Positions 1 through 64,000 of a DNA stretch of 64,000 nucleotides are shown here, in pieces. Under the pieces are notes generated by a model, which did no database searches, was not told the origin of the DNA, and saw only the letters and a list, made by a program, of their open reading frames with translations. Where the stretch lies: IMG/VR virus record IMGVR_UViG_3300022752_000059, positions 1 through 64,000 of that record; one strand, 5' to 3'. The translations under genes were made by a program, and so were the position numbers. The stretch's first letter is position 1; each line of letters starts with the position of its first letter. The DNA is from a virus.

Positions 1-22
1 AACAACTGGAGGAGTCACTCTC

Positions 23-439
23 ATGAAAATGGCACCAAGAATGAAGTACACCGAGGATGAGGCACTTCTCTTACAAAACCTTGTAGGAGTCATGTGTGTT
101 TCCGAGTTGTTTGTGAACACCAATGCACGTCACACCACAGACGGCAAGTTCACTACGTCGTTCTTCAAAGAACTGCACCACATTGAGTTTGACGAACATG
201 GTCTCAATGACATGCTCGCCCTGCTCACTGATGTCGTGGAGCGTCTCTACAAAGAGACGTTTTACTCGCACTGGAGGGCAACGTTTCCAAACAAGCAACT
301 CGTACCAGATTCGACGATCGATGGTCTCTGCAACATGCGGATTTTCCAACGTGACCGAATCAAAGAACTCGTGAAAACGACAGCCGATGGGCTGGAGTCT
401 TTGCGACAGCAAAAAACAAACCAAACAGAGGAGGAATAG
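23..439 (+). CDS. Hypothetical protein, 138 aa
   Basis: First gene of a tightly packed rightward operon that enters from outside the window. A GGAGGAG ribosome site about 8 nt upstream supports the first ATG; Met3 and Met7 are possible alternatives. The product looks soluble, mostly helical and charged, with a Gln/Glu-rich C-terminus, no membrane segment and no cysteine cluster. I do not recognise the family. The position ahead of a WhiB gene suggests early expression, which is inference. Confidence 0.75.
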   Translation: MKMAPRMKYTEDEALLLQNLVGVMCVSELFVNTNARHTTDGKFTTSFFKELHHIEFDEHGLNDMLALLTDVVERLYKETFYSHWRATFPNKQLVPDSTIDGLCNMRIFQRDRIKELVKTTADGLESLRQQKTNQTEEE

Positions 440-441
440 CA

Positions 442-759
442 ATGGCAAAGCAAGAGTCATACCTTGTCTTCGATACGAAAGAGGGGAAGGTCAAACTGGT
501 GGCATTGGAGGGATGCCTGTGTGACAGCACGTGGGGGATATTCAATATCCGACGTGTGCTTGAAATAGCGCAGGCGTTTGGATGGGATGGCAAAGTCCCC
601 ACGGACGATGACATCCGAAAAGACACCATGGGATACCACATGCTGTCCGAGGAAGCAACCGAGTGGTTGAACGCCAACGTTGCTGAAGACGGATACATCT
701 TCGGGTGGAACGAGGGGGAGTACTACTACCTTCCTTCGATGAGCGAGGTGTGGTACTGA
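442..759 (+). CDS. Hypothetical protein, 105 aa
   Basis: Begins two bases after the preceding stop; its GGAGG ribosome site lies inside the 3' end of the previous gene, so the two are translationally linked. The product is acidic, rich in Trp and Tyr toward the C-terminus (WNEGEYYYLPS), with no signal peptide or membrane helix. No family recognised. Confidence 0.75.
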   Translation: MAKQESYLVFDTKEGKVKLVALEGCLCDSTWGIFNIRRVLEIAQAFGWDGKVPTDDDIRKDTMGYHMLSEEATEWLNANVAEDGYIFGWNEGEYYYLPSMSEVWY

Positions 760-1007
760 TGTACACCGAAAGAGAACCCAACGACTACAGCATCATCGTG
801 CTGACGTCCGTGGTTGTAAACGGCGACGAATCCCTCGGCACTGGTGTCGACATCGACAATGGCGATGTTGTGACATTCAGGCTGTGGGGCGCCATGGCAA
901 CCCACCTCAACCAACGACTCCAGAATGAGGACGAGGACATCCAACTCGAAATCGAATGGTGGCGTGAAGTGTCACGACTAGATGCAAAGAAAGAGGTAAC
1001 GCTGTGA
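759..1007 (+). CDS. Hypothetical protein, 82 aa
   Basis: I place the start at the ATG that shares a base with the previous stop (TGATG). An in-frame ATG further upstream at 705 would overlap the previous gene heavily and is less likely. The product is small, acidic and probably beta-rich, with no recognised domain. Confidence 0.65.
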   Translation: MYTEREPNDYSIIVLTSVVVNGDESLGTGVDIDNGDVVTFRLWGAMATHLNQRLQNEDEDIQLEIEWWREVSRLDAKKEVTL

Positions 1008-1327
1008 CAACCAAAAAGGTAAATCCCAAAGTCAGCGAGATGGTCGACAGACTGACCGAAGAGCAACAACGAAAGTTGTACGACGGTCTCATGAGGGCAA
1101 TCGCTGAATACCAACCGTCACGATGGGAGCGTTTCATCGATCGACTCCGCCGACCAAAGCGTGTCATCAAAGGCACGCTCGGTTGGGCGGCATTCCTCGG
1201 ACTCTTCGGGGTCGCTGGAGGCATCGAGCAAGACTCGCTCAGCCTCGGGGCAGGTGTTTTACTGCTCCCGATATTGGGCGTAACGCTTCTCTGGGCAATC
1301 GAAGAGTTCAGAGAAGACATTCAGTAA
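1004..1327 (+). CDS. Small membrane protein, two predicted helices
   Basis: GTG start overlapping the previous stop by 4 nt (GTGA). The 107-aa product has a basic, charged first half (residues 1-55) followed by two hydrophobic segments at about 57-74 and 80-99 and a short acidic tail, so both ends probably face the cytoplasm. Such small early membrane proteins in phages can act in exclusion or host takeover, or can be holins; no lysis gene is adjacent here, so I leave the role open. Confidence 0.7.
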   Translation: MTTKKVNPKVSEMVDRLTEEQQRKLYDGLMRAIAEYQPSRWERFIDRLRRPKRVIKGTLGWAAFLGLFGVAGGIEQDSLSLGAGVLLLPILGVTLLWAIEEFREDIQ

Positions 1328-1334
1328 TCAGGTT

Positions 1335-1383
1335 GTGTGGTGTACCACCCGTCCGATAGTTTGGTCGGCGTGGTACACCGCAC
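1335..1383 (+). other. Long inverted repeat between early genes
   Basis: Two 14-nt arms (1335-1348 and 1370-1383) pair perfectly apart from one G-T wobble, enclosing a 21-nt loop that can form a small inner CCG/CGG pairing. It fills the only sizeable gap in the first operon, just before the DUF932-type gene. No T-tract follows, so it is more likely an RNA processing or stability element, an attenuator, or an operator (GTGTACCAC / GTGGTACAC) than a simple terminator. Confidence 0.6.
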
Positions 1384-1422
1384 CACATTCCCGAAATAAC
1401 AACCAACAACAGGAGGCAATCC

Positions 1423-2454
1423 ATGTCACGGGAGACAATGCAATGGCTCAACCAGAACGTTCTGGTGGGCTTCACCAAGGAGAGGGGCAATGCATGGCAC
1501 TACAAAGCGTCACTGCAGGGCACCGAACCAAACCACTACGAGGGAGCAATACCGATCGACGACGTGAAGCGTCGGCTGTTCTTCTGGAACGCCGTCGAAG
1601 CACCAGTGTTCGTTCGAATCGGTGATGAGCGCTCGGAACTGGGGTACAAGTACATCGAGCAAACAGACCGTAAGGCTGTCGTGCGCAACGACAACTGGGA
1701 TGTGCTCGGAATGTTCAAAGAGGGTTACACCATCCACCAGTATGAACAGTGGTTGCTGGGCACCGTCGCTGACATCATCGACGACTCAGACCTACGAATC
1801 GGTTCTGCTGGACTGCTGAAGAGCGGAGGTGTGGCGTGGGTAAGCATCGAACTGCCAGAGACCATCAACACGTCGGTCGGATTCCAAGTCCGTCCGCACC
1901 TGTTGGCGACCACCTCGCACAACGGTTCGCTTGCCACGTCGTTCCTCACGGTGTGCACTGCGGTCGTGTGCGACAACACGCTGACCACAGCGCTCAATGA
2001 AGGAGGTGCAAAGCACACGACCCGCCACAGCAAGCACAGTGGTTTCAAACTCCAGTCGGTGCGTGACGCACTGGGAATCGTTCACACGCTCGCTGACGAC
2101 GTCGTCGGTGAGATTGAGCGACTCTCGGCAATCACTGTCACCAACACCCAGTGGGACGAAATCGTCAACCGTATCGTGCCAATCAGCACGACGATCGACG
2201 TACGTCCGCAGGCTGTGAGCCGTGCCAAGAACAAGCAGGAGGAAATCCGCTCCCTGTACTTGCACGACGAACGAGTCGCACCGTGGACGGGCACCGCTCT
2301 CGGCGTGCTGAATGCGTTCAACACCTACCAGCACCACTCGGTGGGCAAGAACGACACACGTGTTGAGCGCAATGCGTACAACGCACTCACTGGCAAGACC
2401 AGCGAGTTCGACCAGTACGTGCTCAACGTGCTCAACGACGTGGTGTTCGCCTGA
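1423..2454 (+). CDS. DUF932-type phage/plasmid-like protein
   Basis: A 343-aa soluble protein with the layout of the DUF932 (phage/plasmid-like TIGR03299) family: an N-terminal segment resembling the usual 'W...G' opening, a middle part with ETINTSVGFQVRP and a VCTAVVCDNTL segment, and a C-terminal half with NAFNTYQHH near the end. Length is typical. The biochemical role of the family is not established, although members are common in phages and plasmids, often near replication or antirestriction genes. It starts at an ATG after AGGAGG and ends overlapping the WhiB start (TGATG), so the two are probably co-translated. Confidence 0.75.
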   Translation: MSRETMQWLNQNVLVGFTKERGNAWHYKASLQGTEPNHYEGAIPIDDVKRRLFFWNAVEAPVFVRIGDERSELGYKYIEQTDRKAVVRNDNWDVLGMFKEGYTIHQYEQWLLGTVADIIDDSDLRIGSAGLLKSGGVAWVSIELPETINTSVGFQVRPHLLATTSHNGSLATSFLTVCTAVVCDNTLTTALNEGGAKHTTRHSKHSGFKLQSVRDALGIVHTLADDVVGEIERLSAITVTNTQWDEIVNRIVPISTTIDVRPQAVSRAKNKQEEIRSLYLHDERVAPWTGTALGVLNAFNTYQHHSVGKNDTRVERNAYNALTGKTSEFDQYVLNVLNDVVFA

Positions 2455-2810
2455 TGAGTGACCAAGAGGTTGAGGTGGGGGCGGAAGCCCCCACCGACCT
2501 TGCGGAGCAGTACGAACTACCGTCGTTGCACTTCGTTGACAACGGCTGGTACGAGAAGGCTCAATGCAAGGGACAGACGGACAAGTTCCTGTTCAAGAGG
2601 TACCGAGGAATCAACGGTCGTGCCCTCAGCGAACGGGTGCAGGAAGCCAAACTAATCTGTGTTGGATGCCCAGTGCAGATGCGGTGTCTTCGCTTCGCAG
2701 TGAAGAATCACATCAAGTTTGGTATTTGGGGCGGTGTAGATATTGAGACACTGCACAACGTCAAACACAAGCGTTCAGTGCTTGCGAAGTTACGAGAATT
2801 GCTCGAGTAG
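2454..2810 (+). CDS. WhiB-family iron-sulfur transcription regulator
   Basis: The 118-aa product has the WhiB signature: four cysteines at 38, 69, 72 and 78 (C-x30-C-x2-C-x5-C) that would bind a [4Fe-4S] cluster, then the G-[IVM]-W-G-G turn at 90-94 and a basic C-terminal helix (KHKRSVLAK) suited to DNA contact. WhiB proteins act with the host primary sigma factor. A phage WhiB from mycobacteriophage TM4 is known to interfere with host WhiB2 and cell division, so a host-takeover role is plausible. It is last in the rightward operon and its end overlaps the convergent glycosyltransferase gene by 21 nt. Confidence 0.93.
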   Translation: MSDQEVEVGAEAPTDLAEQYELPSLHFVDNGWYEKAQCKGQTDKFLFKRYRGINGRALSERVQEAKLICVGCPVQMRCLRFAVKNHIKFGIWGGVDIETLHNVKHKRSVLAKLRELLE

Positions 2811-3857
2811 CGAGCGGAGGGTGTGGGCACCCGTATCGATATGGCGTGCCCACACTTTCTCCCTAAGCAATGCACCTTCTTCAGCCCTAGCGCTCGGGCT
2901 CTTGAGAGCGTTGAGATGACGAATCCAATCTTTAGGTCGTTTTGCGACTCGTCCAGCACCCCAATCCTTTTGCAATGATACGTATGACGGCAGTGCCGAG
3001 GCAACCCAAGGGATGCCCGACGCCGAATACTCAAGAAGTTTGATGTCGCTCTTTGCGTAATTGAACGGTGTGTCGCTCAACGGAGCGATGCCCACGTGCA
3101 TGTCAAGTAGCGACGGGTAGTCGATTGCGTCGACGGCGGGCTTTGTGTTGACGAGGTGGTGCGATACTTTAAGTATCTCGTGCACGGGTGTGGCATGTGC
3201 ATAGTGCCCGCTGTGTTGAAAACGAATCTCCCCACGTTGAATCATGGGAGCCAAGAGACTGGCAACCGTCTCAAGGTCTCCAGAACGGTGACTCGTGGCG
3301 CCGACCCATCCCACCAATGGTGTTTGGTCGTCGGTGTGCACGACTGGGGTGAAGCGCTCGACATCCACAGTGTTGGGAGCCACGACGATCGGACACTTGA
3401 CCCAGTCGCTGATGCGCTCCTGCAGATACTTAGTGGAAACGAGTACGAGGTCACTGCGTGCGAGCACCTTCTTGTAATGGTTTCGGTTCTCGTTTGGATT
3501 GCGCTTTGGATGTGAAGACCAGAAGGCGTCATTCCTCGGGTCAAGTCCCCAGTACCAATCGTCCAAATCGTTGATGACGTATTGCCCCTGTGCTTGAGCC
3601 AGTTTGATGTGTTCTGGGAGATTCCCATGCATGAGGCGCTGAAGCACCACGATGTCAACGTCAACCATTTCATTGACATCGTCGATGATCGAGAAATGGG
3701 TGCGGTTCCATGCCAGAGTGCCTGAGACGACGAGGTGGTCTCCCAACTTGTCCAAATATTGACCTAGGCGAGCCCACCCAGAACCTCCCCAATGTGATTT
3801 GCCGTCTTTGGCTTTATGGGCGGAGAGATAATCACCGCTGGCGATTCCGATTCTCAT
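2790..3857 (-). CDS. Glycosyltransferase, GT-B fold (GT4-like)
   Basis: A 355-aa protein with two Rossmann-like halves. The C-terminal half has typical GT4 elements: PNTVDVERF (161-169), the start of the donor-binding domain GWVGATSHR (183-191), and the donor-site stretch around APLSDTPFNYAKSD (258-271) with KLLEYSASG containing the conserved Glu (about 276). The N-terminal half carries an Asp/Trp-rich NDLDDWYWGLD motif. It probably transfers a sugar from a nucleotide-sugar donor to a virion protein, DNA base or host glycan; the acceptor cannot be told. It is the last gene of a leftward run, starting with an ATGA overlap after a small zinc-ribbon gene. Confidence 0.85.
   Translation of the reverse strand: MRIGIASGDYLSAHKAKDGKSHWGGSGWARLGQYLDKLGDHLVVSGTLAWNRTHFSIIDDVNEMVDVDIVVLQRLMHGNLPEHIKLAQAQGQYVINDLDDWYWGLDPRNDAFWSSHPKRNPNENRNHYKKVLARSDLVLVSTKYLQERISDWVKCPIVVAPNTVDVERFTPVVHTDDQTPLVGWVGATSHRSGDLETVASLLAPMIQRGEIRFQHSGHYAHATPVHEILKVSHHLVNTKPAVDAIDYPSLLDMHVGIAPLSDTPFNYAKSDIKLLEYSASGIPWVASALPSYVSLQKDWGAGRVAKRPKDWIRHLNALKSPSARAEEGALLREKVWARHIDTGAHTLRSLLEQFS
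2821..2860 (+). terminator. Probable terminator of the first rightward operon
   Basis: GTGTGGGCAC (2821-2830) and GTGCCCACAC (2846-2855) form a perfect 10-bp stem whose 15-nt loop can pair further (CC/GG and TAT/ATA), followed by TTTCT. It lies 11 nt past the WhiB stop and inside the 3' coding end of the opposing glycosyltransferase, fitting termination of rightward transcription. The T-run is short, so strength is uncertain. Confidence 0.55.
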
Positions 3858-4012
3858 TCGGTCACCTCAAGTGGTAGCCACTTCTCCTTGCGGGAACTCC
3901 CACCACACCTGTGCATCGGTGGCTCGCTGAGAGCCACGTATACAACCAAGGACTGGTCGCAGTTAGGGCAGGAATACTTTGTTGCTTTCTTCTTCTTGTC
4001 GTCGGTGGTCAT
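3854..4012 (-). CDS. Small zinc-ribbon protein, 52 aa
   Basis: A short gene fitted exactly between its neighbours by 4-nt ATGA overlaps on both sides, strong evidence that it is real. The product begins with an Asp/Lys-rich stretch, then has a CPNC knuckle near residues 15-18 and a single CGG near 36, suggesting partial zinc binding. Function unknown; such proteins often bind nucleic acid or act as protein adaptors. Confidence 0.7.
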   Translation of the reverse strand: MTTDDKKKKATKYSCPNCDQSLVVYVALSEPPMHRCGGSSRKEKWLPLEVTE

Positions 4013-4218
4013 TGTGCTTGTTTCCACGGGCGCCAGTCTCTGAGGAAGGCATTAATCTCACGTGCATCCCAAATTGGGGTGGCGGCAAGAACAAGCACGG
4101 GTTTTGGGAACTTCTTGTTTTTACGCAGGGCGTGGATGCGTTGTTTACTGACGCCCAGAGCCTTGGCAACCTCGCTGGTTCCTAAAATCTCTTCTGGTTT
4201 CAATGTGTAGTGTTCCAT
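4009..4218 (-). CDS. AlpA/excisionase-like helix-turn-helix protein
   Basis: The 69-aa product carries a MerR/AlpA-type winged HTH: GTSEVAKALGVSKQRIHALRK (about residues 13-33), then a wing and the closing helix DAREINAFLRDW. Small proteins of this class serve as excisionases or local transcription regulators. No integrase is in view, so regulation is the safer reading. It overlaps the following zinc-ribbon gene by 4 nt. Confidence 0.75.
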   Translation of the reverse strand: MEHYTLKPEEILGTSEVAKALGVSKQRIHALRKNKKFPKPVLVLAATPIWDAREINAFLRDWRPWKQAQ

Positions 4219-4259
4219 GGCGTACAGCGTACACGTCGATCGTGTACAACGTCAACGAA

Positions 4260-4835
4260 CTACGGGCTCCAATGTCCGAGTCCGCCGTTGTCGTACAGAT
4301 AGCGAGCGACCGCCAGATTGCAGTCAATATCAAACAGCACAGTCATGTCTCCCTTTGATGTCCCGCAAACATTCGCTGTGACCGTCCGCCACGTGCTGTT
4401 GATTTGCAAGAGACCGTAGTCCTGAGACTTGTCACGGTTCAGGGTCTTGTTGTGGGCATTGACGAGGCAACGGCTCTCTCTCCATGCGATATACGAGAAC
4501 ACTTTGACGGGCAGTCCGTACTGGGCGAATTTGTCTTCCCACTGCGGACAGCGCATGGTGAGGTCGGATGGGATGCGCTTTCGTGGCGTGTCCTGCACCA
4601 GCGGTTGCGGAAGGGTAGTCGTCGTTGGGGCTGGTTTGGTCGTGGTCGTAGATTCCACGGGGATTGGCTCAATTTGGGTAATGACAGCGTCGGTGGTAGT
4701 GGTTTCTACCTTGCTGACCGTCTCCGCAAACAGCGAACCAAAGACGAGTGTGTATATGACTGCAAATGGGACTAGCGCTTTCTCTAACAACTTCTCTCCT
4801 AACGTTGGCGGATAAAGCAAGACGCCCCAAGCCAA
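4260..4835 (-). CDS. Membrane-anchored lysozyme-like (SLT) protein
   Basis: The 191-aa product has one hydrophobic segment (about 17-37), a Thr/Pro-rich linker (about 43-84) of the kind that crosses cell wall, and a C-terminal goose-lysozyme/SLT-like domain: the presumed catalytic Glu in AWRESRC (Glu120), YGLLQINSTW (140-149) and a closing ARYLYDNGGLGHW. It should cut the glycan strands of peptidoglycan while tethered to, or exported through, the host membrane. It sits far from the VanY endolysin, in the left-hand gene set next to WhiB, so it may remodel the wall rather than lyse the cell. Four cysteines in the domain (96, 123, 157, 172) could form disulfides outside the cell. Confidence 0.85.
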   Translation of the reverse strand: MAWGVLLYPPTLGEKLLEKALVPFAVIYTLVFGSLFAETVSKVETTTTDAVITQIEPIPVESTTTTKPAPTTTTLPQPLVQDTPRKRIPSDLTMRCPQWEDKFAQYGLPVKVFSYIAWRESRCLVNAHNKTLNRDKSQDYGLLQINSTWRTVTANVCGTSKGDMTVLFDIDCNLAVARYLYDNGGLGHWSP

Positions 4836-4870
4836 ACCTTTCGGTGCTGTCTTGGAGCGTTACTTCTAGT

Positions 4871-5296
4871 TTACTGGTCGTTAGGCGGAATCAACGTAAA
4901 CTTTAACTTTTCCAAGTCGGTCAATTCATCGATCATTTTAGGAATCTTCTCAATGTTTGTTTTTTCAATCTTCTGAGCGTGCGCTTTAAAGCATTCTGGG
5001 CATCGGCAACCTTGTCGATAACGCACCCACGTACCGTGTGGACGTAAGGCATTCTTCTTTGGGGTTGTCGTATTGAGCACCGTGCGTTCTTGCGGTGTGA
5101 GTCCACCCCACATGCCGTGCTTTTCTTCACGCCCGTTTTCTAAGCACTTCCTCCATACGGGACATTGTCGGCAAACTAATCGTGCAATTGAGTAATACGA
5201 TTCGGGGTTGTCCGCTTCGAGTGGTGGAAACCAGAGGTCGATGTGCCGTTCTTTGCAAAGGGCGTCGTGCCTCCAGTTTCCACCAGTCGATTTCAA
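4871..5296 (-). CDS. WhiB-family regulator with Cys-containing extension
   Basis: Residues 1-75 are a full WhiB domain: cysteines at 14, 42, 45 and 51 for a [4Fe-4S] cluster and the GMWGG turn at 61-65 followed by LTPQER. Unlike the first WhiB, it continues with an extension of about 65 residues containing HGTWVRYRQGCRCPECFKAH (87-106), three more cysteines that resemble a small phage/actinobacterial motif of unknown role and may form a second metal site. A charged helical tail ends the 141-aa protein. It overlaps the previous gene's stop by 4 nt. Confidence 0.9.
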   Translation of the reverse strand: MKSTGGNWRHDALCKERHIDLWFPPLEADNPESYYSIARLVCRQCPVWRKCLENGREEKHGMWGGLTPQERTVLNTTTPKKNALRPHGTWVRYRQGCRCPECFKAHAQKIEKTNIEKIPKMIDELTDLEKLKFTLIPPNDQ

Positions 5297-5670
5297 CGGA
5301 GATACGGCTTTGACTGCTTAAGTGACTTCGCTCCCTCCACGAGCGATGGGTCGATGCGACCAATGGTGAGTTCTGCCTCCAGCAGATGTTTATTGAGTTT
5401 GCGCTCAGTGATGCGATTCCACTGGGCAGTGGTCAACGTGGACTCCAGCACCGACTCGTTCCATACGGTGGTGTTGGATTGGATGAGGTTGATCTTTCCG
5501 AGGGACGTGGTCAAGGACGTCAGACCTTGCTCACGAAACTCGGCAATGATTGCCTCGTCCACTTTTGCCAGTTGTTCGGTGAGTTCGTCAAGTTGCCTCT
5601 TCAACAACTGTCGGGACTCAATGGTTGTTACAAGTGCCTCCGCTTTGCGGTCGGCTGGTTTGGTTGTCAT
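5293..5670 (-). CDS. Hypothetical protein with N-terminal coiled coil
   Basis: I prefer the ATG giving MTTKPADRKAE; an upstream in-frame start at 5706 would overlap the preceding gene by about 23 nt. The 125-aa product begins with a helix of heptad character (about 15-50, ESRQLLKRQLDELTEQLAK) followed by a beta-rich part and a basic tail. It is similar in layout, though not clearly in sequence, to the protein at 21901-22314 in the replication module. Function unknown. Confidence 0.7.
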   Translation of the reverse strand: MTTKPADRKAEALVTTIESRQLLKRQLDELTEQLAKVDEAIIAEFREQGLTSLTTSLGKINLIQSNTTVWNESVLESTLTTAQWNRITERKLNKHLLEAELTIGRIDPSLVEGAKSLKQSKPYLR

Positions 5671-5683
5671 GGATAACACGGTA

Positions 5684-6064
5684 TCAGACGGGTGTATCAG
5701 AGTCAAACAATAAATCGTTGACCCTGTTGTCCCTTAGCGGGCGCAATGCGCCCTCCACGGCGTTGTAAATGGCTTCACGCAACGAATCAAACTGCTTGGT
5801 CAAGAGAAGGTTCTCATTCTTAACTCGTATGGATTCGTTTATGGTGTCGATGACCTTTTCCCATCCACCGAGAAGCACTTCGATTTTTGACATACCGCAC
5901 TTCTCTTCAAAGTCACGGATGGTTATCGGGGACGTCGAGCAAAGCAACGAAGGCAATGCAGCGATGACGGCAGTCAACCTCGAGCATTCCCTGCCAAGCG
6001 CATCTGCGTATGACAAATGGTTAGAGGTCTTGGCGGGTGACACAATCCCATCCACATGCGGCAT
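5684..6064 (-). CDS. Hypothetical protein, about 126 aa
   Basis: The start is uncertain: TTG at 6079, ATG at 6064 or GTG at 6043 are all in frame, and all overlap the preceding gene. The C-terminal half is helical with coiled-coil character (SIRVKNENLLLTKQFDSLREAI). No recognised domain, signal peptide or membrane segment. Confidence 0.6.
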   Translation of the reverse strand: MPHVDGIVSPAKTSNHLSYADALGRECSRLTAVIAALPSLLCSTSPITIRDFEEKCGMSKIEVLLGGWEKVIDTINESIRVKNENLLLTKQFDSLREAIYNAVEGALRPLRDNRVNDLLFDSDTPV

Positions 6065-6320
6065 AGCCAATATTGTCAACCCAGTGATCTTTCTTCTCTG
6101 GGCTCCACGTAGTGCGTGAAATCTTCAGCAGTTGCATCATGACTGCGACGTCATGTGGCTTGAGAATCAAACCTTTTCGTCGTTCCATGATGCGGAGGAG
6201 ATACGTTTCCCAGAACTCGGCTGTGGTGGCAAAGTCTTGGATGGGGTCTCCGTAATCAGCATTCCTGTCGCCGTTGACAAGGTTGTCTGCTTCTTTGACT
6301 ACTTCACTGCGGGCGTTCAT
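6021..6320 (-). CDS. DUF6378-like small phage protein
   Basis: A 99-aa protein whose opening, EADNLVNGDRNADYGDP followed by F-x-x-T-A-x-x-W and MMQLLKISR, matches my memory of the DUF6378 family of phage proteins; the family's role is unknown. The start is the ATG overlapping the preceding stop (ATGA); a longer in-frame extension to 6425 lies inside the neighbour and is not needed. Confidence 0.75.
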   Translation of the reverse strand: MNARSEVVKEADNLVNGDRNADYGDPIQDFATTAEFWETYLLRIMERRKGLILKPHDVAVMMQLLKISRTTWSPEKKDHWVDNIGYAACGWDCVTRQDL

Positions 6321-6934
6321 GCGTTTACCTTCCTCTTGGCAATGTTTCTGTTGTACTTGAGAACGAACTCGAAAAAGTTGTACATGAGAACTACACGACG
6401 CTTCGTGGCGTGGTGACGGTTCCAAGGCTGATCGTAGAGGAATGCAAGAACTCCAATTTCTTCCAAGGCTTTGAAGTTGTCCACGCTGTCTTCAATCATC
6501 GCAATCTCGTATTCGGGGCAGTACTTATCCCCGTAATAGGTGCGGACGTGGTGAGCAATGTCGGTCTTCATGGGAGTGAATACGAGGGTGTCATACTTGA
6601 TTCCCCAACGTTCCAACCATTCTGCAGTTTGCTCTTCGGCTTCCTTTGGTCGGTTAGTGACGATGTGTACTCGGTAGTTCTGGGCAGAGAACTTGTTGAC
6701 AATCTCTTTGACCGATGGCTCGGGCGGATACTGGGCGAACAAGTTGGCGTCTTTGGTTCCGTCAATAATCCACTGCTCAAATTCCTCCGATGACAAGCCC
6801 CATTCTCTGTAGAACTCCCATGTCGTTGGCTCGGGGAGATCGTCACGCCCCATCCTGTTTGATGCGTACTCATAGAACGCTTTGGAGAATGGATAGCAGA
6901 CCCCGTCAAGGTCAATGCCGATGTCAGTAATCAT
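6317..6934 (-). CDS. HAD-family 5'(3')-deoxyribonucleotidase
   Basis: The 205-aa product has the HAD signatures: motif I DLDGV (8-12) with nucleophile Asp8 and acid Asp10, motif II in HIVTNRP (90-96), and motif IV in IEDSVDN (147-153). This matches the NT5C/YorS type that dephosphorylates deoxynucleoside monophosphates. In a phage it may adjust nucleotide pools or recycle host DNA. It is followed with an ATGA overlap by the DUF6378-like gene. Confidence 0.88.
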   Translation of the reverse strand: MITDIGIDLDGVCYPFSKAFYEYASNRMGRDDLPEPTTWEFYREWGLSSEEFEQWIIDGTKDANLFAQYPPEPSVKEIVNKFSAQNYRVHIVTNRPKEAEEQTAEWLERWGIKYDTLVFTPMKTDIAHHVRTYYGDKYCPEYEIAMIEDSVDNFKALEEIGVLAFLYDQPWNRHHATKRRVVLMYNFFEFVLKYNRNIAKRKVNA

Positions 6935-6971
6935 GAGGACAGAGAGATTACCTGTCCAACTATTGCTACTG

Positions 6972-8423
6972 TCAACTATCTTCCGACAAATCCAAAATCT
7001 CGGTGTAAAGGGCGTTGGTCTGCTGAGCGTTCAACCCGCCACCCTCCAGTGCTCTGGCTTGGTCTCCTGCACGGGCTCCAAAAATACGGCTGAGGACGCC
7101 ACTCGAGGCTCTGGCTTCCACCTCAAGGCGAAGAGTGTCACGACTGTCATTAATGTTCTTGAAACGCTCAATGAGCGAGAACAGCCTGTCCATTTCGGCT
7201 GACAGGACGGGGTCAAGTCCCTGACCTTCCAGTTCCTCAGCGAACCGAGCAAACATGACACGGCTCACTTGCATCTCGACCATGGCTCGAAGGGCGGCTT
7301 GCAACTGGTCTTTGGTTCGAATCTCTACGGGCATCTTGAAGGCACATTCTGAATGTTCCTTGAATGCAGGGCATCGGGTGCTCAAATAGCAATTATCGCA
7401 CTGACGCAAAAGTACGCCTGTGTTGCGAATGACTGGAACGACCTCAGGGTCGATTTCTATTGATTCTCCTTGATCATTTTCAACTTGTGTACCCATCGAA
7501 GTGATGTGCTCAATGCCCATAACTGGTAGCAATAAGCGCTCGCTTTCGTGCCGCTTCTCGGGCACGTTGATACCAATAGTTGACCCCCCAGAAACCGCTA
7601 AATCCCCACTTGGTGTTTCACCCTGATTAATTGCTAATTGACCATCTGCATCGAGTGAGAACTCGTGCTCGTCGCCGTCAGTTGTGGGGTCATAGCCCTT
7701 GTACATATCAGTCATAAACGTGTGGCTCTCCCATTGTTGCCATGAGCGAATAGCGAGCAATCCCACTGCACTGACCTCGTCGTTCTCAATCTCATCTGGA
7801 TTTAGCCCGAGGCGAATGATGTCGGCTCGGTGACGCTTGCGGGCGCTTTCTTTTTGCTGGGCAGGGTAGCGACGGAGCCCATGCCCGTCCCAGACTTGTG
7901 TTTCTCCGTACCTAATGGCACTCGTCCACGAGCCCACGACGACGGTATCCCATGGGATACGTTCGATTAGATCGGTCTTGGACGTGATGCCCACCAGTTT
8001 GGCTCCCCATCTCTGGGCGATGCCATTGATGCGATTCTGATTTCTGGCATCAATGGCTTTGTCGCTAACGGCGGCTCTACCGTATTTCTGGCAGAGGAAG
8101 GCGAGGCGCTCAAGGTCTTGGTCGTCGTTCCAGATGGGGACGTACTTCTCTCCGAGCCACGTTCCGTCGTATTCAGGACGTCCGATGACCATGGTCAGAT
8201 TGTCGGCATTGTCCCGAAGGAACATGTCGTAACGTGCCGTGTCCTCGTCGTTCTCCGAGGTGTAGACAATGATTTCCCCGCTGGCGAACATCGCTGGCAG
8301 GTCTAGGGCTTTCCTCTTTGGTAGTGGGAAGTGCGTCAGGTTGATGGCGAAACGCTGTACGCCAGCATTGACCAACATGTTCCTGTAGGAACCCTTTTCC
8401 GCACCACCAAAGAAGACACGCAC
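6972..8423 (-). CDS. Large unknown protein with C-terminal Cys cluster
   Basis: A 483-aa protein I do not recognise with certainty. Residues 1-250 alternate short strands and helices (opening MRVFFGGAEKGSYRN, later WDTVVVGSWTSAI and VWDGHGLRRY), compatible with an alpha/beta barrel. Residues about 270-320 look like an acidic, Gly-rich linker. The C-terminal part contains a Cys cluster (CDNC-x6-C-x8-C, about 340-360) and a long helical tail. Barrel plus Cys-cluster proteins in phages include tRNA-guanine-transglycosylase-like enzymes, but I see no decisive active-site motif. Confidence 0.75.
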   Translation of the reverse strand: MRVFFGGAEKGSYRNMLVNAGVQRFAINLTHFPLPKRKALDLPAMFASGEIIVYTSENDEDTARYDMFLRDNADNLTMVIGRPEYDGTWLGEKYVPIWNDDQDLERLAFLCQKYGRAAVSDKAIDARNQNRINGIAQRWGAKLVGITSKTDLIERIPWDTVVVGSWTSAIRYGETQVWDGHGLRRYPAQQKESARKRHRADIIRLGLNPDEIENDEVSAVGLLAIRSWQQWESHTFMTDMYKGYDPTTDGDEHEFSLDADGQLAINQGETPSGDLAVSGGSTIGINVPEKRHESERLLLPVMGIEHITSMGTQVENDQGESIEIDPEVVPVIRNTGVLLRQCDNCYLSTRCPAFKEHSECAFKMPVEIRTKDQLQAALRAMVEMQVSRVMFARFAEELEGQGLDPVLSAEMDRLFSLIERFKNINDSRDTLRLEVEARASSGVLSRIFGARAGDQARALEGGGLNAQQTNALYTEILDLSEDS

Positions 8424-8435
8424 AATTCGATTATC

Positions 8436-8675
8436 TCACGCTGGATAAGTCTTGCGCCATTGCGACGGGGAGTGGTTCTGCTCCACGAGCATGGCGTCAA
8501 GGTCGTCTTGGTAGAGCCTAATGACAGGAATACATGGGTCTCCGCCATCCATGAACTCGCTCTCTTCGTCCTCGGTCATTGGCATGCCGTCATGTGTTTC
8601 ACATACAACTGGACCGCAAAACTTATGCTCCAGTCCATAGGCAAGCCATTCTTCCCTTGTCATTTCAGTTGACAT
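8436..8675 (-). CDS. Hypothetical acidic protein, 79 aa
   Basis: The start is set at the ATG giving MSTEMTREEW, overlapping the previous stop by 11 nt; an upstream alternative adds 14 residues. The product is strongly acidic in the middle (TEDEESEFMDGGD) with two Cys near 20-25 and one further on. No domain recognised. Confidence 0.65.
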   Translation of the reverse strand: MSTEMTREEWLAYGLEHKFCGPVVCETHDGMPMTEDEESEFMDGGDPCIPVIRLYQDDLDAMLVEQNHSPSQWRKTYPA

Positions 8676-9141
8676 CTTCCCAGTTTCTTTCTGCCCATGC
8701 AAGGCGTTGAGTTTCAATCTCTGTTACCAGTGAATCCCAACCCTTGTGGTTCTTTTCTGTAGTCCACTCGGGTCGAACCACGTGTGGAATTGTAACGAGC
8801 ATTGTGGGGATTCCACCCCTGACAGCCTTGGAAATCGTGTGCGGATCGACATCGATGTACCACGTAATTTTCCCGTACACCGACCTCAGAGCATCTATTC
8901 TTTTGTACTTGGATTCTGGGTCATCCTCAACAATTGTGTCTACCGTCGACGCTTTGTAGTTTTCTCTTTTGAGCCACGTAGCGCACATCTCTGGCTCGTC
9001 GACGCCTGCACCAAAGACGATGATTCGACCATTGAACGCAGGAAACAAGACGTTCCAGAGACGGCGTCCGTCCACTGTCGGCTGTCGGGCTCCAACCACC
9101 CCGCTGGGAAAAGCCAATACATCGAAATTAACGACTATCAC
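8665..9141 (-). CDS. HAD-like protein with altered active site
   Basis: The GTG start overlaps the preceding stop by 4 nt (GTGA), giving 158 aa. The fold signals are HAD-like: an N-terminal strand VIVVNFDVLAF, a strand IIVFGAG, a Lys-bearing stretch ESKYKRIDAL and a motif-IV-like WYIDVDP (94-100). In active HAD phosphatases motif I is D-x-D; here the nucleophile position is Asn5 (N-F-D), so a usual phosphatase reaction seems unlikely. It may bind a phosphorylated ligand or regulate. It sits two genes upstream (in transcription order) of the real deoxyribonucleotidase. Confidence 0.6.
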   Translation of the reverse strand: MIVVNFDVLAFPSGVVGARQPTVDGRRLWNVLFPAFNGRIIVFGAGVDEPEMCATWLKRENYKASTVDTIVEDDPESKYKRIDALRSVYGKITWYIDVDPHTISKAVRGGIPTMLVTIPHVVRPEWTTEKNHKGWDSLVTEIETQRLAWAERNWEDVN

Positions 9142-9623
9142 TTGTCGTACAGCCCAAGCATCTTGCGCTCTTTGTGCGTATACCAAGCAGCGGCTGGGCA
9201 GTACATGCAGAGATACTGGCGCTTCTCGATGGGGACACCAATCTTGCGACCAATCGTCTTAGACTCATCGCACCAGTCAATACACCCGCTATTTGGTCGG
9301 TTGTGGCGATTAAAACAGTTGAGGGCGTCGACCTTGAGTTCGTCACGGAAGTCCTTAATGTAAATGTCGTGGCTCTTAAGTTCATTCTTGATGGCGGTCT
9401 CGGCATCAAGTTTGTCGGCGGTGTCTTTGTCGGTGCGGAAAATGAGGGCACGCCAGTTGTCAGCATCCTGATGGCGAGCCTTGTGGCGCTCAAGAACGTC
9501 AATCAATTCCATGTCGTACTCTGGGGCACCGTCATACGGGCGCATCTTGTAGATGACTCCGTCGGACTTTTTACCGTTGATTACCCGCCAACAGACGAGA
9601 AGACGGTTTGCTGGTTCGGACAT
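9138..9623 (-). CDS. Hypothetical protein with C-terminal Cys motifs
   Basis: The start ATG follows an AGGAG site at good spacing, giving 161 aa. Two regions show: an N-terminal alpha/beta part (LLVCWRVINGKK, YKMRPYDG) and a C-terminal basic part with single Cys residues then CIDWC and CMYC pairs, which could bind zinc or an Fe-S cluster. Function unknown. The upstream 90-bp AT-rich gap (9624-9718) may hold a promoter, but no convincing -10/-35 pair was seen. Confidence 0.7.
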   Translation of the reverse strand: MSEPANRLLVCWRVINGKKSDGVIYKMRPYDGAPEYDMELIDVLERHKARHQDADNWRALIFRTDKDTADKLDAETAIKNELKSHDIYIKDFRDELKVDALNCFNRHNRPNSGCIDWCDESKTIGRKIGVPIEKRQYLCMYCPAAAWYTHKERKMLGLYDK

Positions 9624-9718
9624 GTGGTGCTCCTGACTTGTTACGTGGATTGTAATCGTTTTCTCAAGTGTGAGAAAAGTAACCAAATTATTAATTTAAG
9701 TTTTTAGGACGTGCTCAA

Positions 9719-9991
9719 TTAATCGCTAGATCGGAAGGAAGGTTTCCAATTTCTTTGCTCATGTGCTTTTTGTTCTGTTTGTTTTCTGCGACTGAAATCA
9801 TCCAAATTTTCATACGATCCTCGACCAGGCTTGTCTACAGGGAACATATAACCACGGGTATCATCACCTTCCCCATGACCCCAAAACCAATATTGATCAC
9901 CGCTGTTCTTATGAAAAAGGGTGTCGCCTAATTTGAGACCTCTGCCAACTTTTCGCCTTGGGTTGTGTGCTTCGTCTTTACCTTTAGCCAT
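9719..9991 (-). CDS. Small basic protein with M-A-K-G N-terminal motif
   Basis: A 90-aa charged protein starting at an ATG that shares a base with the previous stop (TAATG). Its opening, MAKGKDEAHNPRRKV, resembles the N-termini of the proteins at 11700-11912 and 11914-12126. The rest contains a short aromatic beta stretch (GDQYWFWGHGEGDD) and a basic tail. Not recognised. Confidence 0.7.
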   Translation of the reverse strand: MAKGKDEAHNPRRKVGRGLKLGDTLFHKNSGDQYWFWGHGEGDDTRGYMFPVDKPGRGSYENLDDFSRRKQTEQKAHEQRNWKPSFRSSD

Positions 9992-10203
9992 TATCGAGTA
10001 CCCAACCCTTTCTCAAGGTGCGCATCCATCGTGGTGCGCTGGGTCATCTGGACGTTGTACTGCGGTTGCAGGACGGTGGCACGCTCGATGACGTGCTCCA
10101 TCTCTGGCTCGCCGCCACGGTCGGGAGTCAAGTTCTTGAACTTGCCGTCGTTGGCGCCGAGACGCAGGTCATTGTTCATTGATCGAGTTTCGTTCACAGC
10201 CAT
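9991..10203 (-). CDS. Hypothetical protein, 70 aa
   Basis: Begins at an ATG preceded by a GAGGT site and ends with a TAATG junction to the next gene. The product is hydrophilic, probably largely disordered, with no Cys and no membrane helix. Function unknown; it belongs to the block of small unknown proteins between the recombination genes and the HAD-like genes. Confidence 0.68.
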   Translation of the reverse strand: MAVNETRSMNNDLRLGANDGKFKNLTPDRGGEPEMEHVIERATVLQPQYNVQMTQRTTMDAHLEKGLGTR

Positions 10204-10234
10204 AGTTCTATTTTACCTCACTTGTTGATGAAGG

Positions 10235-11383
10235 TTAGTCGAGCCAACCCTTTGATATTTCTTTCCAATTTTCTGCTATCAATCTTTTGCCGACATCCCC
10301 TATGGCGGATTTGCCCTTCTTTGATGGGCGGGTCGTTGTTCTGTTCGTAGGAGGAGTGGTCACTGGTTGGGAAGTACTCGGTGTCGGTCGGTTGGTTTCA
10401 GGAAACATCGATCGACGTTGTTGTTGTGTTTGTGCCGACTGATCTTTCCATGCTTGAGCAGCAGGGCTCTGACGAAGACGCTTAAAGATGTCATCAATAG
10501 CATTCGGTACTGCTGGAGCCACGGGAGCACCACCCTCACGTCTGGCACGTGCCTCTCTTGCCCTTTGCTGGCGCTCACGCACCTCTGGGGACGTTTCAAT
10601 CGTTGGAGACGTACGAGGCGGAGCCATCGGAGGAGCAGCGGGTGGTGTAGTTGCAGGAGGCGTTGACAGTGGGCTCGACGGTGGTGGAGGAGGCGTTGCC
10701 GAGGGTGGAGCCAGCGGACTGGTCGGAGGTGGGGGTGGCGTTGCCGAAGGAGGAGTGGCGATTGGTCCGTATGCAGGAGGCACCGTGATTAGTGGGGTAG
10801 ACGGCGGCGGAGGAACTGCGCCAGTGGTTCCAGTAGTCATTGTTGCGGGAGTTGCGGCAGGTGAACCACCAGCAGGAGTTGCGGCAGGTGAACCACCAGC
10901 AGGAGGTGAGGCAGGTGAATCACCAGCAGGAGTTGCACCACGTCGACGTGCTAGCCTACCTCCACCAGCGGGAGCGGGGGCGGGTGAACCACCAGCGGGA
11001 GCAGGGGCTGCGCCAAAGGCGGGAGCGCCTGCTGGAGGAGTTGCGGGAGCACCAGCGGCGGGTTTTGGTTTTTCTCCAAAAAACAATCTGTTGTACATCA
11101 ATGAACTAACTGAAGAGGTATCCAAAGGTGGTTGATTTGGATTTCTCATTCGTGAATCACGAGTAAAGTCGGCTTGCACTCCAGCGGATGGCGGTTGAAA
11201 ACGAGAGCCAGAAGGTTGAATACCTTCTTTGAAACGACCTTCAGATAATGGTGTGGTTGGTGTATTTACAGAACCATAATCACGAAAACGTTGAATGTTT
11301 TGACGGTAACGGGTTACTTGTACAGGATTTTTGCCGTACGAACCTGTGTCGTAGTCGTAGTCAAAAGATTCACCACGTGCCAT
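10235..11383 (-). CDS. Pro/Ala/Gly-rich disordered protein, 382 aa
   Basis: The start ATG (MARGESFDYD) lies two bases after the previous stop. Residues 1-105 are hydrophilic with many Arg, Tyr and Gln. Residues about 110-290 are a low-complexity Pro/Ala/Gly/Ser/Thr tract with repeated AGGSPAATP and ATPPPPP-type units, encoded by a 27-bp tandem repeat in the DNA. The C-terminal 100 residues contain a helix rich in Arg/Glu and an ordered end (IGDVGKRLIAENWKEI). It may be a flexible virion or assembly protein, by analogy with disordered internal head or fibre-linked proteins; that is a guess. Confidence 0.75.
   Translation of the reverse strand: MARGESFDYDYDTGSYGKNPVQVTRYRQNIQRFRDYGSVNTPTTPLSEGRFKEGIQPSGSRFQPPSAGVQADFTRDSRMRNPNQPPLDTSSVSSLMYNRLFFGEKPKPAAGAPATPPAGAPAFGAAPAPAGGSPAPAPAGGGRLARRRGATPAGDSPASPPAGGSPAATPAGGSPAATPATMTTGTTGAVPPPPSTPLITVPPAYGPIATPPSATPPPPPTSPLAPPSATPPPPPSSPLSTPPATTPPAAPPMAPPRTSPTIETSPEVRERQQRAREARARREGGAPVAPAVPNAIDDIFKRLRQSPAAQAWKDQSAQTQQQRRSMFPETNRPTPSTSQPVTTPPTNRTTTRPSKKGKSAIGDVGKRLIAENWKEISKGWLD
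10851..10931. repeat. 27-bp tandem repeat, three units
   Basis: Two identical 27-bp units (10851-10877 and 10878-10904) are followed by a third with three mismatches (10905-10931). They encode a nine-residue AGGSPAATP-type repeat in the Pro/Ala-rich protein. The perfect identity of two units suggests recent duplication and possible length variation between relatives. Confidence 0.85.
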
Positions 11384-11385
11384 GA

Positions 11386-11700
11386 CTACACCCACAGACT
11401 CGACATAGAGTAGCGACTAGAGCCAGAGTACGAATCGTCTACGAATCCATTGCGGAACATGACGGGGGCGCCAGAAACCCACGAACGATACGTGGGCAAC
11501 TGTCGGTCGATCGTCAATACATCCTGAACAGATGACTCACGCTTGGCAAAGCCGTAACGTTCTGAGAACAATTGCTGTGGCACGACTGGGCGAATTTGTC
11601 GAATAGTTTCAGGGTCTGATACGGCGGACTCCAAAGCAATATCCACCAGCATCTCTTGTCGAGACTGCCAAGGACGACGTGGTTTAGTCGTCTGAGCCAT
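11386..11700 (-). CDS. Hypothetical protein, 104 aa
   Basis: The start shares a base with the preceding stop (TAATG). The product opens with a basic stretch (KPRRPWQSRQ), has a predicted helix (EMLVDIALESAV) and ends in a Ser/Tyr-rich tail (SYSGSSRYSMSS). No recognised domain. Confidence 0.68.
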   Translation of the reverse strand: MAQTTKPRRPWQSRQEMLVDIALESAVSDPETIRQIRPVVPQQLFSERYGFAKRESSVQDVLTIDRQLPTYRSWVSGAPVMFRNGFVDDSYSGSSRYSMSSLWV

Positions 11701-11912
11701 TAGTCCCTATACCAATCAGTGTTTGGTCGTGGCGTACCATTCCATGGTGTTGGGTCCGAGTCCTTAGAATAGCCACCATATCCAGTCTTTGGATACTTTG
11801 GTGGCTTCTTACCGCCTCCGCCAGTTCTCGTGGTCGGATGGTTTCTCCGCTTCCACGCAGCCATATCGACTATTCGGGCATCGTGGTTTCGTGTGTCTTC
11901 ACCACGTGCCAT
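11700..11912 (-). CDS. Small basic protein with M-A-R-G-E-D motif, 70 aa
   Basis: I start at the ATG one base after the previous stop (TGACATG), giving MARGEDTRNHDARIVDMAAW; an upstream in-frame start (11951) would add 13 residues inside the neighbour. The opening closely parallels that of the next upstream protein (MPRGDDTSNHPKRRVDRASM). The C-terminal half is Gly/Pro/Tyr-rich and likely disordered. Function unknown. Confidence 0.7.
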   Translation of the reverse strand: MARGEDTRNHDARIVDMAAWKRRNHPTTRTGGGGKKPPKYPKTGYGGYSKDSDPTPWNGTPRPNTDWYRD

Positions 11913-11913
11913 G

Positions 11914-12126
11914 TCAACAAGACTCGCAATCGTGACCGTATTGCCATTCATCGGGATTGTTGAAAGTCTTTGAACATTCTGGACATGTGTAGGACTTGCC
12001 CAAACTGGTGATGCTCTTTGGTGCCGTCATGTTTCCTTCAATAATTGATTGAAGGTCACGCATCACCATCGAGGCTCGATCAACCCTGCGCTTTGGGTGG
12101 TTACTAGTGTCATCTCCACGTGGCAT
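11914..12126 (-). CDS. Small C2H2-like zinc finger protein, 70 aa
   Basis: The C-terminal part has a finger-like pattern CPECSKTFNNPDEW followed by HDC and ESC, with C-x2-C, an aromatic spacer and H-x-C ligands, so it probably folds around zinc. The N-terminal 20 residues carry the shared M-[AP]-R-G-[DE]-D motif. It may bind DNA or a virion protein; neither can be decided. Confidence 0.75.
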   Translation of the reverse strand: MPRGDDTSNHPKRRVDRASMVMRDLQSIIEGNMTAPKSITSLGKSYTCPECSKTFNNPDEWQYGHDCESC

Positions 12127-12137
12127 AAATAAGTCCT

Positions 12138-12617
12138 TTAGTTGTAAAGATCACGTTTGTTGCGGGGCGGTGTTGCTGGGGTGGAGTCACCAAAAGGGTC
12201 CCACTCATTAGAAGAATGTGACTGTTGGGGTTGTTCCTGCGGAGCAGCCTGACGCTCTCTTGCTTTCTTTGAAAGCATCCCTCCTAGTTTCTTTCCAGCC
12301 TTGGCTCCGACTTTTCGACCGAGGAACCCACCAGTTGCAGCACCACCAACGGCGCCACCGATGGCTCCGCCGATCTTCTCGACTTTGTCAGGATTAGATG
12401 CAGCCCAATCACTGGCTGAGCCAAAAGCATCGCCAGCCATTTCTGCGGCACGGGAACCAACTTGCTTGGCTCCCTCAGTAAGCCGCTGCTGGGTCTGCGG
12501 ATTCAAGTGCTGCGAGACCGCTGAAGAAACGTGCCCAGTAAGACCACTGAGCAAGCCACCACGCCTGCTGCCACGCCTTGGAGCATCACCAAACGGATCT
12601 ACGTCATATTCGCCCAT
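12138..12617 (-). CDS. Gly/Ala-rich protein with DPFGD motif at both ends
   Basis: The start is the ATG giving MGEYDVDPFGD; an earlier in-frame Met would overlap the neighbour. The 159-aa protein has DPFGD near residues 7-11, a basic Gly-rich stretch, a middle Gly/Ala segment (about 81-107, GGAIGGAVGGAATGGFLG) that could insert in or cross a membrane, a Lys-rich stretch, and a second DPFGD followed by STPATPP near the C-terminus. The tape measure protein carries the same pentapeptide in DPFGDTP near its N-terminus. Glycine-zipper segments occur in DNA-ejection proteins, so a virion role is possible. Confidence 0.7.
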   Translation of the reverse strand: MGEYDVDPFGDAPRRGSRRGGLLSGLTGHVSSAVSQHLNPQTQQRLTEGAKQVGSRAAEMAGDAFGSASDWAASNPDKVEKIGGAIGGAVGGAATGGFLGRKVGAKAGKKLGGMLSKKARERQAAPQEQPQQSHSSNEWDPFGDSTPATPPRNKRDLYN

Positions 12618-12619
12618 GT

Positions 12620-12886
12620 TTAACCTACCGAATCTGGGTGAGCACATTCACCGCCTGGGCATTCATGAAAGTCAAAATTGGCTTTCTCGGCTTCTGCCCG
12701 ACGAAACTCCAAATTGCGCTTTCCTAATGCCGTGAACGGTCCAACCATTTTACCATTCTGACGACTCTTGAAATAAAAGGTGCGAACGTCAATGCCCTGT
12801 CGTACCCCCTCTTTGTCCATGGAATACAGGCGATCGCCAGACCACTGGACGTGAGTCATGTCGTTTTTATCCATCTCGTTAGGCAT
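12620..12886 (-). CDS. Hypothetical protein, 88 aa
   Basis: Ends two bases before the next start. The middle (VRTFYFKSRQNGKMVGPF) looks beta-rich and the end contains HECPGGECAH, a possible single metal site. No family recognised. Confidence 0.68.
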   Translation of the reverse strand: MPNEMDKNDMTHVQWSGDRLYSMDKEGVRQGIDVRTFYFKSRQNGKMVGPFTALGKRNLEFRRAEAEKANFDFHECPGGECAHPDSVG

Positions 12887-12889
12887 TGG

Positions 12890-13381
12890 CTACCTCCATG
12901 CGGGTCGCAGAGAGCGCAGTTTGGCACGACGCTCCTCACTGATTTCCTGTGGTTCTTCTCGATCGGCATTACGGGGAATGCCACGTGGTCCGACCTTACC
13001 ATCGTTGGTTAGTCGTACTGGCTCGGCTCCGACTGGGGCAAACTTCTTGCCAACCATTTGAAACTGAAGAGCCGTATATTTGTTGAACTCTTCGGGCCAT
13101 AGGTAATCACCCGAGTTGATCTTCTCTCCCTTGTGCACACCACGTGAATATTGGCGTGCATTCATACGGCTCAACGAACCAAGAATCTTGTCCTGACGTC
13201 GATTGGATGACATCGTGCCAAGGTATCCATCTGGATACTGCGTGTCTTGAATTGAACGGTAACCAGAGAGCATCTGGTCTTTTGCATTACGAAAGACGGG
13301 CGTCGGACCGTATGCAAGAGCAGACCCAACCCCAGGCGGTTCCTGCGGGTTGCTCCACGAAGTAAACGTATTTGCTGCCAT
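12890..13381 (-). CDS. Hypothetical protein, 163 aa
   Basis: TAATG junction with the upstream small gene. The sequence is hydrophilic with Gly/Pro/Arg-rich stretches and no Cys; its C-terminus (SEERRAKLRSLRPAW) is a basic helix. The composition resembles minor virion proteins, but I cannot assign it. Confidence 0.68.
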   Translation of the reverse strand: MAANTFTSWSNPQEPPGVGSALAYGPTPVFRNAKDQMLSGYRSIQDTQYPDGYLGTMSSNRRQDKILGSLSRMNARQYSRGVHKGEKINSGDYLWPEEFNKYTALQFQMVGKKFAPVGAEPVRLTNDGKVGPRGIPRNADREEPQEISEERRAKLRSLRPAWR

Positions 13382-13533
13382 TAGTAATTTGCCTTACCTA
13401 CACCAGTTGGTGTTAACAGACCACCTTGAAGACCTCCACCAACTGCGGAAATCGGTCGGGGAACGTTCTTCCTGCTATTCCTTGTCATAGCCCGTGAAGA
13501 AGGTGGTTTACGACCTTTTAGGCTTGCAGACAC
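13381..13533 (-). CDS. Small basic protein, up to 50 aa
   Basis: An open frame fills this gap exactly: a GTG two bases after the previous stop starts a 50-aa product ending with a TAATG junction. A shorter ATG start at 13488 gives 35 aa (MTRNSRKNVPRP). The product is Arg/Lys- and Gly-rich. The fit to both neighbours supports it, but no clear ribosome site decides the start. Confidence 0.5.
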   Translation of the reverse strand: MSASLKGRKPPSSRAMTRNSRKNVPRPISAVGGGLQGGLLTPTGVGKANY

Positions 13534-13535
13534 AA

Positions 13536-14036
13536 TCAGCGATACGGGTTTAGTTCGTCTTCACGAATCTTTGGATCATCAAATAATTGTTTTCCATATT
13601 CGCTCTTGCCTGCAGCCTCGTCCTTGCCAAAGGTTTTTTCGTCATACGCTTTGACACCTTCAAAACCGCCCTTGGCGTACGCCTCAGCAACACCACCACG
13701 GGCAGTTCCATCAATGTCCGACTGAATTGGGCTCTTCATGCGGGCTTCTTCATCCGCCTTGGCACGGTTGTAAACCGAACCACGGTGCTGTGACTCGTTT
13801 CGGTTCTTTGGCTTGTTGATCTCTTTAAGACCCTTAGCCATACGCTTCTTTTCTTTGTCACTATAAATAGTGCTGCTGTCATTGGCTAGTGTCGAATCGA
13901 TCTTCACACGACCTGTCATGGGGTCTCGGTAAGACTGGGTCCTTCCCAACGCTTCAGAGCGGGCACGAGCGGCGGTGACGCCGTGCGGATCATCGTAACG
14001 ACCACCATGATGACCTTTGTGTCTGAACAGCGGCAT
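13536..14036 (-). CDS. Hypothetical charged protein, 166 aa
   Basis: Opens with a His/Arg-rich stretch (MPLFRHKGHHGGRYDD) that could bind metal or nucleic acid, followed by charged, probably partly disordered sequence with many Lys/Asp/Glu. No Cys or membrane helix. It lies two bases downstream of the SpoVS-like gene and could be co-expressed with it. Function unknown. Confidence 0.7.
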   Translation of the reverse strand: MPLFRHKGHHGGRYDDPHGVTAARARSEALGRTQSYRDPMTGRVKIDSTLANDSSTIYSDKEKKRMAKGLKEINKPKNRNESQHRGSVYNRAKADEEARMKSPIQSDIDGTARGGVAEAYAKGGFEGVKAYDEKTFGKDEAAGKSEYGKQLFDDPKIREDELNPYR

Positions 14037-14038
14037 AC

Positions 14039-14329
14039 TTACCTCACAATGGGCTTAAAGGAGATCGCTGAAATGCTTTCCCCGTTCTCTCCAATAATAT
14101 CATCGAAGCCAATGACGTACGTGAGGTCAATACCACGTGGGGCGACAAAGCCTCGTGCAATAGCGGCAGATTTAGCCGCTTGATTGACAGCGCTGGCGCC
14201 AATGGCTCGCATGCGGGGCGTCTGCCCTGCAACTACGGCTCGGGCAAGAAGAGAACCTACGCTTTGGGGATTGCTGCTTCCAGAAACCTTAAGGACGTCC
14301 TGAACTTCGTTGTTTAATTCTTGTGACAT
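14039..14329 (-). CDS. SpoVS-like (Alba-fold) protein
   Basis: The 96-aa product aligns over nearly its whole length with bacterial stage V sporulation protein S as I remember it: LKVSGSSNPQSVG near the start, an internal RAIGASAVNQAAKSAAIARG block, then FVAPRGIDL and a closing beta hairpin with SISAISFKP. SpoVS is a small dimeric Alba-like protein that affects septation and sporulation in Bacillus and is widespread in other bacteria; RNA or DNA binding is suspected. In a phage it could act as a nucleoid- or RNA-binding protein or alter host division. A short AT-rich gap upstream (14330-14364) follows the resolvase-like gene. Confidence 0.92.
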   Translation of the reverse strand: MSQELNNEVQDVLKVSGSSNPQSVGSLLARAVVAGQTPRMRAIGASAVNQAAKSAAIARGFVAPRGIDLTYVIGFDDIIGENGESISAISFKPIVR

Positions 14330-14364
14330 GGTAACTCCTTGTAGTACTACTTGTCGGTACTATT

Positions 14365-14730
14365 TTAGAGATACCCAGCCTCCTGAAGCAGGTCAATCAA
14401 GTCATCCAACCTCATCACAGCATAGGAGTCTCCTAGGGCTTTTTTGCCCTTTCCAGCACGCTTTGCGATAAGGATAGGGAGGGCTCCGTCTAGCCGTTCA
14501 GCCTGTTCTACGGTGTCGTTCAACCATTCACTGAGTTTTAAGGCTTTTTGATTCTTGCATTGAAAACACGCCTTGCGCAGGGTGCTGGGGCTCTCCACTC
14601 CGTGAATGTCACCTTTGTCCTGACCGCCCTCAAGGGCAGTTCGGCGTGCGTGTACAAACCCTTTGGCATTGAGGTATTCACGAATGGCGGTCTCAAATGA
14701 GGTGCCTTTGGCTTTGTGCTTATTGCCCAT
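14365..14730 (-). CDS. Holliday-junction-resolvase-like nuclease (Hjc type)
   Basis: A 121-aa protein with a PD-(D/E)XK layout like Hjc: GTSFETAIREYL with Glu13, a basic turn HARRTALEGG, GDIHG with Asp41, then FQCKN, where the usual E-x-K is Q-x-K (Gln57, Lys59). Size and order match archaeal/phage resolvases, which cut four-way junctions to prepare DNA for packaging. The Glu-to-Gln change also occurs in some active PD-(D/E)XK enzymes. It overlaps the upstream small zinc-ribbon gene by 11 nt. Confidence 0.8.
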   Translation of the reverse strand: MGNKHKAKGTSFETAIREYLNAKGFVHARRTALEGGQDKGDIHGVESPSTLRKACFQCKNQKALKLSEWLNDTVEQAERLDGALPILIAKRAGKGKKALGDSYAVMRLDDLIDLLQEAGYL

Positions 14731-14890
14731 CGTCTTGAACCTCTACCCACTTGGCTTGGCTGAATCCACGAACCCGTCCATTAAGTTCTATGTACACCCA
14801 CTGTGGTGCGTCTGGGTCGCAGTTGCAACCAGTTATCTGTCGAGGGTTGTGCTCGACAAGGGCTCCGCAATTCAAACAACGGACTTTCAT
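14720..14890 (-). CDS. Small zinc-ribbon protein, 56 aa
   Basis: A short gene in the gap, starting with an ATGA overlap on the upstream gene. Its N-terminal half has CLNC and CNC pairs (Cys5, Cys8, Cys22, Cys24), a likely zinc ribbon, followed by a beta-rich part (QWVYIELNGRVRGF). Placed between nuclease genes, it may assist DNA processing; no direct evidence. Confidence 0.72.
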   Translation of the reverse strand: MKVRCLNCGALVEHNPRQITGCNCDPDAPQWVYIELNGRVRGFSQAKWVEVQDDGQ

Positions 14891-15102
14891 GAGTTGAGTA
14901 TTACGAATATTTCCATCTCTCGTTCCAAACGAACAAGTTCGTCTTCGTAATAGTCCATCGCTTGAAGGTTGTCCAAGATCGTTGCTCGCTCAAGGTCTTC
15001 TCTGACGTTTACCCAACTACGGAGCAAGAGGTAGGCGCTCTTGTACGTTTTGGGCTTCTTCAGGAGGTAAGCGCTCTTGTACTTTTTTCTAAACTTCATC
15101 AT
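14887..15102 (-). CDS. Small basic/helical protein with repeated motif
   Basis: A 71-aa protein joined to both neighbours by ATGA overlaps. Its first 30 residues contain YKSAYLL twice, encoded by a duplicated DNA segment; the rest is a charged helix ending LEREMEIFVILNS. No known family. Confidence 0.65.
   Translation of the reverse strand: MMKFRKKYKSAYLLKKPKTYKSAYLLLRSWVNVREDLERATILDNLQAMDYYEDELVRLEREMEIFVILNS
15028..15083. repeat. Imperfect 20-bp direct repeat, 36 bp apart
   Basis: Segments 15028-15047 and 15064-15083 match at 18 of 20 positions. The 36-bp period equals twelve codons and duplicates the YKSAYLL peptide in the overlapping gene, so it looks like an in-frame duplication. Confidence 0.7.
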
Positions 15103-15620
15103 GGCATGTACCTCGCATTACGTACTTCTTTCGGTGAAAGCCCAATCCTACGTGACAATTCACGGGACATCAACTGCGCACTACGCTCACAACGATCAAA
15201 CACCGCCTCAACCAATTTGCGGTAGGCACGGGAGTGCAGATGCTTCTCACGTTGCTCGATAACACGTGGGTCGGTATCACGTCGTGCTTTGGCAAGCGTG
15301 ACGGTATCGCCCTTGGCGGAATCACTCCACTGACCGATGAGCACCTCGGCTTCAATGATGCGGCAGTTGTTCTCCTGACGCTCTTCCTTGATTTCAGCCT
15401 GCACCAGTTCCGACTTTGAGTAGGACAGCCACGCCATGAATTCGGCGTAGAGCCCCATCAAATTAGCGTCGGACAATTCGTCGAGGTTGTACGGAAGATC
15501 TGGAAGTCGACCCTGCGGTTTGCTCGGGCTCTCGAACCTCCTGCTGAACTCCAGGATTGCTGGATCTTCCAACTCCTCGTTCGCCCAGTCCTGTGTCTGG
15601 CGAATCACTGCTCTCGTCAT
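15099..15620 (-). CDS. Unknown protein overlapping Cas4-like gene, 173 aa
   Basis: The ATG (MTRAVIRQTQDW) is preceded by GGAGGA at about 5 nt, a very good start, yet it lies 158 nt inside the Cas4-like gene. The protein is helical and charged, with a coiled-coil-like middle (LVQAEIKEERQENN) and a C-terminal helix with RRIGLSPKEVR. No catalytic motif seen. Tight linkage to nuclease and RecA genes suggests a recombination accessory role. Confidence 0.75.
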   Translation of the reverse strand: MTRAVIRQTQDWANEELEDPAILEFSRRFESPSKPQGRLPDLPYNLDELSDANLMGLYAEFMAWLSYSKSELVQAEIKEERQENNCRIIEAEVLIGQWSDSAKGDTVTLAKARRDTDPRVIEQREKHLHSRAYRKLVEAVFDRCERSAQLMSRELSRRIGLSPKEVRNARYMP

Positions 15621-16485
15621 CATTCCTCCAACATGTCTTCTTGTGTGGGCACCACTTGCATACTTGATCTTCTGGACTTGTCACCCATAGCGGTCGCATG
15701 GGTGGAATACCAGACTCTAGTCCCTTCAATACTAGGTCGCACGATTTTAGTATCGGGTCGACCAGTTCTTGTTGGAACTCAACGACGAACTCTTTGACGT
15801 CTTGGGTTGGTTTCCATTCATAGATGAAAACCATTTTGTTTACACCAGTGCAGTACATGTAAAGCATTGCTTGGCGGACGTGTGACGGGAACGGTTGGCG
15901 GATACGTTTCCACATCTCATCTAAATTGCCGTCACATTCTTTAAACAATTCGTAGTTGTCAAAACGGATGGTGCCTGCACCAACGCTTTTTATTTCGATG
16001 AGGAATTCTTCCTTACCAGTGCGCACCTGTCCGTCTGCATGACCGAGTATTCGGTAACGTTCTGACTTGACTGGGACTTCTTTGTAAAGCGGTTGAAGGG
16101 TGCTTCCGCAGGATGGGCAGGACTTTGGCGAGAGATCGGTCCATGCATGACCACAGGTTTGGCATGACCAGTTGCCGTACAGAACGCCAATTTCGTATAG
16201 CCAGTTCTGCCACTTGGCATGAATGGCGTGACCCTCAGCAAAAACATTGAGCCGTTGAAAGCCCAGTTTCTCAGGAGTGCCTTCATAACCTTTGATCGTG
16301 TACCACGATGCCCGTGGACACCAATCTCGTTTAGATACCTCGCTTGGGTGCAGATGCAGTGAATCACGAAGTTTGTTTGCTTCAAGTTTGCTCCTTAAAA
16401 GGTGTTCTTGTACGAGTGGCAGGACCTTGCCTTTTGCGGTAAGGGATTTCTTGAATTCTTCTAGATGCCATTTTTCAGTCGTCAT
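15463..16485 (-). CDS. Cas4/RecB-like PD-(D/E)XK nuclease with Fe-S cysteines
   Basis: The 340-aa protein has the nuclease core GHADGQ (148-153) and FLIEIKS (161-167, Glu164/Lys166), later QAMLYMY, and four cysteines placed as in Cas4/AddB-type Fe-S nucleases: Cys56 before the core and Cys276, Cys279 and Cys285 after it (CKWCPHKKTC). An insertion at 108-126 has two CxxC pairs (CQTC, CPSC), likely a zinc ribbon. Such enzymes resect DNA ends and would feed RecA. The last ~50 residues, beyond the Fe-S cysteines, are low-complexity and overlap the next gene. The start is the ATG overlapping the previous gene by 11 nt. Confidence 0.85.
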   Translation of the reverse strand: MTTEKWHLEEFKKSLTAKGKVLPLVQEHLLRSKLEANKLRDSLHLHPSEVSKRDWCPRASWYTIKGYEGTPEKLGFQRLNVFAEGHAIHAKWQNWLYEIGVLYGNWSCQTCGHAWTDLSPKSCPSCGSTLQPLYKEVPVKSERYRILGHADGQVRTGKEEFLIEIKSVGAGTIRFDNYELFKECDGNLDEMWKRIRQPFPSHVRQAMLYMYCTGVNKMVFIYEWKPTQDVKEFVVEFQQELVDPILKSCDLVLKGLESGIPPMRPLWVTSPEDQVCKWCPHKKTCWRNDDESSDSPDTGLGERGVGRSSNPGVQQEVREPEQTAGSTSRSSVQPRRIVRR

Positions 16486-16786
16486 CAAGACCTGCTAGTT
16501 CAATAAAGTCGTCTTCAACGAGCACTACGTAGTGGCGGTTGTTGCAGTCAAACTGGAGGACTGGGATTCGATCCTCAAGTATCGCACGCTGTTGCAATTC
16601 AATGAGGTCTTTTGACTTCAGAGTTATTTGCTTGGTGTTGGCAGTCAACTTGTTTTCAATGAGAAGTTGCTCGGAACGCACGTCATTCTTCCTGAGCCAA
16701 CCAGCCCCAGAACGGGCGTTTCTACTTCCTCGGTAGACCGAGGCGCTTCTTTTCTCTTGCTTTTGCGACTTCTTGAAGAGGGTCAT
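16475..16786 (-). CDS. Small PD-(D/E)XK-type nuclease/resolvase-like protein
   Basis: The 103-aa product has a basic N-terminus, then KNDVRSEQLLIENKLT (about 34-49) giving D-x8-E-x-K spacing typical of PD-(D/E)XK nucleases, TKQITLKSKDL, and IPVLQFDCNNRHYVVL. This resembles phage Holliday-junction resolvase-like proteins that lie beside recA. It overlaps RecA upstream by 4 nt. Substrate not determinable. Confidence 0.68.
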   Translation of the reverse strand: MTLFKKSQKQEKRSASVYRGSRNARSGAGWLRKNDVRSEQLLIENKLTANTKQITLKSKDLIELQQRAILEDRIPVLQFDCNNRHYVVLVEDDFIELAGLDDD

Positions 16787-17832
16787 ACGTTGAACTTGTT
16801 TTTGACGTCGTTAATCAACTTTTCACGAAGTTCAAGGTCTTCACGAACCGCCTGAAGGATGCCGTCTTTGCCCTGCCATTTCTGACCGTTGTACATGTAG
16901 TAAGCACCAGCCCGTGACACGAGTTCGTAACTGATGGCGATATTGACAATGTCTTTCACCGTGTCAAATGATCCGCATGTGAACTCGGCGTAATCAGCAA
17001 AGTAGAAGTCAACTACACCGACTTGATTAGGGCGGTAGGTCTTATTCTTAAGGGTGCGGGCCTTGATGGTCTGTCCAACGATCTCGTCCTTGTTCTTAAT
17101 CCACTCGTCACGCTTGACCTCTAAACGGGCGAAATAATGAAAGTTCTTTGCCTTACCGCCAGGGGTTGTGCGAGGGTCTCCCCACATGACGCCAATCTTG
17201 TCACGCCATTGGTTAATGATGATGCCAGTGCACCCACGTTCTTCGTGGACGAGTGAACGCTTCTGTGCCTTGGAAGACTTACGGAAGAACTTGCCAGTGA
17301 GTCTGGCACCAAGACCAACGGTGAACTCCTCCATCATCTTTTCAGACTCATCGGACGGAACAAGGGCTGGCAACGAATCGATGACGATGATGTCAACCGC
17401 ACGGTTGTCCATGGCGGTGATCACCAAGTCGTAGACATGTTCCATCACGTTGGACTCAACGACCCACAACCTGTCGAGGTCTACTCCGAGTGCCTTGGCA
17501 TATTCTGGAACGTACTCTTCAGCAGCAACCCACAAAGCGGTGAACTCTGGGTTTTTTGCTTGGTTGGTGGCAATGATCTTGTAGGCGAGGGCGGTTTTGC
17601 CAGATGATTCTTCTCCAACGATTTCGCTCCATTGGTTTACTGGAAGCCCACCTCCGAGCATCAAATCAAATGCCAAGATGCCAGTAGAAATGCGTGGCAT
17701 CATTTCACGCACTGCACTTCCTTTTACTACTACGTCTTCCCCATACTTCTTGTTGACGCTGGAGATGATTGATTGAAGGGACTGATAGTCAGGCACGTTG
17801 TACTCCGATTGGTGTTGTGGGAACTGGGTCAA
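16783..17832 (-). CDS. recA: RecA-family recombinase
   Basis: A 349-aa protein with Walker A GEESSGKT (73-80), Walker B in DIIVIDS (147-153) and the RecA-type stretch TGIIINQWRDKIGVMWGDP followed by TPGGKAKNFHYFARLEVKR, corresponding to the L2/core region. It would form filaments on single-stranded DNA and drive strand exchange for repair and recombination-dependent replication. It starts with an ATGA-type overlap after the zinc-ribbon protein and lies beside three nuclease-like genes and the polymerase. Confidence 0.95.
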   Translation of the reverse strand: MTQFPQHQSEYNVPDYQSLQSIISSVNKKYGEDVVVKGSAVREMMPRISTGILAFDLMLGGGLPVNQWSEIVGEESSGKTALAYKIIATNQAKNPEFTALWVAAEEYVPEYAKALGVDLDRLWVVESNVMEHVYDLVITAMDNRAVDIIVIDSLPALVPSDESEKMMEEFTVGLGARLTGKFFRKSSKAQKRSLVHEERGCTGIIINQWRDKIGVMWGDPRTTPGGKAKNFHYFARLEVKRDEWIKNKDEIVGQTIKARTLKNKTYRPNQVGVVDFYFADYAEFTCGSFDTVKDIVNIAISYELVSRAGAYYMYNGQKWQGKDGILQAVREDLELREKLINDVKNKFNV

Positions 17833-18245
17833 GAAGCCCAGTTGCCCTGATCTGCTTGTGAGAATTTACCATTCCAACCACATTCAAAGCAACGAGGCGC
17901 TGGTGCCGCCCCATTGATGGAAGTGTTTGCTCCCCGCCCAACACGTTTGAACACGTGCTGACTGCCGCACTCTGGACAACGCATGTCGCCTTCTTTACGG
18001 TGCGCTTCCCCGCCTTTCCATAGGCGTATGGCATCACTCATAGAAATCTGTTCGGTAGGTGCACGATTTGGATCTAGAACGTTTTGATTGTGCGCAGTAA
18101 CGGATTGCGTTTGTTGCGTTTGTTGCGTTTGTTGCGTTTGTTGCGTTTGAGGAACCGTATTAATGCGAAAGCCAGATGTGGGCAAAGAGCGCTGTTGGGT
18201 TGAAACGGGTTCTCCCTTTAGTTTTTTACTCCACCAGTCACTCAT
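17829..18245 (-). CDS. Zinc-ribbon protein with TQQ repeat linker
   Basis: The 138-aa product has an N-terminal WWSKKLKGEP motif, a Gln/Thr repeat linker (about 32-47), then SDAIRLWKGGEAHRKEG and a C-terminal zinc ribbon with CPEC and CFEC pairs (about 89-92 and 118-121). The sequence resembles bacterial or phage adaptor zinc ribbons. It sits directly upstream of recA with a 4-nt overlap. Function unknown; recombination or replication adaptor is a guess. Confidence 0.7.
   Translation of the reverse strand: MSDWWSKKLKGEPVSTQQRSLPTSGFRINTVPQTQQTQQTQQTQQTQSVTAHNQNVLDPNRAPTEQISMSDAIRLWKGGEAHRKEGDMRCPECGSQHVFKRVGRGANTSINGAAPAPRCFECGWNGKFSQADQGNWAS
18105..18149. repeat. 9-bp microsatellite, five exact units
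   Basis: Five exact copies of TTGCGTTTG encode the TQQ repeats of the overlapping zinc-ribbon protein. Exact identity indicates slippage-prone sequence; unit number probably varies without changing frame. Confidence 0.9.
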
Positions 18246-18618
18246 CTTCGTCCACCTCGGTTTCTACGTATACAGACATATCAAAATCATCGGGTATTGT
18301 AACGATCAATTTATCTGAATCAACCAGTTTGTTGATAAGACCCATGGAGAATAAAGACAATGCTTGAACCGTTTCCTCATGTTCCGAAACGAGTTTCCCC
18401 GTTTTATCTAAAAGTTCGGTATACCAAGTGGCTGCTTCAATTATCTCTGGGTAGATGTCAAATGCAATAAAGACGCCCCATTTTGCAAGGACGTCGGCTT
18501 CTTCGTTCTCTACGACGTCGGGAGATGGGGACGAAAAACCCATCACTTTTGCCAAATCTTGTCCTTCTTGCGGAGAGAGCATAAGGATAAAATTGCGTTT
18601 GTCTATTGCATTGTTCAT
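18238..18618 (-). CDS. Hypothetical acidic protein, 126 aa
   Basis: An acidic, mostly helical protein located between the polymerase and RecA-linked genes, overlapping both neighbours (4 nt with the polymerase, 8 nt with the next gene). The C-terminus is strongly acidic (ETEVDEDE), reminiscent of ssDNA-binding-protein tails or DNA mimics, but no domain is recognised. Confidence 0.68.
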   Translation of the reverse strand: MNNAIDKRNFILMLSPQEGQDLAKVMGFSSPSPDVVENEEADVLAKWGVFIAFDIYPEIIEAATWYTELLDKTGKLVSEHEETVQALSLFSMGLINKLVDSDKLIVTIPDDFDMSVYVETEVDEDE

Positions 18619-20705
18619 TTACCCTTCGCTTCCGACCAGTTGTGTGCAACGTGACAGGACACTTTTAATGGTACCCCACGCAACACTACACCATCTCCCA
18701 TGGCGGAAACGAACCTAGGCATGAGCGACTCCCATTGGTCCTCGGGGACTGCGGCGACGATTTCGTCGTGGACCTGTACCAGCATCTTGCAGTTTGTGCC
18801 CTGCAACTCGTTGTCGATATTGATCATCGCCCGTTTGCAAATGTCAGCGGCGCTTCCCTGAACGACGGCATTCACAGCCTGACGTTCGGCACGGGCACGC
18901 AATTCGTCGTTCCCAGACTTCAGGTCTGGTAGACGTCTACGTCTGCCTGAGAGCGTCTTTACATAGCCGTACGCCTTTCCTTGGGATATGACATGACGCT
19001 TCCACGAGGTCAATCCAGAAAACTCTTGGTAATAACGGTTAATGATGTGTTTAGCACGGTCCTCGGACAGCCCAGTAATTCGTGCAAGTTTTCCATAGCC
19101 ACCGCCGTATGCCGTGAGGAAGTTGGCGCCCTTCCCCAGTTGTCGTTCTTCATCCGTCACCTCTTCAATGGGCTTGTTGAAGATGAGGGCGGCAGCACCT
19201 GCGTGAATGTCACGATTGTTGACAAAGATATCCATCATGTTCTCATCTTTAGAAAACATCGCCATGACTCGGAGTTCAATCTGGTCGTAGTCGGCAACCA
19301 TGAGCGTGTAGCCCTCAGGAGCGACGAACAGGCTTCTGATGCTCGAGTCACGTGGGATGTTCTGGAGATTGGGGTTTGATGAAGACAGGCGACCAGTTGC
19401 CGTACGGTGCAGGTTGAATGACGGGTGTAATCGACCTTTGTACAACTTTGGCATGAGCCCATCAACGTACGTGCTCTTGAGTTTTTGTGTTTCGGACCAA
19501 CCCAACAGCAGGTCAATGGCTGGGTGCTTTCCTTGTAGTTTGGTGAGTGACTCTTCGTCAACCGATGGGGCGCCCTTTTGAGTCTGTTTGACGGGCTTCA
19601 GTCCTAGTCCGCCTTCACGCTTCTTGTTGAACAGAAAGGCTTGCTTGTGCTTTGTGGAATCTGGATTGAATCCGATGGGGGCATACTCGGACAAGCCCAA
19701 AAGAATCTGTTGCATCTTGTCGTCAAGTTCCTTACCCAAGGTCTTTAGGCGGTGCGAGTCAACCGAGATGCCTTGGTTTTCCATCTGCATGAGAACGTAA
19801 AGTACGTCAGAATCCTGAACGAGTGAGCGTTGTAGTTCTTCTTGCGCCTCTAAATAGCGAGCCATTCGTACGTAAAGCATCCATGTCCATCGTGCGTCAA
19901 GGTGCACGTAACGGGTGGCGGCGTCAAACGAAACCTTGTCGATGATCTTTCCAAGTTTTCCGTCACGGGCGTATGCATCATGTTTTTCGTAGTTGTGGGA
20001 TATTAGGTTTTCCAACGAATACGACGACAAGTTTTCGTTGATGATGTGTTGAAGAATCATGGTGTCCCTAAATGGTTTGCACGGAAGGGCACCGTAATAC
20101 TTTGATATTGAGCGGGCATCGAATTTAACGTTGTGCCCAACCTTTATGAGACCTTCGTCAAAGAACAACGGACGAAGTGCCTCAAATACCTGACTGCGGT
20201 TGAGTTGTTCGGGAGGCGGTCCGTACACGGCGGGTTTGGCGTAGCGAACCTTAGCCATCGACTCTTGACCATTTTTCAATATCTTGCGAAATCCTGGAGG
20301 CGGGACTGTGGTGCCGTCACCTACCTCTTCTGGTTCAAGCACATACCCAACTTGGTGACCCATGGGAATAGCCCACGAATGACCTTTGGTTGCGATACCA
20401 ATCCAAAACACCTCGTTGCGCAAAGGGTCGAGCGCCAACATGGAACGATACTCAGATTCGATCGCCTCACGTGCCCGCTGACGAATCTCTGGGCTTGGGC
20501 TCTTGAGTTTGGACACATGGGCTTTCCAATCAGCCTCGATGTGCTCAGTAAGTTCTGGATGACGCTCCAGCACGCCACGAGACTCAATGTCAAAGGCAAA
20601 TGCTCCGACGCCCTTTACGACGTCAACAATCTCCTTGACTTCCTGAATGGTCGTTACGGCACGGGACTGCTGGAGCCCCGTGCCGTTGACGGCAACGGTA
20701 GTCAC
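18615..20705 (-). CDS. polA: Family A DNA polymerase with 3'-5' exonuclease domain
   Basis: The 696-aa enzyme has an N-terminal proofreading exonuclease (D-I-E at 39-41, HNVKFD at 191-196) and a family A polymerase domain: motif A ADYDQIELR (471-479), O-helix RQLGKGANFLTAYG (521-534) and motif C VHDE (645-648). No 5' nuclease domain is present, as in many phage enzymes. The O-helix has Phe529 at the position that is Phe in E. coli Pol I. It is the likely replicative polymerase, encoded next to the ssDNA-binding-like protein with a 4-nt overlap. Confidence 0.96.
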   Translation of the reverse strand: MTTVAVNGTGLQQSRAVTTIQEVKEIVDVVKGVGAFAFDIESRGVLERHPELTEHIEADWKAHVSKLKSPSPEIRQRAREAIESEYRSMLALDPLRNEVFWIGIATKGHSWAIPMGHQVGYVLEPEEVGDGTTVPPPGFRKILKNGQESMAKVRYAKPAVYGPPPEQLNRSQVFEALRPLFFDEGLIKVGHNVKFDARSISKYYGALPCKPFRDTMILQHIINENLSSYSLENLISHNYEKHDAYARDGKLGKIIDKVSFDAATRYVHLDARWTWMLYVRMARYLEAQEELQRSLVQDSDVLYVLMQMENQGISVDSHRLKTLGKELDDKMQQILLGLSEYAPIGFNPDSTKHKQAFLFNKKREGGLGLKPVKQTQKGAPSVDEESLTKLQGKHPAIDLLLGWSETQKLKSTYVDGLMPKLYKGRLHPSFNLHRTATGRLSSSNPNLQNIPRDSSIRSLFVAPEGYTLMVADYDQIELRVMAMFSKDENMMDIFVNNRDIHAGAAALIFNKPIEEVTDEERQLGKGANFLTAYGGGYGKLARITGLSEDRAKHIINRYYQEFSGLTSWKRHVISQGKAYGYVKTLSGRRRRLPDLKSGNDELRARAERQAVNAVVQGSAADICKRAMINIDNELQGTNCKMLVQVHDEIVAAVPEDQWESLMPRFVSAMGDGVVLRGVPLKVSCHVAHNWSEAKGK

Positions 20706-21442
20706 TCGTTATCGAAACCGAGTTCTTCGGTGGCGATGCGGAGGAGTTCCGCACGAGACGGAACCTGAATGATGTCTTCCGTGTAGGAAATCTTCGTGAA
20801 GTGCGCCAATGATGATTCATCAAGCGGAGAGAAACCCCACTCTTCAAGGTCACGCTCACGAACCATCTGGAGCAAGGTCGACGACGTCGCACCCTTACCA
20901 GTACGGCTGATTGCCCAGTAGTGCTTGTTGATTGGACCAGTGCGCTCGCTGTTGTGGAAGTTCTTCAACTGGTCAACGACACGAACACCGACCTCCAACG
21001 AACGGAGGACGGGCTCCTCGTCTCCCGAGAGAAGCACCACGTTAAAAGCAGTGCGCTTGGACGGACGGTTGCCAGCAGCGCACAATGGACAGCCAGCGCC
21101 GAGGCACACGAAGGACTTCTGTCCAGTGCGCTCAACCCAATGCTGACCATACGAGGCGTACGGAGCGTCCTTGATGAACTTGATGATTTGTGTTTCTTCG
21201 GTCAACTTGAGGCGGACTGCGTACTCGCCACTATCGGTCTTGACTGCGTCAACACCATCCCAACCACCACGCACGACACGGCGTGCCTTGGGAGCCTGTT
21301 CGATGTCGTCTTCGGTCAGAGTGATCTGCGGTCGGGGCTTACGAACTGGTGCGTCGTTGTCATCGACAGTCACCGTGCGTTGCACCTTCTTCGGAGCAGT
21401 GAACTCTTGCTCGTCATCTTCGAAATCGTTGAATGTGGACAT
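20702..21442 (-). CDS. Putative ssDNA-binding protein with zinc site
   Basis: The start at MSTFNDFEDD has a strong GGAGGT site. The 246-aa protein has an acidic N-terminal tail (1-55), a beta-rich core beginning VRGGWDGVDAV, and a Cys cluster CLGAGCPLC (113-121) preceded by GQHWVERTG, resembling the zinc-bearing OB-fold proteins (T4 gp32-like) used by phages with family A polymerases. It lies immediately upstream of the polymerase and overlaps it by 4 nt. Direct OB-fold evidence is weak; the assignment leans on context and the zinc motif. Confidence 0.68.
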   Translation of the reverse strand: MSTFNDFEDDEQEFTAPKKVQRTVTVDDNDAPVRKPRPQITLTEDDIEQAPKARRVVRGGWDGVDAVKTDSGEYAVRLKLTEETQIIKFIKDAPYASYGQHWVERTGQKSFVCLGAGCPLCAAGNRPSKRTAFNVVLLSGDEEPVLRSLEVGVRVVDQLKNFHNSERTGPINKHYWAISRTGKGATSSTLLQMVRERDLEEWGFSPLDESSLAHFTKISYTEDIIQVPSRAELLRIATEELGFDNE

Positions 21443-21469
21443 TGCTTTTACCTCCATGAGGTCTCGTAG

Positions 21470-21904
21470 TTACTTGGGGAATTGCTTTGATGTGTATTCT
21501 CGGAAGCCGTTCCAGTCTGCGGAATCGGTGTCGAGACCGAAACGTGCAACTGCTTCCATCAAGAACTCTACCTGCTCACGGCTGTATAACCTACGTCCGT
21601 TAGAAGGTTTTCCAGGAATCTGGGAGCCCTTGGGTTTCGGGGTGCGGTAGGTGGCTTTGGGTATAAAACCCTGCCGCTCCCATAACCGAACGGTGACTGG
21701 TCTGCGCCGTAGCGCTTTAGCCAAATCCCCGATCGTGAAGAACTGTTTCTCCTCGCCATTGACACGGAACGTCTTCGGCTTCGCTCCATTAAAGCGATCG
21801 TCGATATCCGTCAGCGCCTTTGACTTGGTGCCTCGGTTCTTCGGTGGGCGAGTTCCAGGAAAATCTGGAAGATCGCCCAACATCTCTAACAGTGGGTCTT
21901 TCAT
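21470..21904 (-). CDS. MerR-type HTH protein
   Basis: The 144-aa product has a MerR/excisionase-like winged helix: FFTIGDLAKALRRRPVTVRLWERQGFIP (about 55-82), then GRRLYSREQVEFLMEAV, the usual MerR closing helix. The N-terminal ~45 residues are Pro/Lys-rich. It probably binds DNA to regulate the replication genes or to assist replication start. The start overlaps the previous stop (ATGA). Confidence 0.8.
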   Translation of the reverse strand: MKDPLLEMLGDLPDFPGTRPPKNRGTKSKALTDIDDRFNGAKPKTFRVNGEEKQFFTIGDLAKALRRRPVTVRLWERQGFIPKATYRTPKPKGSQIPGKPSNGRRLYSREQVEFLMEAVARFGLDTDSADWNGFREYTSKQFPK

Positions 21905-22314
21905 GCTTTGAATGCCCACGTCTCTTTCTCAACGTAGAAAGAAGTAACAGTGTCGTTGAGGGATTTGTCTTCCCATGCAAGAGCAAGTAGTTTCTCTTCG
22001 CTAAGAACCTCAATGACTTCTTTGACGGTCTCCCACAAACCATTGTCCCGTACCCATTTCTCTGCTTGTGCTGAATCAAACGAGCGACTTACACGGCGCT
22101 CACGCTTGATTTCATACGGGCCGACCTTCAACCATTTGTGCCCTTTGTCGTCGATGAATCCGTTGGACTCAATTGCCTCAGTCAATTGCTTCTTCATTTC
22201 GTTCTGGCGTTTCTCGATCTTTTCAAGAAGGTCTTTGCCGTCACGATATTCCTTGACTAAGCGTTCAAGATGTTGCGGGTCTTCCTTTGGTTTGCGGACG
22301 ACTCTGGGTGCCAT
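21901..22314 (-). CDS. Hypothetical coiled-coil protein, 137 aa
   Basis: N-terminal coiled coil (about 12-50, RLVKEYRDGKDLLEKIEKRQNEMKK region) followed by a small alpha/beta domain (HKWLKVGPYEIKRERRVS) and a helical segment containing VIEVLSEEKLLALAW. The layout is shared with phage proteins of the Gam/Gp157 type that bind nucleases or DNA ends, but sequence support is thin. It sits between the SNF2-type helicase and the MerR-like gene. Confidence 0.65.
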   Translation of the reverse strand: MAPRVVRKPKEDPQHLERLVKEYRDGKDLLEKIEKRQNEMKKQLTEAIESNGFIDDKGHKWLKVGPYEIKRERRVSRSFDSAQAEKWVRDNGLWETVKEVIEVLSEEKLLALAWEDKSLNDTVTSFYVEKETWAFKA

Positions 22315-22316
22315 GT

Positions 22317-23879
22317 TTATACCTCCGAGTTGGCTATGAAGTTACTAAGTGTACCGATCGTTAATTCAAATTTGCCTTGGCTGTCGTAGCCACCGTCGAC
22401 GAACGCCTCGTTGATGCCACGCTTTTGCTGGAGCATCTCGTATTGACGTTCTTCGATGGAGCCTTTCATAACGAAGGATGCAATAGTAACGTGGGGGTGT
22501 TGCGAAGATAGGCGAATGATGCGGGCTTCACGTTGGTCTAATTTCCCAGCGCTCCACGGCAGGTCGTAAGAAATCAAGTAATTGGCTTGGGGCAAGTCAA
22601 CGCCGTAACCACCAGCATCGGAAGACAAGAACAAACGTGTGTTCGGGTCGGTGCTGAACTGTTCCTTAGCGGCGTCTCGTTCTAAGGCATCCATACCGCC
22701 CATGAACAAGACGCTATTGGTTACGTGTTTGGTTGCCTTTTGGATTAATCGAAGATTGTTCTTAAAGAAAGAAAACAGAACGACCTTGTTCTTGGGGTCT
22801 TCTTCAAGGATGTCTTCAATGTACGTCAGGACCGCCTCGAGTTTGGGTGTTGCAAAAACGTTAGGAAGAACTCCGCCCTTCACTAAGTCGTAGGCGAAGG
22901 CGCTTCCTGTGGTGTGCTGAGTGGGGTCGCTGTAGGCGTTTGCGGAATCGATTATCAACTGAGGATTGTCGCATAACATCCGCAATACGGTGAGGCGTGC
23001 CATGATTTGCCCTTGCTCTTCTCCGCCCTTGTCAGCACCGTTGTAGTGCGACCATAAATCAAACCCACGACCGTGCTTAGAGATGGCGTCTTTGATCTTG
23101 TCAAGAAGGTCTCTTGCAATGAATCGATAGACACTGGCACCAACTTTATCGAACGGTACTAATATGACCTGGTTGATTACTTTAGGTAATTGATCTTCAA
23201 TGTCTTTACGAGTCTTTCGAACCATTGCATCTTGCATCGATGCATGCAACTGTTTAAGATTGCGATAACGAACTGGTTTACCAAAATGGTCACGAACGAT
23301 AAAGGTGCGGTCAAAGAGGTCGAACTTACCGAGGACTTCTTTGTCCACAAACTCCATGATTGAAAACAGTTCCTCTGGTCGGTTCTCGATGGGTTGCCCA
23401 GTGAGGGCAAAACGGTAGTGGTATTTGCGTGACAATCGTTTGATACGTCGTGAGCGCTGTGCTCTGGGAGATTTGATGATGGTTGCTTCATCCACGACAA
23501 TCGCATCGCATTTTGCTTTGGGCAAATTGGGCTCTTCTTTAGAAAGAAGTTCTGGGTTGATAATGACGTATTGGTGGGCAAAGGCGGTACGCCATTGCTC
23601 TTCACGTTGCTTAGGAGTTCCGTCAATTACTAGAGCCTTGGAAGTGGTGAACTTCTTTATTTCACGTGCCCATTGATATTTGAGAGAGGAAGGCACCACG
23701 ACCAACGTTCGTTGAACCTCTCCTTGGGCAAGAAGGTGTTCGATGGCGGCTAACGTCGTCGGGGTTTTTCCAGCACCCATCACCATGGCAAGAAGCATCT
23801 GACCACGGTCAACCATGCGCTCCATGGCTTCCTGTTGAAATGGGTAGAGAGTTCCAGTGAATGTCACGTTAACCACCAT
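22317..23879 (-). CDS. SNF2-type superfamily 2 helicase
   Basis: The 520-aa protein shows SF2 motifs: Q-motif-like YPFQQEAM (12-19), Walker A VMGAGKT (33-39), DEAT box (130-133), ALTGQPIENRPEELFSI of the SNF2 kind, and motif VI QREARIIRLSSQ. It resembles the DNA translocase/helicases of other large phages, such as T4 UvsW-class or SNF2 proteins, and would remodel forks or recombination intermediates. Its start lies within the 3' end of the primase gene (16-nt overlap). Confidence 0.92.
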   Translation of the reverse strand: MVVNVTFTGTLYPFQQEAMERMVDRGQMLLAMVMGAGKTPTTLAAIEHLLAQGEVQRTLVVVPSSLKYQWAREIKKFTTSKALVIDGTPKQREEQWRTAFAHQYVIINPELLSKEEPNLPKAKCDAIVVDEATIIKSPRAQRSRRIKRLSRKYHYRFALTGQPIENRPEELFSIMEFVDKEVLGKFDLFDRTFIVRDHFGKPVRYRNLKQLHASMQDAMVRKTRKDIEDQLPKVINQVILVPFDKVGASVYRFIARDLLDKIKDAISKHGRGFDLWSHYNGADKGGEEQGQIMARLTVLRMLCDNPQLIIDSANAYSDPTQHTTGSAFAYDLVKGGVLPNVFATPKLEAVLTYIEDILEEDPKNKVVLFSFFKNNLRLIQKATKHVTNSVLFMGGMDALERDAAKEQFSTDPNTRLFLSSDAGGYGVDLPQANYLISYDLPWSAGKLDQREARIIRLSSQHPHVTIASFVMKGSIEERQYEMLQQKRGINEAFVDGGYDSQGKFELTIGTLSNFIANSEV

Positions 23880-24796
23880 GGTACAACCGACGAGTTGCGC
23901 AAACCATTTTCTACCTCATCGTCACTCATATCTCCAATGTCTTTGGCTTTAGAAGTTCCGTATGCAAACCATAGGACACCATTTTTGAATCGAGGAAGAG
24001 ATTTAAATAGATTCCTTGCCGACTCAATCCCCGTGCTGTCGTTGTCCATAGCAACTATGACTTTGCTGGCGACAGTGGACAAGGTTTTTAACTGCTTGGA
24101 AGTTACATAGGCGCCAAAAGTAGCAAGAGACTGCACGTTGGTAAACGCCGAAGCAAACCGAACGACGTCAAGCGGGGACTCGACAAGTAGGGCGGTTTTA
24201 GCGATGAAGCGTTCGATGCCAAAAAGGGTGTCGCCCTTCTTTACACCTTTCGGTGTGTTGTTGAACCAACCAAAGCCCTTCTCTTGCCATCCCATGAGTT
24301 CACCGAGGGGCGAGACGATTGGAATGATCCAAGCACTTTTTTCGTAGTTCCATCGGATGCCATGAGCCTTTGCCACATCTGGGTCGATGTTTCTCTTGAC
24401 GCACTCACGGACGGGTGGGTGACCAAACCTGTTGTAGGTAATCCAATCAACGTCTGGTACGTATGGAACAGCGTCTCCGCTCTTTAGGCGGTTTAATCCA
24501 CTTTCCATGAGAAGTTGGTTCACCGCCATGACGCTGTCGGGGTTTCCTGACAGTTCTGAAACGAGCGACGAAAGAGTTCCACGTGCTCCGCACGAATGAC
24601 AAATCCACAGCCCGCTAATGGCGTTCATCGACCACGACGGAGACCTATCGGCTTTACCCGTTGTCCTTTCGTGAACTGGGCAACAGCCCGATATCTCACG
24701 ATCACCAACACGGCGTACGTCAACTCCTAGTTCTTGGAGGACGTGCGCTATGTCAGTAGTACCAGTTGTCACTGTCGATGTCTTCATTCTTTTCAT
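23864..24796 (-). CDS. DNA primase, CHC2 zinc finger and TOPRIM
   Basis: The 310-aa protein has a CHC2 zinc-binding module (Cys39, His42, Cys66, Cys69) and a TOPRIM domain with Glu206 in LLVESPLD and DND at 251-253. It is shorter than host DnaG and lacks a visible helicase-binding domain. A GAGG site favours ATG 24796; ATG 24787 and GTG 24772 are alternatives, and all overlap the DnaB gene. It would make primers for the lagging strand together with the adjacent DnaB. Confidence 0.93.
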   Translation of the reverse strand: MKRMKTSTVTTGTTDIAHVLQELGVDVRRVGDREISGCCPVHERTTGKADRSPSWSMNAISGLWICHSCGARGTLSSLVSELSGNPDSVMAVNQLLMESGLNRLKSGDAVPYVPDVDWITYNRFGHPPVRECVKRNIDPDVAKAHGIRWNYEKSAWIIPIVSPLGELMGWQEKGFGWFNNTPKGVKKGDTLFGIERFIAKTALLVESPLDVVRFASAFTNVQSLATFGAYVTSKQLKTLSTVASKVIVAMDNDSTGIESARNLFKSLPRFKNGVLWFAYGTSKAKDIGDMSDDEVENGLRNSSVVPWWLT

Positions 24797-26012
24797 CCAC
24801 CTCGGTAAAGTTCATGTGTTGCCAGTCCCACTTGATGCGTACTTCTCCTTTTGGAGATGAGCGGGCAAGCACGACACGTATGATTGCTTGGTCGTCAATG
24901 TCTGGGTCCGACTCGACGCCAAGAACGATATCGGAGTCCTGCGCAAACGACGATGTGTATCCGATTGCCTCTGCGGTAATTGCACGAGTCTTTCTGTTGT
25001 TTAGTTTCCACGACAGCACCTGGGTGGTGCCGATGATGGGAATGTCAAAACGCTGGGCAAGTCGTTTGAGTGAACGGGTGATGTTGGTGAGCGCTTGTGG
25101 AGAGCCTTTGGGTTCTCCGTTCTCATCGTCCATTAGGTATACACCGTCGACGATGAGCAACTGCGGTCGGTGCTGTTGTACTTTTCCAGCAAGTGCACTA
25201 ACCGTGGTGAGGGATGATGCGTCTTCGGTCATGATGAACGGCTGCATGTTCCTGCGCACAGAAACCGCACGCTGAATCTTTTCCATCTCATCATCGTTGA
25301 GGCTTCCACGAATGATGTTGGTGTGGGAGATACCTGAGATGATTGCGTCGTATCGGGCAGACTGCTCTTCGATACTCATTTCAAACGAGACGTACATGGG
25401 AACAACGCCGTGGTTGTGGGCAGCGTTCGCCATGATGAGCGTCATCAGGGATTTGCCCTTCTTCGCCTCACCAACGAACGTAACCAACTGCTGAGGACGG
25501 AAACCAGCAGTGATGCGGTCAAGCCCCAGAAAACCAGAGGGAATGCCCCTAAGTCCATTAGGCGTCTTACGCATTTCTTCATATTTTGCAAGCCTCGCTT
25601 CCCATGATTGTGTGAGATCAACGTCTCTGAGTCGGGCGGTTTCGGTGGATGCTTTTTGCAAGCCTTCCGAAAGGATTTGAAAAGCATCGTCAGTGTCGTT
25701 TGAGTTCAACGACGGCAGTGCCGCTGTGATTGCAGTGACGAGGTGCTGTTGCTTGTACGAGAGGAACAACTCGTCGATTAGTGCGGCGAATGGTTCGCTT
25801 TCCGCATTGATGAGCGTGATGTCCGCATATTCCTGTTTGAACGCACGTGGAGTTGGAACGGTGCTGTACTCACGCCAGTAGTTGAGGACCCACAACCAAA
25901 TGTCACGCCACTCATCACTGAAGTGGTCGGGCTTGATTCCAGAATCGATGAGTGCAGAAATGTCGGAGGTCTGGAGGACCTTGCTGATTAGGAGATGCTC
26001 AGTGGACGCCAT
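24753..26012 (-). CDS. dnaB: DnaB-like replicative helicase
   Basis: The 419-aa protein has an N-terminal helical domain and a RecA-like ATPase: GIPSGFLGLDRITAG before Walker A GEAKKGKS (181-188), SFEMS (209-213), and LLIVDG Walker B (285-290, Asp289). The C-terminal tail is acidic. Start set at the ATG sharing a base with the previous stop (TGATG). As a hexamer it would unwind the phage origin; the DnaC-like loader two genes upstream fits. Confidence 0.93.
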   Translation of the reverse strand: MASTEHLLISKVLQTSDISALIDSGIKPDHFSDEWRDIWLWVLNYWREYSTVPTPRAFKQEYADITLINAESEPFAALIDELFLSYKQQHLVTAITAALPSLNSNDTDDAFQILSEGLQKASTETARLRDVDLTQSWEARLAKYEEMRKTPNGLRGIPSGFLGLDRITAGFRPQQLVTFVGEAKKGKSLMTLIMANAAHNHGVVPMYVSFEMSIEEQSARYDAIISGISHTNIIRGSLNDDEMEKIQRAVSVRRNMQPFIMTEDASSLTTVSALAGKVQQHRPQLLIVDGVYLMDDENGEPKGSPQALTNITRSLKRLAQRFDIPIIGTTQVLSWKLNNRKTRAITAEAIGYTSSFAQDSDIVLGVESDPDIDDQAIIRVVLARSSPKGEVRIKWDWQHMNFTEVDEKNEDIDSDNWYY

Positions 26013-26443
26013 CAAATCACCCATGCCGATTCTGGAGAAGAGACCGTTGCACGGACTCCGATGATTTTTGCTTGCTCATCTTGGGGCACATAGATTATCC
26101 GTATCGAGCGCTTAAAACGCAAATCGTAAGAAAGTTCGTTGACGCTCTCGTAATACATGACAGGGACGGAGATACCTTTGCGTACGAGCCACTTGTCGAT
26201 TGCATCTGCCGCCGACGGGTCAAGAAACGTGTAAACCTCTGCGCCGATTCCCAGCCTGTTTGTGTGATCGGACAAAGCCTTCAACGGTAGGTCATTTGGT
26301 TTCCAAGAACGAATGATGCGATCCCAATCGTTGGAACGGGACACGAGGAGTGAACGAAATCCAGTTGGTTCCGAAGCAAGCAATCCTTCAAATACGACAC
26401 CGAACCCACGACTGTCGTACGACTGGATGTCACCCTTCTCCAT
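26012..26443 (-). CDS. Hypothetical protein between loader and helicase, 143 aa
   Basis: Lies between the helicase loader and DnaB with short overlaps (14 nt upstream, 1 nt downstream). Predicted alpha/beta with several strands (GFRSLLVSRS, IRIIYVPQDEQ). No catalytic motif or Cys cluster. Context suggests a replication accessory factor. Confidence 0.7.
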   Translation of the reverse strand: MEKGDIQSYDSRGFGVVFEGLLASEPTGFRSLLVSRSNDWDRIIRSWKPNDLPLKALSDHTNRLGIGAEVYTFLDPSAADAIDKWLVRKGISVPVMYYESVNELSYDLRFKRSIRIIYVPQDEQAKIIGVRATVSSPESAWVI

Positions 26444-27080
26444 CGAGGTCCTTCAATCTGTAGTCGGAACCTTTAACGCCGATGAGATAGCACGACGCTT
26501 TGATGATGGATGCAGTCCTTGGTGAGAAGATGCTCGACAACTTATCGGGGATGATTGACGTCGTGATGATCGTCGGCAGTTTCATTTCCCACCGTGACTC
26601 AATCAAGTCCGCCGTGGTGTTTGCCATGTAATCCGTCAACCTGTCGTTGTTGAGGTTGTCAATGACAACCACGTCAAGAACACGGCGTGTGTATTTCAAA
26701 AGATTTGGATCTCCGTACATCTCTGGTAATAAGCCGTCGGAATTTCGAGCATCGTGGACCATCTCGGTATAGATGTCGTAGTTCAAGAACAGTCCGCTGC
26801 ACTGGTTCTTTGTGACGACTTCACGAAGAGCGGACACGGAGATATGTGTTTTCCCTAGTCCAGTGGGACCATAGATGTACAGACCCATGCCCTCTGACTG
26901 TTGCTCTTCAAACGTCGAGCACCATTTCCTAACCGCTTTTTGTAGGTCGTGCGGTCCGACTGTATCGGACTCAAACGAATCGAACGTGCAGTTTCTGTAG
27001 CGGGGAGGAATCCGTAAATTACGAATACGCTCATCCGTTGGTCGACTACGCCAATATTTGGGACTATGCCATTCGCTCAC
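26430..27080 (-). CDS. DnaC/IstB-like helicase loader ATPase
   Basis: The 216-aa AAA+ protein has Walker A GPTGLGKT (71-78), Walker B VVVIDNL (137-143), a helix-rich N-terminus with IPPRYRNCTFDSF as in DnaC/DnaI-type loaders, and TIITTSIIPDKL (sensor-1 region). It would load DnaB at the origin. It is encoded three genes after the initiator-like protein, matching the O/P/helicase logic of lambdoid and other phages. Confidence 0.9.
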   Translation of the reverse strand: MSEWHSPKYWRSRPTDERIRNLRIPPRYRNCTFDSFESDTVGPHDLQKAVRKWCSTFEEQQSEGMGLYIYGPTGLGKTHISVSALREVVTKNQCSGLFLNYDIYTEMVHDARNSDGLLPEMYGDPNLLKYTRRVLDVVVIDNLNNDRLTDYMANTTADLIESRWEMKLPTIITTSIIPDKLSSIFSPRTASIIKASCYLIGVKGSDYRLKDLDGEG

Positions 27081-27228
27081 GATTACTCCTCGTTACGCAT
27101 GAATGATTCAAAAAGATGTCAACCTTAAAAAAGGTTATGCCACACGAAACACAGTTGACGCCGAGTGCGCCACTTTTCTTTTTGTTCTCAGTCTTCTCGG
27201 AGGAGACGTCGGTCGGTCGTTGTTTCAC
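27064..27228 (-). CDS. Small Cys/His zinc-finger-like protein
   Basis: I favour the GTG at 27228, preceded by AGGA at 8 nt, giving 54 aa; ATG 27252 is an alternative with no clear ribosome site. The product has CVSC, an aromatic spacer and NHSC, a C2HC-like finger similar in style to the protein at 11914-12126. It overlaps the following loader gene by 17 nt and the upstream gene by about 41 nt. Role unknown, possibly DNA binding at the origin. Confidence 0.6.
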   Translation of the reverse strand: MKQRPTDVSSEKTENKKKSGALGVNCVSCGITFFKVDIFLNHSCVTRSNRERMA

Positions 27229-27580
27229 TGGTTGAATCCTCGCTGGTGCCATTATCGATCTGGTTTGCCAACTTGTCAAGGTTCGCAATGAACCCTCGCC
27301 AAGGTGCCACGTCCATCGGCAACGGTCTCCGTGAAATCTCCTGCATGTATTGCAGAATCATTTGTCGGATGTCGTCGTCGGTATAACCGTGGGCGACGAG
27401 TGTAGCAAAGCACTTCATCAACGCCTTGCCATTCGTAGAAGAATTCAAACGGAGGGCGTAATCGGCGGGGACGCTGTCACGGAAGAAGTTGACGAGGGCG
27501 AGACGGTAACCCTTCTTCGGGGCTGGCGACTTTGGTCGGTCGGGGTCTTCTCCCAAACCTCTGCCCCAATCGTCGTTCAC
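27188..27580 (-). CDS. Hypothetical protein beside initiator, 130 aa
   Basis: GTG start overlapping the initiator-like gene's stop by 4 nt (GTGA). The product is helical in the middle (DYALRLNSSTNGKALMKCFATLVAHGYTDDDIRQMI region) with a disordered Ser/Thr-rich C-terminus. No recognised domain; the position suggests a replication-initiation accessory. Confidence 0.68.
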   Translation of the reverse strand: MNDDWGRGLGEDPDRPKSPAPKKGYRLALVNFFRDSVPADYALRLNSSTNGKALMKCFATLVAHGYTDDDIRQMILQYMQEISRRPLPMDVAPWRGFIANLDKLANQIDNGTSEDSTSETTTDRRLLRED

Positions 27581-28032
27581 AAAAGTCTCCTGTCGACTTT
27601 GGTGGGTCCCTTCTTGTTCTTTTTATTCTCTCTTGTTTGGGTGACACCCGTGTCACCCCCAGTAGTGACACCCGTGTCACCACGGAGTGACACCCGTGTC
27701 ACCGTTTCGAGGGGTGACTGGTGTGTCACCGTTTCTGGATTATTGAAATTTATGTAGTACTGGTTGGTCATACTGCGCCCGCCTTTATTGCGATGTGTGC
27801 GTTCAAGAAGTCCAATCTCCTCCAGTTTGTTCACCGATCGAATGACCGACCTACGGGAGCGCTGCATCTGCTCAGCGATGTGCTGGTACGACGTTGTGAG
27901 GCGCTGAGTTTTGGCGTCCATGTACTGCAAAAGATAAAGCGCTACCGCCAAGGAAACCTCGTCTTTTACGAGGTATGGAAGCACCCATCGGGGCAAGGGT
28001 AGGAAGGGACCGCTCAAGGTATTGCGACTCAT
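27577..28032 (-). CDS. Winged-helix replication initiator-like protein
   Basis: The 151-aa product has an N-terminal winged helix like phage replisome-organiser/O-type proteins: SYQHIAEQMQRSRRSVIRSVNKLEEIGLLERT (about 48-79) and a wing. The C-terminal third encodes low-complexity GDTGVT repeats because the DNA there is a cluster of palindromic iterons, followed by a Lys-rich tail. In lambda, gene O likewise contains the origin iterons that its product binds. A good AGGAG site supports the ATG. First gene of the leftward replication operon, facing the divergent promoter region. Confidence 0.8.
   Translation of the reverse strand: MSRNTLSGPFLPLPRWVLPYLVKDEVSLAVALYLLQYMDAKTQRLTTSYQHIAEQMQRSRRSVIRSVNKLEEIGLLERTHRNKGGRSMTNQYYINFNNPETVTHQSPLETVTRVSLRGDTGVTTGGDTGVTQTRENKKNKKGPTKVDRRLL
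27611..27729. other. Candidate replication origin (iteron cluster)
   Basis: Three exact 16-bp palindromes GTGACACCCGTGTCAC (7-bp arms, 2-bp centre) at 27641-27656, 27665-27680 and 27687-27702, and a fourth related copy (27714-27729) with intact GTGAC/GTCAC ends. Starts are 24, 22 and 27 bp apart, roughly two helical turns, placing sites on one face. Next to them 27611-27640 is AT-rich and pyrimidine-rich on the + strand, a plausible unwinding element. The cluster lies inside a winged-helix initiator-like gene, followed by loader, helicase and primase genes. Operator for self-repression is the main alternative. Confidence 0.7.
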
Positions 28033-28050
28033 GGTTGCTCCTGTTGTTCG

Positions 28051-28081
28051 TTGACGGCTGGTGGAGAAGGCATGCTACACT
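28051..28081 (+). promoter_or_regulatory. Candidate rightward promoter in divergent region
   Basis: TTGACG (28051-28056) and TGC-TACACT (-10 at 28076-28081, extended by TG) are separated by 19 bp, slightly long. The element sits in the 204-nt divergent gap upstream of the rightward four-gene operon. No transcript data are available, so this is a weak sequence match only. Confidence 0.4.
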
Positions 28082-28141
28082 ATCGATTGCTCCGACATTG
28101 CAATTTTAATGGTTGGTTGTCTGTCGGGCACTGTGCAGTTC

Positions 28142-28230
28142 GGCTGGGGGAGGCTTTTCCACCTCCTCGGAACCTCCTGGTCTCCCCCAGCCACCTGTAA
28201 TCATCTATGCTTGTTACGCACGATAGGAGG
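28142..28230 (+). promoter_or_regulatory. Structured leader with anti-Shine-Dalgarno motifs
   Basis: A perfect 11-bp inverted repeat (28142-28152 with 28182-28192) encloses a 29-nt loop containing ACCTCCT twice. These are complementary to the AGGAGG ribosome site at 28225-28230 of the first gene of the rightward operon, so the leader could hide or expose that site by alternative pairing. A terminator is less likely because no T-tract follows. Confidence 0.5.
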
Positions 28231-28236
28231 CCCGCT

Positions 28237-28395
28237 GTGGCATCAAAAAAGAAGCAAAAAAAAGTTGAGAAGGTCATGGGCGAATACAAGCGTGGAACGC
28301 TTAAGTCGTCGTCTGGAGACAAGGTCAAGTCAAAGAAGCAGGCTGTCGCCATTGCGATGAGCGAAGCAGGCATGAGCAAGAAAAAGAAGAAGTAA
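28237..28395 (+). CDS. DUF6496-like small basic protein, 52 aa
   Basis: GTG start six bases after AGGAGG. The Lys-rich product has VMGEYKRGTLKSSSGDKV then KKQAVAIAMSEAG, matching the DUF6496 family of short basic proteins as I recall it; function of that family is unknown. The strong basic charge suggests nucleic-acid binding. First gene of the operon that ends with Dps. Confidence 0.82.
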   Translation: MASKKKQKKVEKVMGEYKRGTLKSSSGDKVKSKKQAVAIAMSEAGMSKKKKK

Positions 28396-28553
28396 TGCCG
28401 AAGAAAGTTTGGAACACTAAAAATCCGAACAAGAAGTCAACCAAGTTGACTCCTGAACAAAAGTCGGAAGCAAAGGCACGTGCGAAAGCCGCTGGTCGTC
28501 CTTATCCCAACTTGGTCGACAACATGGCGGTGTCTAAAAAAGGCAAGCGCTAA
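28395..28553 (+). CDS. Small Lys-rich protein, 52 aa
   Basis: Translationally linked to both neighbours by TAATG junctions. Contains a helix-forming stretch LTPEQKSEAKARAKAAGRP and a basic tail. Such very basic small proteins may bind DNA; no family recognised with confidence. Confidence 0.75.
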   Translation: MPKKVWNTKNPNKKSTKLTPEQKSEAKARAKAAGRPYPNLVDNMAVSKKGKR

Positions 28554-28831
28554 TGGCTAAGAAATCGGCAGCGTGGCAGCGCAAAGAGGGTAAGAACGAA
28601 AAAGGTGGGCTCAACGAGAGGGGACGCAAGTCCTACGAGCGTGAGAACCCTGGTTCAGACCTCAAGCCGCCCGTGAAGAAAGAACAGGCAGCAAAGTCTG
28701 AGAAATCCGCTGCTCGTCGCAAGTCGTTCTGCGCCCGTATGGAAGGCATGAAGAAAAAGAACACTTCAGCCAAGACCGCTCGTGACCCGAACAGTCGTAT
28801 CAACAAGTCTCTTCGTGCGTGGGATTGCTGA
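28553..28831 (+). CDS. DUF6321-like basic protein, 92 aa
   Basis: The opening AAWQRKEGKNEKGGLNERGRKSY and the later RRKSFCARMEGMK match, from memory, the DUF6321 family found in phages and environmental viral genomes; function unknown. Very basic, single-Cys-plus-C-terminal-Cys protein. Linked by TAATG and TGATG junctions, so co-translated with the Dps-like gene. Confidence 0.82.
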   Translation: MAKKSAAWQRKEGKNEKGGLNERGRKSYERENPGSDLKPPVKKEQAAKSEKSAARRKSFCARMEGMKKKNTSAKTARDPNSRINKSLRAWDC

Positions 28832-29265
28832 TGAAAAAACTTGCCACGTCCCTCAAGACGGTTTTGTCTGATGTGGTAACCATGTATTTTGCCGCACAGG
28901 GTTATCACTGGAATGTCGAAGGCGAAGACTTTTATCAGTACCACGGACTGTTTGCCGAGATTTACGAGGACGTCTACTCCAGCATTGACCCGATTGCAGA
29001 GAACATCCGCAAGTTGGACGAGTACGCCCCATTTAGTTTGAAAACGTTCCTAGACCTTCGTACGATCGAAACTAAGGAAGTTAAGCCCGAACCCAAAGCA
29101 ATGGCAAAAGCATTGATGACACTGAACGAGGGCGTCATCAAGTCCTTGGACAAAGCGTTCAAAGACGCCACCTCAGCAGACGAGCAGGGCATTGCTAACT
29201 TCATTGCAGGTCGTATCGACCAGCATCAGAAGTGGGCTTGGCAGTTGAGGGCTTCTACGAAGTAA
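28831..29265 (+). CDS. Dps-like ferritin-fold protein
   Basis: The 144-aa product has the Dps helix B/C signature: HWNVEG (His26), FYQYH (His38), then IYEDVYSSIDPIAENIRKLD with Asp53 and Glu57 at the spacing of ferroxidase ligands. The ligand normally Asp four residues after the second His is Ala42, with Glu43 next to it, so iron chemistry may be altered. Dps proteins bind DNA and oxidise iron to protect DNA from peroxide. Three basic proteins precede it, so a DNA-protection or compaction set is a reasonable inference. Confidence 0.9.
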   Translation: MKKLATSLKTVLSDVVTMYFAAQGYHWNVEGEDFYQYHGLFAEIYEDVYSSIDPIAENIRKLDEYAPFSLKTFLDLRTIETKEVKPEPKAMAKALMTLNEGVIKSLDKAFKDATSADEQGIANFIAGRIDQHQKWAWQLRASTK

Positions 29266-29944
29266 AGCCAAATACCTCGGCAACTTTGTGCTCGGGTGCT
29301 TGACCCGTAACTACACGTCCATCGGAAAACACTACGACCACTGTGCAGTTAGTGCCCGTGCTTGAGACGATTTTGAACGTACCAAGGTCCACTGGCGCCT
29401 GTATTTCTTCCTTTGGCTTTTCTTCCTGTTCGGCATTGCCCAAAAGGATTGCCTCGGCAAGTGCCGACTTCGTGGTCAGTTTCTTGGTGTAGTTACCGTG
29501 CTCATTTGCGAGTGCCTTGAGTTTGGACAGTGGCATTGCTACAAGTTCTTCGTAGGTCAGTTCCGCAAACTTTTTAGTGGGTTCATCTTTTACCGATGGT
29601 TCCACTCCCTCAACGACGATGGGTGTCAAACCGTTTGACACATCCAATACCTTGACACCGTTATCAACGGCATTGATTACGTACTTGTTCATCAACTCGG
29701 GTTTGTCCTCGTCCCACATCAAAAGAAGGGTGCCATTTTCTTTGGCAAGTATTTCCATCACTTCGGTGGTCGCTACAAACTGAGCCTCTGGGGAAAGGGC
29801 TTCAAGCCACGTCTTGATCGTTTCGTTACCAATGAGTTTGTCCGAAATGTAGACGACGTCGTTGTCTCGATAGACGTCGGACAACGAGTCATAAATGACC
29901 TTGTCACTGACGTGTTTGTCGGAACCAATAAGTCCGTACTTCAT
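29255..29944 (-). CDS. Hypothetical protein with SAP/Rho-N-like helices
   Basis: The 229-aa protein has an N-terminal alpha/beta part (1-110), then an acidic linker and a segment MPLSKLKALANEHGNYTKKL (about 135-154) resembling SAP or Rho N-terminal helix-extended-helix DNA/RNA-binding motifs, and a beta-rich end. It is last in the leftward tail operon and converges on the Dps-like gene with an 11-nt overlap. Confidence 0.62.
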   Translation of the reverse strand: MKYGLIGSDKHVSDKVIYDSLSDVYRDNDVVYISDKLIGNETIKTWLEALSPEAQFVATTEVMEILAKENGTLLLMWDEDKPELMNKYVINAVDNGVKVLDVSNGLTPIVVEGVEPSVKDEPTKKFAELTYEELVAMPLSKLKALANEHGNYTKKLTTKSALAEAILLGNAEQEEKPKEEIQAPVDLGTFKIVSSTGTNCTVVVVFSDGRVVTGQAPEHKVAEVFGFTS

Positions 29945-29954
29945 GTTGTTCTCC

Positions 29955-30212
29955 TCACTGTTTGGCTATGCGGCCCAGGGCCATGTCTCCTAACAGCGTA
30001 GCGAGGCGGAGTACGGAATGGCAACCACTGGCGATTGAGGCAATAGTCAAGCCAGCAATTACAGGGTCTTCCACTTTAGTGACAAATGCGGCAGCGTATC
30101 CAAAGATGATTCCGACGAGAACTTTAACCCACGGCATCGCTTCCCGTGGAGAAAGTGCGTCTAACATTTGCACTGCTTTATATACAGCCAAACCAGCGAG
30201 AAAATAAGTCAT
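29955..30212 (-). CDS. Small membrane protein, holin-like candidate
   Basis: The 85-aa protein, starting with an ATGA overlap, has hydrophobic segments at about 2-18, 31-48 and 53-65 with short charged loops. Size and topology fit class I/II holins or other phage membrane proteins. No lysin is adjacent, so the call is tentative. Confidence 0.6.
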   Translation of the reverse strand: MTYFLAGLAVYKAVQMLDALSPREAMPWVKVLVGIIFGYAAAFVTKVEDPVIAGLTIASIASGCHSVLRLATLLGDMALGRIAKQ

Positions 30213-31840
30213 ACAAGCCTTCCTGGAATCCAATCAAATGATATGGCATATTTTGGTTGATTGCCAACTGTTCCCAACAACGTCACGGGTAGGATGTTTG
30301 GAATCAAACGAAGTAATGCGTCTTGCGTTTTCTTTCGGTTCATTGTGTATTGAGAGTATGAGGCATACGCAGTCCCAGACCACGTGTAGTCAGAAACATA
30401 GTTCTGGTACAAGAATCCACCCAGTACACTGCTCCCATCAAAGAACTCTCCAGTTCTATTGGGTTCAACCATCCATCTGTACAATGTGACGGATTGGTTT
30501 GCTGACAACTGCAGAAGTAGCACGGGTCGATAATTACCACTAGCGGTTGGCTTGTACATTTCATAGGCGTACCTGTTGGCAACACCAACGGAAATACTTG
30601 CTGCTGTGGTGCTTGGTGACCAGTTAGACCATGTGGTACCACCTGTCCAACTAGCGCTTACGACCGAAGCAGGGTAGGTGCTAAATTCAGCAGACATGTA
30701 ATAGTTATTATCTGCGCTCACAGGCACTGCAACTTTGCCCAAAATGGCAACCTTACTCCCAGAAGCACCAGCAGTTATCGTTATGCCTTCTGATGGAGTG
30801 GTGCTTACAGTTACTGCATTCTGCGAATACACTTGCCACGTGCTGTTGTCTGTGACGACAAATCGAGGGTCGGCAACTAAGTTGGCACGCTCGGAGTGAA
30901 CTCTTATTGTGTAATACGGTGCGGCAGAAGCCCCATTGTAGATAATGTCCACCTGGCTTCCACTAACCGCCGTCAAATAGTCCCTTGTACCGCTGATAGT
31001 TCCCTTATTTTTGCGCAAGTACCCAACGTCGTAAAGCAAAGACCGTGCCTTTGAAACACCGATGTCCGACGGTTTTAGTTCCAATCCAAACATGTTTGAC
31101 AACTGCTCAATTGACTGAGTCTCAGCCGTCAGTGGATCGTATTGAACCATTACGTTGTCAATAAGTGTTCGTGTCCTATCAACCTCAAATCCAAAAATCT
31201 CAAGAAACCGTTTCAGTTGGTTGTTGTTTTTTAAATCTTGCTCACGGTAGTAGAGAGGAATCCTTCTCCAGAGTTCGTCAGAAGAACCGTAATTAAAAGG
31301 AACGATTACTTCGAGAGATGCAAGGCGTTGGTAATAAAAACTTCCGTTTGGACCATCGGTATTGATATAGGCAAACAACGTGTAGTATGCCCACTTACCA
31401 GGCTCTGGTTCTTCATAAAACTTTGTTTGACCATTGTCGTTATATGGGATTAGGTTTTGGTGCAGATATTCCGTAACACTTCCATTAACGACTATCTTCC
31501 CATCCACCACAGTTTGCGGGGCACCAGTTTTTGAATAAACAACTGCCACCCCTACGATTCCGCTTTCTCCAGAATTGATCGTATTGACGTCAACTATTTC
31601 GTCGGTCAATGTCCAACGTAAATAAACGGCATTGTATTGAACGGCGGCAGCATAGAACTCAGAGATATCCGTGGTTTCAGTAACTGTGATTATTCCGTCA
31701 GCACGAAGCGCCGAGTCCTGATCAAGTGAGGATGCCCCCGCAACGCTTTGCAGTGTGTCCGTACCCCGTACGTACGACCCAACGCCCGTTGCATCACCAC
31801 CTCCAGCAACACGTCGAAGTCTAAAAGATGTGCGTGCCAT
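30209..31840 (-). CDS. Baseplate wedge protein, P2 gpI-like tail protein
   Basis: The 543-aa protein contains a tail-protein-I-type domain in its middle (about 190-310): RRIPLYYREQDL, FEVDRTRTLIDNV, MFGLEL and a helical GYLRKNKGTISGTRDYLTAVSG. N- and C-terminal parts are beta-rich and may contact fibres. It follows the J-like protein, the order found in P2 and contractile systems (J then I). Confidence 0.85.
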   Translation of the reverse strand: MARTSFRLRRVAGGGDATGVGSYVRGTDTLQSVAGASSLDQDSALRADGIITVTETTDISEFYAAAVQYNAVYLRWTLTDEIVDVNTINSGESGIVGVAVVYSKTGAPQTVVDGKIVVNGSVTEYLHQNLIPYNDNGQTKFYEEPEPGKWAYYTLFAYINTDGPNGSFYYQRLASLEVIVPFNYGSSDELWRRIPLYYREQDLKNNNQLKRFLEIFGFEVDRTRTLIDNVMVQYDPLTAETQSIEQLSNMFGLELKPSDIGVSKARSLLYDVGYLRKNKGTISGTRDYLTAVSGSQVDIIYNGASAAPYYTIRVHSERANLVADPRFVVTDNSTWQVYSQNAVTVSTTPSEGITITAGASGSKVAILGKVAVPVSADNNYYMSAEFSTYPASVVSASWTGGTTWSNWSPSTTAASISVGVANRYAYEMYKPTASGNYRPVLLLQLSANQSVTLYRWMVEPNRTGEFFDGSSVLGGFLYQNYVSDYTWSGTAYASYSQYTMNRKKTQDALLRLIPNILPVTLLGTVGNQPKYAISFDWIPGRLV

Positions 31841-31843
31841 CTA

Positions 31844-33418
31844 CTAACTTCCGCCTATCGATACTATTCCGCCGCTCATTGTCAATGTATATGACGAAGA
31901 AGTGCTTATCACCAACATTGATGTATCTGCAGCAATCACTCCCTTAAAACCATTTGTGTCATCAATGACGTTGTTTTGAGTTGTGGTTAATTTGGTAATG
32001 ACCGCATAGTCCACCCCATCAACGTCCAAGATCGTTCTGTAGAGAGTACCCAGAGAGACGCTTGCTCCAAAATCCATGTTGTCAAAGGAAAATACCTCAC
32101 GAACCGCAGTGTCTACTTTGTCTTTTACGTCTTCTCGAACATAGCCGTCTTGAACGTTTACGTTTGCGGCAAAGTTGACACGTGTCAAAGATACCGAAGC
32201 CCCAACGTTGGAACTCACAAATACGATTTCACGAGGTTCCAAATAATCTTCAATAGCAGTGACGGTGTCCGCCGACAGCACTAATGTTTCACTTGAACCG
32301 TACGATGCCTGTGGTTCGACTGCTCTAATCTCTACCGTGTTGTTGTTTAAGTATGCCGTTGATTTGACCACCCCACTAACCCGTTTTACAATGTCCTTAT
32401 AATCTTGTAGAGACACGGCCCTATCTTGTGTGCGGAACGACACGGGGATATTTGCACGCATTGAAACTATTGATTCCGAATCAAAACCACCAGCGGCACG
32501 GACAGTGTTTGGAACAATCACAAGACCATCAAGTGACGGTTTGTTGAGGATGGTAGTGCTTTCCAATGATTTGATGGCTCCCGCCAACACGTTCCCTGCT
32601 GCACCCCTACTTCGTCGGTATGTGATTTTTATTGGAGCATTCGTAGTTGGCACCCTCCCATTGATGCCGTTTCCAAATACCACCGTTGCCTCACCCTCAG
32701 CATTTGTCTCTATGGTGAAGGTTCTGGAAGAACTTGTCCCCGAGATCAAACGTTCAGAAAAGGCATACAGGAGGTCTTGACCATTTGGTCCTTCGCCCAC
32801 AAGGATGGTTACGCTTTCATTTACAACACCTGCCTTTTTCAAACGAATACGTTGGGAAATTTGACCAGATGATGTATATGTTTCTTCAAACCTTTCTCCC
32901 TCAGTAACACCCACCGACACAACCTGTGTTTTTGGATACGTTGTATAAACGACACCATCCGACTCTAGGTCCGCACTTGCCCCAGTACTAGTTGCCACAA
33001 AAGCAATTGGCGAGTTAAGGGTGAAGATAACTGACGGTGCAGTGTCCACCAATGGGGTGGCAACAAAGCGTGTGTATTGCGGAATAAATATCGGGGCGCT
33101 GTCAGTTGCAGATGTTTGCGATGCATTCAATGAAATAGTGGCAAAAGCAGAACGTCGACCGACTGGGATGTAGTCAAGTAGGTTGGCGATAGCAAGCACG
33201 CTTTCTCTTTGCGTAGCCGTGTCAAGGAACGCCTCACGTGCAGCCCTGTCAACATAAAAATGCAAAATGTCTCCCATGTAGGACCAAAGATCGACCATGA
33301 GCATTCCAAAGTCCGACGTGTCACGGCTTGTCCACTCTGGTAGTACTTCGGATGCCCGTGCCAACAAGTCTTCTTGAATCGACGCATAGTCACGGCTCGT
33401 GTAATCAAAAACGGTCAT
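31844..33418 (-). CDS. Baseplate J-like protein
   Basis: The 524-aa protein opens with YTSRDYASIQEDLLARASEVLPEWTSRD, then DFGMLMVDLWSYMGDILHFYVDRAAREAFL, a hallmark of gpJ/T4 gp6-type baseplate wedge subunits; later beta-rich domains and a C-terminal repeat of the fold are present. It builds the wedge around the hub and triggers sheath contraction. It overlaps the gp25-like gene upstream by 4 nt. Confidence 0.93.
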   Translation of the reverse strand: MTVFDYTSRDYASIQEDLLARASEVLPEWTSRDTSDFGMLMVDLWSYMGDILHFYVDRAAREAFLDTATQRESVLAIANLLDYIPVGRRSAFATISLNASQTSATDSAPIFIPQYTRFVATPLVDTAPSVIFTLNSPIAFVATSTGASADLESDGVVYTTYPKTQVVSVGVTEGERFEETYTSSGQISQRIRLKKAGVVNESVTILVGEGPNGQDLLYAFSERLISGTSSSRTFTIETNAEGEATVVFGNGINGRVPTTNAPIKITYRRSRGAAGNVLAGAIKSLESTTILNKPSLDGLVIVPNTVRAAGGFDSESIVSMRANIPVSFRTQDRAVSLQDYKDIVKRVSGVVKSTAYLNNNTVEIRAVEPQASYGSSETLVLSADTVTAIEDYLEPREIVFVSSNVGASVSLTRVNFAANVNVQDGYVREDVKDKVDTAVREVFSFDNMDFGASVSLGTLYRTILDVDGVDYAVITKLTTTQNNVIDDTNGFKGVIAADTSMLVISTSSSYTLTMSGGIVSIGGS

Positions 33419-33828
33419 ATGGTGCTTTCCTCAGTAAGTGTTGACGGTAGGACAAGATTAAAAGAAAAGGTTTGTAGTGTCCCCAATTTCATTGAATAAC
33501 TTACTGTAATGGTAATTGAGTTTGCACTTTCATCGGAAATGAAAGGAGAGTCTTCTGCGGTTATCTGAACGTCTACTACAAATGCTCCAGAAAGGTTCTT
33601 GTTAAGTTGTTCCATTGCCTCGACTTTGAACTCACTGTAAATCAAATCATCAACTGGTTCAAATATCAGTTGCATGGCATTTGCGCCATACAAAGGACGC
33701 ATTACTCGTTCAAACGAACTAGTTGTCATGATGTCAACGATTTGTTGTTCAACAACCCTCGCAGCCGTAGTCGTCATGCTGACCTTGCCAGAAGAAGATA
33801 TTGAGAATGGGGTTTTAATTGACGGCAT
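33415..33828 (-). CDS. gp25/GpW-like baseplate protein
   Basis: The 137-aa protein matches the GPW/gp25 layout: an N-terminal strand, then IVDIMTTSSFERVMRPLYGANAMQLIFEP with the conserved helix and turn, and a C-terminal beta hairpin region. gp25-type proteins link wedge and sheath. Length is usual for the family. Confidence 0.9.
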   Translation of the reverse strand: MPSIKTPFSISSSGKVSMTTTAARVVEQQIVDIMTTSSFERVMRPLYGANAMQLIFEPVDDLIYSEFKVEAMEQLNKNLSGAFVVDVQITAEDSPFISDESANSITITVSYSMKLGTLQTFSFNLVLPSTLTEESTI

Positions 33829-33834
33829 AGAACC

Positions 33835-34140
33835 TCAAGAAAAGATACCTAACATTAAAGCATCTATTTGATTTTTTATTTCTGCAATGTCGTTTTGTGT
33901 TGTTTCTGACGGCTGTACTTGTACCCAATATACGTTGTACAAGTAATCATCGCTGGTGGTGACTACGATTTGTGAGCCGATTGCTGGAACGGGCCATACC
34001 CCATTGTACTTTGTTCTACCAATGAATGAGATTGGTACGGTGTCGTCCAATCCCCCAATTGAGGGTATTCGAACACGTATTTCTCCACTGTCACTGTTGG
34101 AGTAAACGACCGTGGCACGGAACGTTGGACTATCTAGCAT
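33835..34140 (-). CDS. Baseplate spike/gpV-like OB-fold protein
   Basis: The start at MLDSPTF overlaps the hub gene by 11 nt. The 101-aa product is beta-rich (RATVVYSNSDSGEIRVRIPS, GSQIVVTTSDDYLYN), typical of the OB-fold of baseplate assembly protein V or T4 gp5 N-terminal parts. It lacks a long beta-helix, so the spike tip may be provided by another protein. Confidence 0.7.
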   Translation of the reverse strand: MLDSPTFRATVVYSNSDSGEIRVRIPSIGGLDDTVPISFIGRTKYNGVWPVPAIGSQIVVTTSDDYLYNVYWVQVQPSETTQNDIAEIKNQIDALMLGIFS

Positions 34141-35311
34141 AGATGTCCTCCATTGCGTACTCAGCAACCCACGTGTTTTTATTGTTCAAAACACTTGTTG
34201 GAGGTTGCTTGAATGCCCCGACGGGGCGAATAAGTGGCAAAGACCCGTTAGTTGAGTCCGATGACAAAGACAACTTGGTTACATAGTTGGATCTGGTCAC
34301 CATGTGCTTTACCGATCGAACCAGCCAGTAACCATCAAAGTACGAGTCATATTCATCTAGTTTGGCTACAGATCCAGGCATTGGTTCTGCCAATCCAATA
34401 GTCGATACTGAGACGTTATACGGATATCGTTTTCTAAGTGCCGCCCCCGCAAAACGTTTTAGCATTTCTAAAGACGTGACATCTTTGGTTACCGTGTCTA
34501 TGTGCTTTGAGTCGACTCGTTGTCCAAGACCAGAAAAGTCCTCAACATCATCCAAGGTTTCTGTGCTTATGAGGTTTCCGCTGTTGTCTATACCGACGTA
34601 TTTAAATGCAGAAGAGTTGCCGTTAGGAGTGTATTCTCCAAAAGTTCCAGTAAGTTCCAGAATGCGACCAGGAATAGTACTTACGGAACCCTTAGATCCA
34701 CGAACGCTTGTCAATTCGACATATGGAAGTTGTCGTGACAAAACCTTGTACGGATCATATATGTGTATGTGCGTGCCATTTGCAGTAACAAAGTAGCCCA
34801 GTGAGTTGCAAGTCTCAACCAATATTTCCCAGTTTGATTTGTCATTTTGAAGTACCCTATCCCAAACAAAGTAATCGTCGGGAACTGAGTAGGACATCTC
34901 GTATTGATTGGCAATTTTCTTTACCAATTGAGGCATAGATATGTTTTCCCAAATTTTGCTTTTCTTTTCCACCATCTCAATGCTTGCCCCAAAGCAGACC
35001 ACCTTGGCTCTTTGAACAGGGCTGTTGTTAATCAAACCACGACGGGTTATCAATTCTGGTTCTACGTACGTCACGTAACCGTTGAATGAGGATGTACGTG
35101 CTGGGCTGGTCGAAATGGTGATTGACACTGGGGCGTTTATATAGTCCGTAACTGCCTTGGCTGGTAATCCAACGAACGTCAGTACAGCCATATCATGTGC
35201 GTTTTCTTCAAAGTCAACTTCCACAGACTCAATAGATGTGTAGTCGACGGAGACATCGCTAATTATGATGTCCACGTCTGGTGAAGTTGGGAAGTTACTT
35301 TTGAATATCAT
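34130..35311 (-). CDS. Baseplate hub protein, gpD/gp27-like
   Basis: The 393-aa protein has the beta-barrel pattern of late-control D / gp27-type hub proteins: an N-terminal region with VEVDFEENAHDMAVLTF, a central PQLVKKIANQYEMSY helix (LysM-like part in D proteins), and late DGYWLVRSVKHMV. Its neighbours (LysM protein, spike, gp25) support the hub role. Confidence 0.82.
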   Translation of the reverse strand: MIFKSNFPTSPDVDIIISDVSVDYTSIESVEVDFEENAHDMAVLTFVGLPAKAVTDYINAPVSITISTSPARTSSFNGYVTYVEPELITRRGLINNSPVQRAKVVCFGASIEMVEKKSKIWENISMPQLVKKIANQYEMSYSVPDDYFVWDRVLQNDKSNWEILVETCNSLGYFVTANGTHIHIYDPYKVLSRQLPYVELTSVRGSKGSVSTIPGRILELTGTFGEYTPNGNSSAFKYVGIDNSGNLISTETLDDVEDFSGLGQRVDSKHIDTVTKDVTSLEMLKRFAGAALRKRYPYNVSVSTIGLAEPMPGSVAKLDEYDSYFDGYWLVRSVKHMVTRSNYVTKLSLSSDSTNGSLPLIRPVGAFKQPPTSVLNNKNTWVAEYAMEDIYAR

Positions 35312-35559
35312 TTTGGAATGCGGATTACGGTTCCAACTTCAATCTCGTTGGGGTACTTTACTGCGGGGTTCAGGTCGGCAATTCTCCAGTATTCTTGCGG
35401 ATTGCCAAATACTTTGTGGGCAAGGGTGTCAAAAGAATCGCCCTGCGATGACGTATACCTGTCAAACGTCACTGTTTTTTGCACCTTTTTTACCGCTATG
35501 ACACGACCAGTGCGCTCATCAATCGAGGTCGTATAGCGGGAGGAACTGTTCACTGACAT
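35308..35559 (-). CDS. LysM-domain tail protein
   Basis: A 83-aa protein with a LysM domain in its C-terminal half: SQGDSFDTLAHKVFGNPQEYWRI, then ADLNPAV and IEVGTVIRIP. Small LysM proteins (gpX-like) in contractile phages sit at the hub and interact with the tube or the tape measure. Four-nt overlap with the hub gene. Confidence 0.9.
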   Translation of the reverse strand: MSVNSSSRYTTSIDERTGRVIAVKKVQKTVTFDRYTSSQGDSFDTLAHKVFGNPQEYWRIADLNPAVKYPNEIEVGTVIRIPK

Positions 35560-35562
35560 AGG

Positions 35563-37131
35563 TCATCCATTAGAAAGTGTGTAGTTATTGGTGAATTGCG
35601 TTAGCGGGCCGTTCAATTGTGCCGAAGATGGTTTGTACCTAATGTTTGTTGACCACTTTATTTTTTGTATTGACTCATAATTTGTTCCGTTTAATGCCAA
35701 GTACGTGAACGATATTACGATATCCATCGTGTACTTAGAGGTGTCCGTCGTGTCCACCAGGCTTCCAGTAACCATTTCTGGTCTATCAAAAGAAAGAATA
35801 TAGACTTGACTGAGATCATTCAATTCAAGATCTACTGACGATGTGGCTTCCCAAGTTTTTCCATAGTCATATGTAGAGGCTGGCTTTGACGACGTATTTT
35901 CAACGTACTTGACCGTCCACGTGGCATTGGCAGTTATTGTTTGAATTTGCGATTGTCTTATCACGTTCTTTAACTGGTCGCTTGGCTCTACCGAAAAGTA
36001 CAACTTTCTTGCACCTTTTGGATCAAGCAAGTCATAGGCACCCTGCACAGCAGGGTAGCCACTACGTCTGTTTACTTTTTTAAAGCCCTTGTCTGCAAAG
36101 TCTTTGATAAATATTTGTTGTTTCTTTTCCTCCTCCGTCTTTTCTTCCTGCTCCTCATAAACATTTTCTATCTTTGGTCCATTCAAGGTGAGGAACGTGT
36201 CTTTCTTTGCTGCTCCGATGTACAGGGCCTGCATGCTTAGATTGACAACGCATTGGGTAGGCACCATGTCTTGGTTGAATTTGTTGAAAACAACCTGTGT
36301 TTGTGTGACGTACCCCTCGACCATGAACAATGAAGAAAACACGATACGAATTGGATTGGCAACCAAGAACGCAGAGTTTCCAACATTAATACTGATGTTT
36401 TGACTTATCAACTTGCGGTCATCCTCAGATAACGGCTTTAGTTCGGTTTCTTTATCCTCTTCGTCCCCCGTGTTTGCGTCCTTTTTCTGCTCGTTTATTT
36501 GTTTTTGTCTGAGAAGTTCGGCGTTGTTGAGGTATGCAGAGATGACATCACGACTAATTCCTTGCCCAATGATTCGATCAAACTGGTACAAATCAGCAAG
36601 CACTCCCACTTTGGAGGGATCTTGCGTTGGCAAGAGTGTTGAAAACTGATCAAACCTTCGACCAGCATCAGAACTCACAAACGTCTTTAGGTTTTTAACG
36701 GTCCCAGAAGCCACCTCAGCCTCTCGGTTGAATAGCAATTCAAACGCAAAGTTTTGATCTCCTGGTATTGGTTGTGTCAATTGAATTGGATCCATGTTCA
36801 TCCAGTACTGGATGTCGTTTCGTGCAGCCACGGAACGGGTAATGGTGTCGGGATTAAATTGGAAAAACAGCCTGTGTGAACCAAGAGTTCTTAGTGTTGG
36901 GTTTGTAGAAGACTTTCCCAGTGCCTCCGACAGCATGCGCATGTAACCACGCTGGACAGTTTGAGTTACTGGTCCTCCAGTACCATCCTTCTTAGAAGAT
37001 ACGTTTGCAAGTTTTCTATTGTTGGGAGGCCACAAGAACTCTGGATTGTCGTTCGCAGTTCTGGATGTTGGGCTAAGTGATTCATATGACTTCCAGTTGT
37101 AAAACTGGTCGTTACTATAAGTTGATGCCAT
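35563..37131 (-). CDS. Contractile tail hub/tube-associated protein
   Basis: The 522-aa protein has the FNPDTI motif (about 92-97) seen in CIS_tube-type proteins of contractile systems, a long charged helical insert (about 215-250 and 325-345, Lys/Glu-rich) and beta-rich ends. Its place between the tape measure and the LysM protein fits a hub or tube-initiator component. Exact identity is uncertain. Confidence 0.7.
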   Translation of the reverse strand: MASTYSNDQFYNWKSYESLSPTSRTANDNPEFLWPPNNRKLANVSSKKDGTGGPVTQTVQRGYMRMLSEALGKSSTNPTLRTLGSHRLFFQFNPDTITRSVAARNDIQYWMNMDPIQLTQPIPGDQNFAFELLFNREAEVASGTVKNLKTFVSSDAGRRFDQFSTLLPTQDPSKVGVLADLYQFDRIIGQGISRDVISAYLNNAELLRQKQINEQKKDANTGDEEDKETELKPLSEDDRKLISQNISINVGNSAFLVANPIRIVFSSLFMVEGYVTQTQVVFNKFNQDMVPTQCVVNLSMQALYIGAAKKDTFLTLNGPKIENVYEEQEEKTEEEKKQQIFIKDFADKGFKKVNRRSGYPAVQGAYDLLDPKGARKLYFSVEPSDQLKNVIRQSQIQTITANATWTVKYVENTSSKPASTYDYGKTWEATSSVDLELNDLSQVYILSFDRPEMVTGSLVDTTDTSKYTMDIVISFTYLALNGTNYESIQKIKWSTNIRYKPSSAQLNGPLTQFTNNYTLSNG

Positions 37132-39833
37132 TATGATCTCCTAAGTGCCGCAATTTTCAAATTCTGTGAAAAGATGCGTGAAAATTCCTCAGCGGCCCTT
37201 CTTGCGTCAACGTCTGTGCTACCAGTTGATTGAATGTAGATGTTTGGGGAAATGTTGATTGTATCCCCAGAGGCAATGACAGTTGAGCCCCCTCCTCCAC
37301 GAACGGGCATTACTGGATCGCCTTCTCTACTCAAATAACCAGAACTACGTGCGACATTGTAAGCGTTTCGAAGATCGGTGCTGTATGTTGCTTCCTTGCC
37401 CTTGTAACCGCCCCAGTCGTAGAACGGGTCTTTGCCCTCTTTCTTTCGGAGTGCATAGAGTTTGTATGCAGCGGCAGCATTTGTTTCTGGATTGAACAAT
37501 TCTTCGTTTTCTTTGATACCGAAGAATCCTTGACGCCATTTACCAATGTCCCCAAGCATGTTGATTTGGAACAACCCGTATGAAAGATCCTTAGTTTCTT
37601 TATTTGGATTGAAAGCGTTGACGTTCCAACCGCTAGACTCACGGTGAGAAATTGCAAGAGCCTTGATTAGGTCGTCGCCACGGAATCCAGCCTGCCAAAG
37701 AATCTTGGCAACCTCCACCCCTTTTAATGTCTTCCTTCCCCTGCCTGTTCCTCCCCCGTTGCGTGACGATCCACTTCTCCCAACCATCCCGCCCATCGTT
37801 ATTCTGTTTGATGCACGAGCAGCGCTGATCGAATCAGAAATGGACATTTGTGAATAAGACTCAATGTTCCTACCAGCGGACGATTTTGATAACCCATCCG
37901 TCACCCCACCACGGGATTCGGAACCCATAAAGAACGCCTCTGGGTCCAATCTTTCAGCCCCCGCAATGGTGCCCCACGGGGCTCCTGCAGCCTCGTACTG
38001 TCGACGGCTGTTTGGCAACTCTGCTGGCTGTACGTGCCACGGCTCGTTGTTCACGTCTGCAAACGTCTTCAAACCAAAGCGAGCAGCGTTTTGTTGCAAC
38101 CAATTGAGGTCACCGTCCATGTCCGCAGCAAGACCAATTTCGTGCATCGACATTCCTGGAGGAGCAGCATCAGGTTCTCCAGAGGTGTTCTTCCAGTACG
38201 ATCCGTCCCAAAAGATGCTTGTCTTTTCATCGGTGCGTGTGTAACGCCGCAAGAACAACTGTCGTTGGGCAGCAGATGAACGGAACCCTGTACCCACCCA
38301 CACTTTTCCACCAGATGCATTGATCAGATTGTCAAGACGCTCTCTAAACGTACTGTTTAGATTGTTGAAGTTTGAAAGTTTGGTTGGTTGTTTTCCTGAA
38401 ACAGCACCAGATGACTTACCTTTGCCAGTGCTCTCTGTTTCAGTACCGTCACCTGGCCCTCCTCCTTGTAATGTTCCCATCAAACCAGCGGTTCCAGAAC
38501 TGATAAGTCCTCCAGCAGCAAGAAGCCCAACACCAGTCCAACCTGCACTAATTCCAGTCGCTACTCCAGCGCCAATCATTCCAACGCTAAGCAATCCCCG
38601 TGCCGCTCTCGCCACCATTCCGCCACGATAACTTATGCGCTTACCAATTACTGATTGGAAGACTTCTTCCATCGACGTCTGTAATCCAATTATTGCTTGT
38701 GTGTTTTTTTCTAGAGCCGCCATGTTGTCTTTTTGACGATTGTAGAATTTCTCATCACGAAGTTCCGCTAAACGAGTTGTTTCTTCACGTTGTGTTGCAA
38801 AGTTTTCTTCGATGCCCATTTCTTGACGGTGGGCTTGCTTTGACGGGTCATACATCCCTTGTTGACCGCCAGTCTTTCTTTGGAACTGGACGTTTTCTTC
38901 TGCATACTGAAGAATTAAGTCATGCATGTCTTCAGGAATGCCCAAGGAAGAAAGGCGGGCACGGGTCAGCGAACCAACCTGTTTTCCGCTTCTAATCAAT
39001 CGTTCATTAGTCAACCCAGCGCCACGAACCACGCTTTGGAAGATGTCCGTCATCGACCGTTGGGAACCGCCTGGTCCGTACAAACCAGTTCCAAGAGTCA
39101 TCGTCATTCGATTGTTGACCATTGGGTTAGCCAACGTCTTAATCATTTGAGCAAACTCTTGAGTCCCATATGCGTAACCGCTTGCAGCGGAAAGTCCTTG
39201 AATGGATGCTGCTTGACCTTGAGCACGAATACCTGTTTGGGCTTCTAGTCCAAGCAATGTATTAATACCACCAGCACCTAACCTAAATTGTTGCAATGGT
39301 TGTCTATAGTTGTCGTAATATTGGTTTTGAGTTATTCCCTGAGTTTGTTGATACAGAACAGCCAAACGATCATTAGCGAGAAGATTTCCGTAAGCATTGT
39401 TTACACGCTGGTCAAGACCAGCAACCGCTTGTTGTCCCATTTGAAATGCGGTAAGTGCCGCATAACCCCCAGTCGGAGAACTAAGGGCAGCCTTTGTTTT
39501 TAGGAAACCGCCCCTTACAGACGACAATCCGCTACGAATGGCACCACCAACAGCACCAGAAGTTGTAGTTGTTCCAGAGCCTTCATTTCCCTGGTCCTCC
39601 CCCGACCACCGACGCATGTTTTGACCAATTTGTCGTGTGGTGTTTAGCATGCGCTCCAATGCACGGTTAGTGCGTTGCACACCACTTTCAATGCTGTTAA
39701 AGATTGATGCAATATTTCGAACGGATCGACCAGTGTCTACGGGTGTCGATACAGTGTTGCTGGGCGTGTCGCCAAAAGGGTCTGAGCCGCCTAGCGACCC
39801 ACCACCAAGGTTTGGCTCGTTATATTCAGGCAT
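37131..39833 (-). CDS. Tape measure protein with VanY and SLT hydrolase domains
   Basis: The 900-aa protein has a disordered N-terminus with DPFGD (18-22), long helical regions (about 35-400), a Gly/Ala hydrophobic segment (about 402-455), then two wall hydrolases. The first is a VanY-type D,D-peptidase (about 495-605: His564 in MSMHEIGLAAD, Asp571, His600 in EPWH). The second is an SLT/lysozyme-like domain (about 705-830: Glu732 in SHRESSGW, YGLFQINM 752-759). It sets tail length and would open peptidoglycan during infection. Position after the chaperone pair supports the tape measure call. Confidence 0.88.
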   Translation of the reverse strand: MPEYNEPNLGGGSLGGSDPFGDTPSNTVSTPVDTGRSVRNIASIFNSIESGVQRTNRALERMLNTTRQIGQNMRRWSGEDQGNEGSGTTTTSGAVGGAIRSGLSSVRGGFLKTKAALSSPTGGYAALTAFQMGQQAVAGLDQRVNNAYGNLLANDRLAVLYQQTQGITQNQYYDNYRQPLQQFRLGAGGINTLLGLEAQTGIRAQGQAASIQGLSAASGYAYGTQEFAQMIKTLANPMVNNRMTMTLGTGLYGPGGSQRSMTDIFQSVVRGAGLTNERLIRSGKQVGSLTRARLSSLGIPEDMHDLILQYAEENVQFQRKTGGQQGMYDPSKQAHRQEMGIEENFATQREETTRLAELRDEKFYNRQKDNMAALEKNTQAIIGLQTSMEEVFQSVIGKRISYRGGMVARAARGLLSVGMIGAGVATGISAGWTGVGLLAAGGLISSGTAGLMGTLQGGGPGDGTETESTGKGKSSGAVSGKQPTKLSNFNNLNSTFRERLDNLINASGGKVWVGTGFRSSAAQRQLFLRRYTRTDEKTSIFWDGSYWKNTSGEPDAAPPGMSMHEIGLAADMDGDLNWLQQNAARFGLKTFADVNNEPWHVQPAELPNSRRQYEAAGAPWGTIAGAERLDPEAFFMGSESRGGVTDGLSKSSAGRNIESYSQMSISDSISAARASNRITMGGMVGRSGSSRNGGGTGRGRKTLKGVEVAKILWQAGFRGDDLIKALAISHRESSGWNVNAFNPNKETKDLSYGLFQINMLGDIGKWRQGFFGIKENEELFNPETNAAAAYKLYALRKKEGKDPFYDWGGYKGKEATYSTDLRNAYNVARSSGYLSREGDPVMPVRGGGGSTVIASGDTINISPNIYIQSTGSTDVDARRAAEEFSRIFSQNLKIAALRRS

Positions 39834-40003
39834 CAATTATCTCCAGACTTACGCCATCTACCCATCGCTGACCAGAACGTCCGTTGACGAACCGTCATGT
39901 TTTGTATGTCCGTGAGCGTAAAGCCCTTGTATGCCGTTGCTATCGAGTCGTATTCCCAGTATATATGAACCAGATTAACTGAATAGAAGGGATGCCCAAT
40001 CAA
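39833..40003 (-). CDS. Second tail-assembly chaperone frame (possible frameshift)
   Basis: A frame of about 56 codons lies between the chaperone stop and the tape measure start. It has no ATG near its beginning; a TTG at 40003 is possible. Its +1 frame relative to the upstream gene, overlap with that gene's 3' end, and tape-measure-proximal position suggest a product made by +1 frameshifting, as in other phages' chaperone pairs. Sequence includes WEYDSIATAYKGFTLTDIQN and QRTFW, similar in style to chaperone C-termini. It ends with a TGATG junction to the tape measure start. Confidence 0.6.
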   Translation of the reverse strand: MIGHPFYSVNLVHIYWEYDSIATAYKGFTLTDIQNMTVRQRTFWSAMGRWRKSGDN

Positions 40004-40757
40004 GCACGATGTTTAGGTCTTCCCCACACGTGGCACACTGGGCATTCACCTCCCCGATCTCTGGACCAGGCTGGTTTTCCATCAAGGTCTTGATTACTAG
40101 GGCTCGGTCCTTGAGATTGAGGCTTTTTGCCCATTCTTCGACGTTGACTCCCTTGTCTGCGATGAGGCAACGGGCAATCATGAGGGTGTTTTGTTCAGCG
40201 GTGGTTTTGGCTTTCTTAGCCACGTGCTGACTGTCGAACCCAACGGGTAGGCGCAGTTTCACCGTAGTGCCATTAGACAATTCGACGCTCAAATGCTCTC
40301 TGACGTCAAACGTTGCTTCTTTGCGCTTGAACTCGTCCATTGATACAAACACGTCGTTGGATGAACCGCAGGCCCTGCAGGTTACTTGGTATTCACGGGT
40401 CTTTCCGTAAGTGGCTTCAATGACCCCGAGGAACAACAGGTCACGGTCACCAATGATCAGTTGGTCAATGATGCTTGGATTGTCCGCAACCTCGATCGTG
40501 CCAATCTTTACGACGGCACGCTTCAAAAGAAACGACATAAACTCGGGATAGACCATCTTGCGACTGTCAATTGAAGCAATGGCTTCCTCGTCAAAACCGT
40601 TCAATTCACGGACCAGTGCGTTGGTTTCCCACACGTCGGTCTCTTTGTTGAGGACTCCACGAATCAGTTCTACAACTGGTTGAGGCGCAGATTTGATTTT
40701 TGGAACGTCGTCTTCCATCGCCTTGTTGAGGGCGTCGGCCTGCTGACTAATATCCAT
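39975..40757 (-). CDS. Tail/baseplate assembly protein, T4 gp26-like
   Basis: The 260-aa protein has helical ends and two CxxC pairs (Cys127/130 in CRACG, Cys241/244 in CATCG) expected to bind zinc, resembling T4 gp26-type baseplate hub assembly proteins. Directly upstream of the tape measure, where tail assembly chaperones lie. Its stop at 39975-39977 is followed by a second overlapping frame. Confidence 0.72.
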   Translation of the reverse strand: MDISQQADALNKAMEDDVPKIKSAPQPVVELIRGVLNKETDVWETNALVRELNGFDEEAIASIDSRKMVYPEFMSFLLKRAVVKIGTIEVADNPSIIDQLIIGDRDLLFLGVIEATYGKTREYQVTCRACGSSNDVFVSMDEFKRKEATFDVREHLSVELSNGTTVKLRLPVGFDSQHVAKKAKTTAEQNTLMIARCLIADKGVNVEEWAKSLNLKDRALVIKTLMENQPGPEIGEVNAQCATCGEDLNIVLDWASLLFS

Positions 40758-40790
40758 TTACTGCTCCTTCTATGAAACTTAGTTGTAATA

Positions 40791-41420
40791 CTACTTGTTG
40801 GCGAGATCCTCGGTGCCGCTCCAGTCGATGTAGAAGCCTTCGTGGTGGACGGTCATTGACTGAATCAGGATGCCGTTGTCACCAGCGTTGAGATCGGTCA
40901 GGGCATATGCACCAGGCCATGCGTTGTACAACTTGAACTGGAACTTGACGTTTCCAGGAACGATGTTCGCAGACTGCGTGTCGCCGTCCCACTGGTACTG
41001 CAATCCACCGTTGTTGGTTTCGGTGGCAGTATGCGGGTGGTCATAGACACGGACGAGGATGTCGCAGCGATAATCACCGTCACCCGTCGCCAAACCAGTT
41101 TCGCCACTGACGCCGCCGCCCAACCATGCGTGGAGGAACTTTTGCCACTGGAACAATTGGTCCTGACCAGCAAACGCACCACGTGCAAATGACACGGGAG
41201 CAAAGTCTGACTGTCCAACCATCTTGTGCGGGTGGGTATTCATTCCGCCTTCACGGTACGTGATCACTTCGTTGGTGACCGAAATACCGCTGACTTGTGC
41301 AAAACCCAGTTCAGACAACTCCTTCAATTTGTTTGCAAGGTTTGTTCCCTGATTTTTCGGGATGATACGAACCCGAAACTTGAAATTACGAAGCGGGTCT
41401 GTTCGAAGCGTATTTGCCAT
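40791..41420 (-). CDS. Tail tube protein, gp19-like
   Basis: The 209-aa protein has FKFRVRIIPKN near the start, GFAQVSGISVTNEVITYREGG, and a conserved middle, matching the T4 gp19-type tail tube fold (beta sandwich). Length is typical. It polymerises inside the sheath and follows the sheath gene directly. Confidence 0.92.
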   Translation of the reverse strand: MANTLRTDPLRNFKFRVRIIPKNQGTNLANKLKELSELGFAQVSGISVTNEVITYREGGMNTHPHKMVGQSDFAPVSFARGAFAGQDQLFQWQKFLHAWLGGGVSGETGLATGDGDYRCDILVRVYDHPHTATETNNGGLQYQWDGDTQSANIVPGNVKFQFKLYNAWPGAYALTDLNAGDNGILIQSMTVHHEGFYIDWSGTEDLANK

Positions 41421-41435
41421 GTTCTAACGTTCTCC

Positions 41436-43013
41436 TTAGATTGCACTGGCGGTGCCGCCAGCGAACTGGGTGAGTTTGATGATTACGAATTCGGCTGGGT
41501 ATTGCAGTGCAACACCAACCTCAATATTGACGTATCCGTCTTCGATGGACGCTTGGGTATTGTTTGTGTTGTCACAGACGATGTAGAAAGCCGACGCAGG
41601 CGAGGAGCCCTTGAGGTTTCCTTTCGCCCAGAAGTCAGTCAGGGTGCTGGTCAACGACACCTTGATTCGATCCCACAGCCGCTCATCGTTGGGTTCAAAA
41701 ACCGCAAACTCCGTCTGATTCTTCAAGACCACTCGCAAGTACGAGAGCGTACGGCGGATGGTGATGTAGCGGTCTGGACGGTTCTTCGAGAGCGTTCGTG
41801 CACCGTTGATGATGGTGCCGCCGCCAGGAATCGTACGCAAGCAGTTGACGTTGTTGGTCTTGTACAACTCACCCTGATCGGCATCGCTCAAAGTAGCAAC
41901 CAGACCGAACACGTTTTGCAGGTCGAGGTCGTAACCAGCGGGCGCCTTTCCGACACCACGGATGCTTTCAGAACGAACGAATGCACCAGCAATCGCACCA
42001 CCTGCGTGGGTGTCACGAATAGCCGTTGGACCACTCTTGGCTGGGTCGTACATCTTCAATGCGGGGAAGTACACCGCACCGTATGAACCATAGGTGGAAG
42101 CGCTGTAGTTTGCAACGGCGGTCTGCACTTGGTTCTTGGTGAGTGTGGTCAAATCCGAATCAATGATGACGAATGCGTCTCCACGATTTGCGGCGTACAG
42201 AAGTGCGTTGTTGATGCGGGTAGTCGCCGTCTGACCAACGAGGTTGATCAACAGCGGACCAGGAACCGAATCAAGGTTTGAAACTGCGGTTGCCCATTCC
42301 GTATCAGCGCTAACTGCGCTCGGGTTAGTTGCATCAGAACCACTGGCAAGAGTGAATGACGTGACATAGTCGCCAACCGATACACCAGATACGGACACGG
42401 TTGCGCCGCTTCCAATTGTTGCTGGGGTACCGTTCACTTTCACATAAGCGGAATAGAGATCGAGAACGCTCTTGAAGTAACGGCTTGACGTCGAATCAAA
42501 CGACAGTTCCTGCCATGATTCAACTTCGGTGGCAACACCATTCTTCGTCAGAGTTACCGACAGAGCAAACAACGTTGAGGCTTGCAACTTGGGAGCGGTG
42601 GTAACGTCAGCCAGCGTATTTGGGTCGAACGTCAAGGTCACCGAGAGGTCATTGCCCCATGCGCCCTTGGAAGCAGCATCAAGTTGGAACAACGTTGACG
42701 AACCAGATGCGCCCGTCACCGTTCCAGTGAAGGTGAACGTAGAAGCAGCAGCGGTGGTGTCGATAACACGTGACACGTAGACGTCACGACCACCATTTGC
42801 AAAGAAGTGATAGACGGCGTAACCAAGATCGTAACCGCTGGTGATGTCACCAAACTTGGTCTTGTACTCGTTCCACGAAGTCAAAAGAACGGGCGTTGCT
42901 GGACCACGCTCGGCTGTGCCAACAAATGCCGCAGCAGTGACTGCCGTGCGGTTTGCGACGTTGCTAGTGAACGGGGCTTCCTGAACGTATACCCCTGGGC
43001 GATCGTATGCCAT
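41436..43013 (-). CDS. Tail sheath protein
   Basis: The 525-aa protein opens MAYDRPGVYVQEAPF, the usual sheath start, and contains ATPVLLTSWNEYKTKFG, HFFANGGRDVYVSRV, and C-terminal domains with LRTIPGGGTIINGARTLS and RYITIRRTLSYL that define contractile sheath proteins. It contracts to drive the tube through the envelope. This is the clearest marker of a myovirus-type tail in the window. Confidence 0.97.
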   Translation of the reverse strand: MAYDRPGVYVQEAPFTSNVANRTAVTAAAFVGTAERGPATPVLLTSWNEYKTKFGDITSGYDLGYAVYHFFANGGRDVYVSRVIDTTAAASTFTFTGTVTGASGSSTLFQLDAASKGAWGNDLSVTLTFDPNTLADVTTAPKLQASTLFALSVTLTKNGVATEVESWQELSFDSTSSRYFKSVLDLYSAYVKVNGTPATIGSGATVSVSGVSVGDYVTSFTLASGSDATNPSAVSADTEWATAVSNLDSVPGPLLINLVGQTATTRINNALLYAANRGDAFVIIDSDLTTLTKNQVQTAVANYSASTYGSYGAVYFPALKMYDPAKSGPTAIRDTHAGGAIAGAFVRSESIRGVGKAPAGYDLDLQNVFGLVATLSDADQGELYKTNNVNCLRTIPGGGTIINGARTLSKNRPDRYITIRRTLSYLRVVLKNQTEFAVFEPNDERLWDRIKVSLTSTLTDFWAKGNLKGSSPASAFYIVCDNTNNTQASIEDGYVNIEVGVALQYPAEFVIIKLTQFAGGTASAI

Positions 43014-43050
43014 TGTTTTACTCCTGAGAAGTTAGACTCGACAGACCTGT

Positions 43051-43692
43051 TTAATTTGTCTGTTCAAGTGTAGTTGATACGGATAGAACTTTCTTGATCC
43101 CAATTAGTGCTGCTGTCGGCAGTTCTGACGACATTTGTAACGTGTATATTTTACGAAATATTCGCTTCCTGTACCCAGCCTCTGGGTCCAACATGTCGGC
43201 AGCCGACCAGTCCAAAAGGTCAAGCCTTCGGCTGGTTCCGTCAACCCCAATGTTGATTGAGTTGTAGCGAAACGGTACCACAGAAGAAAGCATCTGGGAG
43301 GTTAGTTCCCTGTCATGGAGGGCACTTCGGCAGTAGGTGGCGACCTGATACATCAAGTCGATCGGAATGAACTCATTGCTTCGGTAGAAATCGTCACCAG
43401 TCATTTCGGGAGAACTGGCAGAAGACGTATTAGGCCAGTACTTGATGACATTGGGGTGGTCGGTATTCAAATTTGTGTACAAAGTAACGTCTGAATGTTG
43501 TCTGTTTTTTGCATGGTTGATATCAAGAAGGTCGATGGTAATAAACGGATACTGCCGTTCAGTTTCACCGTCTGGATATCTGAAGAATACTTTGACTGGT
43601 CGGGACGCATTCCTGTCGTCACTTACCGTCACAGTGCTTAAACGAATCTTGAGCGCCTCATCTTCAGCAAGAAGAAAACCAGCACGACTCAT
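43051..43692 (-). CDS. Tail terminator / connector-like protein
   Basis: A 213-aa protein located just before the sheath, as tail terminators and sheath-completion proteins are. It has a PFITIDLLDINHAKNRQ stretch and IPIDLMYQVATYCRSALHDRELTSQML, alpha/beta pattern. Assignment is mainly by position; sequence similarity to a named family is not certain. Confidence 0.65.
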   Translation of the reverse strand: MSRAGFLLAEDEALKIRLSTVTVSDDRNASRPVKVFFRYPDGETERQYPFITIDLLDINHAKNRQHSDVTLYTNLNTDHPNVIKYWPNTSSASSPEMTGDDFYRSNEFIPIDLMYQVATYCRSALHDRELTSQMLSSVVPFRYNSINIGVDGTSRRLDLLDWSAADMLDPEAGYRKRIFRKIYTLQMSSELPTAALIGIKKVLSVSTTLEQTN

Positions 43693-44051
43693 AGGCGAGT
43701 AACCTTTGCAATACGCTGTTCAAGCGTTCGTGCGGTACGTTCAGCCGTTTTCCTTAAGAACGCCCGAGGTGCCTGCTCTAGATTTCCATATTCAAGGTTT
43801 GGGGCGGCATCGCCATCCATTGAGTAAAACAACTTACCGTCTTTGACTACCGCATTAATTGTTTTAGCAAGTTCTGGATTCTCTTGTGCCACAACGTCCC
43901 GCAACATTTTTAAATCATTGTTGATCGTTGAAATTAAAGTCTTTTGAATTGTTTTTGGAATTTGATTAACTGCCTGAGCAATCGAGTTTGAAACTGGTGC
44001 AAAGATGGGGTCAGAACTGAGTGGAATGGACGTTTTGGAATAGCCAACCAT
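43689..44051 (-). CDS. HK97 gp10-like head-tail protein
   Basis: The 120-aa protein has helices with an internal short beta part (DGKLFYSMDGDAAPNLEYG) and a basic C-terminal helix (AERTARTLEQRIAK), similar to gp10-like tail completion proteins of about this length. Placed between the neck and terminator genes. A 65-nt gap upstream (44052-44116) shows no clear promoter. Confidence 0.62.
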   Translation of the reverse strand: MVGYSKTSIPLSSDPIFAPVSNSIAQAVNQIPKTIQKTLISTINNDLKMLRDVVAQENPELAKTINAVVKDGKLFYSMDGDAAPNLEYGNLEQAPRAFLRKTAERTARTLEQRIAKVTRL

Positions 44052-44116
44052 GGCAATCCTCTCAAAGTTCTGGGCAGTTGTGGCTTACGACGCTCGTCGA
44101 AAGCAAATCAATTTTA

Positions 44117-44656
44117 TCAGAGATTGGCGATAGTGGAGGGCCACGGAAGGTCGACGACCCCCATTGCTTGCGGGCCTGGGTCAAATGGCATCTCTTGGTC
44201 AATGTAGATTTCGTACCCTTCCACCAAAATAAGCACGTCATCTCGCAGCCGACCACGGACCTTGTAGTTATGGACGCTGAAATAACGACCGTCGTACAGG
44301 AACATATCGTTCAATCGACGTTGGTATTCGTAAGGGTATTCAATACCAGCCGACCTAAAATCCTCCACCGAAGCAACAAAATTGGTAATTTCTACGGGCT
44401 GTCGTCCCTCTGGAATTGCACGCTTTTCGTCCTCACGTTCCGCAATTGTTAGGACAGGGATAGTCACCCCGTTCTTATACTTCTTTCCTCCGACACCACG
44501 TGGGCCCTCGTCATATACGTCGTCGTATTGAGAACCAGCACCTGCTGGGGTGGTGTGGGGAACAAACTCAAACCACACCACAGTCTCGCCGTAGTTCCTC
44601 GTGTGTTCACGATAACGGCGGCGTATGAGGTTTAGTTCACGCCGAATGTCCGTCAT
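44117..44656 (-). CDS. Head-tail connector-like neck protein
   Basis: A 179-aa protein, beta-rich with RDDVLILVEGYEIYI near the end and ETVVWFEFVPH near the start. Position between the neck-like upstream protein and the gp10-like protein fits a connector or stopper. The start overlaps the previous gene's stop by 4 nt (ATGA type). Confidence 0.62.
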   Translation of the reverse strand: MTDIRRELNLIRRRYREHTRNYGETVVWFEFVPHTTPAGAGSQYDDVYDEGPRGVGGKKYKNGVTIPVLTIAEREDEKRAIPEGRQPVEITNFVASVEDFRSAGIEYPYEYQRRLNDMFLYDGRYFSVHNYKVRGRLRDDVLILVEGYEIYIDQEMPFDPGPQAMGVVDLPWPSTIANL

Positions 44657-45465
44657 ATGAACGTATTACTGACATAATTGGGAGGAATGTTGGCGTCGAT
44701 ATAGACATCCTCACGCAGTTTGTCAATCGGAGCCTCTTCAAGTTCGATGACTTGTTTGTCCTCGTTCGGGAAGATGCGCTCGATTGGACCGTAGTCACCG
44801 AGTTCCTTGTGCTTGTAAATGGGCACGTAGCGATTGGTTGTGCGACTGACACGTCGAAGATTGAAGATTTCGATGCGGTCAACGCCAATGTTGAGGGCAC
44901 GTGCCTGTTTGTCGTATTGCTGAGACCAGTAGGTCAGCAATGATTGCACCATTCTGAAACGCTGACTGGCGGGGATGTGAACGGATTCGGAGGTCATGAC
45001 GTCAATATCACGGCTGAATTCGGACATCAGTCCCATGAGTACCTCAACGATCGTTCCCATACCAATCGTTTCGATGATGACCTGTGCCATGTTTTCGAGC
45101 GGAATATCCAGACTGAACACATGCTGGTTGATTGACTGCTTTGCGTAGAACTCAAGATCAGCAGGCGATACCCATTCGTAGTAGTACCCTTCGACCATCA
45201 GTTTGGTGTTGGCGGCTGGGGTGGAACCGAGACGAAGGATTCCGTTTCGATCGTCCAACGAATACTGGAGCGGGGACAACTGGGTTGCCGAGGCGCCAGT
45301 AGTCGTGGCTACCCATAAGGTGTCAGCGTCGATGTTTGGGTTTCCAAGTTCATAGGTGCGCCCAACCGCATCTAAAGACACTTGAAAGAATCGTGGGAAG
45401 TCCCGAAGGTAGGTTCGGGCTACCTCTGTGACGTCCTTGAGGATGGCGTCCGAATACAGAGTCAT
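44653..45465 (-). CDS. Neck/head completion-like protein
   Basis: The 270-aa protein has an N-terminal helix, a beta-rich middle (ANTKLMVEGYYYEWV) and a long helical part (NMAQVIIETIGMGTIVEVL). It lies after adhesin and small genes at the head-to-tail transition. No exact family recognised; the position suggests a head completion protein. Confidence 0.62.
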   Translation of the reverse strand: MTLYSDAILKDVTEVARTYLRDFPRFFQVSLDAVGRTYELGNPNIDADTLWVATTTGASATQLSPLQYSLDDRNGILRLGSTPAANTKLMVEGYYYEWVSPADLEFYAKQSINQHVFSLDIPLENMAQVIIETIGMGTIVEVLMGLMSEFSRDIDVMTSESVHIPASQRFRMVQSLLTYWSQQYDKQARALNIGVDRIEIFNLRRVSRTTNRYVPIYKHKELGDYGPIERIFPNEDKQVIELEEAPIDKLREDVYIDANIPPNYVSNTFI

Positions 45466-45483
45466 GCTACCAGTTTACTTCAA

Positions 45484-45636
45484 TTACTGGTCGCCCGAAC
45501 CGCTCCCAGGAACCTTGTCGCTTGCTGGCTGGTTGATCTCTGAGCGCTCTTCATGTACACGGTGTGACATGACGGCACGTACACGTTTGATATCGGTGAC
45601 GGTTCCGCTGGGAAGGGGGAGGTCTCGTTCAGTCAA
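45484..45636 (-). CDS. Small protein with TTG start, 50 aa
   Basis: A frame starting at TTG, with AGGAGG nine bases upstream, overlaps the preceding gene by 8 nt and ends before the neck-like gene. The product is polar and charged (TERDLPLPSGTVTDIKRVR), with a Gly/Ser end. The good ribosome site supports it despite the rare start. Confidence 0.55.
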   Translation of the reverse strand: MTERDLPLPSGTVTDIKRVRAVMSHRVHEERSEINQPASDKVPGSGSGDQ

Positions 45637-45955
45637 GTTTCATCGCCTCCTGTCTGGCGTGTGCGTATCGTGGGTATTCCTGATTTGCAAGAATTGAGTA
45701 AAGGCGCATCGCATTGATGTACACCTGGATGCTGTCAACGGCAGCAAGGTGGGTGGGGCCGTTGAATGACTCGACGGCAAATGCAGAATGCTTCTCCAAA
45801 CCTTCAGCAATGAATCCTTTCAAATCTTTTAAAAACTCAGGGTTCTCATCAATAACGTCAAAGAGTCTCACGTACTCGTGAAGTGCAATGATTTCGTCCC
45901 TAAACATGACGAGGACCCCAACGTTTGATTCAAACAATTCGTAATGATTTGACAT
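45629..45955 (-). CDS. Hypothetical helical protein, 108 aa
   Basis: Predicted largely helical and acidic (FRDEIIALHEYVRLFDVIDENPEFL), without Cys or membrane segment. Located in the structural region between an adhesin-like gene and neck genes. Could be a minor structural or assembly protein. Not recognised. Confidence 0.68.
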   Translation of the reverse strand: MSNHYELFESNVGVLVMFRDEIIALHEYVRLFDVIDENPEFLKDLKGFIAEGLEKHSAFAVESFNGPTHLAAVDSIQVYINAMRLYSILANQEYPRYAHARQEAMKLD

Positions 45956-45959
45956 GTTG

Positions 45960-46127
45960 TTACCACTTTCCTAATGGGCATTTTTGTGATTTGATTAGGG
46001 TTTTCACTTTCATGAAACACCCACATTCCTTACACGTACCAGTTGGTTTAAAGAACCTATCACAGCCACGGCAAATCTCATAACGGCTCTTGGATAGTTC
46101 CATGCGGTCATCAGTTGATGTATTCAA
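45960..46127 (-). CDS. DUF6171-like small Cys-rich protein, about 55 aa
   Basis: The core CRGCDRFFKPTGTCKECGCFMKVK ending in CPLGKW is a compact zinc- or metal-binding pattern (C-x2-C, C-x2-C-x-C, C) typical of short DUF6171-type phage proteins. Its start is uncertain: TTG at 46127 (AAGGA 8 nt upstream) is favoured, ATG 46103 gives 47 aa, and longer starts overlap the adhesin gene. Confidence 0.75.
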   Translation of the reverse strand: MNTSTDDRMELSKSRYEICRGCDRFFKPTGTCKECGCFMKVKTLIKSQKCPLGKW

Positions 46128-47124
46128 ATTGATCAATCCTTGTGCTTTGTCCTCGTGTGGCTGGAGCAATGATGATTCCATGCTGTGTTCCAAACTGCGG
46201 GTTATTTGCGGTGTGGTTAAAGGATACTGAAGAGCCACCACGCACGCCAGTCACAGTAATACTGTTGATGTTTGTAGATACTTGGATAGTAGATAGATAG
46301 TTATCGGAACCAGTATTAGAAAACGTGGATGACGCAACTTCTGAAACGACTCCACTTTCACTTTTAATAATACGCATTGTGTGCGTGTATACCGTAGTAT
46401 TTACAGTCGTCAGTGTTGCGGGGTAGTCGCAGTTAAAACTAGTGGTTGTAGTATTGGCAGTACAACCGCTTCCTGGATAGGAATAAGGGTTTACAGCACC
46501 GCTCCTTATGTTTTGGTAGCAAACGCCGTTGAATGCATAACCACCAATAGCACCGCAACTTGGAACCATGCTATCAGTAAATCCAAGAAAACCGCTGTAA
46601 CAGGTGCAGGTTGCTGGGTCGACGGGGTCTCCCGAACAAGCACAACCGCCTGGATCATTACAAATGCATTGACTGTTTGGAGTGACAGATTGGTTGTTTG
46701 GGCAAGTGCCCCCAGAGAAGGTAGTGGTTGAAGACGTGCAGGTTCTAAGACACGTTGTTCCGCTAAGTGTTCCACCCTCTGGACATGTGTATGCCGAGGA
46801 CGTACCACCAGTTGTTACAGATTGTGTGACGGCAGCCCACCAGTTGTTGGCATTTCTAACCCAAAAAGAAACTCCAAAGCCAGCATTATCACTACCACTA
46901 CTGGTTGCTCTAAACGACCCATCAGACTTTTGAGAGTCAAAAACCGCAAGCGGATAGGAAGACGCAGTGGTGGGTGTAAAGGCAGTGTTGGAACTTATTT
47001 GCCAATCGCCTCTTACTTCTATCCACTCATACTCAATCGTGGCAATATTGGCGTTATTAGCCCTGTTGAAAGTATCTGTGAACGGCACTACCGATCGAGC
47101 CGATTCAATAATTCCTGGAATCAT
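46111..47124 (-). CDS. Adhesin-like virion protein with Cys-rich insertion
   Basis: The 337-aa protein has an N-terminal concanavalin/LamG-like pattern (TDTFNRANNANIATIE, GDWQIS, GFGVSFWVRN about 15-95) and matching C-terminal strands (HTMRIIKSESG, GTQHGIIIAPA). Between them, residues 114-232 hold 14 Cys at irregular spacing (for example TCPEGGTL, CICN, CACSGD), like disulfide-bonded EGF- or granulin-type knots. This suggests a surface-exposed carbohydrate-binding or receptor-binding protein. Cys-rich inserts in phage proteins are uncommon because the cytoplasm is reducing; disulfides would form after release. Confidence 0.75.
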   Translation of the reverse strand: MIPGIIESARSVVPFTDTFNRANNANIATIEYEWIEVRGDWQISSNTAFTPTTASSYPLAVFDSQKSDGSFRATSSGSDNAGFGVSFWVRNANNWWAAVTQSVTTGGTSSAYTCPEGGTLSGTTCLRTCTSSTTTFSGGTCPNNQSVTPNSQCICNDPGGCACSGDPVDPATCTCYSGFLGFTDSMVPSCGAIGGYAFNGVCYQNIRSGAVNPYSYPGSGCTANTTTTSFNCDYPATLTTVNTTVYTHTMRIIKSESGVVSEVASSTFSNTGSDNYLSTIQVSTNINSITVTGVRGGSSVSFNHTANNPQFGTQHGIIIAPATRGQSTRIDQFEYIN

Positions 47125-47129
47125 AAGCC

Positions 47130-48308
47130 CTACGCAATCAAGTTACCGATAAGCACCCACGTATTAGCGCCTCGCTTCACCAGAGTGGCAGCGGCCCACT
47201 GACCCTTTAACTTGAATTTGTTACCCTCCGCATTTAGGGTCACACCACCAGCCGCTTGAATAGTGACAACATACGTTCCAGTTGTTTGTAATAGGTCAAC
47301 ACGATCACCAACAGAGAACGCCACTGAATCCGTGGGAACCGTGACAGTCATATTTGCAGTAGTCGGGCCTAATTCAACTAGTTTTCCCAAGTCACTAGCC
47401 ACCAGTGTGTAGTTGTTTGAAGTAATTGTTGCGGTTGCTTGTGTTGAGTTGAATCCTGCACGAGGGGCACCAGCGGCAAGTTTGTCAACGGTCACCGCTC
47501 CGTTTGCTAACTGGGTAGTTCCAATACCACCGCTTGCAATAGCACTTCCAGGAATGGAAGTAAGACCAGCGCCAGATCCCGTAAAGGATGTTGCGGTCAC
47601 CGCACCAGCGGCAAAATTACCACTTGCGTCTCGATACACAATCGAGTTGGCAGTGTTTGTAGAAAGAGTTTGAACGTACTGAGCAAGGTTTGTCCACGTG
47701 GTTGCCCCAGTCTTTACATAAACCTGAGACTGACCAGTGTTGCTTGCGACAGTGGTGTTGATATGAGTATCACCAACAAGGCCAGTGGACCCAGAAGGCG
47801 CTGAGGAACTCTTTCTAGCAATCGTTGACGGGCTTACTACCCGCTTGTCGACAAGCAATTCCGTGTCGTGCGTTTGATTAAAAGTATTCTTGACGTACAC
47901 CGCATAAAGCGGGATTTGAGAAGCGGGAAGTGTTGGAAATACTGGGTTTGTTGCACTTGTTGTTCCAGTCACAACCGCAAACTGAAACGTGCCGTTGTTG
48001 TTATACGCACAGATTAAATCAAAGCGTGCGTCAGTAGTGGCGGGAGCAAGAGGGATGATTACCGTGGAACCAGTGATCGTTCCGTACTCGTTATCAATAC
48101 GAACTTCTACAGTGGACAACTGAACGTTCAAGTATGCGGCTGGATTATTGCCAGCAGCAGTGGTCACGGAGACAATGTCTCCACCAGAGATTACGGCATC
48201 ACTACGGTGACCCAAGACTTCAAAGTCAAGGGCATCTGGCTCCGCTTGATCAAGAGAAGCGATGAGGTTTGCTGAGTAATCCGTCGCATTAGGGACTGTG
48301 AAACCCAT
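47130..48308 (-). CDS. Tail fibre-like virion protein
   Basis: The 392-aa protein opens MGFTVPNATDYSANLIA, has a beta-rich body with GAGLTSIPGSAIASGGIGTT-type repeats (triple-helix-like fibre) and ends in a common phage C-terminal domain: YTLVASDLGKLVEL, GDRVDLLQTTGTYVV, and LVKRGANTWVLIGNL. Likely a fibre or adhesin contacting the host. The small next gene at 48316 sits between it and the capsid gene. Confidence 0.8.
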   Translation of the reverse strand: MGFTVPNATDYSANLIASLDQAEPDALDFEVLGHRSDAVISGGDIVSVTTAAGNNPAAYLNVQLSTVEVRIDNEYGTITGSTVIIPLAPATTDARFDLICAYNNNGTFQFAVVTGTTSATNPVFPTLPASQIPLYAVYVKNTFNQTHDTELLVDKRVVSPSTIARKSSSAPSGSTGLVGDTHINTTVASNTGQSQVYVKTGATTWTNLAQYVQTLSTNTANSIVYRDASGNFAAGAVTATSFTGSGAGLTSIPGSAIASGGIGTTQLANGAVTVDKLAAGAPRAGFNSTQATATITSNNYTLVASDLGKLVELGPTTANMTVTVPTDSVAFSVGDRVDLLQTTGTYVVTIQAAGGVTLNAEGNKFKLKGQWAAATLVKRGANTWVLIGNLIA

Positions 48309-48315
48309 TTAAACC

Positions 48316-48540
48316 TCACAGAGTGTCGTAGATGTTTCCGTTCTTTCGGAGGTAGGCGTAGAGGTCACGAGGGACCGAGTATCGAGTGCCATCAACGAAG
48401 TTGAAGACCCGCTGACCCCAGTACATCGTCCAAGTTCCCTTGATGCGTGCCTGCACTTCGTCAGGCATTACGACTACTGGTTGCTCTTCGACCTGGTTCT
48501 CGTCCTGTTCGACGAACTCCGCAATCTTTCTTTTAGCCAT
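48316..48540 (-). CDS. Small hypothetical virion-region protein, 74 aa
   Basis: Acidic N-terminus, then a beta-rich core (GTWTMYWGQRVFNFVDGTRYSVP) and a short helix. Located directly downstream of the capsid gene, where head-decoration or completion proteins often lie. Not recognised. Confidence 0.68.
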   Translation of the reverse strand: MAKRKIAEFVEQDENQVEEQPVVVMPDEVQARIKGTWTMYWGQRVFNFVDGTRYSVPRDLYAYLRKNGNIYDTL

Positions 48541-48581
48541 GTTGATTACTCCTTACTGAACATTTTGTCATAGATGGAGAG

Positions 48582-48610
48582 GGGGGCGGGGCAAATTGCG
48601 CCCCACCCCC
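48582..48610 (-). terminator. GC-rich hairpin after the capsid gene
   Basis: Arms 48582-48592 and 48600-48610 form an 11-bp stem with a 7-nt loop in the leftward transcript, with one U-G wobble (on the other strand it would be a C-A mismatch, so the leftward RNA folds better). It lies 22 nt past the capsid stop. No T-tract follows, so partial termination or 3' mRNA protection to boost capsid expression is likely. Confidence 0.65.
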
Positions 48611-48631
48611 AACTCACATCGATTGCCTGAA

Positions 48632-49717
48632 TCAGGCGAGAGCGCCACCCTTGGTGTTGATAAGCACTCGGGACTCATGGGTGATGACACCGAAGCCCCA
48701 GATTGCGTACCAAGCAAGACCGTGCTCACGACCGAAGTCGATGACGCCACCGTCACGGAGTTCGACGGGCAGAGCGATTGCCTGACCGAATGCGTTGTCT
48801 CCGATCATCATGGCGCTGTACGAGTCAGAGGTCGGGTCCTGGAAACCGTTCGACGACGGGTTGACGTCGACGACATCCGTGGAAGCCTGACCCTTGAGCA
48901 CCTGCGTGGTCTCGATGAACACGACGTCGTAGAGACGACCGATTTCACCGAGCATGAAGTTGCCAGGAGCGGCGTACTTGGTGACTTCGATGAACTCAGG
49001 CCAGTCACGCAGCGCACGGCTCTGCGACGGGTGCACGAAGCACACGTACGTGTCGCCAAGGCGAGGAATGTTCTGACCAGCGAGCACTTCGACGGCATCC
49101 TTAACGGTTGCAGGCGAGAAGTAGCCAGGGGCCGAAGCCGAACCAGCGGCTGCGTACTCGTACGGAGCAAGCGAACCACGGCTTGCGGCTGCAGTGCGAC
49201 CGAACACAACGCTCGGAGCAACAGCGGCACCGCCGCCGAACGGAACGCCAGCGCTGTACAGCGTGTTGCGTGCCTGGATGTCCATCGACTGCGCCATGTG
49301 GCGACCGAGGAGACGGGAAGCCGATGCCATGACGTCATCGAATGCTGCGTTGAGCAACAGTTCGGTGACGGCAACTGCCTTACCCTGTTCCTTCACGGTG
49401 ATCTGAATCTGCGAGGCGGACAGAGCGCTCGGCTCAAGTCGCACACCTTCAGTCAGTTCGGCGCCAACGGCGTCGTCCGTCGAAAGGTTGTTGTAGCGCA
49501 TGAAGTTAACAGTGAGACCAGGCATGACGCCGAGTTCGGTCTTCTTCACTGCGAACTGCTCAAAGCGCAGAACGGGCATTGCCTGGAACAAGATTTCCTT
49601 GGACCAGATTGTCTGAATTGCGGGTGACAGGGTGGTGTCGGACGAGTAACCCGTCGTCGTGATTGACGCAAGGTTTGCTCCCGTTACCGCACCGCCTGCT
49701 GGGGCTGGAAATGCCAT
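48632..49717 (-). CDS. Major capsid protein, HK97-like
   Basis: The 361-aa protein has the usual layout: N-terminal arm, QTIWSKEILFQAMPVLRFEQFA, EQGKAVAVTELLLNAAFDDVMASASRLLGRH, then late FVHPSQSRALRDW and GRLYDVVFIETTQV, with a GGVIDFGREHGLAWYAIWGF near the end. These are features of the N4-gp56-type/HK97-fold capsid family. No obvious N-terminal delta domain is visible. It follows the scaffold gene, and high-level expression is suggested by the strong downstream hairpin. Confidence 0.93.
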   Translation of the reverse strand: MAFPAPAGGAVTGANLASITTTGYSSDTTLSPAIQTIWSKEILFQAMPVLRFEQFAVKKTELGVMPGLTVNFMRYNNLSTDDAVGAELTEGVRLEPSALSASQIQITVKEQGKAVAVTELLLNAAFDDVMASASRLLGRHMAQSMDIQARNTLYSAGVPFGGGAAVAPSVVFGRTAAASRGSLAPYEYAAAGSASAPGYFSPATVKDAVEVLAGQNIPRLGDTYVCFVHPSQSRALRDWPEFIEVTKYAAPGNFMLGEIGRLYDVVFIETTQVLKGQASTDVVDVNPSSNGFQDPTSDSYSAMMIGDNAFGQAIALPVELRDGGVIDFGREHGLAWYAIWGFGVITHESRVLINTKGGALA

Positions 49718-49755
49718 TTTAAATCCTCCGTGGATTTGTTGTTGTTGTTAGTTGC

Positions 49756-50550
49756 TTAGAACCGACCACGATTAGGTCGGGCATTCAGGAGCCGTTCACG
49801 CATCTTCGCATACTGGTCCATCGTCATGTTGCGAATGTCATCCGCAGACAACGTCTGGTATTCCGTTTGAGTTTCCGTAGGCCCAACGGGAGGTGCCGTT
49901 ACCGACACTCCCCTCAAACGACCTTGCTGTTGCTGAGTCGCTTGCTGGATTGATTCCAGAATAGCAGAACTTCGTTCACGAAGTACGGCAATTGAGTTCT
50001 CAATCTCCTCCTCCGTGTTTCCTGACACGAGGTCCAGGAGTTCGGGAACGATGTTCTCCGTCTCCTCAGACAGTCGTCGCTGGCGGAACGAAGTCAGTTC
50101 CTGGAGACGGCGCTCTTTTTCAAGGATTGCCGCCTGTGCTTGGCGCTGTTCCTCGATCTCTTGGAAGCGTCGGCTGTACTCCGAGTCGAGGTCCTTCAAT
50201 TTGAGGTCGAATTCCTCTTCACGCTTGCGGAGCAAGTCTTTGGCGCTGAGTTCCTCTTCCTCTCGCTTCTTAAGAGCCTCGGCTTCAAGACGGGCACGCT
50301 CTTCCGCTTCCTTACGGGCGGTTTCACGTTCCTGAGTCAGGAGTGCCATTTGCTCTTCCATGGTCTTGACACGGCTGTCTGCTTCTTCAAGACGCTTGTA
50401 CAGTTTGTCTTTTTCCTGCTTTCGGATGCCTTCAACTTCGTCCTCGGTGAAGACCTTCTTCTTCTGTCCGCTGACGTTTGCTGCTTCATCCTTCAGGGCT
50501 TCAGTCGCCTCTGCGGGAATGACAATTTCATCGGTATTACCTTTTGGCAT
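49756..50550 (-). CDS. Scaffolding protein
   Basis: The 264-aa protein is a long charged coiled coil (about 35-165, Glu/Lys/Arg-rich) with an acidic N-terminus and a C-terminal basic helix (DQYAKMRERLLNARPNR) that may bind capsid. Position between portal and capsid gives the role. It opens MPKGNTDE, echoing the M-[AP]-[RK]-G motif of the small proteins on the left, though perhaps by chance. Confidence 0.88.
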   Translation of the reverse strand: MPKGNTDEIVIPAEATEALKDEAANVSGQKKKVFTEDEVEGIRKQEKDKLYKRLEEADSRVKTMEEQMALLTQERETARKEAEERARLEAEALKKREEEELSAKDLLRKREEEFDLKLKDLDSEYSRRFQEIEEQRQAQAAILEKERRLQELTSFRQRRLSEETENIVPELLDLVSGNTEEEIENSIAVLRERSSAILESIQQATQQQQGRLRGVSVTAPPVGPTETQTEYQTLSADDIRNMTMDQYAKMRERLLNARPNRGRF

Positions 50551-50598
50551 AACGTATCCTTTGTTTAGTTTTGCTGATATTGACTTGTTTAGTGATTC

Positions 50599-52290
50599 TT
50601 ATTTGTCTTCGTCTGGGTTGCGACGTTGGGCGAACCTTGCGCCGTATGCCCGTGATACTAGTTTGTTTACGAGTTGCCCTTCGATGGGGTTAACCCCAGC
50701 ACCAGGCAACGGGGCTGCTGACCCCGCATTGGTTACATTAGCACCTTCTGAGGGTGCGGGTGCGGGAGCCATACCACCGTCAGGGCTGGGAGCCATGCCA
50801 GTGGCAAGCATGATTGCCATCTGAATCTGGGCACGCATCATGTCGAGCGCACCCTGATCGAGGGCATCATCCTGCAGTTCTTCGAAGATTTCAAGCATCT
50901 TCTCGTTCGGGAATTCCTCGCCCAAAGCCTCAAGCGCACCACGCTTGGACTCCAGACCCAAGGACATCTTTGCCTGCACTTCGTTGAGTTTGATAAGGAC
51001 GTCAACGGGCAACGGCTCGGGCCAGTGGATGGAAGTCTTGTAGGTCAGCGGGTCGGCTGGGTCAAGTTGCGGCAACTGGTCGGGCTCAGGCTCGGCAGCA
51101 ATTGCTGGGTTGTACGTCAACCATTCAGGGGTAAAGATTGCCGCCGTGCGAATAATGATTTCGTTCAAACGCTCCAAACCGACGGTGAAGTGGGTCTTCT
51201 TCATATTGAAACGGTTCATCATTGGCTGGTACTGGATAGCCAAAGCAACGCCGCTGGTGTTAGATACGGGTTGGAACTGACCTAGTGCGGTCTCGGGAAC
51301 ACCAGTGATCTCATGCATGGTGCGCTTCAAAAACTGAATGTATTCAAGCGCTCCCGACATTTCTCCACGAGATTCAAGGTTGAATACTTGTGCATCCTTT
51401 GGCAGACCAGCCCACACCTTCTTTGGTCCACGCTCCAACTGACTTGCCTTAGCGCCAGTGATGATCGTGACAGGGGCGGCATGGTAGTTAATGATGTCAG
51501 AAACTTCGACCATCTTTTCGTTTAATTCACGGTTCAACGGGATAATGTCCCAGATGTCCGACTGACCCCACGGCGAGGACGAAATAGACGTATTGGTGAT
51601 GTGCACCACTGGAACGGTTCCAAGAACGTTGTCGTACTGGTCGATTAATTCGTCATTGATGAATTGCTGCACCATCTCATCGGTCATGATTTCGGTGAAC
51701 GTGTATACCTGACGGGTGCCTTCGGGAGACGTTCCCCAGAAGCGATACTTCAATTTAAATCGGATGATTCTTGAACGATCGTGCGGATGATATTCGGGAA
51801 AACAATGCGCAGGGTTCAAAGGAATAATACGAATCTTGCCGTTGTGTGGAACCCCAGCCGTATCCACATATGGTTCTTCAAACGCAATCTTGACAAAACA
51901 GTCTCCCGTGACGGATGCCAACTGGCCCATCTCCCACAAGACCTTGTGTTTGTTGTTGTCTTGGTCCCAGACCTTTTGCAGAAGGTGCGGAATTATTGCC
52001 TTGTTTTGTTCTGGAACTCGGAACTGCACGCCTTTACCAAAACAAAAATTGGTGATGTAGTCCGACATTGTGCGGACATAATTCATGTAGAACTGGGACT
52101 CGCCCATCTCTCGGCGGTACGACCAGTGATGCCCTAGGTACCACGCCCAAGCCGATGCATATCTATTCAGCCGTGGACCATGAACTTCAAACTCTTCGTC
52201 TGCCAGTTCGACCAAGCCAAGCGGCGAAATAGCGACTGTGAGGTCGCTTGCGGCTGCTCTATATGATGGCGACCAGAAGTCAATAGCCAT
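50599..52290 (-). CDS. Portal protein
   Basis: The 563-aa protein opens MAIDFWSPSYRAAA and has a core with WYLGHHWSYRR, FCFGKGVQFRVP, GDCFVKIAFEEP, and later SDIINYHAAPVTIITGAK, GMFQPVSNTSGVALAI-type helix-turns, typical of portals of about this size; the C-terminus is Pro/Ala-rich. It forms the ring through which DNA enters. Starts the head block next to scaffold and capsid; the 119-nt gap upstream separates it from the lone rightward gene. Confidence 0.93.
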   Translation of the reverse strand: MAIDFWSPSYRAAASDLTVAISPLGLVELADEEFEVHGPRLNRYASAWAWYLGHHWSYRREMGESQFYMNYVRTMSDYITNFCFGKGVQFRVPEQNKAIIPHLLQKVWDQDNNKHKVLWEMGQLASVTGDCFVKIAFEEPYVDTAGVPHNGKIRIIPLNPAHCFPEYHPHDRSRIIRFKLKYRFWGTSPEGTRQVYTFTEIMTDEMVQQFINDELIDQYDNVLGTVPVVHITNTSISSSPWGQSDIWDIIPLNRELNEKMVEVSDIINYHAAPVTIITGAKASQLERGPKKVWAGLPKDAQVFNLESRGEMSGALEYIQFLKRTMHEITGVPETALGQFQPVSNTSGVALAIQYQPMMNRFNMKKTHFTVGLERLNEIIIRTAAIFTPEWLTYNPAIAAEPEPDQLPQLDPADPLTYKTSIHWPEPLPVDVLIKLNEVQAKMSLGLESKRGALEALGEEFPNEKMLEIFEELQDDALDQGALDMMRAQIQMAIMLATGMAPSPDGGMAPAPAPSEGANVTNAGSAAPLPGAGVNPIEGQLVNKLVSRAYGARFAQRRNPDEDK

Positions 52291-52409
52291 TAGGACGTGG
52301 GTTCCTCTTCAACTGATTTAGGTGTATAAAGTGTACCTTGCTATGACATTACCATGTTGGAAACTTCTGCATTTGGTCATAGTCTGTTGCCTTCAACCAA
52401 GGAGAAACC

Positions 52410-52610
52410 ATGCCAGGTAGTTTGAACGGGGAAGTCGTTGATACGTACTTTTTACACCCGAAGTGCAAAGAAATTGATATCTACGCCGAACAGTTGTATC
52501 CCCAAATCTTGCAACTACTTAAAGAGTTGTACGGGGATGAGAAGGTTGTCCAAAACACTGAGTTAGTAGTGGAGGCGGCTACGTATACCCTCGTGGACTG
52601 GTTGCCCTAG
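52410..52610 (+). CDS. Lone rightward gene in late region, 66 aa
   Basis: The only rightward gene among about 35 kb of leftward genes. AAGGAGA lies 8 nt before the ATG. The acidic helical product (IDIYAEQLYPQILQLLKELYG, TELVVEAATYTLVDWLP) is not recognised. It overlaps the convergent gene at 52607 by 4 nt. A divergent promoter pair may lie in 52291-52409, but no convincing -10/-35 pair was found. It may be a separately regulated early gene or a small regulator. Confidence 0.65.
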   Translation: MPGSLNGEVVDTYFLHPKCKEIDIYAEQLYPQILQLLKELYGDEKVVQNTELVVEAATYTLVDWLP

Positions 52611-53221
52611 TAAACGATCGACTGCTGTCCCTTGGCGGGCTTCCGTTTTTTAGGACCGCCAATCTTGGACGGGTCTACAACCTCAGCAAAGTACGGCTCG
52701 CCAATGGGACCTGTTCCACTTAAGAAACTCTCCGCTGTTCCAGGAACCAGTTCAAGGCCAGGGGCAGGGCGAGTGGGATGGAGCGGATTGATTTCTGTTT
52801 TGTTTGACGCAATGTCATAGATTGCTTCTTGCTGATTTCTGTACGCATTTCTGCGAGCCTGTCTGCGACCAAATTCTGTCGGATTAAATCTACGAGACAC
52901 GTCCAATACCAGTTCTTTTTGTGCCGCTGGTGTTTGGGTTTCATCGATTCGTGTTGAAACCCACCCGCCCAAGTTACTTCCAACCTTTGTCAGGGCTATT
53001 AGAGTATCAGGGCTGTTTATGTAGTCAGCAAACTGCTTGTGACCAACGGAGTTTAGAAGGTGCCGTTGCTCGTGACCTTTTATCGAAACCATAACCCCAG
53101 AATCCAGGACGTTGCCCGTTCGTGGGTTGATTGTAAACCCACCTTCTTCTTTTGCTAAAGAGATAGCCCGATCGGGGTCAATGTTGGTGAGAATCTTCTT
53201 AGGAGAAAGATCGCTCGACAT
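52607..53221 (-). CDS. Hypothetical protein in head module, 204 aa
   Basis: Charged, probably partly disordered, with KGHEQRHLLNSVGHKQFADYI (a His-rich stretch) and a basic NPTEFGRRQARRNAYRNQQ helix. The C-terminus is Lys/Gln-rich (KKRKPAKGQQS). Position upstream of the portal and overlapping the lone rightward gene. Possibly a minor virion or ejected protein. Not recognised. Confidence 0.65.
   Translation of the reverse strand: MSSDLSPKKILTNIDPDRAISLAKEEGGFTINPRTGNVLDSGVMVSIKGHEQRHLLNSVGHKQFADYINSPDTLIALTKVGSNLGGWVSTRIDETQTPAAQKELVLDVSRRFNPTEFGRRQARRNAYRNQQEAIYDIASNKTEINPLHPTRPAPGLELVPGTAESFLSGTGPIGEPYFAEVVDPSKIGGPKKRKPAKGQQSIVY
52612..52651 (+). terminator. Possible terminator after the lone rightward gene
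   Basis: AAACG (52612-52616) pairs with CGTTT (52644-52648) around an inner CCC/GGG stem, followed by further Ts (run to 52651). Weak stem but good T-run; it lies just after the stop of the rightward gene and inside the opposing gene's 3' end. Confidence 0.35.
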
Positions 53222-53481
53222 TATTTCTTGGCAGTGCCCTTCTTGGCTTCTGCCTTCTTTGGCTCAGCCTTGACAGCAGTCTCAGCCAACTTGAGGAAGA
53301 GGGCAGTGTTCTCGTCGCCAACCTTGGTTGACACTATGGACAGACCGTAGGCAACGACTGGGACGAGGAGGGCTACGGCTTCTTCACCAAGGCCCAACTT
53401 GGCGGCGGCGTACGTGACGATACCGACTGCGGCGCCTTTGAGGGCGGCATCTTTATGGGCAACCTTGAGGTTCTTCTTCAT
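53221..53481 (-). CDS. Small membrane protein with Lys-rich tail
   Basis: Start set at an ATG with an AAGGAGT site. The 86-aa product has a hydrophobic stretch (about 13-51, AALKGAAVGIVTYAAAKLG and LLVPVVAYGLSIV, two short helices) and a C-terminal KAEPKKAEAKKGTAKK tail. The pattern fits a holin or a membrane-active phage protein; the neighbours are head genes, so the role is open. Confidence 0.62.
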   Translation of the reverse strand: MKKNLKVAHKDAALKGAAVGIVTYAAAKLGLGEEAVALLVPVVAYGLSIVSTKVGDENTALFLKLAETAVKAEPKKAEAKKGTAKK

Positions 53482-53508
53482 AATTGACTCCTTGAGTAGG
53501 TAGACCAA

Positions 53509-54132
53509 TTATACCGTTTTACGGATTCTGCCGTTTTTGCCTTGGATGTGGGTGTGGTACGGGGCGCCAGTATGGGGATCAAACTTTGCAGCAACTGCCA
53601 TGGTTTTGAGTGCGTTGGCTTTTGCTTGCTGAATAGTTTTCTGCTTGTTGCGGGTAAGTATTTGCATTGCCCCAAGAGCGTAGGGCGCCCCAGAACCAAT
53701 GGCATATATTCCGTTGGCATCCGACGACCAGGCGTAGTCTTCGTCCACCACGTAAATGACCCCGTTCACTGCGACGATGATTGTCGAGTTTTGTTCGGCT
53801 ATGTGCTCCTTATCCTCACGCTCTGGTGTGGCGTAACCCTGAGCCTCAAAGCACTCTCTCAGTGCAGGGACGAATTTCATCGTGAAGAACTGGTCAAGTT
53901 TCTTTCCAACGATGTTTGGTGGAGGCGCTGGTGGTTGGAATGCATGGTGGAGAATGTTGATTGCCCGCACATCCCCAGCGGCACCAAGTAAGTACTTACC
54001 ATTGACCGCAATCTTTCCAGAACCTTCACGAAGTGTGGAGATTTGGGAACCATCTGTAGACATTGAAGAAATACGAGAGTCAGCACAGATTACGGCAAAG
54101 CCGTCACCTTGAACTCCAACAATCGTTGTCAC
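53509..54132 (-). CDS. HslV/proteasome-beta-like Ntn hydrolase
   Basis: The GTG start two bases after the previous stop gives Met-Thr-Thr-Ile-Val, so removal of the initiator Met would expose Thr1, the nucleophile of HslV and proteasome beta subunits. Asp17 of the family is kept (GFAVICADSR). The middle has KYLLGAAGD like the HslV AGFAG stretch, and the C-terminal half GIYAIGSGAPYALGAM matches IAIGSGGPYA. The residue aligned to the catalytic Lys appears to be Arg34. At 207 aa it is longer than HslV. It lies between metallophosphoesterase and portal genes. No ClpX/HslU-like ATPase is in the window. Confidence 0.85.
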   Translation of the reverse strand: MTTIVGVQGDGFAVICADSRISSMSTDGSQISTLREGSGKIAVNGKYLLGAAGDVRAINILHHAFQPPAPPPNIVGKKLDQFFTMKFVPALRECFEAQGYATPEREDKEHIAEQNSTIIVAVNGVIYVVDEDYAWSSDANGIYAIGSGAPYALGAMQILTRNKQKTIQQAKANALKTMAVAAKFDPHTGAPYHTHIQGKNGRIRKTV

Positions 54133-54134
54133 GA

Positions 54135-55289
54135 CTATTCCGACTTGTATTCCTTGCCGTTGTGCATCGCCCATCCGTTGTAGATCGGAATGACGTTGTA
54201 CGTAAAACGGTGCTGTCCGTTGTCTTCGTACGCCACTATCCCAAGACCCTGTTGCCAATTCTCGTGTCGTGTGAGTGGTCTTCCGTCGAGGTCGACACCA
54301 CCCTTAGTAGATGGAATGGCGCCGTCAATACGAGCCAAGCAACCAGGAGAAGCAGCCATAATGGTACGAGGACCATCGAAATCTTCCCGAGTTTTATATG
54401 CGGTCTCAATGCGGTGAATGTGTCCATAGATGACGCTCGTTTTCTCGTTGTTCAAATAGACGTGTGCTGTGGAACCAGAAGACTTAACACGGTCGCCGTG
54501 AATGACACGCAACTTCTCATTAATCCAGAAGTCTGAGGCGGGGTACCCAGGTCGGTACTCAACATCAAACTCGTCCATACGGCAGAGGTACGGGACGCTG
54601 AGGACGGGCCATGAGTCTGGAGTATTCCCTTTGCGCAAGCCATAAGCGGCGGCGGCGTTGGTCAACAAGTACTTTGGCATTCGCTCTTCGTGATTGCCTG
54701 CCAACCAAACGATCTTTGCAAACGGTGCAGCAGCACGAATCTGGGCACAGAACGTAGTTGCCCTGTCTATTGCCGCCTGCGTTGTTCGCTGATAAGCGGG
54801 CGTGGTCAGATACTTGCCCATTTCTGGAAGGTCAAGGTTGTCTCCTACGCAGACGATTCGTTCTGGCTGCACGTCTTTGATGAGGGCTATTGCAATTTGA
54901 ATTGCCTTCTCATCATGAGTCGGTTCAAGTTGCCCATCACGCCCCGTGTAGTAGCCAATCTGCATGTCGGGAACCACAATGTCAGTCTTGAAATGCACTG
55001 CTTTTTTGGGTTTGACAGTCGGGGCAGGAAGTTTGATGGCAGGTCCGACATGCACCACAGGCCATTCGGGACCGCTTTCCCACGACGGGGCAAACTGGAT
55101 GGCGGCAAGGTCGTGAATTTGGGCTTCGCCATCATCGTCTTTGGTCAACGATTGATACAAGGACACACGCTTGATGTCACCAATTTGCTCAATGTCAATG
55201 TTTTTCTTTTCGAGCAGTTCCACAAGTTGACCAAGCAGTTTGGTCTTGTCTTGTTTCGGGGTGGACAGGGCGTCAGTCAGATTGCTCAC
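54135..55289 (-). CDS. Metallophosphoesterase
   Basis: The 384-aa protein has the five motif blocks of calcineurin-like phosphoesterases: VPDMQIG with Asp108, GDNLD (149-153), GNHEER (198-203), a His in RVIHGD (about 263), and GHIHR (289-293). The N-terminal 95 residues contain a helical DNA-binding-like or dimerisation part. Typical relatives hydrolyse phosphodiesters or phosphomonoesters; in a packaging region it may act on DNA ends. GTG start overlapping the HTH gene by 17 nt. Confidence 0.9.
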   Translation of the reverse strand: MSNLTDALSTPKQDKTKLLGQLVELLEKKNIDIEQIGDIKRVSLYQSLTKDDDGEAQIHDLAAIQFAPSWESGPEWPVVHVGPAIKLPAPTVKPKKAVHFKTDIVVPDMQIGYYTGRDGQLEPTHDEKAIQIAIALIKDVQPERIVCVGDNLDLPEMGKYLTTPAYQRTTQAAIDRATTFCAQIRAAAPFAKIVWLAGNHEERMPKYLLTNAAAAYGLRKGNTPDSWPVLSVPYLCRMDEFDVEYRPGYPASDFWINEKLRVIHGDRVKSSGSTAHVYLNNEKTSVIYGHIHRIETAYKTREDFDGPRTIMAASPGCLARIDGAIPSTKGGVDLDGRPLTRHENWQQGLGIVAYEDNGQHRFTYNVIPIYNGWAMHNGKEYKSE

Positions 55290-55566
55290 AGCAGCATTCT
55301 CCGTTTACGTGTCGTTGGATGGTACTTATACTCACGCTGTAGCCGTGTTGTTTCAGGACCTTAGTAAGCCATGAAGCGCTGTAGACCTTGCCCTTACCCA
55401 TACCGTTGTCTTTGCGCACCATTTCCACGGCACGGTCGAGGGCTTTTTGCTCCTCTTCGGACATCCCGTCCTTGACACGGGTGAACTTACACACCAATGA
55501 AGTGTTCTGTTCCCTCGGCAAAAGAAGGGCTTGGGCAAGGCTGGATGCTTGTTCTTGATCGTTCAC
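55273..55566 (-). CDS. HTH protein, candidate small terminase-like
   Basis: The 97-aa protein has a C-terminal helix-turn-helix: YSASWLTKVLKQHGYSVSISTIQRHVNG (about 62-89), with a Cys-rich ending (CCCEQ). It is encoded three structural genes from the large terminase, where small terminase subunits lie, but sequence alone does not separate it from a general regulator. Confidence 0.65.
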   Translation of the reverse strand: MNDQEQASSLAQALLLPREQNTSLVCKFTRVKDGMSEEEQKALDRAVEMVRKDNGMGKGKVYSASWLTKVLKQHGYSVSISTIQRHVNGECCCEQSD

Positions 55567-55630
55567 AAGTACCTACACATGTTCCTGTTCACGAACATAG
55601 TAGCACCCTATGCAGGCGCCGTGTCAAGGA

Positions 55631-55903
55631 TTAGCGCTTGCGAGAACGAGCCAGCGGCTTCTCTTTCGTAGCATGCCACTTGAAGTGGTCTTGTTGGTCA
55701 CGTTTAATTTCTTTGACGTCAGACGACAAGTCAAGGATGGCATTCATGACAATGCCATGGTCGGTGCGGTTTTCGTCCCGCAGTTCTTTAAGTTCTTCCG
55801 ACTGCTGTTGTTTCATCTCCAAAACAATCTTTATGAGGACGCCGATTCCGCTGGCGACAACTGGGATAGCGGCGGCGATAACTATTGCCCAGGCGTCCGA
55901 CAT
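55631..55903 (-). CDS. Holin-like protein, one helix plus coiled coil
   Basis: Start set at MSDAWAIVI. One strong hydrophobic segment (about 4-28) is followed by a Gln/Glu-rich coiled coil (EMKQQQSEELKELRDEN) and basic C-terminus. Size and layout fit DUF2746-type actinophage holin candidates. A longer in-frame start at 55987 would overlap the upstream gene by 80 nt and is less likely. Confidence 0.7.
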   Translation of the reverse strand: MSDAWAIVIAAAIPVVASGIGVLIKIVLEMKQQQSEELKELRDENRTDHGIVMNAILDLSSDVKEIKRDQQDHFKWHATKEKPLARSRKR

Positions 55904-55905
55904 AC

Positions 55906-56673
55906 CTAAACCTTTGGACGCCCTCGACGAATCATGGACGTTGACGGCACCCCACGAGAAGGCGCATTTGCTTTCCAAGAAACCCAAGAAATTGCTTGGG
56001 CGTCAGCAGGACGAAGACCTTTGCGCTGACCAACGGTGCGCACGGCATCCGCAATTGTGTTGTAACGTCCAAAAGAGCCCAAACCACGATCAACAGTTTT
56101 CCATGGTTGTTTTAGTCCACCTGCAAGATCGGCTTGGTGTGTATCAACCACAACAATATTTTCATTTTCTGGATTAGTAATCAAGTCAGCGAAATTACGA
56201 ACTTTCAAACCTTCTGGAAACACATCACGATAGTGTTCCCCACCCATGATTCTGGTTGCCCATTTAAGTTGATGTTTTGTTGCTTTGGACCCCTGCATTG
56301 GTTCGCCGTGTTTCATGAAATGACGTGCTTCAGCAATATTTTTATCCCATTTGGTGCCATACGAACTAAGTGCCGCAGTAAGACCCGCACCTCGCTCTAT
56401 GTCCGAAGGACTGATTTCTTGAGCCATTTGATTGGCTTGTTTATACCAAGATAAACCTTCCTCACGTTGTTCTGGGGTAGAGATATCAATTGCTCTGGAA
56501 ATGTTGCCAAGCATTTTTGTAAACTGAGCCCCAGACATTGCTCGGCCTTGACCAACGGTAGATGGTGCTGATGCTTGTCGAATTGGAAGCAGGTTTGAGG
56601 TCGGCTCGACACGCTCAACAAATTGGAATCCAGCCTGCTCCAAACGTTTTGGATAGTTTCGTGGATTAGGCAT
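55906..56673 (-). CDS. Hypothetical virion-region protein, 255 aa
   Basis: Start set at MPNPRNYPKRLEQ, overlapping the upstream stop by 8 nt; a longer frame to 56754 overlaps more. Middle parts are helical (AGFQFVERVEP, MLGNISRAIDISTPEQREEGLSWYK), the C-terminus basic. Contains KATKHQLKWATRIMGGEHYRD. No catalytic motif recognised. Could be a portal-associated or ejected protein. Confidence 0.65.
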   Translation of the reverse strand: MPNPRNYPKRLEQAGFQFVERVEPTSNLLPIRQASAPSTVGQGRAMSGAQFTKMLGNISRAIDISTPEQREEGLSWYKQANQMAQEISPSDIERGAGLTAALSSYGTKWDKNIAEARHFMKHGEPMQGSKATKHQLKWATRIMGGEHYRDVFPEGLKVRNFADLITNPENENIVVVDTHQADLAGGLKQPWKTVDRGLGSFGRYNTIADAVRTVGQRKGLRPADAQAISWVSWKANAPSRGVPSTSMIRRGRPKV

Positions 56674-56863
56674 GGCTGCACCCGCAGTTAATGCCTTGTT
56701 CAAACTCCTTGCGCCGACGTCGGTATAGGTTGAGCGCCCGAGACGCACCCGCATACACGGGAGCGATCGGGAGCCCAGACGACGTTGTGGTCAGCGAGGA
56801 ATCGCCCTCAGCCGAGCCCTCAGCCGACGTGGGGCTCCCTGCGGGAGAGCCCACTGTCTGCAT
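56666..56863 (-). CDS. Small Ser/Gly-rich protein, 65 aa
   Basis: Follows the previous stop directly (TAA-ATG). Residues 1-35 are Ser/Gly/Thr-rich and likely disordered; a basic helix (RALNLYRRRRKEFEQG) and CGC end the protein. Unknown function. Confidence 0.62.
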   Translation of the reverse strand: MQTVGSPAGSPTSAEGSAEGDSSLTTTSSGLPIAPVYAGASRALNLYRRRRKEFEQGINCGCSHA

Positions 56864-57277
56864 TTAGTCGTTGACGACGGTTGGGTTCGGGCGGTTCATG
56901 TGTGCGCCCGAGTTGTACTCGTACTCAAAAGCGGGCATTGCATCGCCAGCCATCGAACCTTGGACGAACTCACGGAGAACCGCAGGAGCCTCAATCCACG
57001 AAGCCGAACCAACGTGAGCACGCTCACGCATGGTCTGCTCGGCACGCTTGTAGAACATCTCGGGGTTGTTGTGGTTCATTCGCATGGGCGACGGAGCCGT
57101 ATCGCTGTAGGCGCCGACGGCAAAGTCGTTCGGGACGTAAGTGTCGGTTGCGACACCTTCCTCGAAACGGAGCGGTCCCTTGTTCATCGGGATGCTCGGG
57201 GCCATGGCACGCTCAAACACGTTGGGCGAGCGCTCTGGAAATTGTGGTGCGGGTGCTACGTTCACGTAAGCCTCCAA
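56864..57277 (-). CDS. Hypothetical virion-region protein, 137 aa
   Basis: Pro/Asn/Met-rich, with FERAMAPSIPMNKGPLRFEEG and a C-terminal EYEYNSGAHMNRPNP. Partly disordered. First gene after the large terminase. No domain recognised. The 38-nt gap to the terminase shows nothing distinctive. Confidence 0.68.
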   Translation of the reverse strand: MEAYVNVAPAPQFPERSPNVFERAMAPSIPMNKGPLRFEEGVATDTYVPNDFAVGAYSDTAPSPMRMNHNNPEMFYKRAEQTMRERAHVGSASWIEAPAVLREFVQGSMAGDAMPAFEYEYNSGAHMNRPNPTVVND

Positions 57278-57315
57278 ATAGTGTGGGTAATTACCGAATA
57301 CAAGATTAGCATTAT

Positions 57316-58896
57316 TTAGCGACTGAAGAATGGCGATTCCGCCACCTGTACCTGCGGCATGGTGTCGTGAATGGTCATGGCGCAGGCGATAGCCAGAGAG
57401 TCTGGATAGTCGTCAAAAGCGCCTTTTTCTTCAGGTGCTGCAGCAAGCATATACGGTCCACGGTAGGTTTTCTCGAGGTCCGACATTTGCTGGTTAAACC
57501 GTTTCCATGCCCGTGTACGACGTGCCTTTGAGTGACCAGGAATGATTAATTGGTCTCTCTGGATGAGTTCCGTAAGGTGCACCCATCGCTCATGCTGGGC
57601 TTTCTGGTCGGAACTCATGGCGACCACTTCGATGTCGGGGAGGAGAATTTGCATGCGCTCCGCCACGGCACCGCCAACACCCTGAGAGTCAATACCAATT
57701 CTTAGGATTTCGTAATTACGGAGGAAGTCAATAATTTCAAAGTACTGCTGCTCCCATTCGACGTTGTTGATTTCCAACCAGTTGAGGATGCGATGCTCGT
57801 AGAAACCAAACGGGTCTGGGTGGTCCCAGTCAACCCATACGACGGTCACCACGGTGGAGTCGTTTGATCGGGCGACGTCAATACCTACTACTACCTGGGT
57901 GCGCCACCATTGTTTCACGAGCGGCATGGACGGGTCGTACAAGCGCTCCATTCGTTCCTCGGTAACGAACATTCCTTTCTCAAGAATCCATCTGTTGCAA
58001 TATGACATCTGGAATTCGTCGGAGTCCTCGCCAATGCGAACCTTTTCTTTGGCGATGAACTTGGCATAGTTCTCGTTGTACTTGGCGGCAGTTCTCCAGT
58101 CGTATTCAAAGTGGACTGCACGCTGTCGTTTACCGCCGTTTACCATTCGTCGTTTGTTGAACTGAATCATCTTGTAGAAGTACGACTTGTTTTTGGTCGC
58201 CGTACCAGTCAGGCAAATACTCCCGTTGTTGAACGCCAGCATCGGTTTGATTGATTTGGCGATGACGAACTCGTCTGCTTCTTGTGCCTCGTCAATGAGG
58301 ACAAAATGGTAAGTCTTAGATTCGATCTTTGCCTTGGGGTTGCAAGTCTGCATTCGGCAAAGAGACCCAGACTTCTTCAAGGTGATAATTCGTCCTTTTC
58401 CACGGGCTCCACCTGAGGCTGTTTTATCGTCGATTTCAGGATCCAAAAGAAAGTCAACTGCATGGTCGCTGGTCAGTTTGTTGACGATGCGGCTGAACAC
58501 CGTATCCGCTTGGTCTTCGACTGGGGCGAATACTCCGCACCAAAAACCCTTCTCAAACTTGGACAACCACGTTGGGTAAATCTTCGACAGTTTGGGCAGG
58601 ATGACCATCATGGATGCGAGGACGTTGGACACGACCTCTGACTTACCGCTCTGTCGTGTGGCTACCACGGTCATTTCTTCGCCGTCTCCCAGAACGATTG
58701 ATTCGATCATTCGGTAAGCGATAGGAATTTGGTATGGGAACAATTCCACGTCGCAGAACTGCTCAGTGAACACGATGAGGCGCTTGACCAGTTCGTCGAC
58801 GAATTCCGCCGACGCCTCGTCAAGTTCAGGCGGCAGGCTCTCTTCTAGCGCCTGCTCGTCAGTTAATTCTTCGTCTAGTTCGTCCGTTACTGGCAC
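57316..58896 (-). CDS. Large terminase subunit
   Basis: The 526-aa protein (GTG start) has an ATPase with Walker A RQSGKS (81-86) and Walker B IDEAQ (201-205), then an RNase H-like nuclease: Asp340 in VVGIDVA, Asp403 in IGIDSQG and Asp499 in FDDYPDS. It cuts and pumps phage DNA into heads. Acidic N-terminus (residues 1-30) precedes the ATPase. It heads the late head operon, just downstream of the lysis-region genes. Confidence 0.96.
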   Translation of the reverse strand: MPVTDELDEELTDEQALEESLPPELDEASAEFVDELVKRLIVFTEQFCDVELFPYQIPIAYRMIESIVLGDGEEMTVVATRQSGKSEVVSNVLASMMVILPKLSKIYPTWLSKFEKGFWCGVFAPVEDQADTVFSRIVNKLTSDHAVDFLLDPEIDDKTASGGARGKGRIITLKKSGSLCRMQTCNPKAKIESKTYHFVLIDEAQEADEFVIAKSIKPMLAFNNGSICLTGTATKNKSYFYKMIQFNKRRMVNGGKRQRAVHFEYDWRTAAKYNENYAKFIAKEKVRIGEDSDEFQMSYCNRWILEKGMFVTEERMERLYDPSMPLVKQWWRTQVVVGIDVARSNDSTVVTVVWVDWDHPDPFGFYEHRILNWLEINNVEWEQQYFEIIDFLRNYEILRIGIDSQGVGGAVAERMQILLPDIEVVAMSSDQKAQHERWVHLTELIQRDQLIIPGHSKARRTRAWKRFNQQMSDLEKTYRGPYMLAAAPEEKGAFDDYPDSLAIACAMTIHDTMPQVQVAESPFFSR

Positions 58897-58913
58897 CCAG
58901 CCAGTTTACGTTA

Positions 58914-59126
58914 TTACCAGAGCGAGAGTTGATCGCTGGATACGGTGACAGGTTCCTTGGAGACGGATGCCGACTCAAGGGCGTCAAGCAACGTGCGTGT
59001 ATTGACACGAACCTCTGCTCCAAGCGTGTTGATCGACATTGCCTCGTGCGGAAAAAGGTCCACAAGTAGTTGTCGGATGCGCTTGGCATCGCTGCTGCTT
59101 TCGGTCATGATTGTAATGGTTGTCAT
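58914..59126 (-). CDS. Hypothetical small protein, 70 aa
   Basis: Located just upstream (in transcription order) of the terminase gene. Helical with SSDAKRIRQLLVDLFPHEAMS and a VNTRTLLDALESAS segment. Met1 or Met7 may start it. No domain recognised. Confidence 0.65.
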   Translation of the reverse strand: MTTITIMTESSSDAKRIRQLLVDLFPHEAMSINTLGAEVRVNTRTLLDALESASVSKEPVTVSSDQLSLW

Positions 59127-59147
59127 GAGACCATTGTAGGTCGTAAG

Positions 59148-59372
59148 TCAGCCTTTGCCAACCCGCTCTTCCAACTCCTGCCATACGGCGTTCAACGCCT
59201 CTATGTGCTCGACAAGTTCGTCCTTGTTCTTATCGTGGTAACGGTATTTGTCAAAAGACGCCCCAAGCCCCATTATTGTGGATTCCATCCAGTTGTAGAG
59301 ACTGGGCGTGTCCATTTTCTTCAAGCGGGATGGGACAACCGCCTTCTGTTTTTCGGTTTTGAAAAGACGCAT
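59148..59372 (-). CDS. Hypothetical helical protein, 74 aa
   Basis: Start set at the ATG sharing a base with the previous stop (TGATG). Helical, basic N-terminus and acidic C-terminus (HIEALNAVWQELEERVGKG). No recognised family. Confidence 0.68.
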   Translation of the reverse strand: MRLFKTEKQKAVVPSRLKKMDTPSLYNWMESTIMGLGASFDKYRYHDKNKDELVEHIEALNAVWQELEERVGKG

Positions 59373-59644
59373 CACCATGACTCTATCTCGTCAACCGAAA
59401 CATCCAGCATGCGCCCGCCAACGGCGGAGAGCACGCCTTCGGTGTCATCGAGCGGGTACGTTCGCTTGCAGAAGCCTATCTGAAACGTCTTGTGTTTGAA
59501 TCGGATTTGTAGCCCTTTACCGTGACGCCAAGGATCGTCGATTTCTTTCATGAAGCCCGTGCAGATGACCCGAGTTCGGTTGTCGACAAAATCCCTTGTT
59601 ATCCAGTAAACGGGTCCGACTGATCGGACTTTGTTCATTTTCAC
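59372..59644 (-). CDS. Hypothetical beta-rich protein, 90 aa
   Basis: A GTG start with a 4-nt overlap on the upstream stop (GTGA), or ATG six bases later. Predominantly beta-stranded with basic residues (GLQIRFKHKTFQIGFCKR), perhaps a small barrel or RNA/DNA-binding protein. Not recognised. Confidence 0.65.
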   Translation of the reverse strand: MKMNKVRSVGPVYWITRDFVDNRTRVICTGFMKEIDDPWRHGKGLQIRFKHKTFQIGFCKRTYPLDDTEGVLSAVGGRMLDVSVDEIESW

Positions 59645-60090
59645 ATCCCTTGGAAATACGCTGCTACTTCGTCTCCAGTAGCCCTTCCGTAAGGATAGTT
59701 GTTCAAAACGGCGTTTATAAACTTTCCTTTAGAGCGGGAGGCGGCAAAAGCCTCATACACGCTCAACGGGACGTTGGTGTACTTCCATGGAGTGTCGTAT
59801 TTGATGAACCGAACAAATATTGTGCCATAGCGATCACCAAGCACTTCCTCCCCAGGGTTTGCCGATGTTGAGAATCTAAATGCCCGCACACGGCTACTTT
59901 CGCTGGGGTCGTGGTCGTCGTTGGGAACGTACTGAATCGGGGTCAGGTACTGGTTGGGGAACTCTCGTTCCCTCTTCTCCCGTTCACGTCTGCGCTCGGC
60001 TTCGATCGCATACGTTCCCGTGTACTGACCAAGAGCGTCGGCTATTCGAGCACGACTCTCTGGTGAGAGTCCTGGTCGGCGCCTAGCCAT
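59641..60090 (-). CDS. KTSC-domain protein
   Basis: The 149-aa protein has a charged helical N-terminus (ARRRPG, EAERRREREKRERE) and a C-terminal KTSC-type domain: FVRFIKYDTPWKYTNVPLSVYEAFAASRSKGKFINAVL. KTSC domains are found in phage and bacterial proteins of unknown biochemical role, sometimes with RNA- or lysyl-tRNA-related contexts. It overlaps the endolysin gene by one base (TAATG). Confidence 0.82.
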   Translation of the reverse strand: MARRRPGLSPESRARIADALGQYTGTYAIEAERRREREKREREFPNQYLTPIQYVPNDDHDPSESSRVRAFRFSTSANPGEEVLGDRYGTIFVRFIKYDTPWKYTNVPLSVYEAFAASRSKGKFINAVLNNYPYGRATGDEVAAYFQGM

Positions 60091-60644
60091 TACTCAACTT
60101 CAGTTGCGTTTGACGCCTTCCAGTCAAGGACTGCCTTTGGCGTCTTGTCACCGACGTAGTAGAACCAGTGCCACGGTTCTTCGGGCATGACTTCAAGCGA
60201 CCAACCAAATGTGGGTGCATTGAGGCAAAGCCATTCAAAGATTGCGCCCGAAGCGTTGGCAATGTCGCAAGCCAACCCGAGGTTGTGGCGAGACGTACCA
60301 GGCACAGCCATCGGCGCACCAGTGTGTCGGTAATATTCCTTACCTTCAAAGATTCGTGGTTTTTGACCAGCGATTACCTTGGTTGAATAACGGCTCAAGA
60401 ACCCACGCTTTTGCATTTCATAATCACGGTAAGTGTCGCCAGACGACGTCGGGACGATTTTGATCTTGTCCTGACGTGCTTTTGCACGCATCGCACGGTA
60501 AGCATCAGCGGCAAGGTGGTGCAACTTTCCTGACGGTTTGATGTCCACAAGGAGAGTGGCGGGCAACTTGCCTGGTTCGACACCCTTCAAGTCACTTGGA
60601 AGAACCAGTTTTTGGATTGCGGGAATTTGGTGCTTTACTTTCAT
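60090..60644 (-). CDS. VanY-type endolysin (D-Ala-D-Ala peptidase)
   Basis: The 184-aa protein has peptidase M15 motifs: PTSSGDTYRDYEMQ (65-78), SRHNLGLACD with His120 and Asp127, and EEPWHW with His159. Zinc is bound by the two His and Asp. It should cut peptide cross-links in peptidoglycan at lysis. No signal sequence is visible, so export would need a holin; a lipoprotein and a two-helix membrane protein lie just upstream. Confidence 0.92.
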   Translation of the reverse strand: MKVKHQIPAIQKLVLPSDLKGVEPGKLPATLLVDIKPSGKLHHLAADAYRAMRAKARQDKIKIVPTSSGDTYRDYEMQKRGFLSRYSTKVIAGQKPRIFEGKEYYRHTGAPMAVPGTSRHNLGLACDIANASGAIFEWLCLNAPTFGWSLEVMPEEPWHWFYYVGDKTPKAVLDWKASNATEVE

Positions 60645-60820
60645 ACTGTCTCTTTAACCTTTCGTGTTAAATCATGTGTTCGAAGTGGGTGTCCGAACGG
60701 AAGTCGTGTTCGTTTGCGACCCGCCTTAGTACCTGGAACTGTTTCAATTTGATTGGTCAAATAATTAAATCGAGTGCGTTGTTGGGCGCCTCGAGAAACT
60801 TTCTTATTCTTCTTCCCCAT
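60641..60820 (-). CDS. Small basic protein, 59 aa
   Basis: A short gene in the gap, ending with an ATGA overlap into the endolysin gene and overlapped at its start by the upstream membrane-protein gene. Basic throughout (MGKKNKKVSRGAQQRTR, KAGRKRTRL). Unknown function. Confidence 0.68.
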   Translation of the reverse strand: MGKKNKKVSRGAQQRTRFNYLTNQIETVPGTKAGRKRTRLPFGHPLRTHDLTRKVKETV

Positions 60821-61112
60821 TTGCGGTCACTTCCGTTGCTGGGGCTTCTTCTTCGCCCGATTGACTGATGGCACGTGCGCCAGACTTCATGAGGATTCCA
60901 GCAAGTGCGCCAGTAATGAACGTTGCAACGCTTGAGAGCACCGAGAAGAACATCTTGTCATTTTCTGCTTGTTCCCCAACTGGCTGGGCAACAAAAACGA
61001 GCGCATACAGGATGGCAATCGTCGTAAAGAAGAGAACTGCTGCAAGAGTGACGCCAACTACAAAACGGAGGCGTGAATCAAGTTCTTCGGTGTTATAGCG
61101 CTGTTTTGTCAT
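60804..61112 (-). CDS. Two-helix membrane protein, holin candidate
   Basis: Start at MTKQRYNTEE gives 102 aa with two hydrophobic helices (about 20-42 and 55-75), short positive N-terminus and acidic C-terminal tail (SGEEEAPATEVTANGEEE). Class II holin-like topology; it is two genes upstream of the VanY endolysin, which supports a lysis role. An ATGA overlap with the lipoprotein gene links expression. Confidence 0.7.
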   Translation of the reverse strand: MTKQRYNTEELDSRLRFVVGVTLAAVLFFTTIAILYALVFVAQPVGEQAENDKMFFSVLSSVATFITGALAGILMKSGARAISQSGEEEAPATEVTANGEEE

Positions 61113-61288
61113 TGTCCAATATCTCCAATTAGATCTTTTGTGCACTGCCCCTCAACCTCGCACATGGGGGGATTACAGTCTTCGTTTTCCCAATTTGCAG
61201 GGTCTTGGCATTCGTAGCGGTAATACCCATCATAGCCACATCCACCGAGGGCGATGGCAAGGGCGACGACGAATAGGGTTCTACGCAC
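61109..61288 (-). CDS. Small phage lipoprotein, 59 aa
   Basis: GTG start; hydrophobic signal RRTLFVVALAIALGGCG with lipobox LGGC (15-18), so the mature form is lipid-anchored at Cys18. The mature part is Cys-rich (YECQDPANWENEDC, PPMC, QC), like short lipoproteins seen in many environmental phages beside lysis or tail genes; their function is unknown. Perhaps a lysis-region or superinfection-exclusion protein. Confidence 0.75.
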   Translation of the reverse strand: MRRTLFVVALAIALGGCGYDGYYRYECQDPANWENEDCNPPMCEVEGQCTKDLIGDIGQ

Positions 61289-61340
61289 CTACTAATTTTA
61301 GCAGAATTGTATTTTATCCAAATGATCAGTATTTACAAGG

Positions 61341-61595
61341 TCATTCGGCTACTTCGGTGGCAGGTGAAACGAACACATCATTCACCGCATCATAGAAGTC
61401 ACCGATACCTGCGTACTTGCCACGGAAGTTGCCGTTGTACGAAGTCTGTCGCCATTCGCCTGCGAGACCTAGCGATGCGATGAACGCCTGACCTGCGGCT
61501 TCTGACGCAGGGAAGTCACCGCCGCCGCAGTCATCGTTGGATACGACGATTACTTGTGCGACTTGACCATTGCTGATGCGTGCAAAGTGTGCCAT
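61341..61595 (-). CDS. MAHF-type phage protein, 84 aa (paralogue A)
   Basis: Opens MAHFARISNGQVAQVIVVSNDDCGG and contains GEWRQTSYNGNFRGKYAGIG, a pattern common in cyanophage and environmental phage proteins near tail genes. It is closely related to the first 80 residues of 63210-63569 (paralogue B). Function unknown; the location among adhesin genes suggests a virion or tail-fibre-associated protein. Confidence 0.82.
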   Translation of the reverse strand: MAHFARISNGQVAQVIVVSNDDCGGGDFPASEAAGQAFIASLGLAGEWRQTSYNGNFRGKYAGIGDFYDAVNDVFVSPATEVAE

Positions 61596-62413
61596 TATGC
61601 GAACCTGTACCTAACGATGAAGATACCTGAACCGCCAGCGTAAGAAGCACGCCCGTCGCCACCGTCACCTGTATTCGCCGCACCAGCCGCACCAGACCCA
61701 ACATTGTATCCATCGCCGCCTTGTGCGTACTCAGTAAGCGTTCCATTGTCAAAGAAAAACGATAATCCTTCGCCACCCACACAACTAGTTGCGCTTGGTC
61801 GTTCACCGTTGCCCATACCACCAGCACCACCACCACCACTTCCACTCTCAGTATTGGTGTAGGCGTTGCCGCCACGATTACCATAGCCACGCCCATTAGA
61901 AGGCGATGTTTGTGTTGAAGCACCACCGTTCGGTTGAGCCGCACTATTACCAGCACCGCCACCGCCACCCGAACCGCCGCTATTACCAGCACCATAAACA
62001 GACCCGCCCTTACCACCGCCGTAAGCAGTAATCGTGGTCAAGCCTGTACCAGAGATAGATGAGTCAGAACCGTTAGTGTAAGAAGCACCGCCACCACCAA
62101 CAGTCACCGTGTAAGTCACGGCTGTCGGAACAAAGAAACCTGTGACTAATCCACCAGCACCGCCACCGCCATAATCGCCAGCACCACCGCCACCACCAAC
62201 AAGCAGATACTCACACACGGGATTAGTACCAAGCGCAGAAACAACGAATGAGCCATTAGCGGTGAACTTGTGGTAGTACCAAGTCACACCAAGCGACGAA
62301 TAAGAACCTGTCGTGTTGCCACCCGTCGCCGTGATGGGCGTGAACACAGCCGCACCACGCTTAGTCCACCCTGATACTGATGTGCCTGAGCGTGTGCGCT
62401 CACCGAAACGCAT
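61595..62413 (-). CDS. Glycine-rich tail/adhesin protein
   Basis: The 272-aa protein starts with a non-glycine part (about 1-60, WTKRGAAVFTPITATGG) followed by a glycine-rich domain (GGGGGAGDYGGGGAGG, GGSVYGAGNSGGSGGGGGAG) like those forming polyglycine-II-type bundles at tips of phage adhesins. Likely exposed on the tail and involved in host binding. Shares a stop-start base with the MAHF-type gene (TAATG). Confidence 0.8.
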   Translation of the reverse strand: MRFGERTRSGTSVSGWTKRGAAVFTPITATGGNTTGSYSSLGVTWYYHKFTANGSFVVSALGTNPVCEYLLVGGGGGAGDYGGGGAGGLVTGFFVPTAVTYTVTVGGGGASYTNGSDSSISGTGLTTITAYGGGKGGSVYGAGNSGGSGGGGGAGNSAAQPNGGASTQTSPSNGRGYGNRGGNAYTNTESGSGGGGAGGMGNGERPSATSCVGGEGLSFFFDNGTLTEYAQGGDGYNVGSGAAGAANTGDGGDGRASYAGGSGIFIVRYRFA

Positions 62414-62422
62414 CGCTACCCC

Positions 62423-62788
62423 TTACGGCGTGATTCTGTTGACGTAGCCGCCAATCATGACGACGTTTGCTGTTGCGGCAAAAGCGGTTACGGTACGGGC
62501 GGCAGAACCAGTGCCCATCAAAATCAAACCTGGGATTACCAAAATCAAACCAGACTCGGCGGTAATCGTCTGCTCAATGATGTCGTCGGGCGAAGTCGTG
62601 CCACCGAACTCAATCGTCAACTTGCGATCAGTCGTGTCGGAGTTGACTGCGTAGAGCCAAATCTCATCTTCAATGGTTGCAGACGTTCCAGTCGCATGAA
62701 TTGTCGTACCAGTCGTAGCGGTAGCGGCGACTTTGATGAGTCGACCACCAGTTGAACCGCTCAACTTTTCTTTACTAAATACTGCCAT
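62423..62788 (-). CDS. Hypothetical beta-rich virion protein, 121 aa
   Basis: Opens MAVFSKEKLSGSTGGRLIKV, then a beta-sandwich pattern (IEDEIWLYAVNSDTTDRKLTIEFGG) and Ala/Ile-rich C-terminus (LILVIPGLILMGTG). Short adhesin or decoration protein likely. Lies in the receptor-binding cluster. Confidence 0.7.
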   Translation of the reverse strand: MAVFSKEKLSGSTGGRLIKVAATATTGTTIHATGTSATIEDEIWLYAVNSDTTDRKLTIEFGGTTSPDDIIEQTITAESGLILVIPGLILMGTGSAARTVTAFAATANVVMIGGYVNRITP

Positions 62789-62797
62789 GAGTTTCTC

Positions 62798-63022
62798 CTA
62801 TCCGAAAATCTGTGTTCCCAAAATGATTTGGTCGTTATCACCAGAAGTAATTGACCCAGAAGGCAAAGACGAGTATGAAAGACTATTCCATGCCGTAGAA
62901 CCATTACCGATCTTATACCTTGCCGTATCCGTCTCGATGGCAAGTTCGCCCTCCATGAGGGTCGGGTTGGCGGAAGTCCAGTCAGCAGCCAATCCACGTC
63001 GTAATTGAATCTTTACAGCCAT
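62798..63022 (-). CDS. Mtd-like N-terminal domain protein, 74 aa
   Basis: The sequence IQLRRGLAADWTSANPTLMEGEL followed by ETDTARYKIGNGSTAWNSL is the common phage tail motif also found at the N-terminus of Bordetella phage Mtd and in many fibres. Here it is the whole protein, probably a fibre attachment domain. No C-type lectin or reverse transcriptase is in view. Confidence 0.85.
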   Translation of the reverse strand: MAVKIQLRRGLAADWTSANPTLMEGELAIETDTARYKIGNGSTAWNSLSYSSLPSGSITSGDNDQIILGTQIFG

Positions 63023-63210
63023 TATATGACACCCCCACCGTCAACGCTTCCAGCCCCGCCATAGTTGGAGAATGGGCCGCCACCGTCGACGTTCAAACTG
63101 ATTGCCCCAGTAGTGACAACAATCCACTGCCCACCGTTGTATTCCCAAGTGCGTAGGTCATACGAATATCTTTGACCAGTCACGGGTGAGGCAGGGAAAT
63201 CGATGGGCAT
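63022..63210 (-). CDS. Small tail-fibre-type protein, 62 aa
   Basis: MPIDFPASPVTGQRYSYDLRTWEYNGGQWIVV is a widespread short phage motif around tail fibres; a Gly/Ser-rich C-terminus follows. Overlaps its neighbours by one base at both ends (TAATG junctions). Probably part of the tail adhesin assembly. Confidence 0.75.
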   Translation of the reverse strand: MPIDFPASPVTGQRYSYDLRTWEYNGGQWIVVTTGAISLNVDGGGPFSNYGGAGSVDGGGVI

Positions 63211-63569
63211 TAAGCGGTCACTTCATCCCACTGCTGGTTGGCTTCGTTCCAAGTCCAATTGCCTTCGGCAGGCTTGGCAACGGGCGCTTCCCAATCAGCC
63301 GTTTCTTCGTTGAGAGTCCAAGACGCATAGGGCTGCGGGGAGACAAATGCATCAATGTCGGCATTGAACGTGAACCCGATACCAGCGTAACGCTTGCGGA
63401 AATTGCTGTTATACGACGTTTGCTTCCATGTTCCGCCCAACAGTTTGTTGCAGAATGCCGCACCGATTGCATCGGATTCTGGATATTCGCCCCCACCACA
63501 ATCGGCGTTTGAAACGACGATCACCTGAGTGACGACGTTGTTTTCGTTAATTTGGGCAAAATGTGCCAT
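63210..63569 (-). CDS. MAHF-type phage protein, 119 aa (paralogue B)
   Basis: First ~80 residues resemble 61341-61595 (shared MAHFA, QVIVVSN, DCGGG, QTSYN-NFR and YAGIG). It continues with two copies of a Trp-rich motif (ASWTLNEETADWEAP and GNWTWNEANQQWDE), which suggests carbohydrate or protein binding. Function unknown. Confidence 0.85.
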   Translation of the reverse strand: MAHFAQINENNVVTQVIVVSNADCGGGEYPESDAIGAAFCNKLLGGTWKQTSYNSNFRKRYAGIGFTFNADIDAFVSPQPYASWTLNEETADWEAPVAKPAEGNWTWNEANQQWDEVTA

Positions 63570-63599
63570 TGGTATCTCCTGTATGAGTGTTGTAGATAA

Positions 63600-63794
63600 T
63601 TATAGCCCGATCAAAGCGTTCACTTCATCCTCGGTTAGCCCCAAGGCTGCAAGTTTGACTTTGGCGGATTCTTTTGCGGCGAGTTTGGCTTCAAGGGCTT
63701 CTTGTTGAATGGATTGCTCAAGAAGGGTTTGTTCATAGTTTTGAACTTCCTCGAATGTCATATCTCTAACCTCATTGCCTATTTGTATTTTCAT
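63600..63794 (-). CDS. Small coiled-coil protein, 64 aa
   Basis: Helical with heptad pattern (FEEVQNYEQTLLEQSIQQEALEAKLAAK) and Leu/Gly-rich end. Similar small proteins accompany tail fibres as chaperones or assembly factors; not certain here. Confidence 0.65.
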   Translation of the reverse strand: MKIQIGNEVRDMTFEEVQNYEQTLLEQSIQQEALEAKLAAKESAKVKLAALGLTEDEVNALIGL

Positions 63795-63802
63795 AGCCCC
63801 TC

Positions 63803-64000
63803 CTATGCCAGACCGTATACCCTATATTGACCACTAGATGCATTACTAAATGTAAATGTTAAACCAGTATGAGTTTCGGCAACACCGTAACTTCCACCAA
63901 AATGCCAACCTCCAAGCGATGCACCGCTTTGTGGGTCTGCTGTAGCAGTTCCATTCCAAACAGTATTTTTAGTGCTACTTGCCGCATTGCTTACATATAT
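63803..64000 (-). CDS. Partial beta-rich adhesin-like protein (3' end)
   Basis: Open frame running in from the right edge, 65 codons before a TAG at 63803-63805. The visible part is Ser/Thr/Gly-rich and beta-stranded (WHFGGSYGVAETHTGLTFTFS) and ends QYRVYGLA. It probably belongs to a tail fibre or other adhesin; the N-terminus is outside the window. Confidence 0.7.
   Translation of the reverse strand: MYVSNAASSTKNTVWNGTATADPQSGASLGGWHFGGSYGVAETHTGLTFTFSNASSGQYRVYGLA

Follow-up and report, generated by a model that had tools for sequence, protein, structure and literature searches.

The gene examined here, termed PROT, would encode a catalytically intact threonine peptidase resembling HslV and the beta-proteobacterial proteasome homologue (BPH). 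In the reading that we favor with moderate confidence, actinobacterial phages carry it as accessory cargo rather than for the maturation of their capsids.

The PROT Gene and the Head Module

Of a viral contig 66.6 kb long, 64 kb were analyzed (the window); the record may itself be a fragment. Its relevant features are listed in Table 1. An earlier note on this DNA had proposed a phage-encoded HslV/proteasome-like protease between the genes for the terminase and the portal protein. The open reading frame was confirmed as a real gene in that position, with all three genes on one strand; this is the minus strand, which the note had not specified.

Table 1. Features of the window relevant to PROT (positions in the window).
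Feature	Position	Strand	Remarks
WhiB-family gene	2547-2741	+	
WhiB-family gene	5078-5275	-	
Queuine tRNA-ribosyltransferase-like protein	6972-8423	-	phrog_887, 3e-32; possibly modified-guanine DNA or tRNA
Tail sheath	41436-43013		Contractile-tailed phage
N4-gp56-family major capsid protein	48632-49717	-	TIGR04387, 1e-38
Candidate scaffold, coiled-coil	49756-50550	-	phrog_172, 1e-4, and position; separate from the capsid protein
SPP1-type portal protein	50599-52290	-	PF05133, 5e-31
g53221, small protein	53221-53508	-	Next gene past PROT; hydrophobic segment and Lys/Ala-rich tail
PROT, proteasome/HslV-like N-terminal-nucleophile (Ntn) threonine peptidase	53509-54132	-	207 aa
MPE, calcineurin-like metallophosphoesterase	54135-55289	-	2 nt upstream of PROT; PHROG 20266, 2e-81
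Small helix-turn-helix-like (HTH) protein	55273-55566	-	Upstream of MPE; weak HTH matches; HTH-MPE-PROT cassette
DUF7178 protein	55906-56754	-	5e-37; between terminase and HTH-MPE-PROT; some relatives only
Terminase large subunit	57316-58896	-	Profile match

The start codon of PROT is a GTG at 54132, 2 nt past the MPE stop, and the N-terminus reads M/V-T-T-I-V, in line with the Met-Thr-Thr-Ile-Val start noted before; the relatives all begin with M-T-T-I. No propeptide was present in PROT or its relatives, and removal of the Met would expose Thr1. A longer version of 249 aa starting from a TTG at 54258 was rejected, since the relatives begin at MTTI and the extra stretch overlaps MPE.

In most close relatives the gene order was terminase, then HTH, MPE, PROT, g53221, portal, scaffold and capsid protein, and g53221 occurred with or without PROT among the relatives compared. 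The capsid protein shared 59% identity with its counterpart in Streptomyces phage BRock. Its family match begins at residues 21-28, so that no long N-terminal region is visible that a protease could remove. The host of the phage is probably actinobacterial, as suggested by the two WhiB-family genes (in a control search of 14 genomes, WhiB was matched in Corynebacterium only) and by the MPE relatives found in phages of Clavibacter, Microbacterium and Mycobacterium.

PROT Belongs to the Proteasome/HslV Family

In profile searches, PROT matched the Pfam Proteasome family (PF00227) at 6e-6, with 26.4 bits against a curated cut-off of 22.4, and PHROG 1040 ("peptidase HslV family") at 3.4e-27 over residues 1-200. 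An AlphaFold (AF2) model from 33 aligned sequences reached a pLDDT of 86 and a pTM of 0.84. The best Foldseek match of this model in the PDB was BPH (5ovs; E 4.5e-12, TM 0.71/0.79), followed by many HslV and proteasome chains, the HslV chains at about 1e-10. More than 1,000 PDB matches were obtained at E ≤ 0.001, and the top 50 were all proteasome, HslV or BPH chains. BPH and HslV were also the nearest solved structures by sequence, with a BPH profile match at 4e-6. According to the model, PROT is a peptidase of the proteasome/HslV fold, a sandwich with an N-terminal nucleophile. The family proposed in the earlier note was thus upheld by PF00227, PHROG 1040 and the AF2 model alike, as was the Ntn fold by the comparison with HslV and proteasome structures, and the family was already known in phages.

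In equivalog scores, PROT fell well short of both HslV proper and the 20S proteasome beta subunit. The HslV equivalog models (TIGR03692 and NF003964) gave 26-28 bits vs the 137-158 required, and the archaeal and bacterial 20S beta equivalogs gave 20.5 vs 224 bits (TIGR03634) and 14.8 vs 192 bits (TIGR03690). PROT shares with HslV (ClpQ) the MTTIV start, the GSGxPYA loop and the Thr1/Asp17/Lys33 set, but it has 207 residues vs about 175, and the HslU partner gene is absent from its record. With BPH it has in common an acidic loop past helix 2, whereas the identity is only 23%, and the host and the context differ.

Proteasome homologues of Group I, named PPH, AAH and CPH, were described in phages in 2021 without any known function (Fuchs, Alva and Lupas, 2021; PMC8665760), and a search of the literature found no functional study of any phage HslV-like protein. 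Like these proteins, PROT is a phage proteasome homologue that lacks a propeptide. It falls outside the PPH definition (about 140 residues and no helix H2), since it has 207 residues and both H1 and H2 are present (predicted helices 55-64 and 76-97). Within PHROG 1040, homologues with the same annotation occur in the phages Moorella MTATph1, Geobacillus E3, Tunturi_5 and SHEFM2K, and PROT is some 30-40 residues longer than most members from cultured phages. Its own subfamily is distinct and belongs to freshwater actinophages, with 50% identity to the homologue of DSL-LC01 and at most about 36% to those of other cultured phages. PROT is a further member, perhaps a new subfamily, of the phage family already described. 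The range of the family now includes many phages from freshwater whose WhiB genes mark them as actinobacterial; AAH, to which this subfamily may or may not belong, was not found in Actinobacteria-specific phages by the 2021 survey (PMC8665760).

The Active Site Is Conserved and Under Purifying Selection

The equivalents of the catalytic residues Thr1, Asp17 and Lys33 in PROT are T2, D18 and K40 (Met = 1). The GSG loop corresponds to G146-S147-G148, and D185, T188 and G189 to the proteasome Asp166/Ser169 region. Two further observations of the earlier note were correct: Asp17 is kept, as D18, and the IGSGAPYA segment is found as AIGSGAPYA at residues ~144-152. In the alignment, the three catalytic equivalents were kept in 42/42 distinct full-length sequences, and the GSG/GTG loop and the Asp-x-x-Thr/Ser-Gly motif were retained among 42 distinct relatives. 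The suggestion that the catalytic Lys had become Arg was mistaken. K40, in "GSGKIAV", was unchanged in all 33 aligned relatives and in an 18-sequence distant alignment, and the Arg that occurs in "TLREGSGK" does not correspond to it. A short insertion before the strand shifts the Lys off count 33, which probably gave rise to the Arg reading.

A scan of viral contigs yielded 80 PROT relatives with 54-73% identity. In close pairs, dN was 0.02-0.11 vs a dS of 0.6-1.8 (dN/dS of about 0.02-0.14), and this codon comparison showed PROT to be under strong purifying selection. Together with the invariant active-site residues, it indicates that PROT is maintained and very probably catalytically active.

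PROT Is Gained and Lost Among Phages With Near-Identical Heads

To the 80 contigs found by their capsid protein, BRock was added, and 46 carried the portal gene and enough upstream DNA to be informative. PROT was present in 26/46 of these and absent from 20/46. These proportions are not population frequencies, since the contigs retrieved through the capsid protein had been ranked by how closely they resembled the window, and those of the PROT sample had been chosen for PROT itself. The contigs are fragments, and each absence holds for the contig concerned. A whole-contig search of 16 PROT-less contigs with the PROT family profile gave no match.

In nearly all of the PROT-less phages, MPE was followed directly by a protein of ~93-126 aa and then by g53221 or the portal gene (for example L104:7108-7449, L107:6732-7025 and L114:6493-6789). 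The consensus of this small protein is WLDAFDG..GW....P..IGW...IP.GM..SI. No informative family or fold was obtained for it (best PDB match at E 0.04), its AF2 model being a small, mostly-beta fold. PROT and the small protein were never found in one locus: 79 loci had PROT only and 17, with MPE and portal, had the small protein only, while the contig L164 and BRock lacked both. In a portal and capsid tree of 59 phages, at least three exchanges between PROT and the small protein were located on strongly supported branches.

These exchanges form a clean natural experiment, in which near-identical heads exist with and without PROT and its slot is taken by a small gene. L106, with the small protein, and L064, with PROT, shared 94% identity in MPE, 88% in the portal protein, 77% in the scaffold and 86% in the capsid protein. 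Another pair discordant for PROT, L152 and L160, shared 91% in the portal protein, 84% in the scaffold and 92% in the capsid protein. Overall, PROT-less phages reached 75-92% capsid-protein identity to PROT-bearing ones. The comparison of gene content showed PROT to be dispensable for the head module. Such gain and loss among near-identical heads is not expected of a protease required for capsid maturation, and the proposal that PROT represents a new class of enzyme for capsid maturation is not supported, given the absence of PROT from phages whose portal, scaffold and capsid proteins are nearly the same.

The exchangeable slot also bears on an anti-defense role, in which PROT would degrade an immune or toxin component of the host, with the small protein as its equivalent against another host system. 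The replacement of two unrelated genes by each other at least three times resembles the behavior of variable counter-defense genes, and between the same phages PROT evolves faster (identity of about 66%) than the capsid and portal proteins (about 80-85%). Against this, PROT is under the strong purifying selection described above, and PADLOC gave no match for PROT and three neighbors, a weak point because PADLOC holds defense models only. An anti-defense role as such appears rather unlikely.

Classical Prohead Proteases Coexist With PROT in Sister Phages

No classical prohead protease had been visible in the earlier reading, and this was borne out for the described families: Pfam models for S78, S77 (T4 gp21), S49 and S14/ClpP gave no match in the 66.6 kb record. 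These families were also absent from nine PROT-bearing contigs of the same head-module lineage and from nine of the 16 PROT-less ones, so this head type seems to need no classical prohead protease. The heads of SPP1, P22 and T7 assemble with a separate scaffold and no protease.

In other phages the two kinds of enzyme occurred together, and the idea that PROT and classical prohead proteases exclude each other had to be abandoned. A Peptidase_S78 domain scored above the Pfam cut-off in five contigs of larger phages with a PROT of the same subfamily (L053, L056, L068, L070 and L076; PROT identity 57-65%), at a distance of 56-95 kb from PROT. DSL-LC01 gave a weak S78 match (23 bits vs 21), and the jumbo phage SHEFM2K carried both a distant PROT homologue and a T4 gp21-type S77 protease (1e-21). 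The annotation of Microbacterium phage BarnCat lists a "protease" of the PROT family together with a "capsid maturation protease", the latter unconfirmed by the four Pfam models. As a separate observation, the S78 domains of the five contigs (G025:29469-29906, G026:63979-64419, G029:78861-79322, G032:61126-61551 and G027:129700-130137) lay inside very long open frames of 900-4000 aa, as would be expected if the protease were part of a giant structural polyprotein.

These data make it highly improbable that PROT acts inside the prohead, cleaving the scaffold or the capsid protein in place of an S78, S49 or T4 gp21-type enzyme. Its position between terminase and portal in its own lineage and the lack of S78, S77, S49 and S14 in the record would suit such a role. 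However, close relatives (75-92% capsid identity) do without PROT, those tested having no other classical protease either, and S78 lies tens of kb from PROT in sister phages. Furthermore, no N-terminal domain for removal is visible in the capsid protein, the scaffold is a separate gene as in the protease-free SPP1, P22 and T7, and elsewhere PROT sits among regulatory and metabolic genes, often between MPE and WhiB.

PROT Is Found Among Regulatory and Metabolic Genes in Other Phages

The sister lineage of larger phages had lysis-type genes, HTH, MPE, a small ORF, PROT and WhiB, in this order. A WhiB-type protein was found in 13/17 sister loci, no more than 2 kb downstream in 12 of them, and MPE or HTH genes lay upstream in 11-12. 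Homologues in cultured phages had as neighbors WhiB (DSL-LC01), ThyX/MazG (Pumpernickel), RNA ligase/polynucleotide kinase (RpAliso), DNA ligase (Tunturi_5), thymidylate synthase/DHFR (E3) and PhoH (J2-1 and Vibrio 1.101.O). Among the loci examined, PROT was directly beside the portal gene only in the lineage of the window, where it always adjoins it; a late function connected with the virion would be compatible with this constant position as well.

A single-sequence scan of genome contigs revealed no bacterial relatives of PROT, and an alignment-based scan gave one phage-like contig, L176, binned in a Gammaproteobacteria MAG. This contig carries HTH-MPE-PROT-WhiB (L176:4941-8085) and is probably a mis-binned actinophage.

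The company of HTH and MPE, joined in the sister lineage by WhiB, points to a takeover or regulatory cassette. Its location next to WhiB in the larger phages, which encode an S78 protease themselves, taken together with its dispensability, argues against a structural role and toward host-side substrates. Between the two options offered by the earlier note, a capsid protease or a takeover factor acting on host proteins, the latter appears to be the better one.

A different chemistry was also weighed, namely that PROT is an Ntn hydrolase with amidase or ligase activity, perhaps acting with MPE on a small molecule. The Ntn fold is functionally versatile (PMC8665760), connectase being a ligase, and MPE is the immediate operon neighbor of PROT in two lineages. 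Nevertheless, the full proteasome set is kept (Thr1, Asp17, Lys33, GSG/GTG, Asp166 and Ser/Thr169), and MPE and PROT are often apart: MPE also occurs where PROT is missing, and no MPE was detected beside PROT in DSL-LC01, L046, L070, L079, L080 and L084. Such a non-protease function is considered very unlikely.

Proposed Role of PROT

As an accessory peptidase, PROT would depend on host methionine aminopeptidase for removal of the start Met and exposure of Thr1, and its subunits may form a double ring like the tetradecameric one of BPH. Access of substrates could be limited by the acidic "pore loop" past helix 2 instead of an HslU unfoldase, and the particle would act in the cytoplasm of the infected host, cleaving unfolded or specific host or phage proteins. 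Independence from an unfoldase is suggested because of the BPH-type acidic loop, because no HslU/ClpX-type AAA_2 protein was found in the 66.6 kb record or in nine other PROT-bearing contigs of the head-module lineage, and because HslV is unmarked for Actinobacteria in Table 1 of the 2021 survey (PMC8665760).

The last two points weigh differently on the alternative that PROT replaces HslV by docking on a host AAA+ unfoldase and redirecting ATP-dependent degradation. Its HslV-like fold and GSGxPYA loop are compatible with this, and since the record has no phage unfoldase, the partner would be host-derived. However, the lack of a mark for HslV in Actinobacteria and the probable actinobacterial host make a host HslU partner unlikely, and PROT gave 26 bits vs the HslV equivalog cut-off of 158. 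This alternative is regarded as improbable.

Within the accessory-peptidase reading, we put forward only tentatively that PROT forms a stand-alone, unfoldase-independent proteasome-like particle serving as a takeover or counter-defense weapon, to which the ~100-aa protein would be the equivalent in the exchangeable slot.

HslV genes without HslU have also been reported for the Salmonella jumbo phage pSal-SNUABM-04 (PMC7823757). One 202 kb relative in our set, the L079 contig, encodes a ClpX/HslU-type AAA_2 protein (1e-53; G028:47154-47702) about 53 kb from PROT, which might partner it as an unfoldase there.
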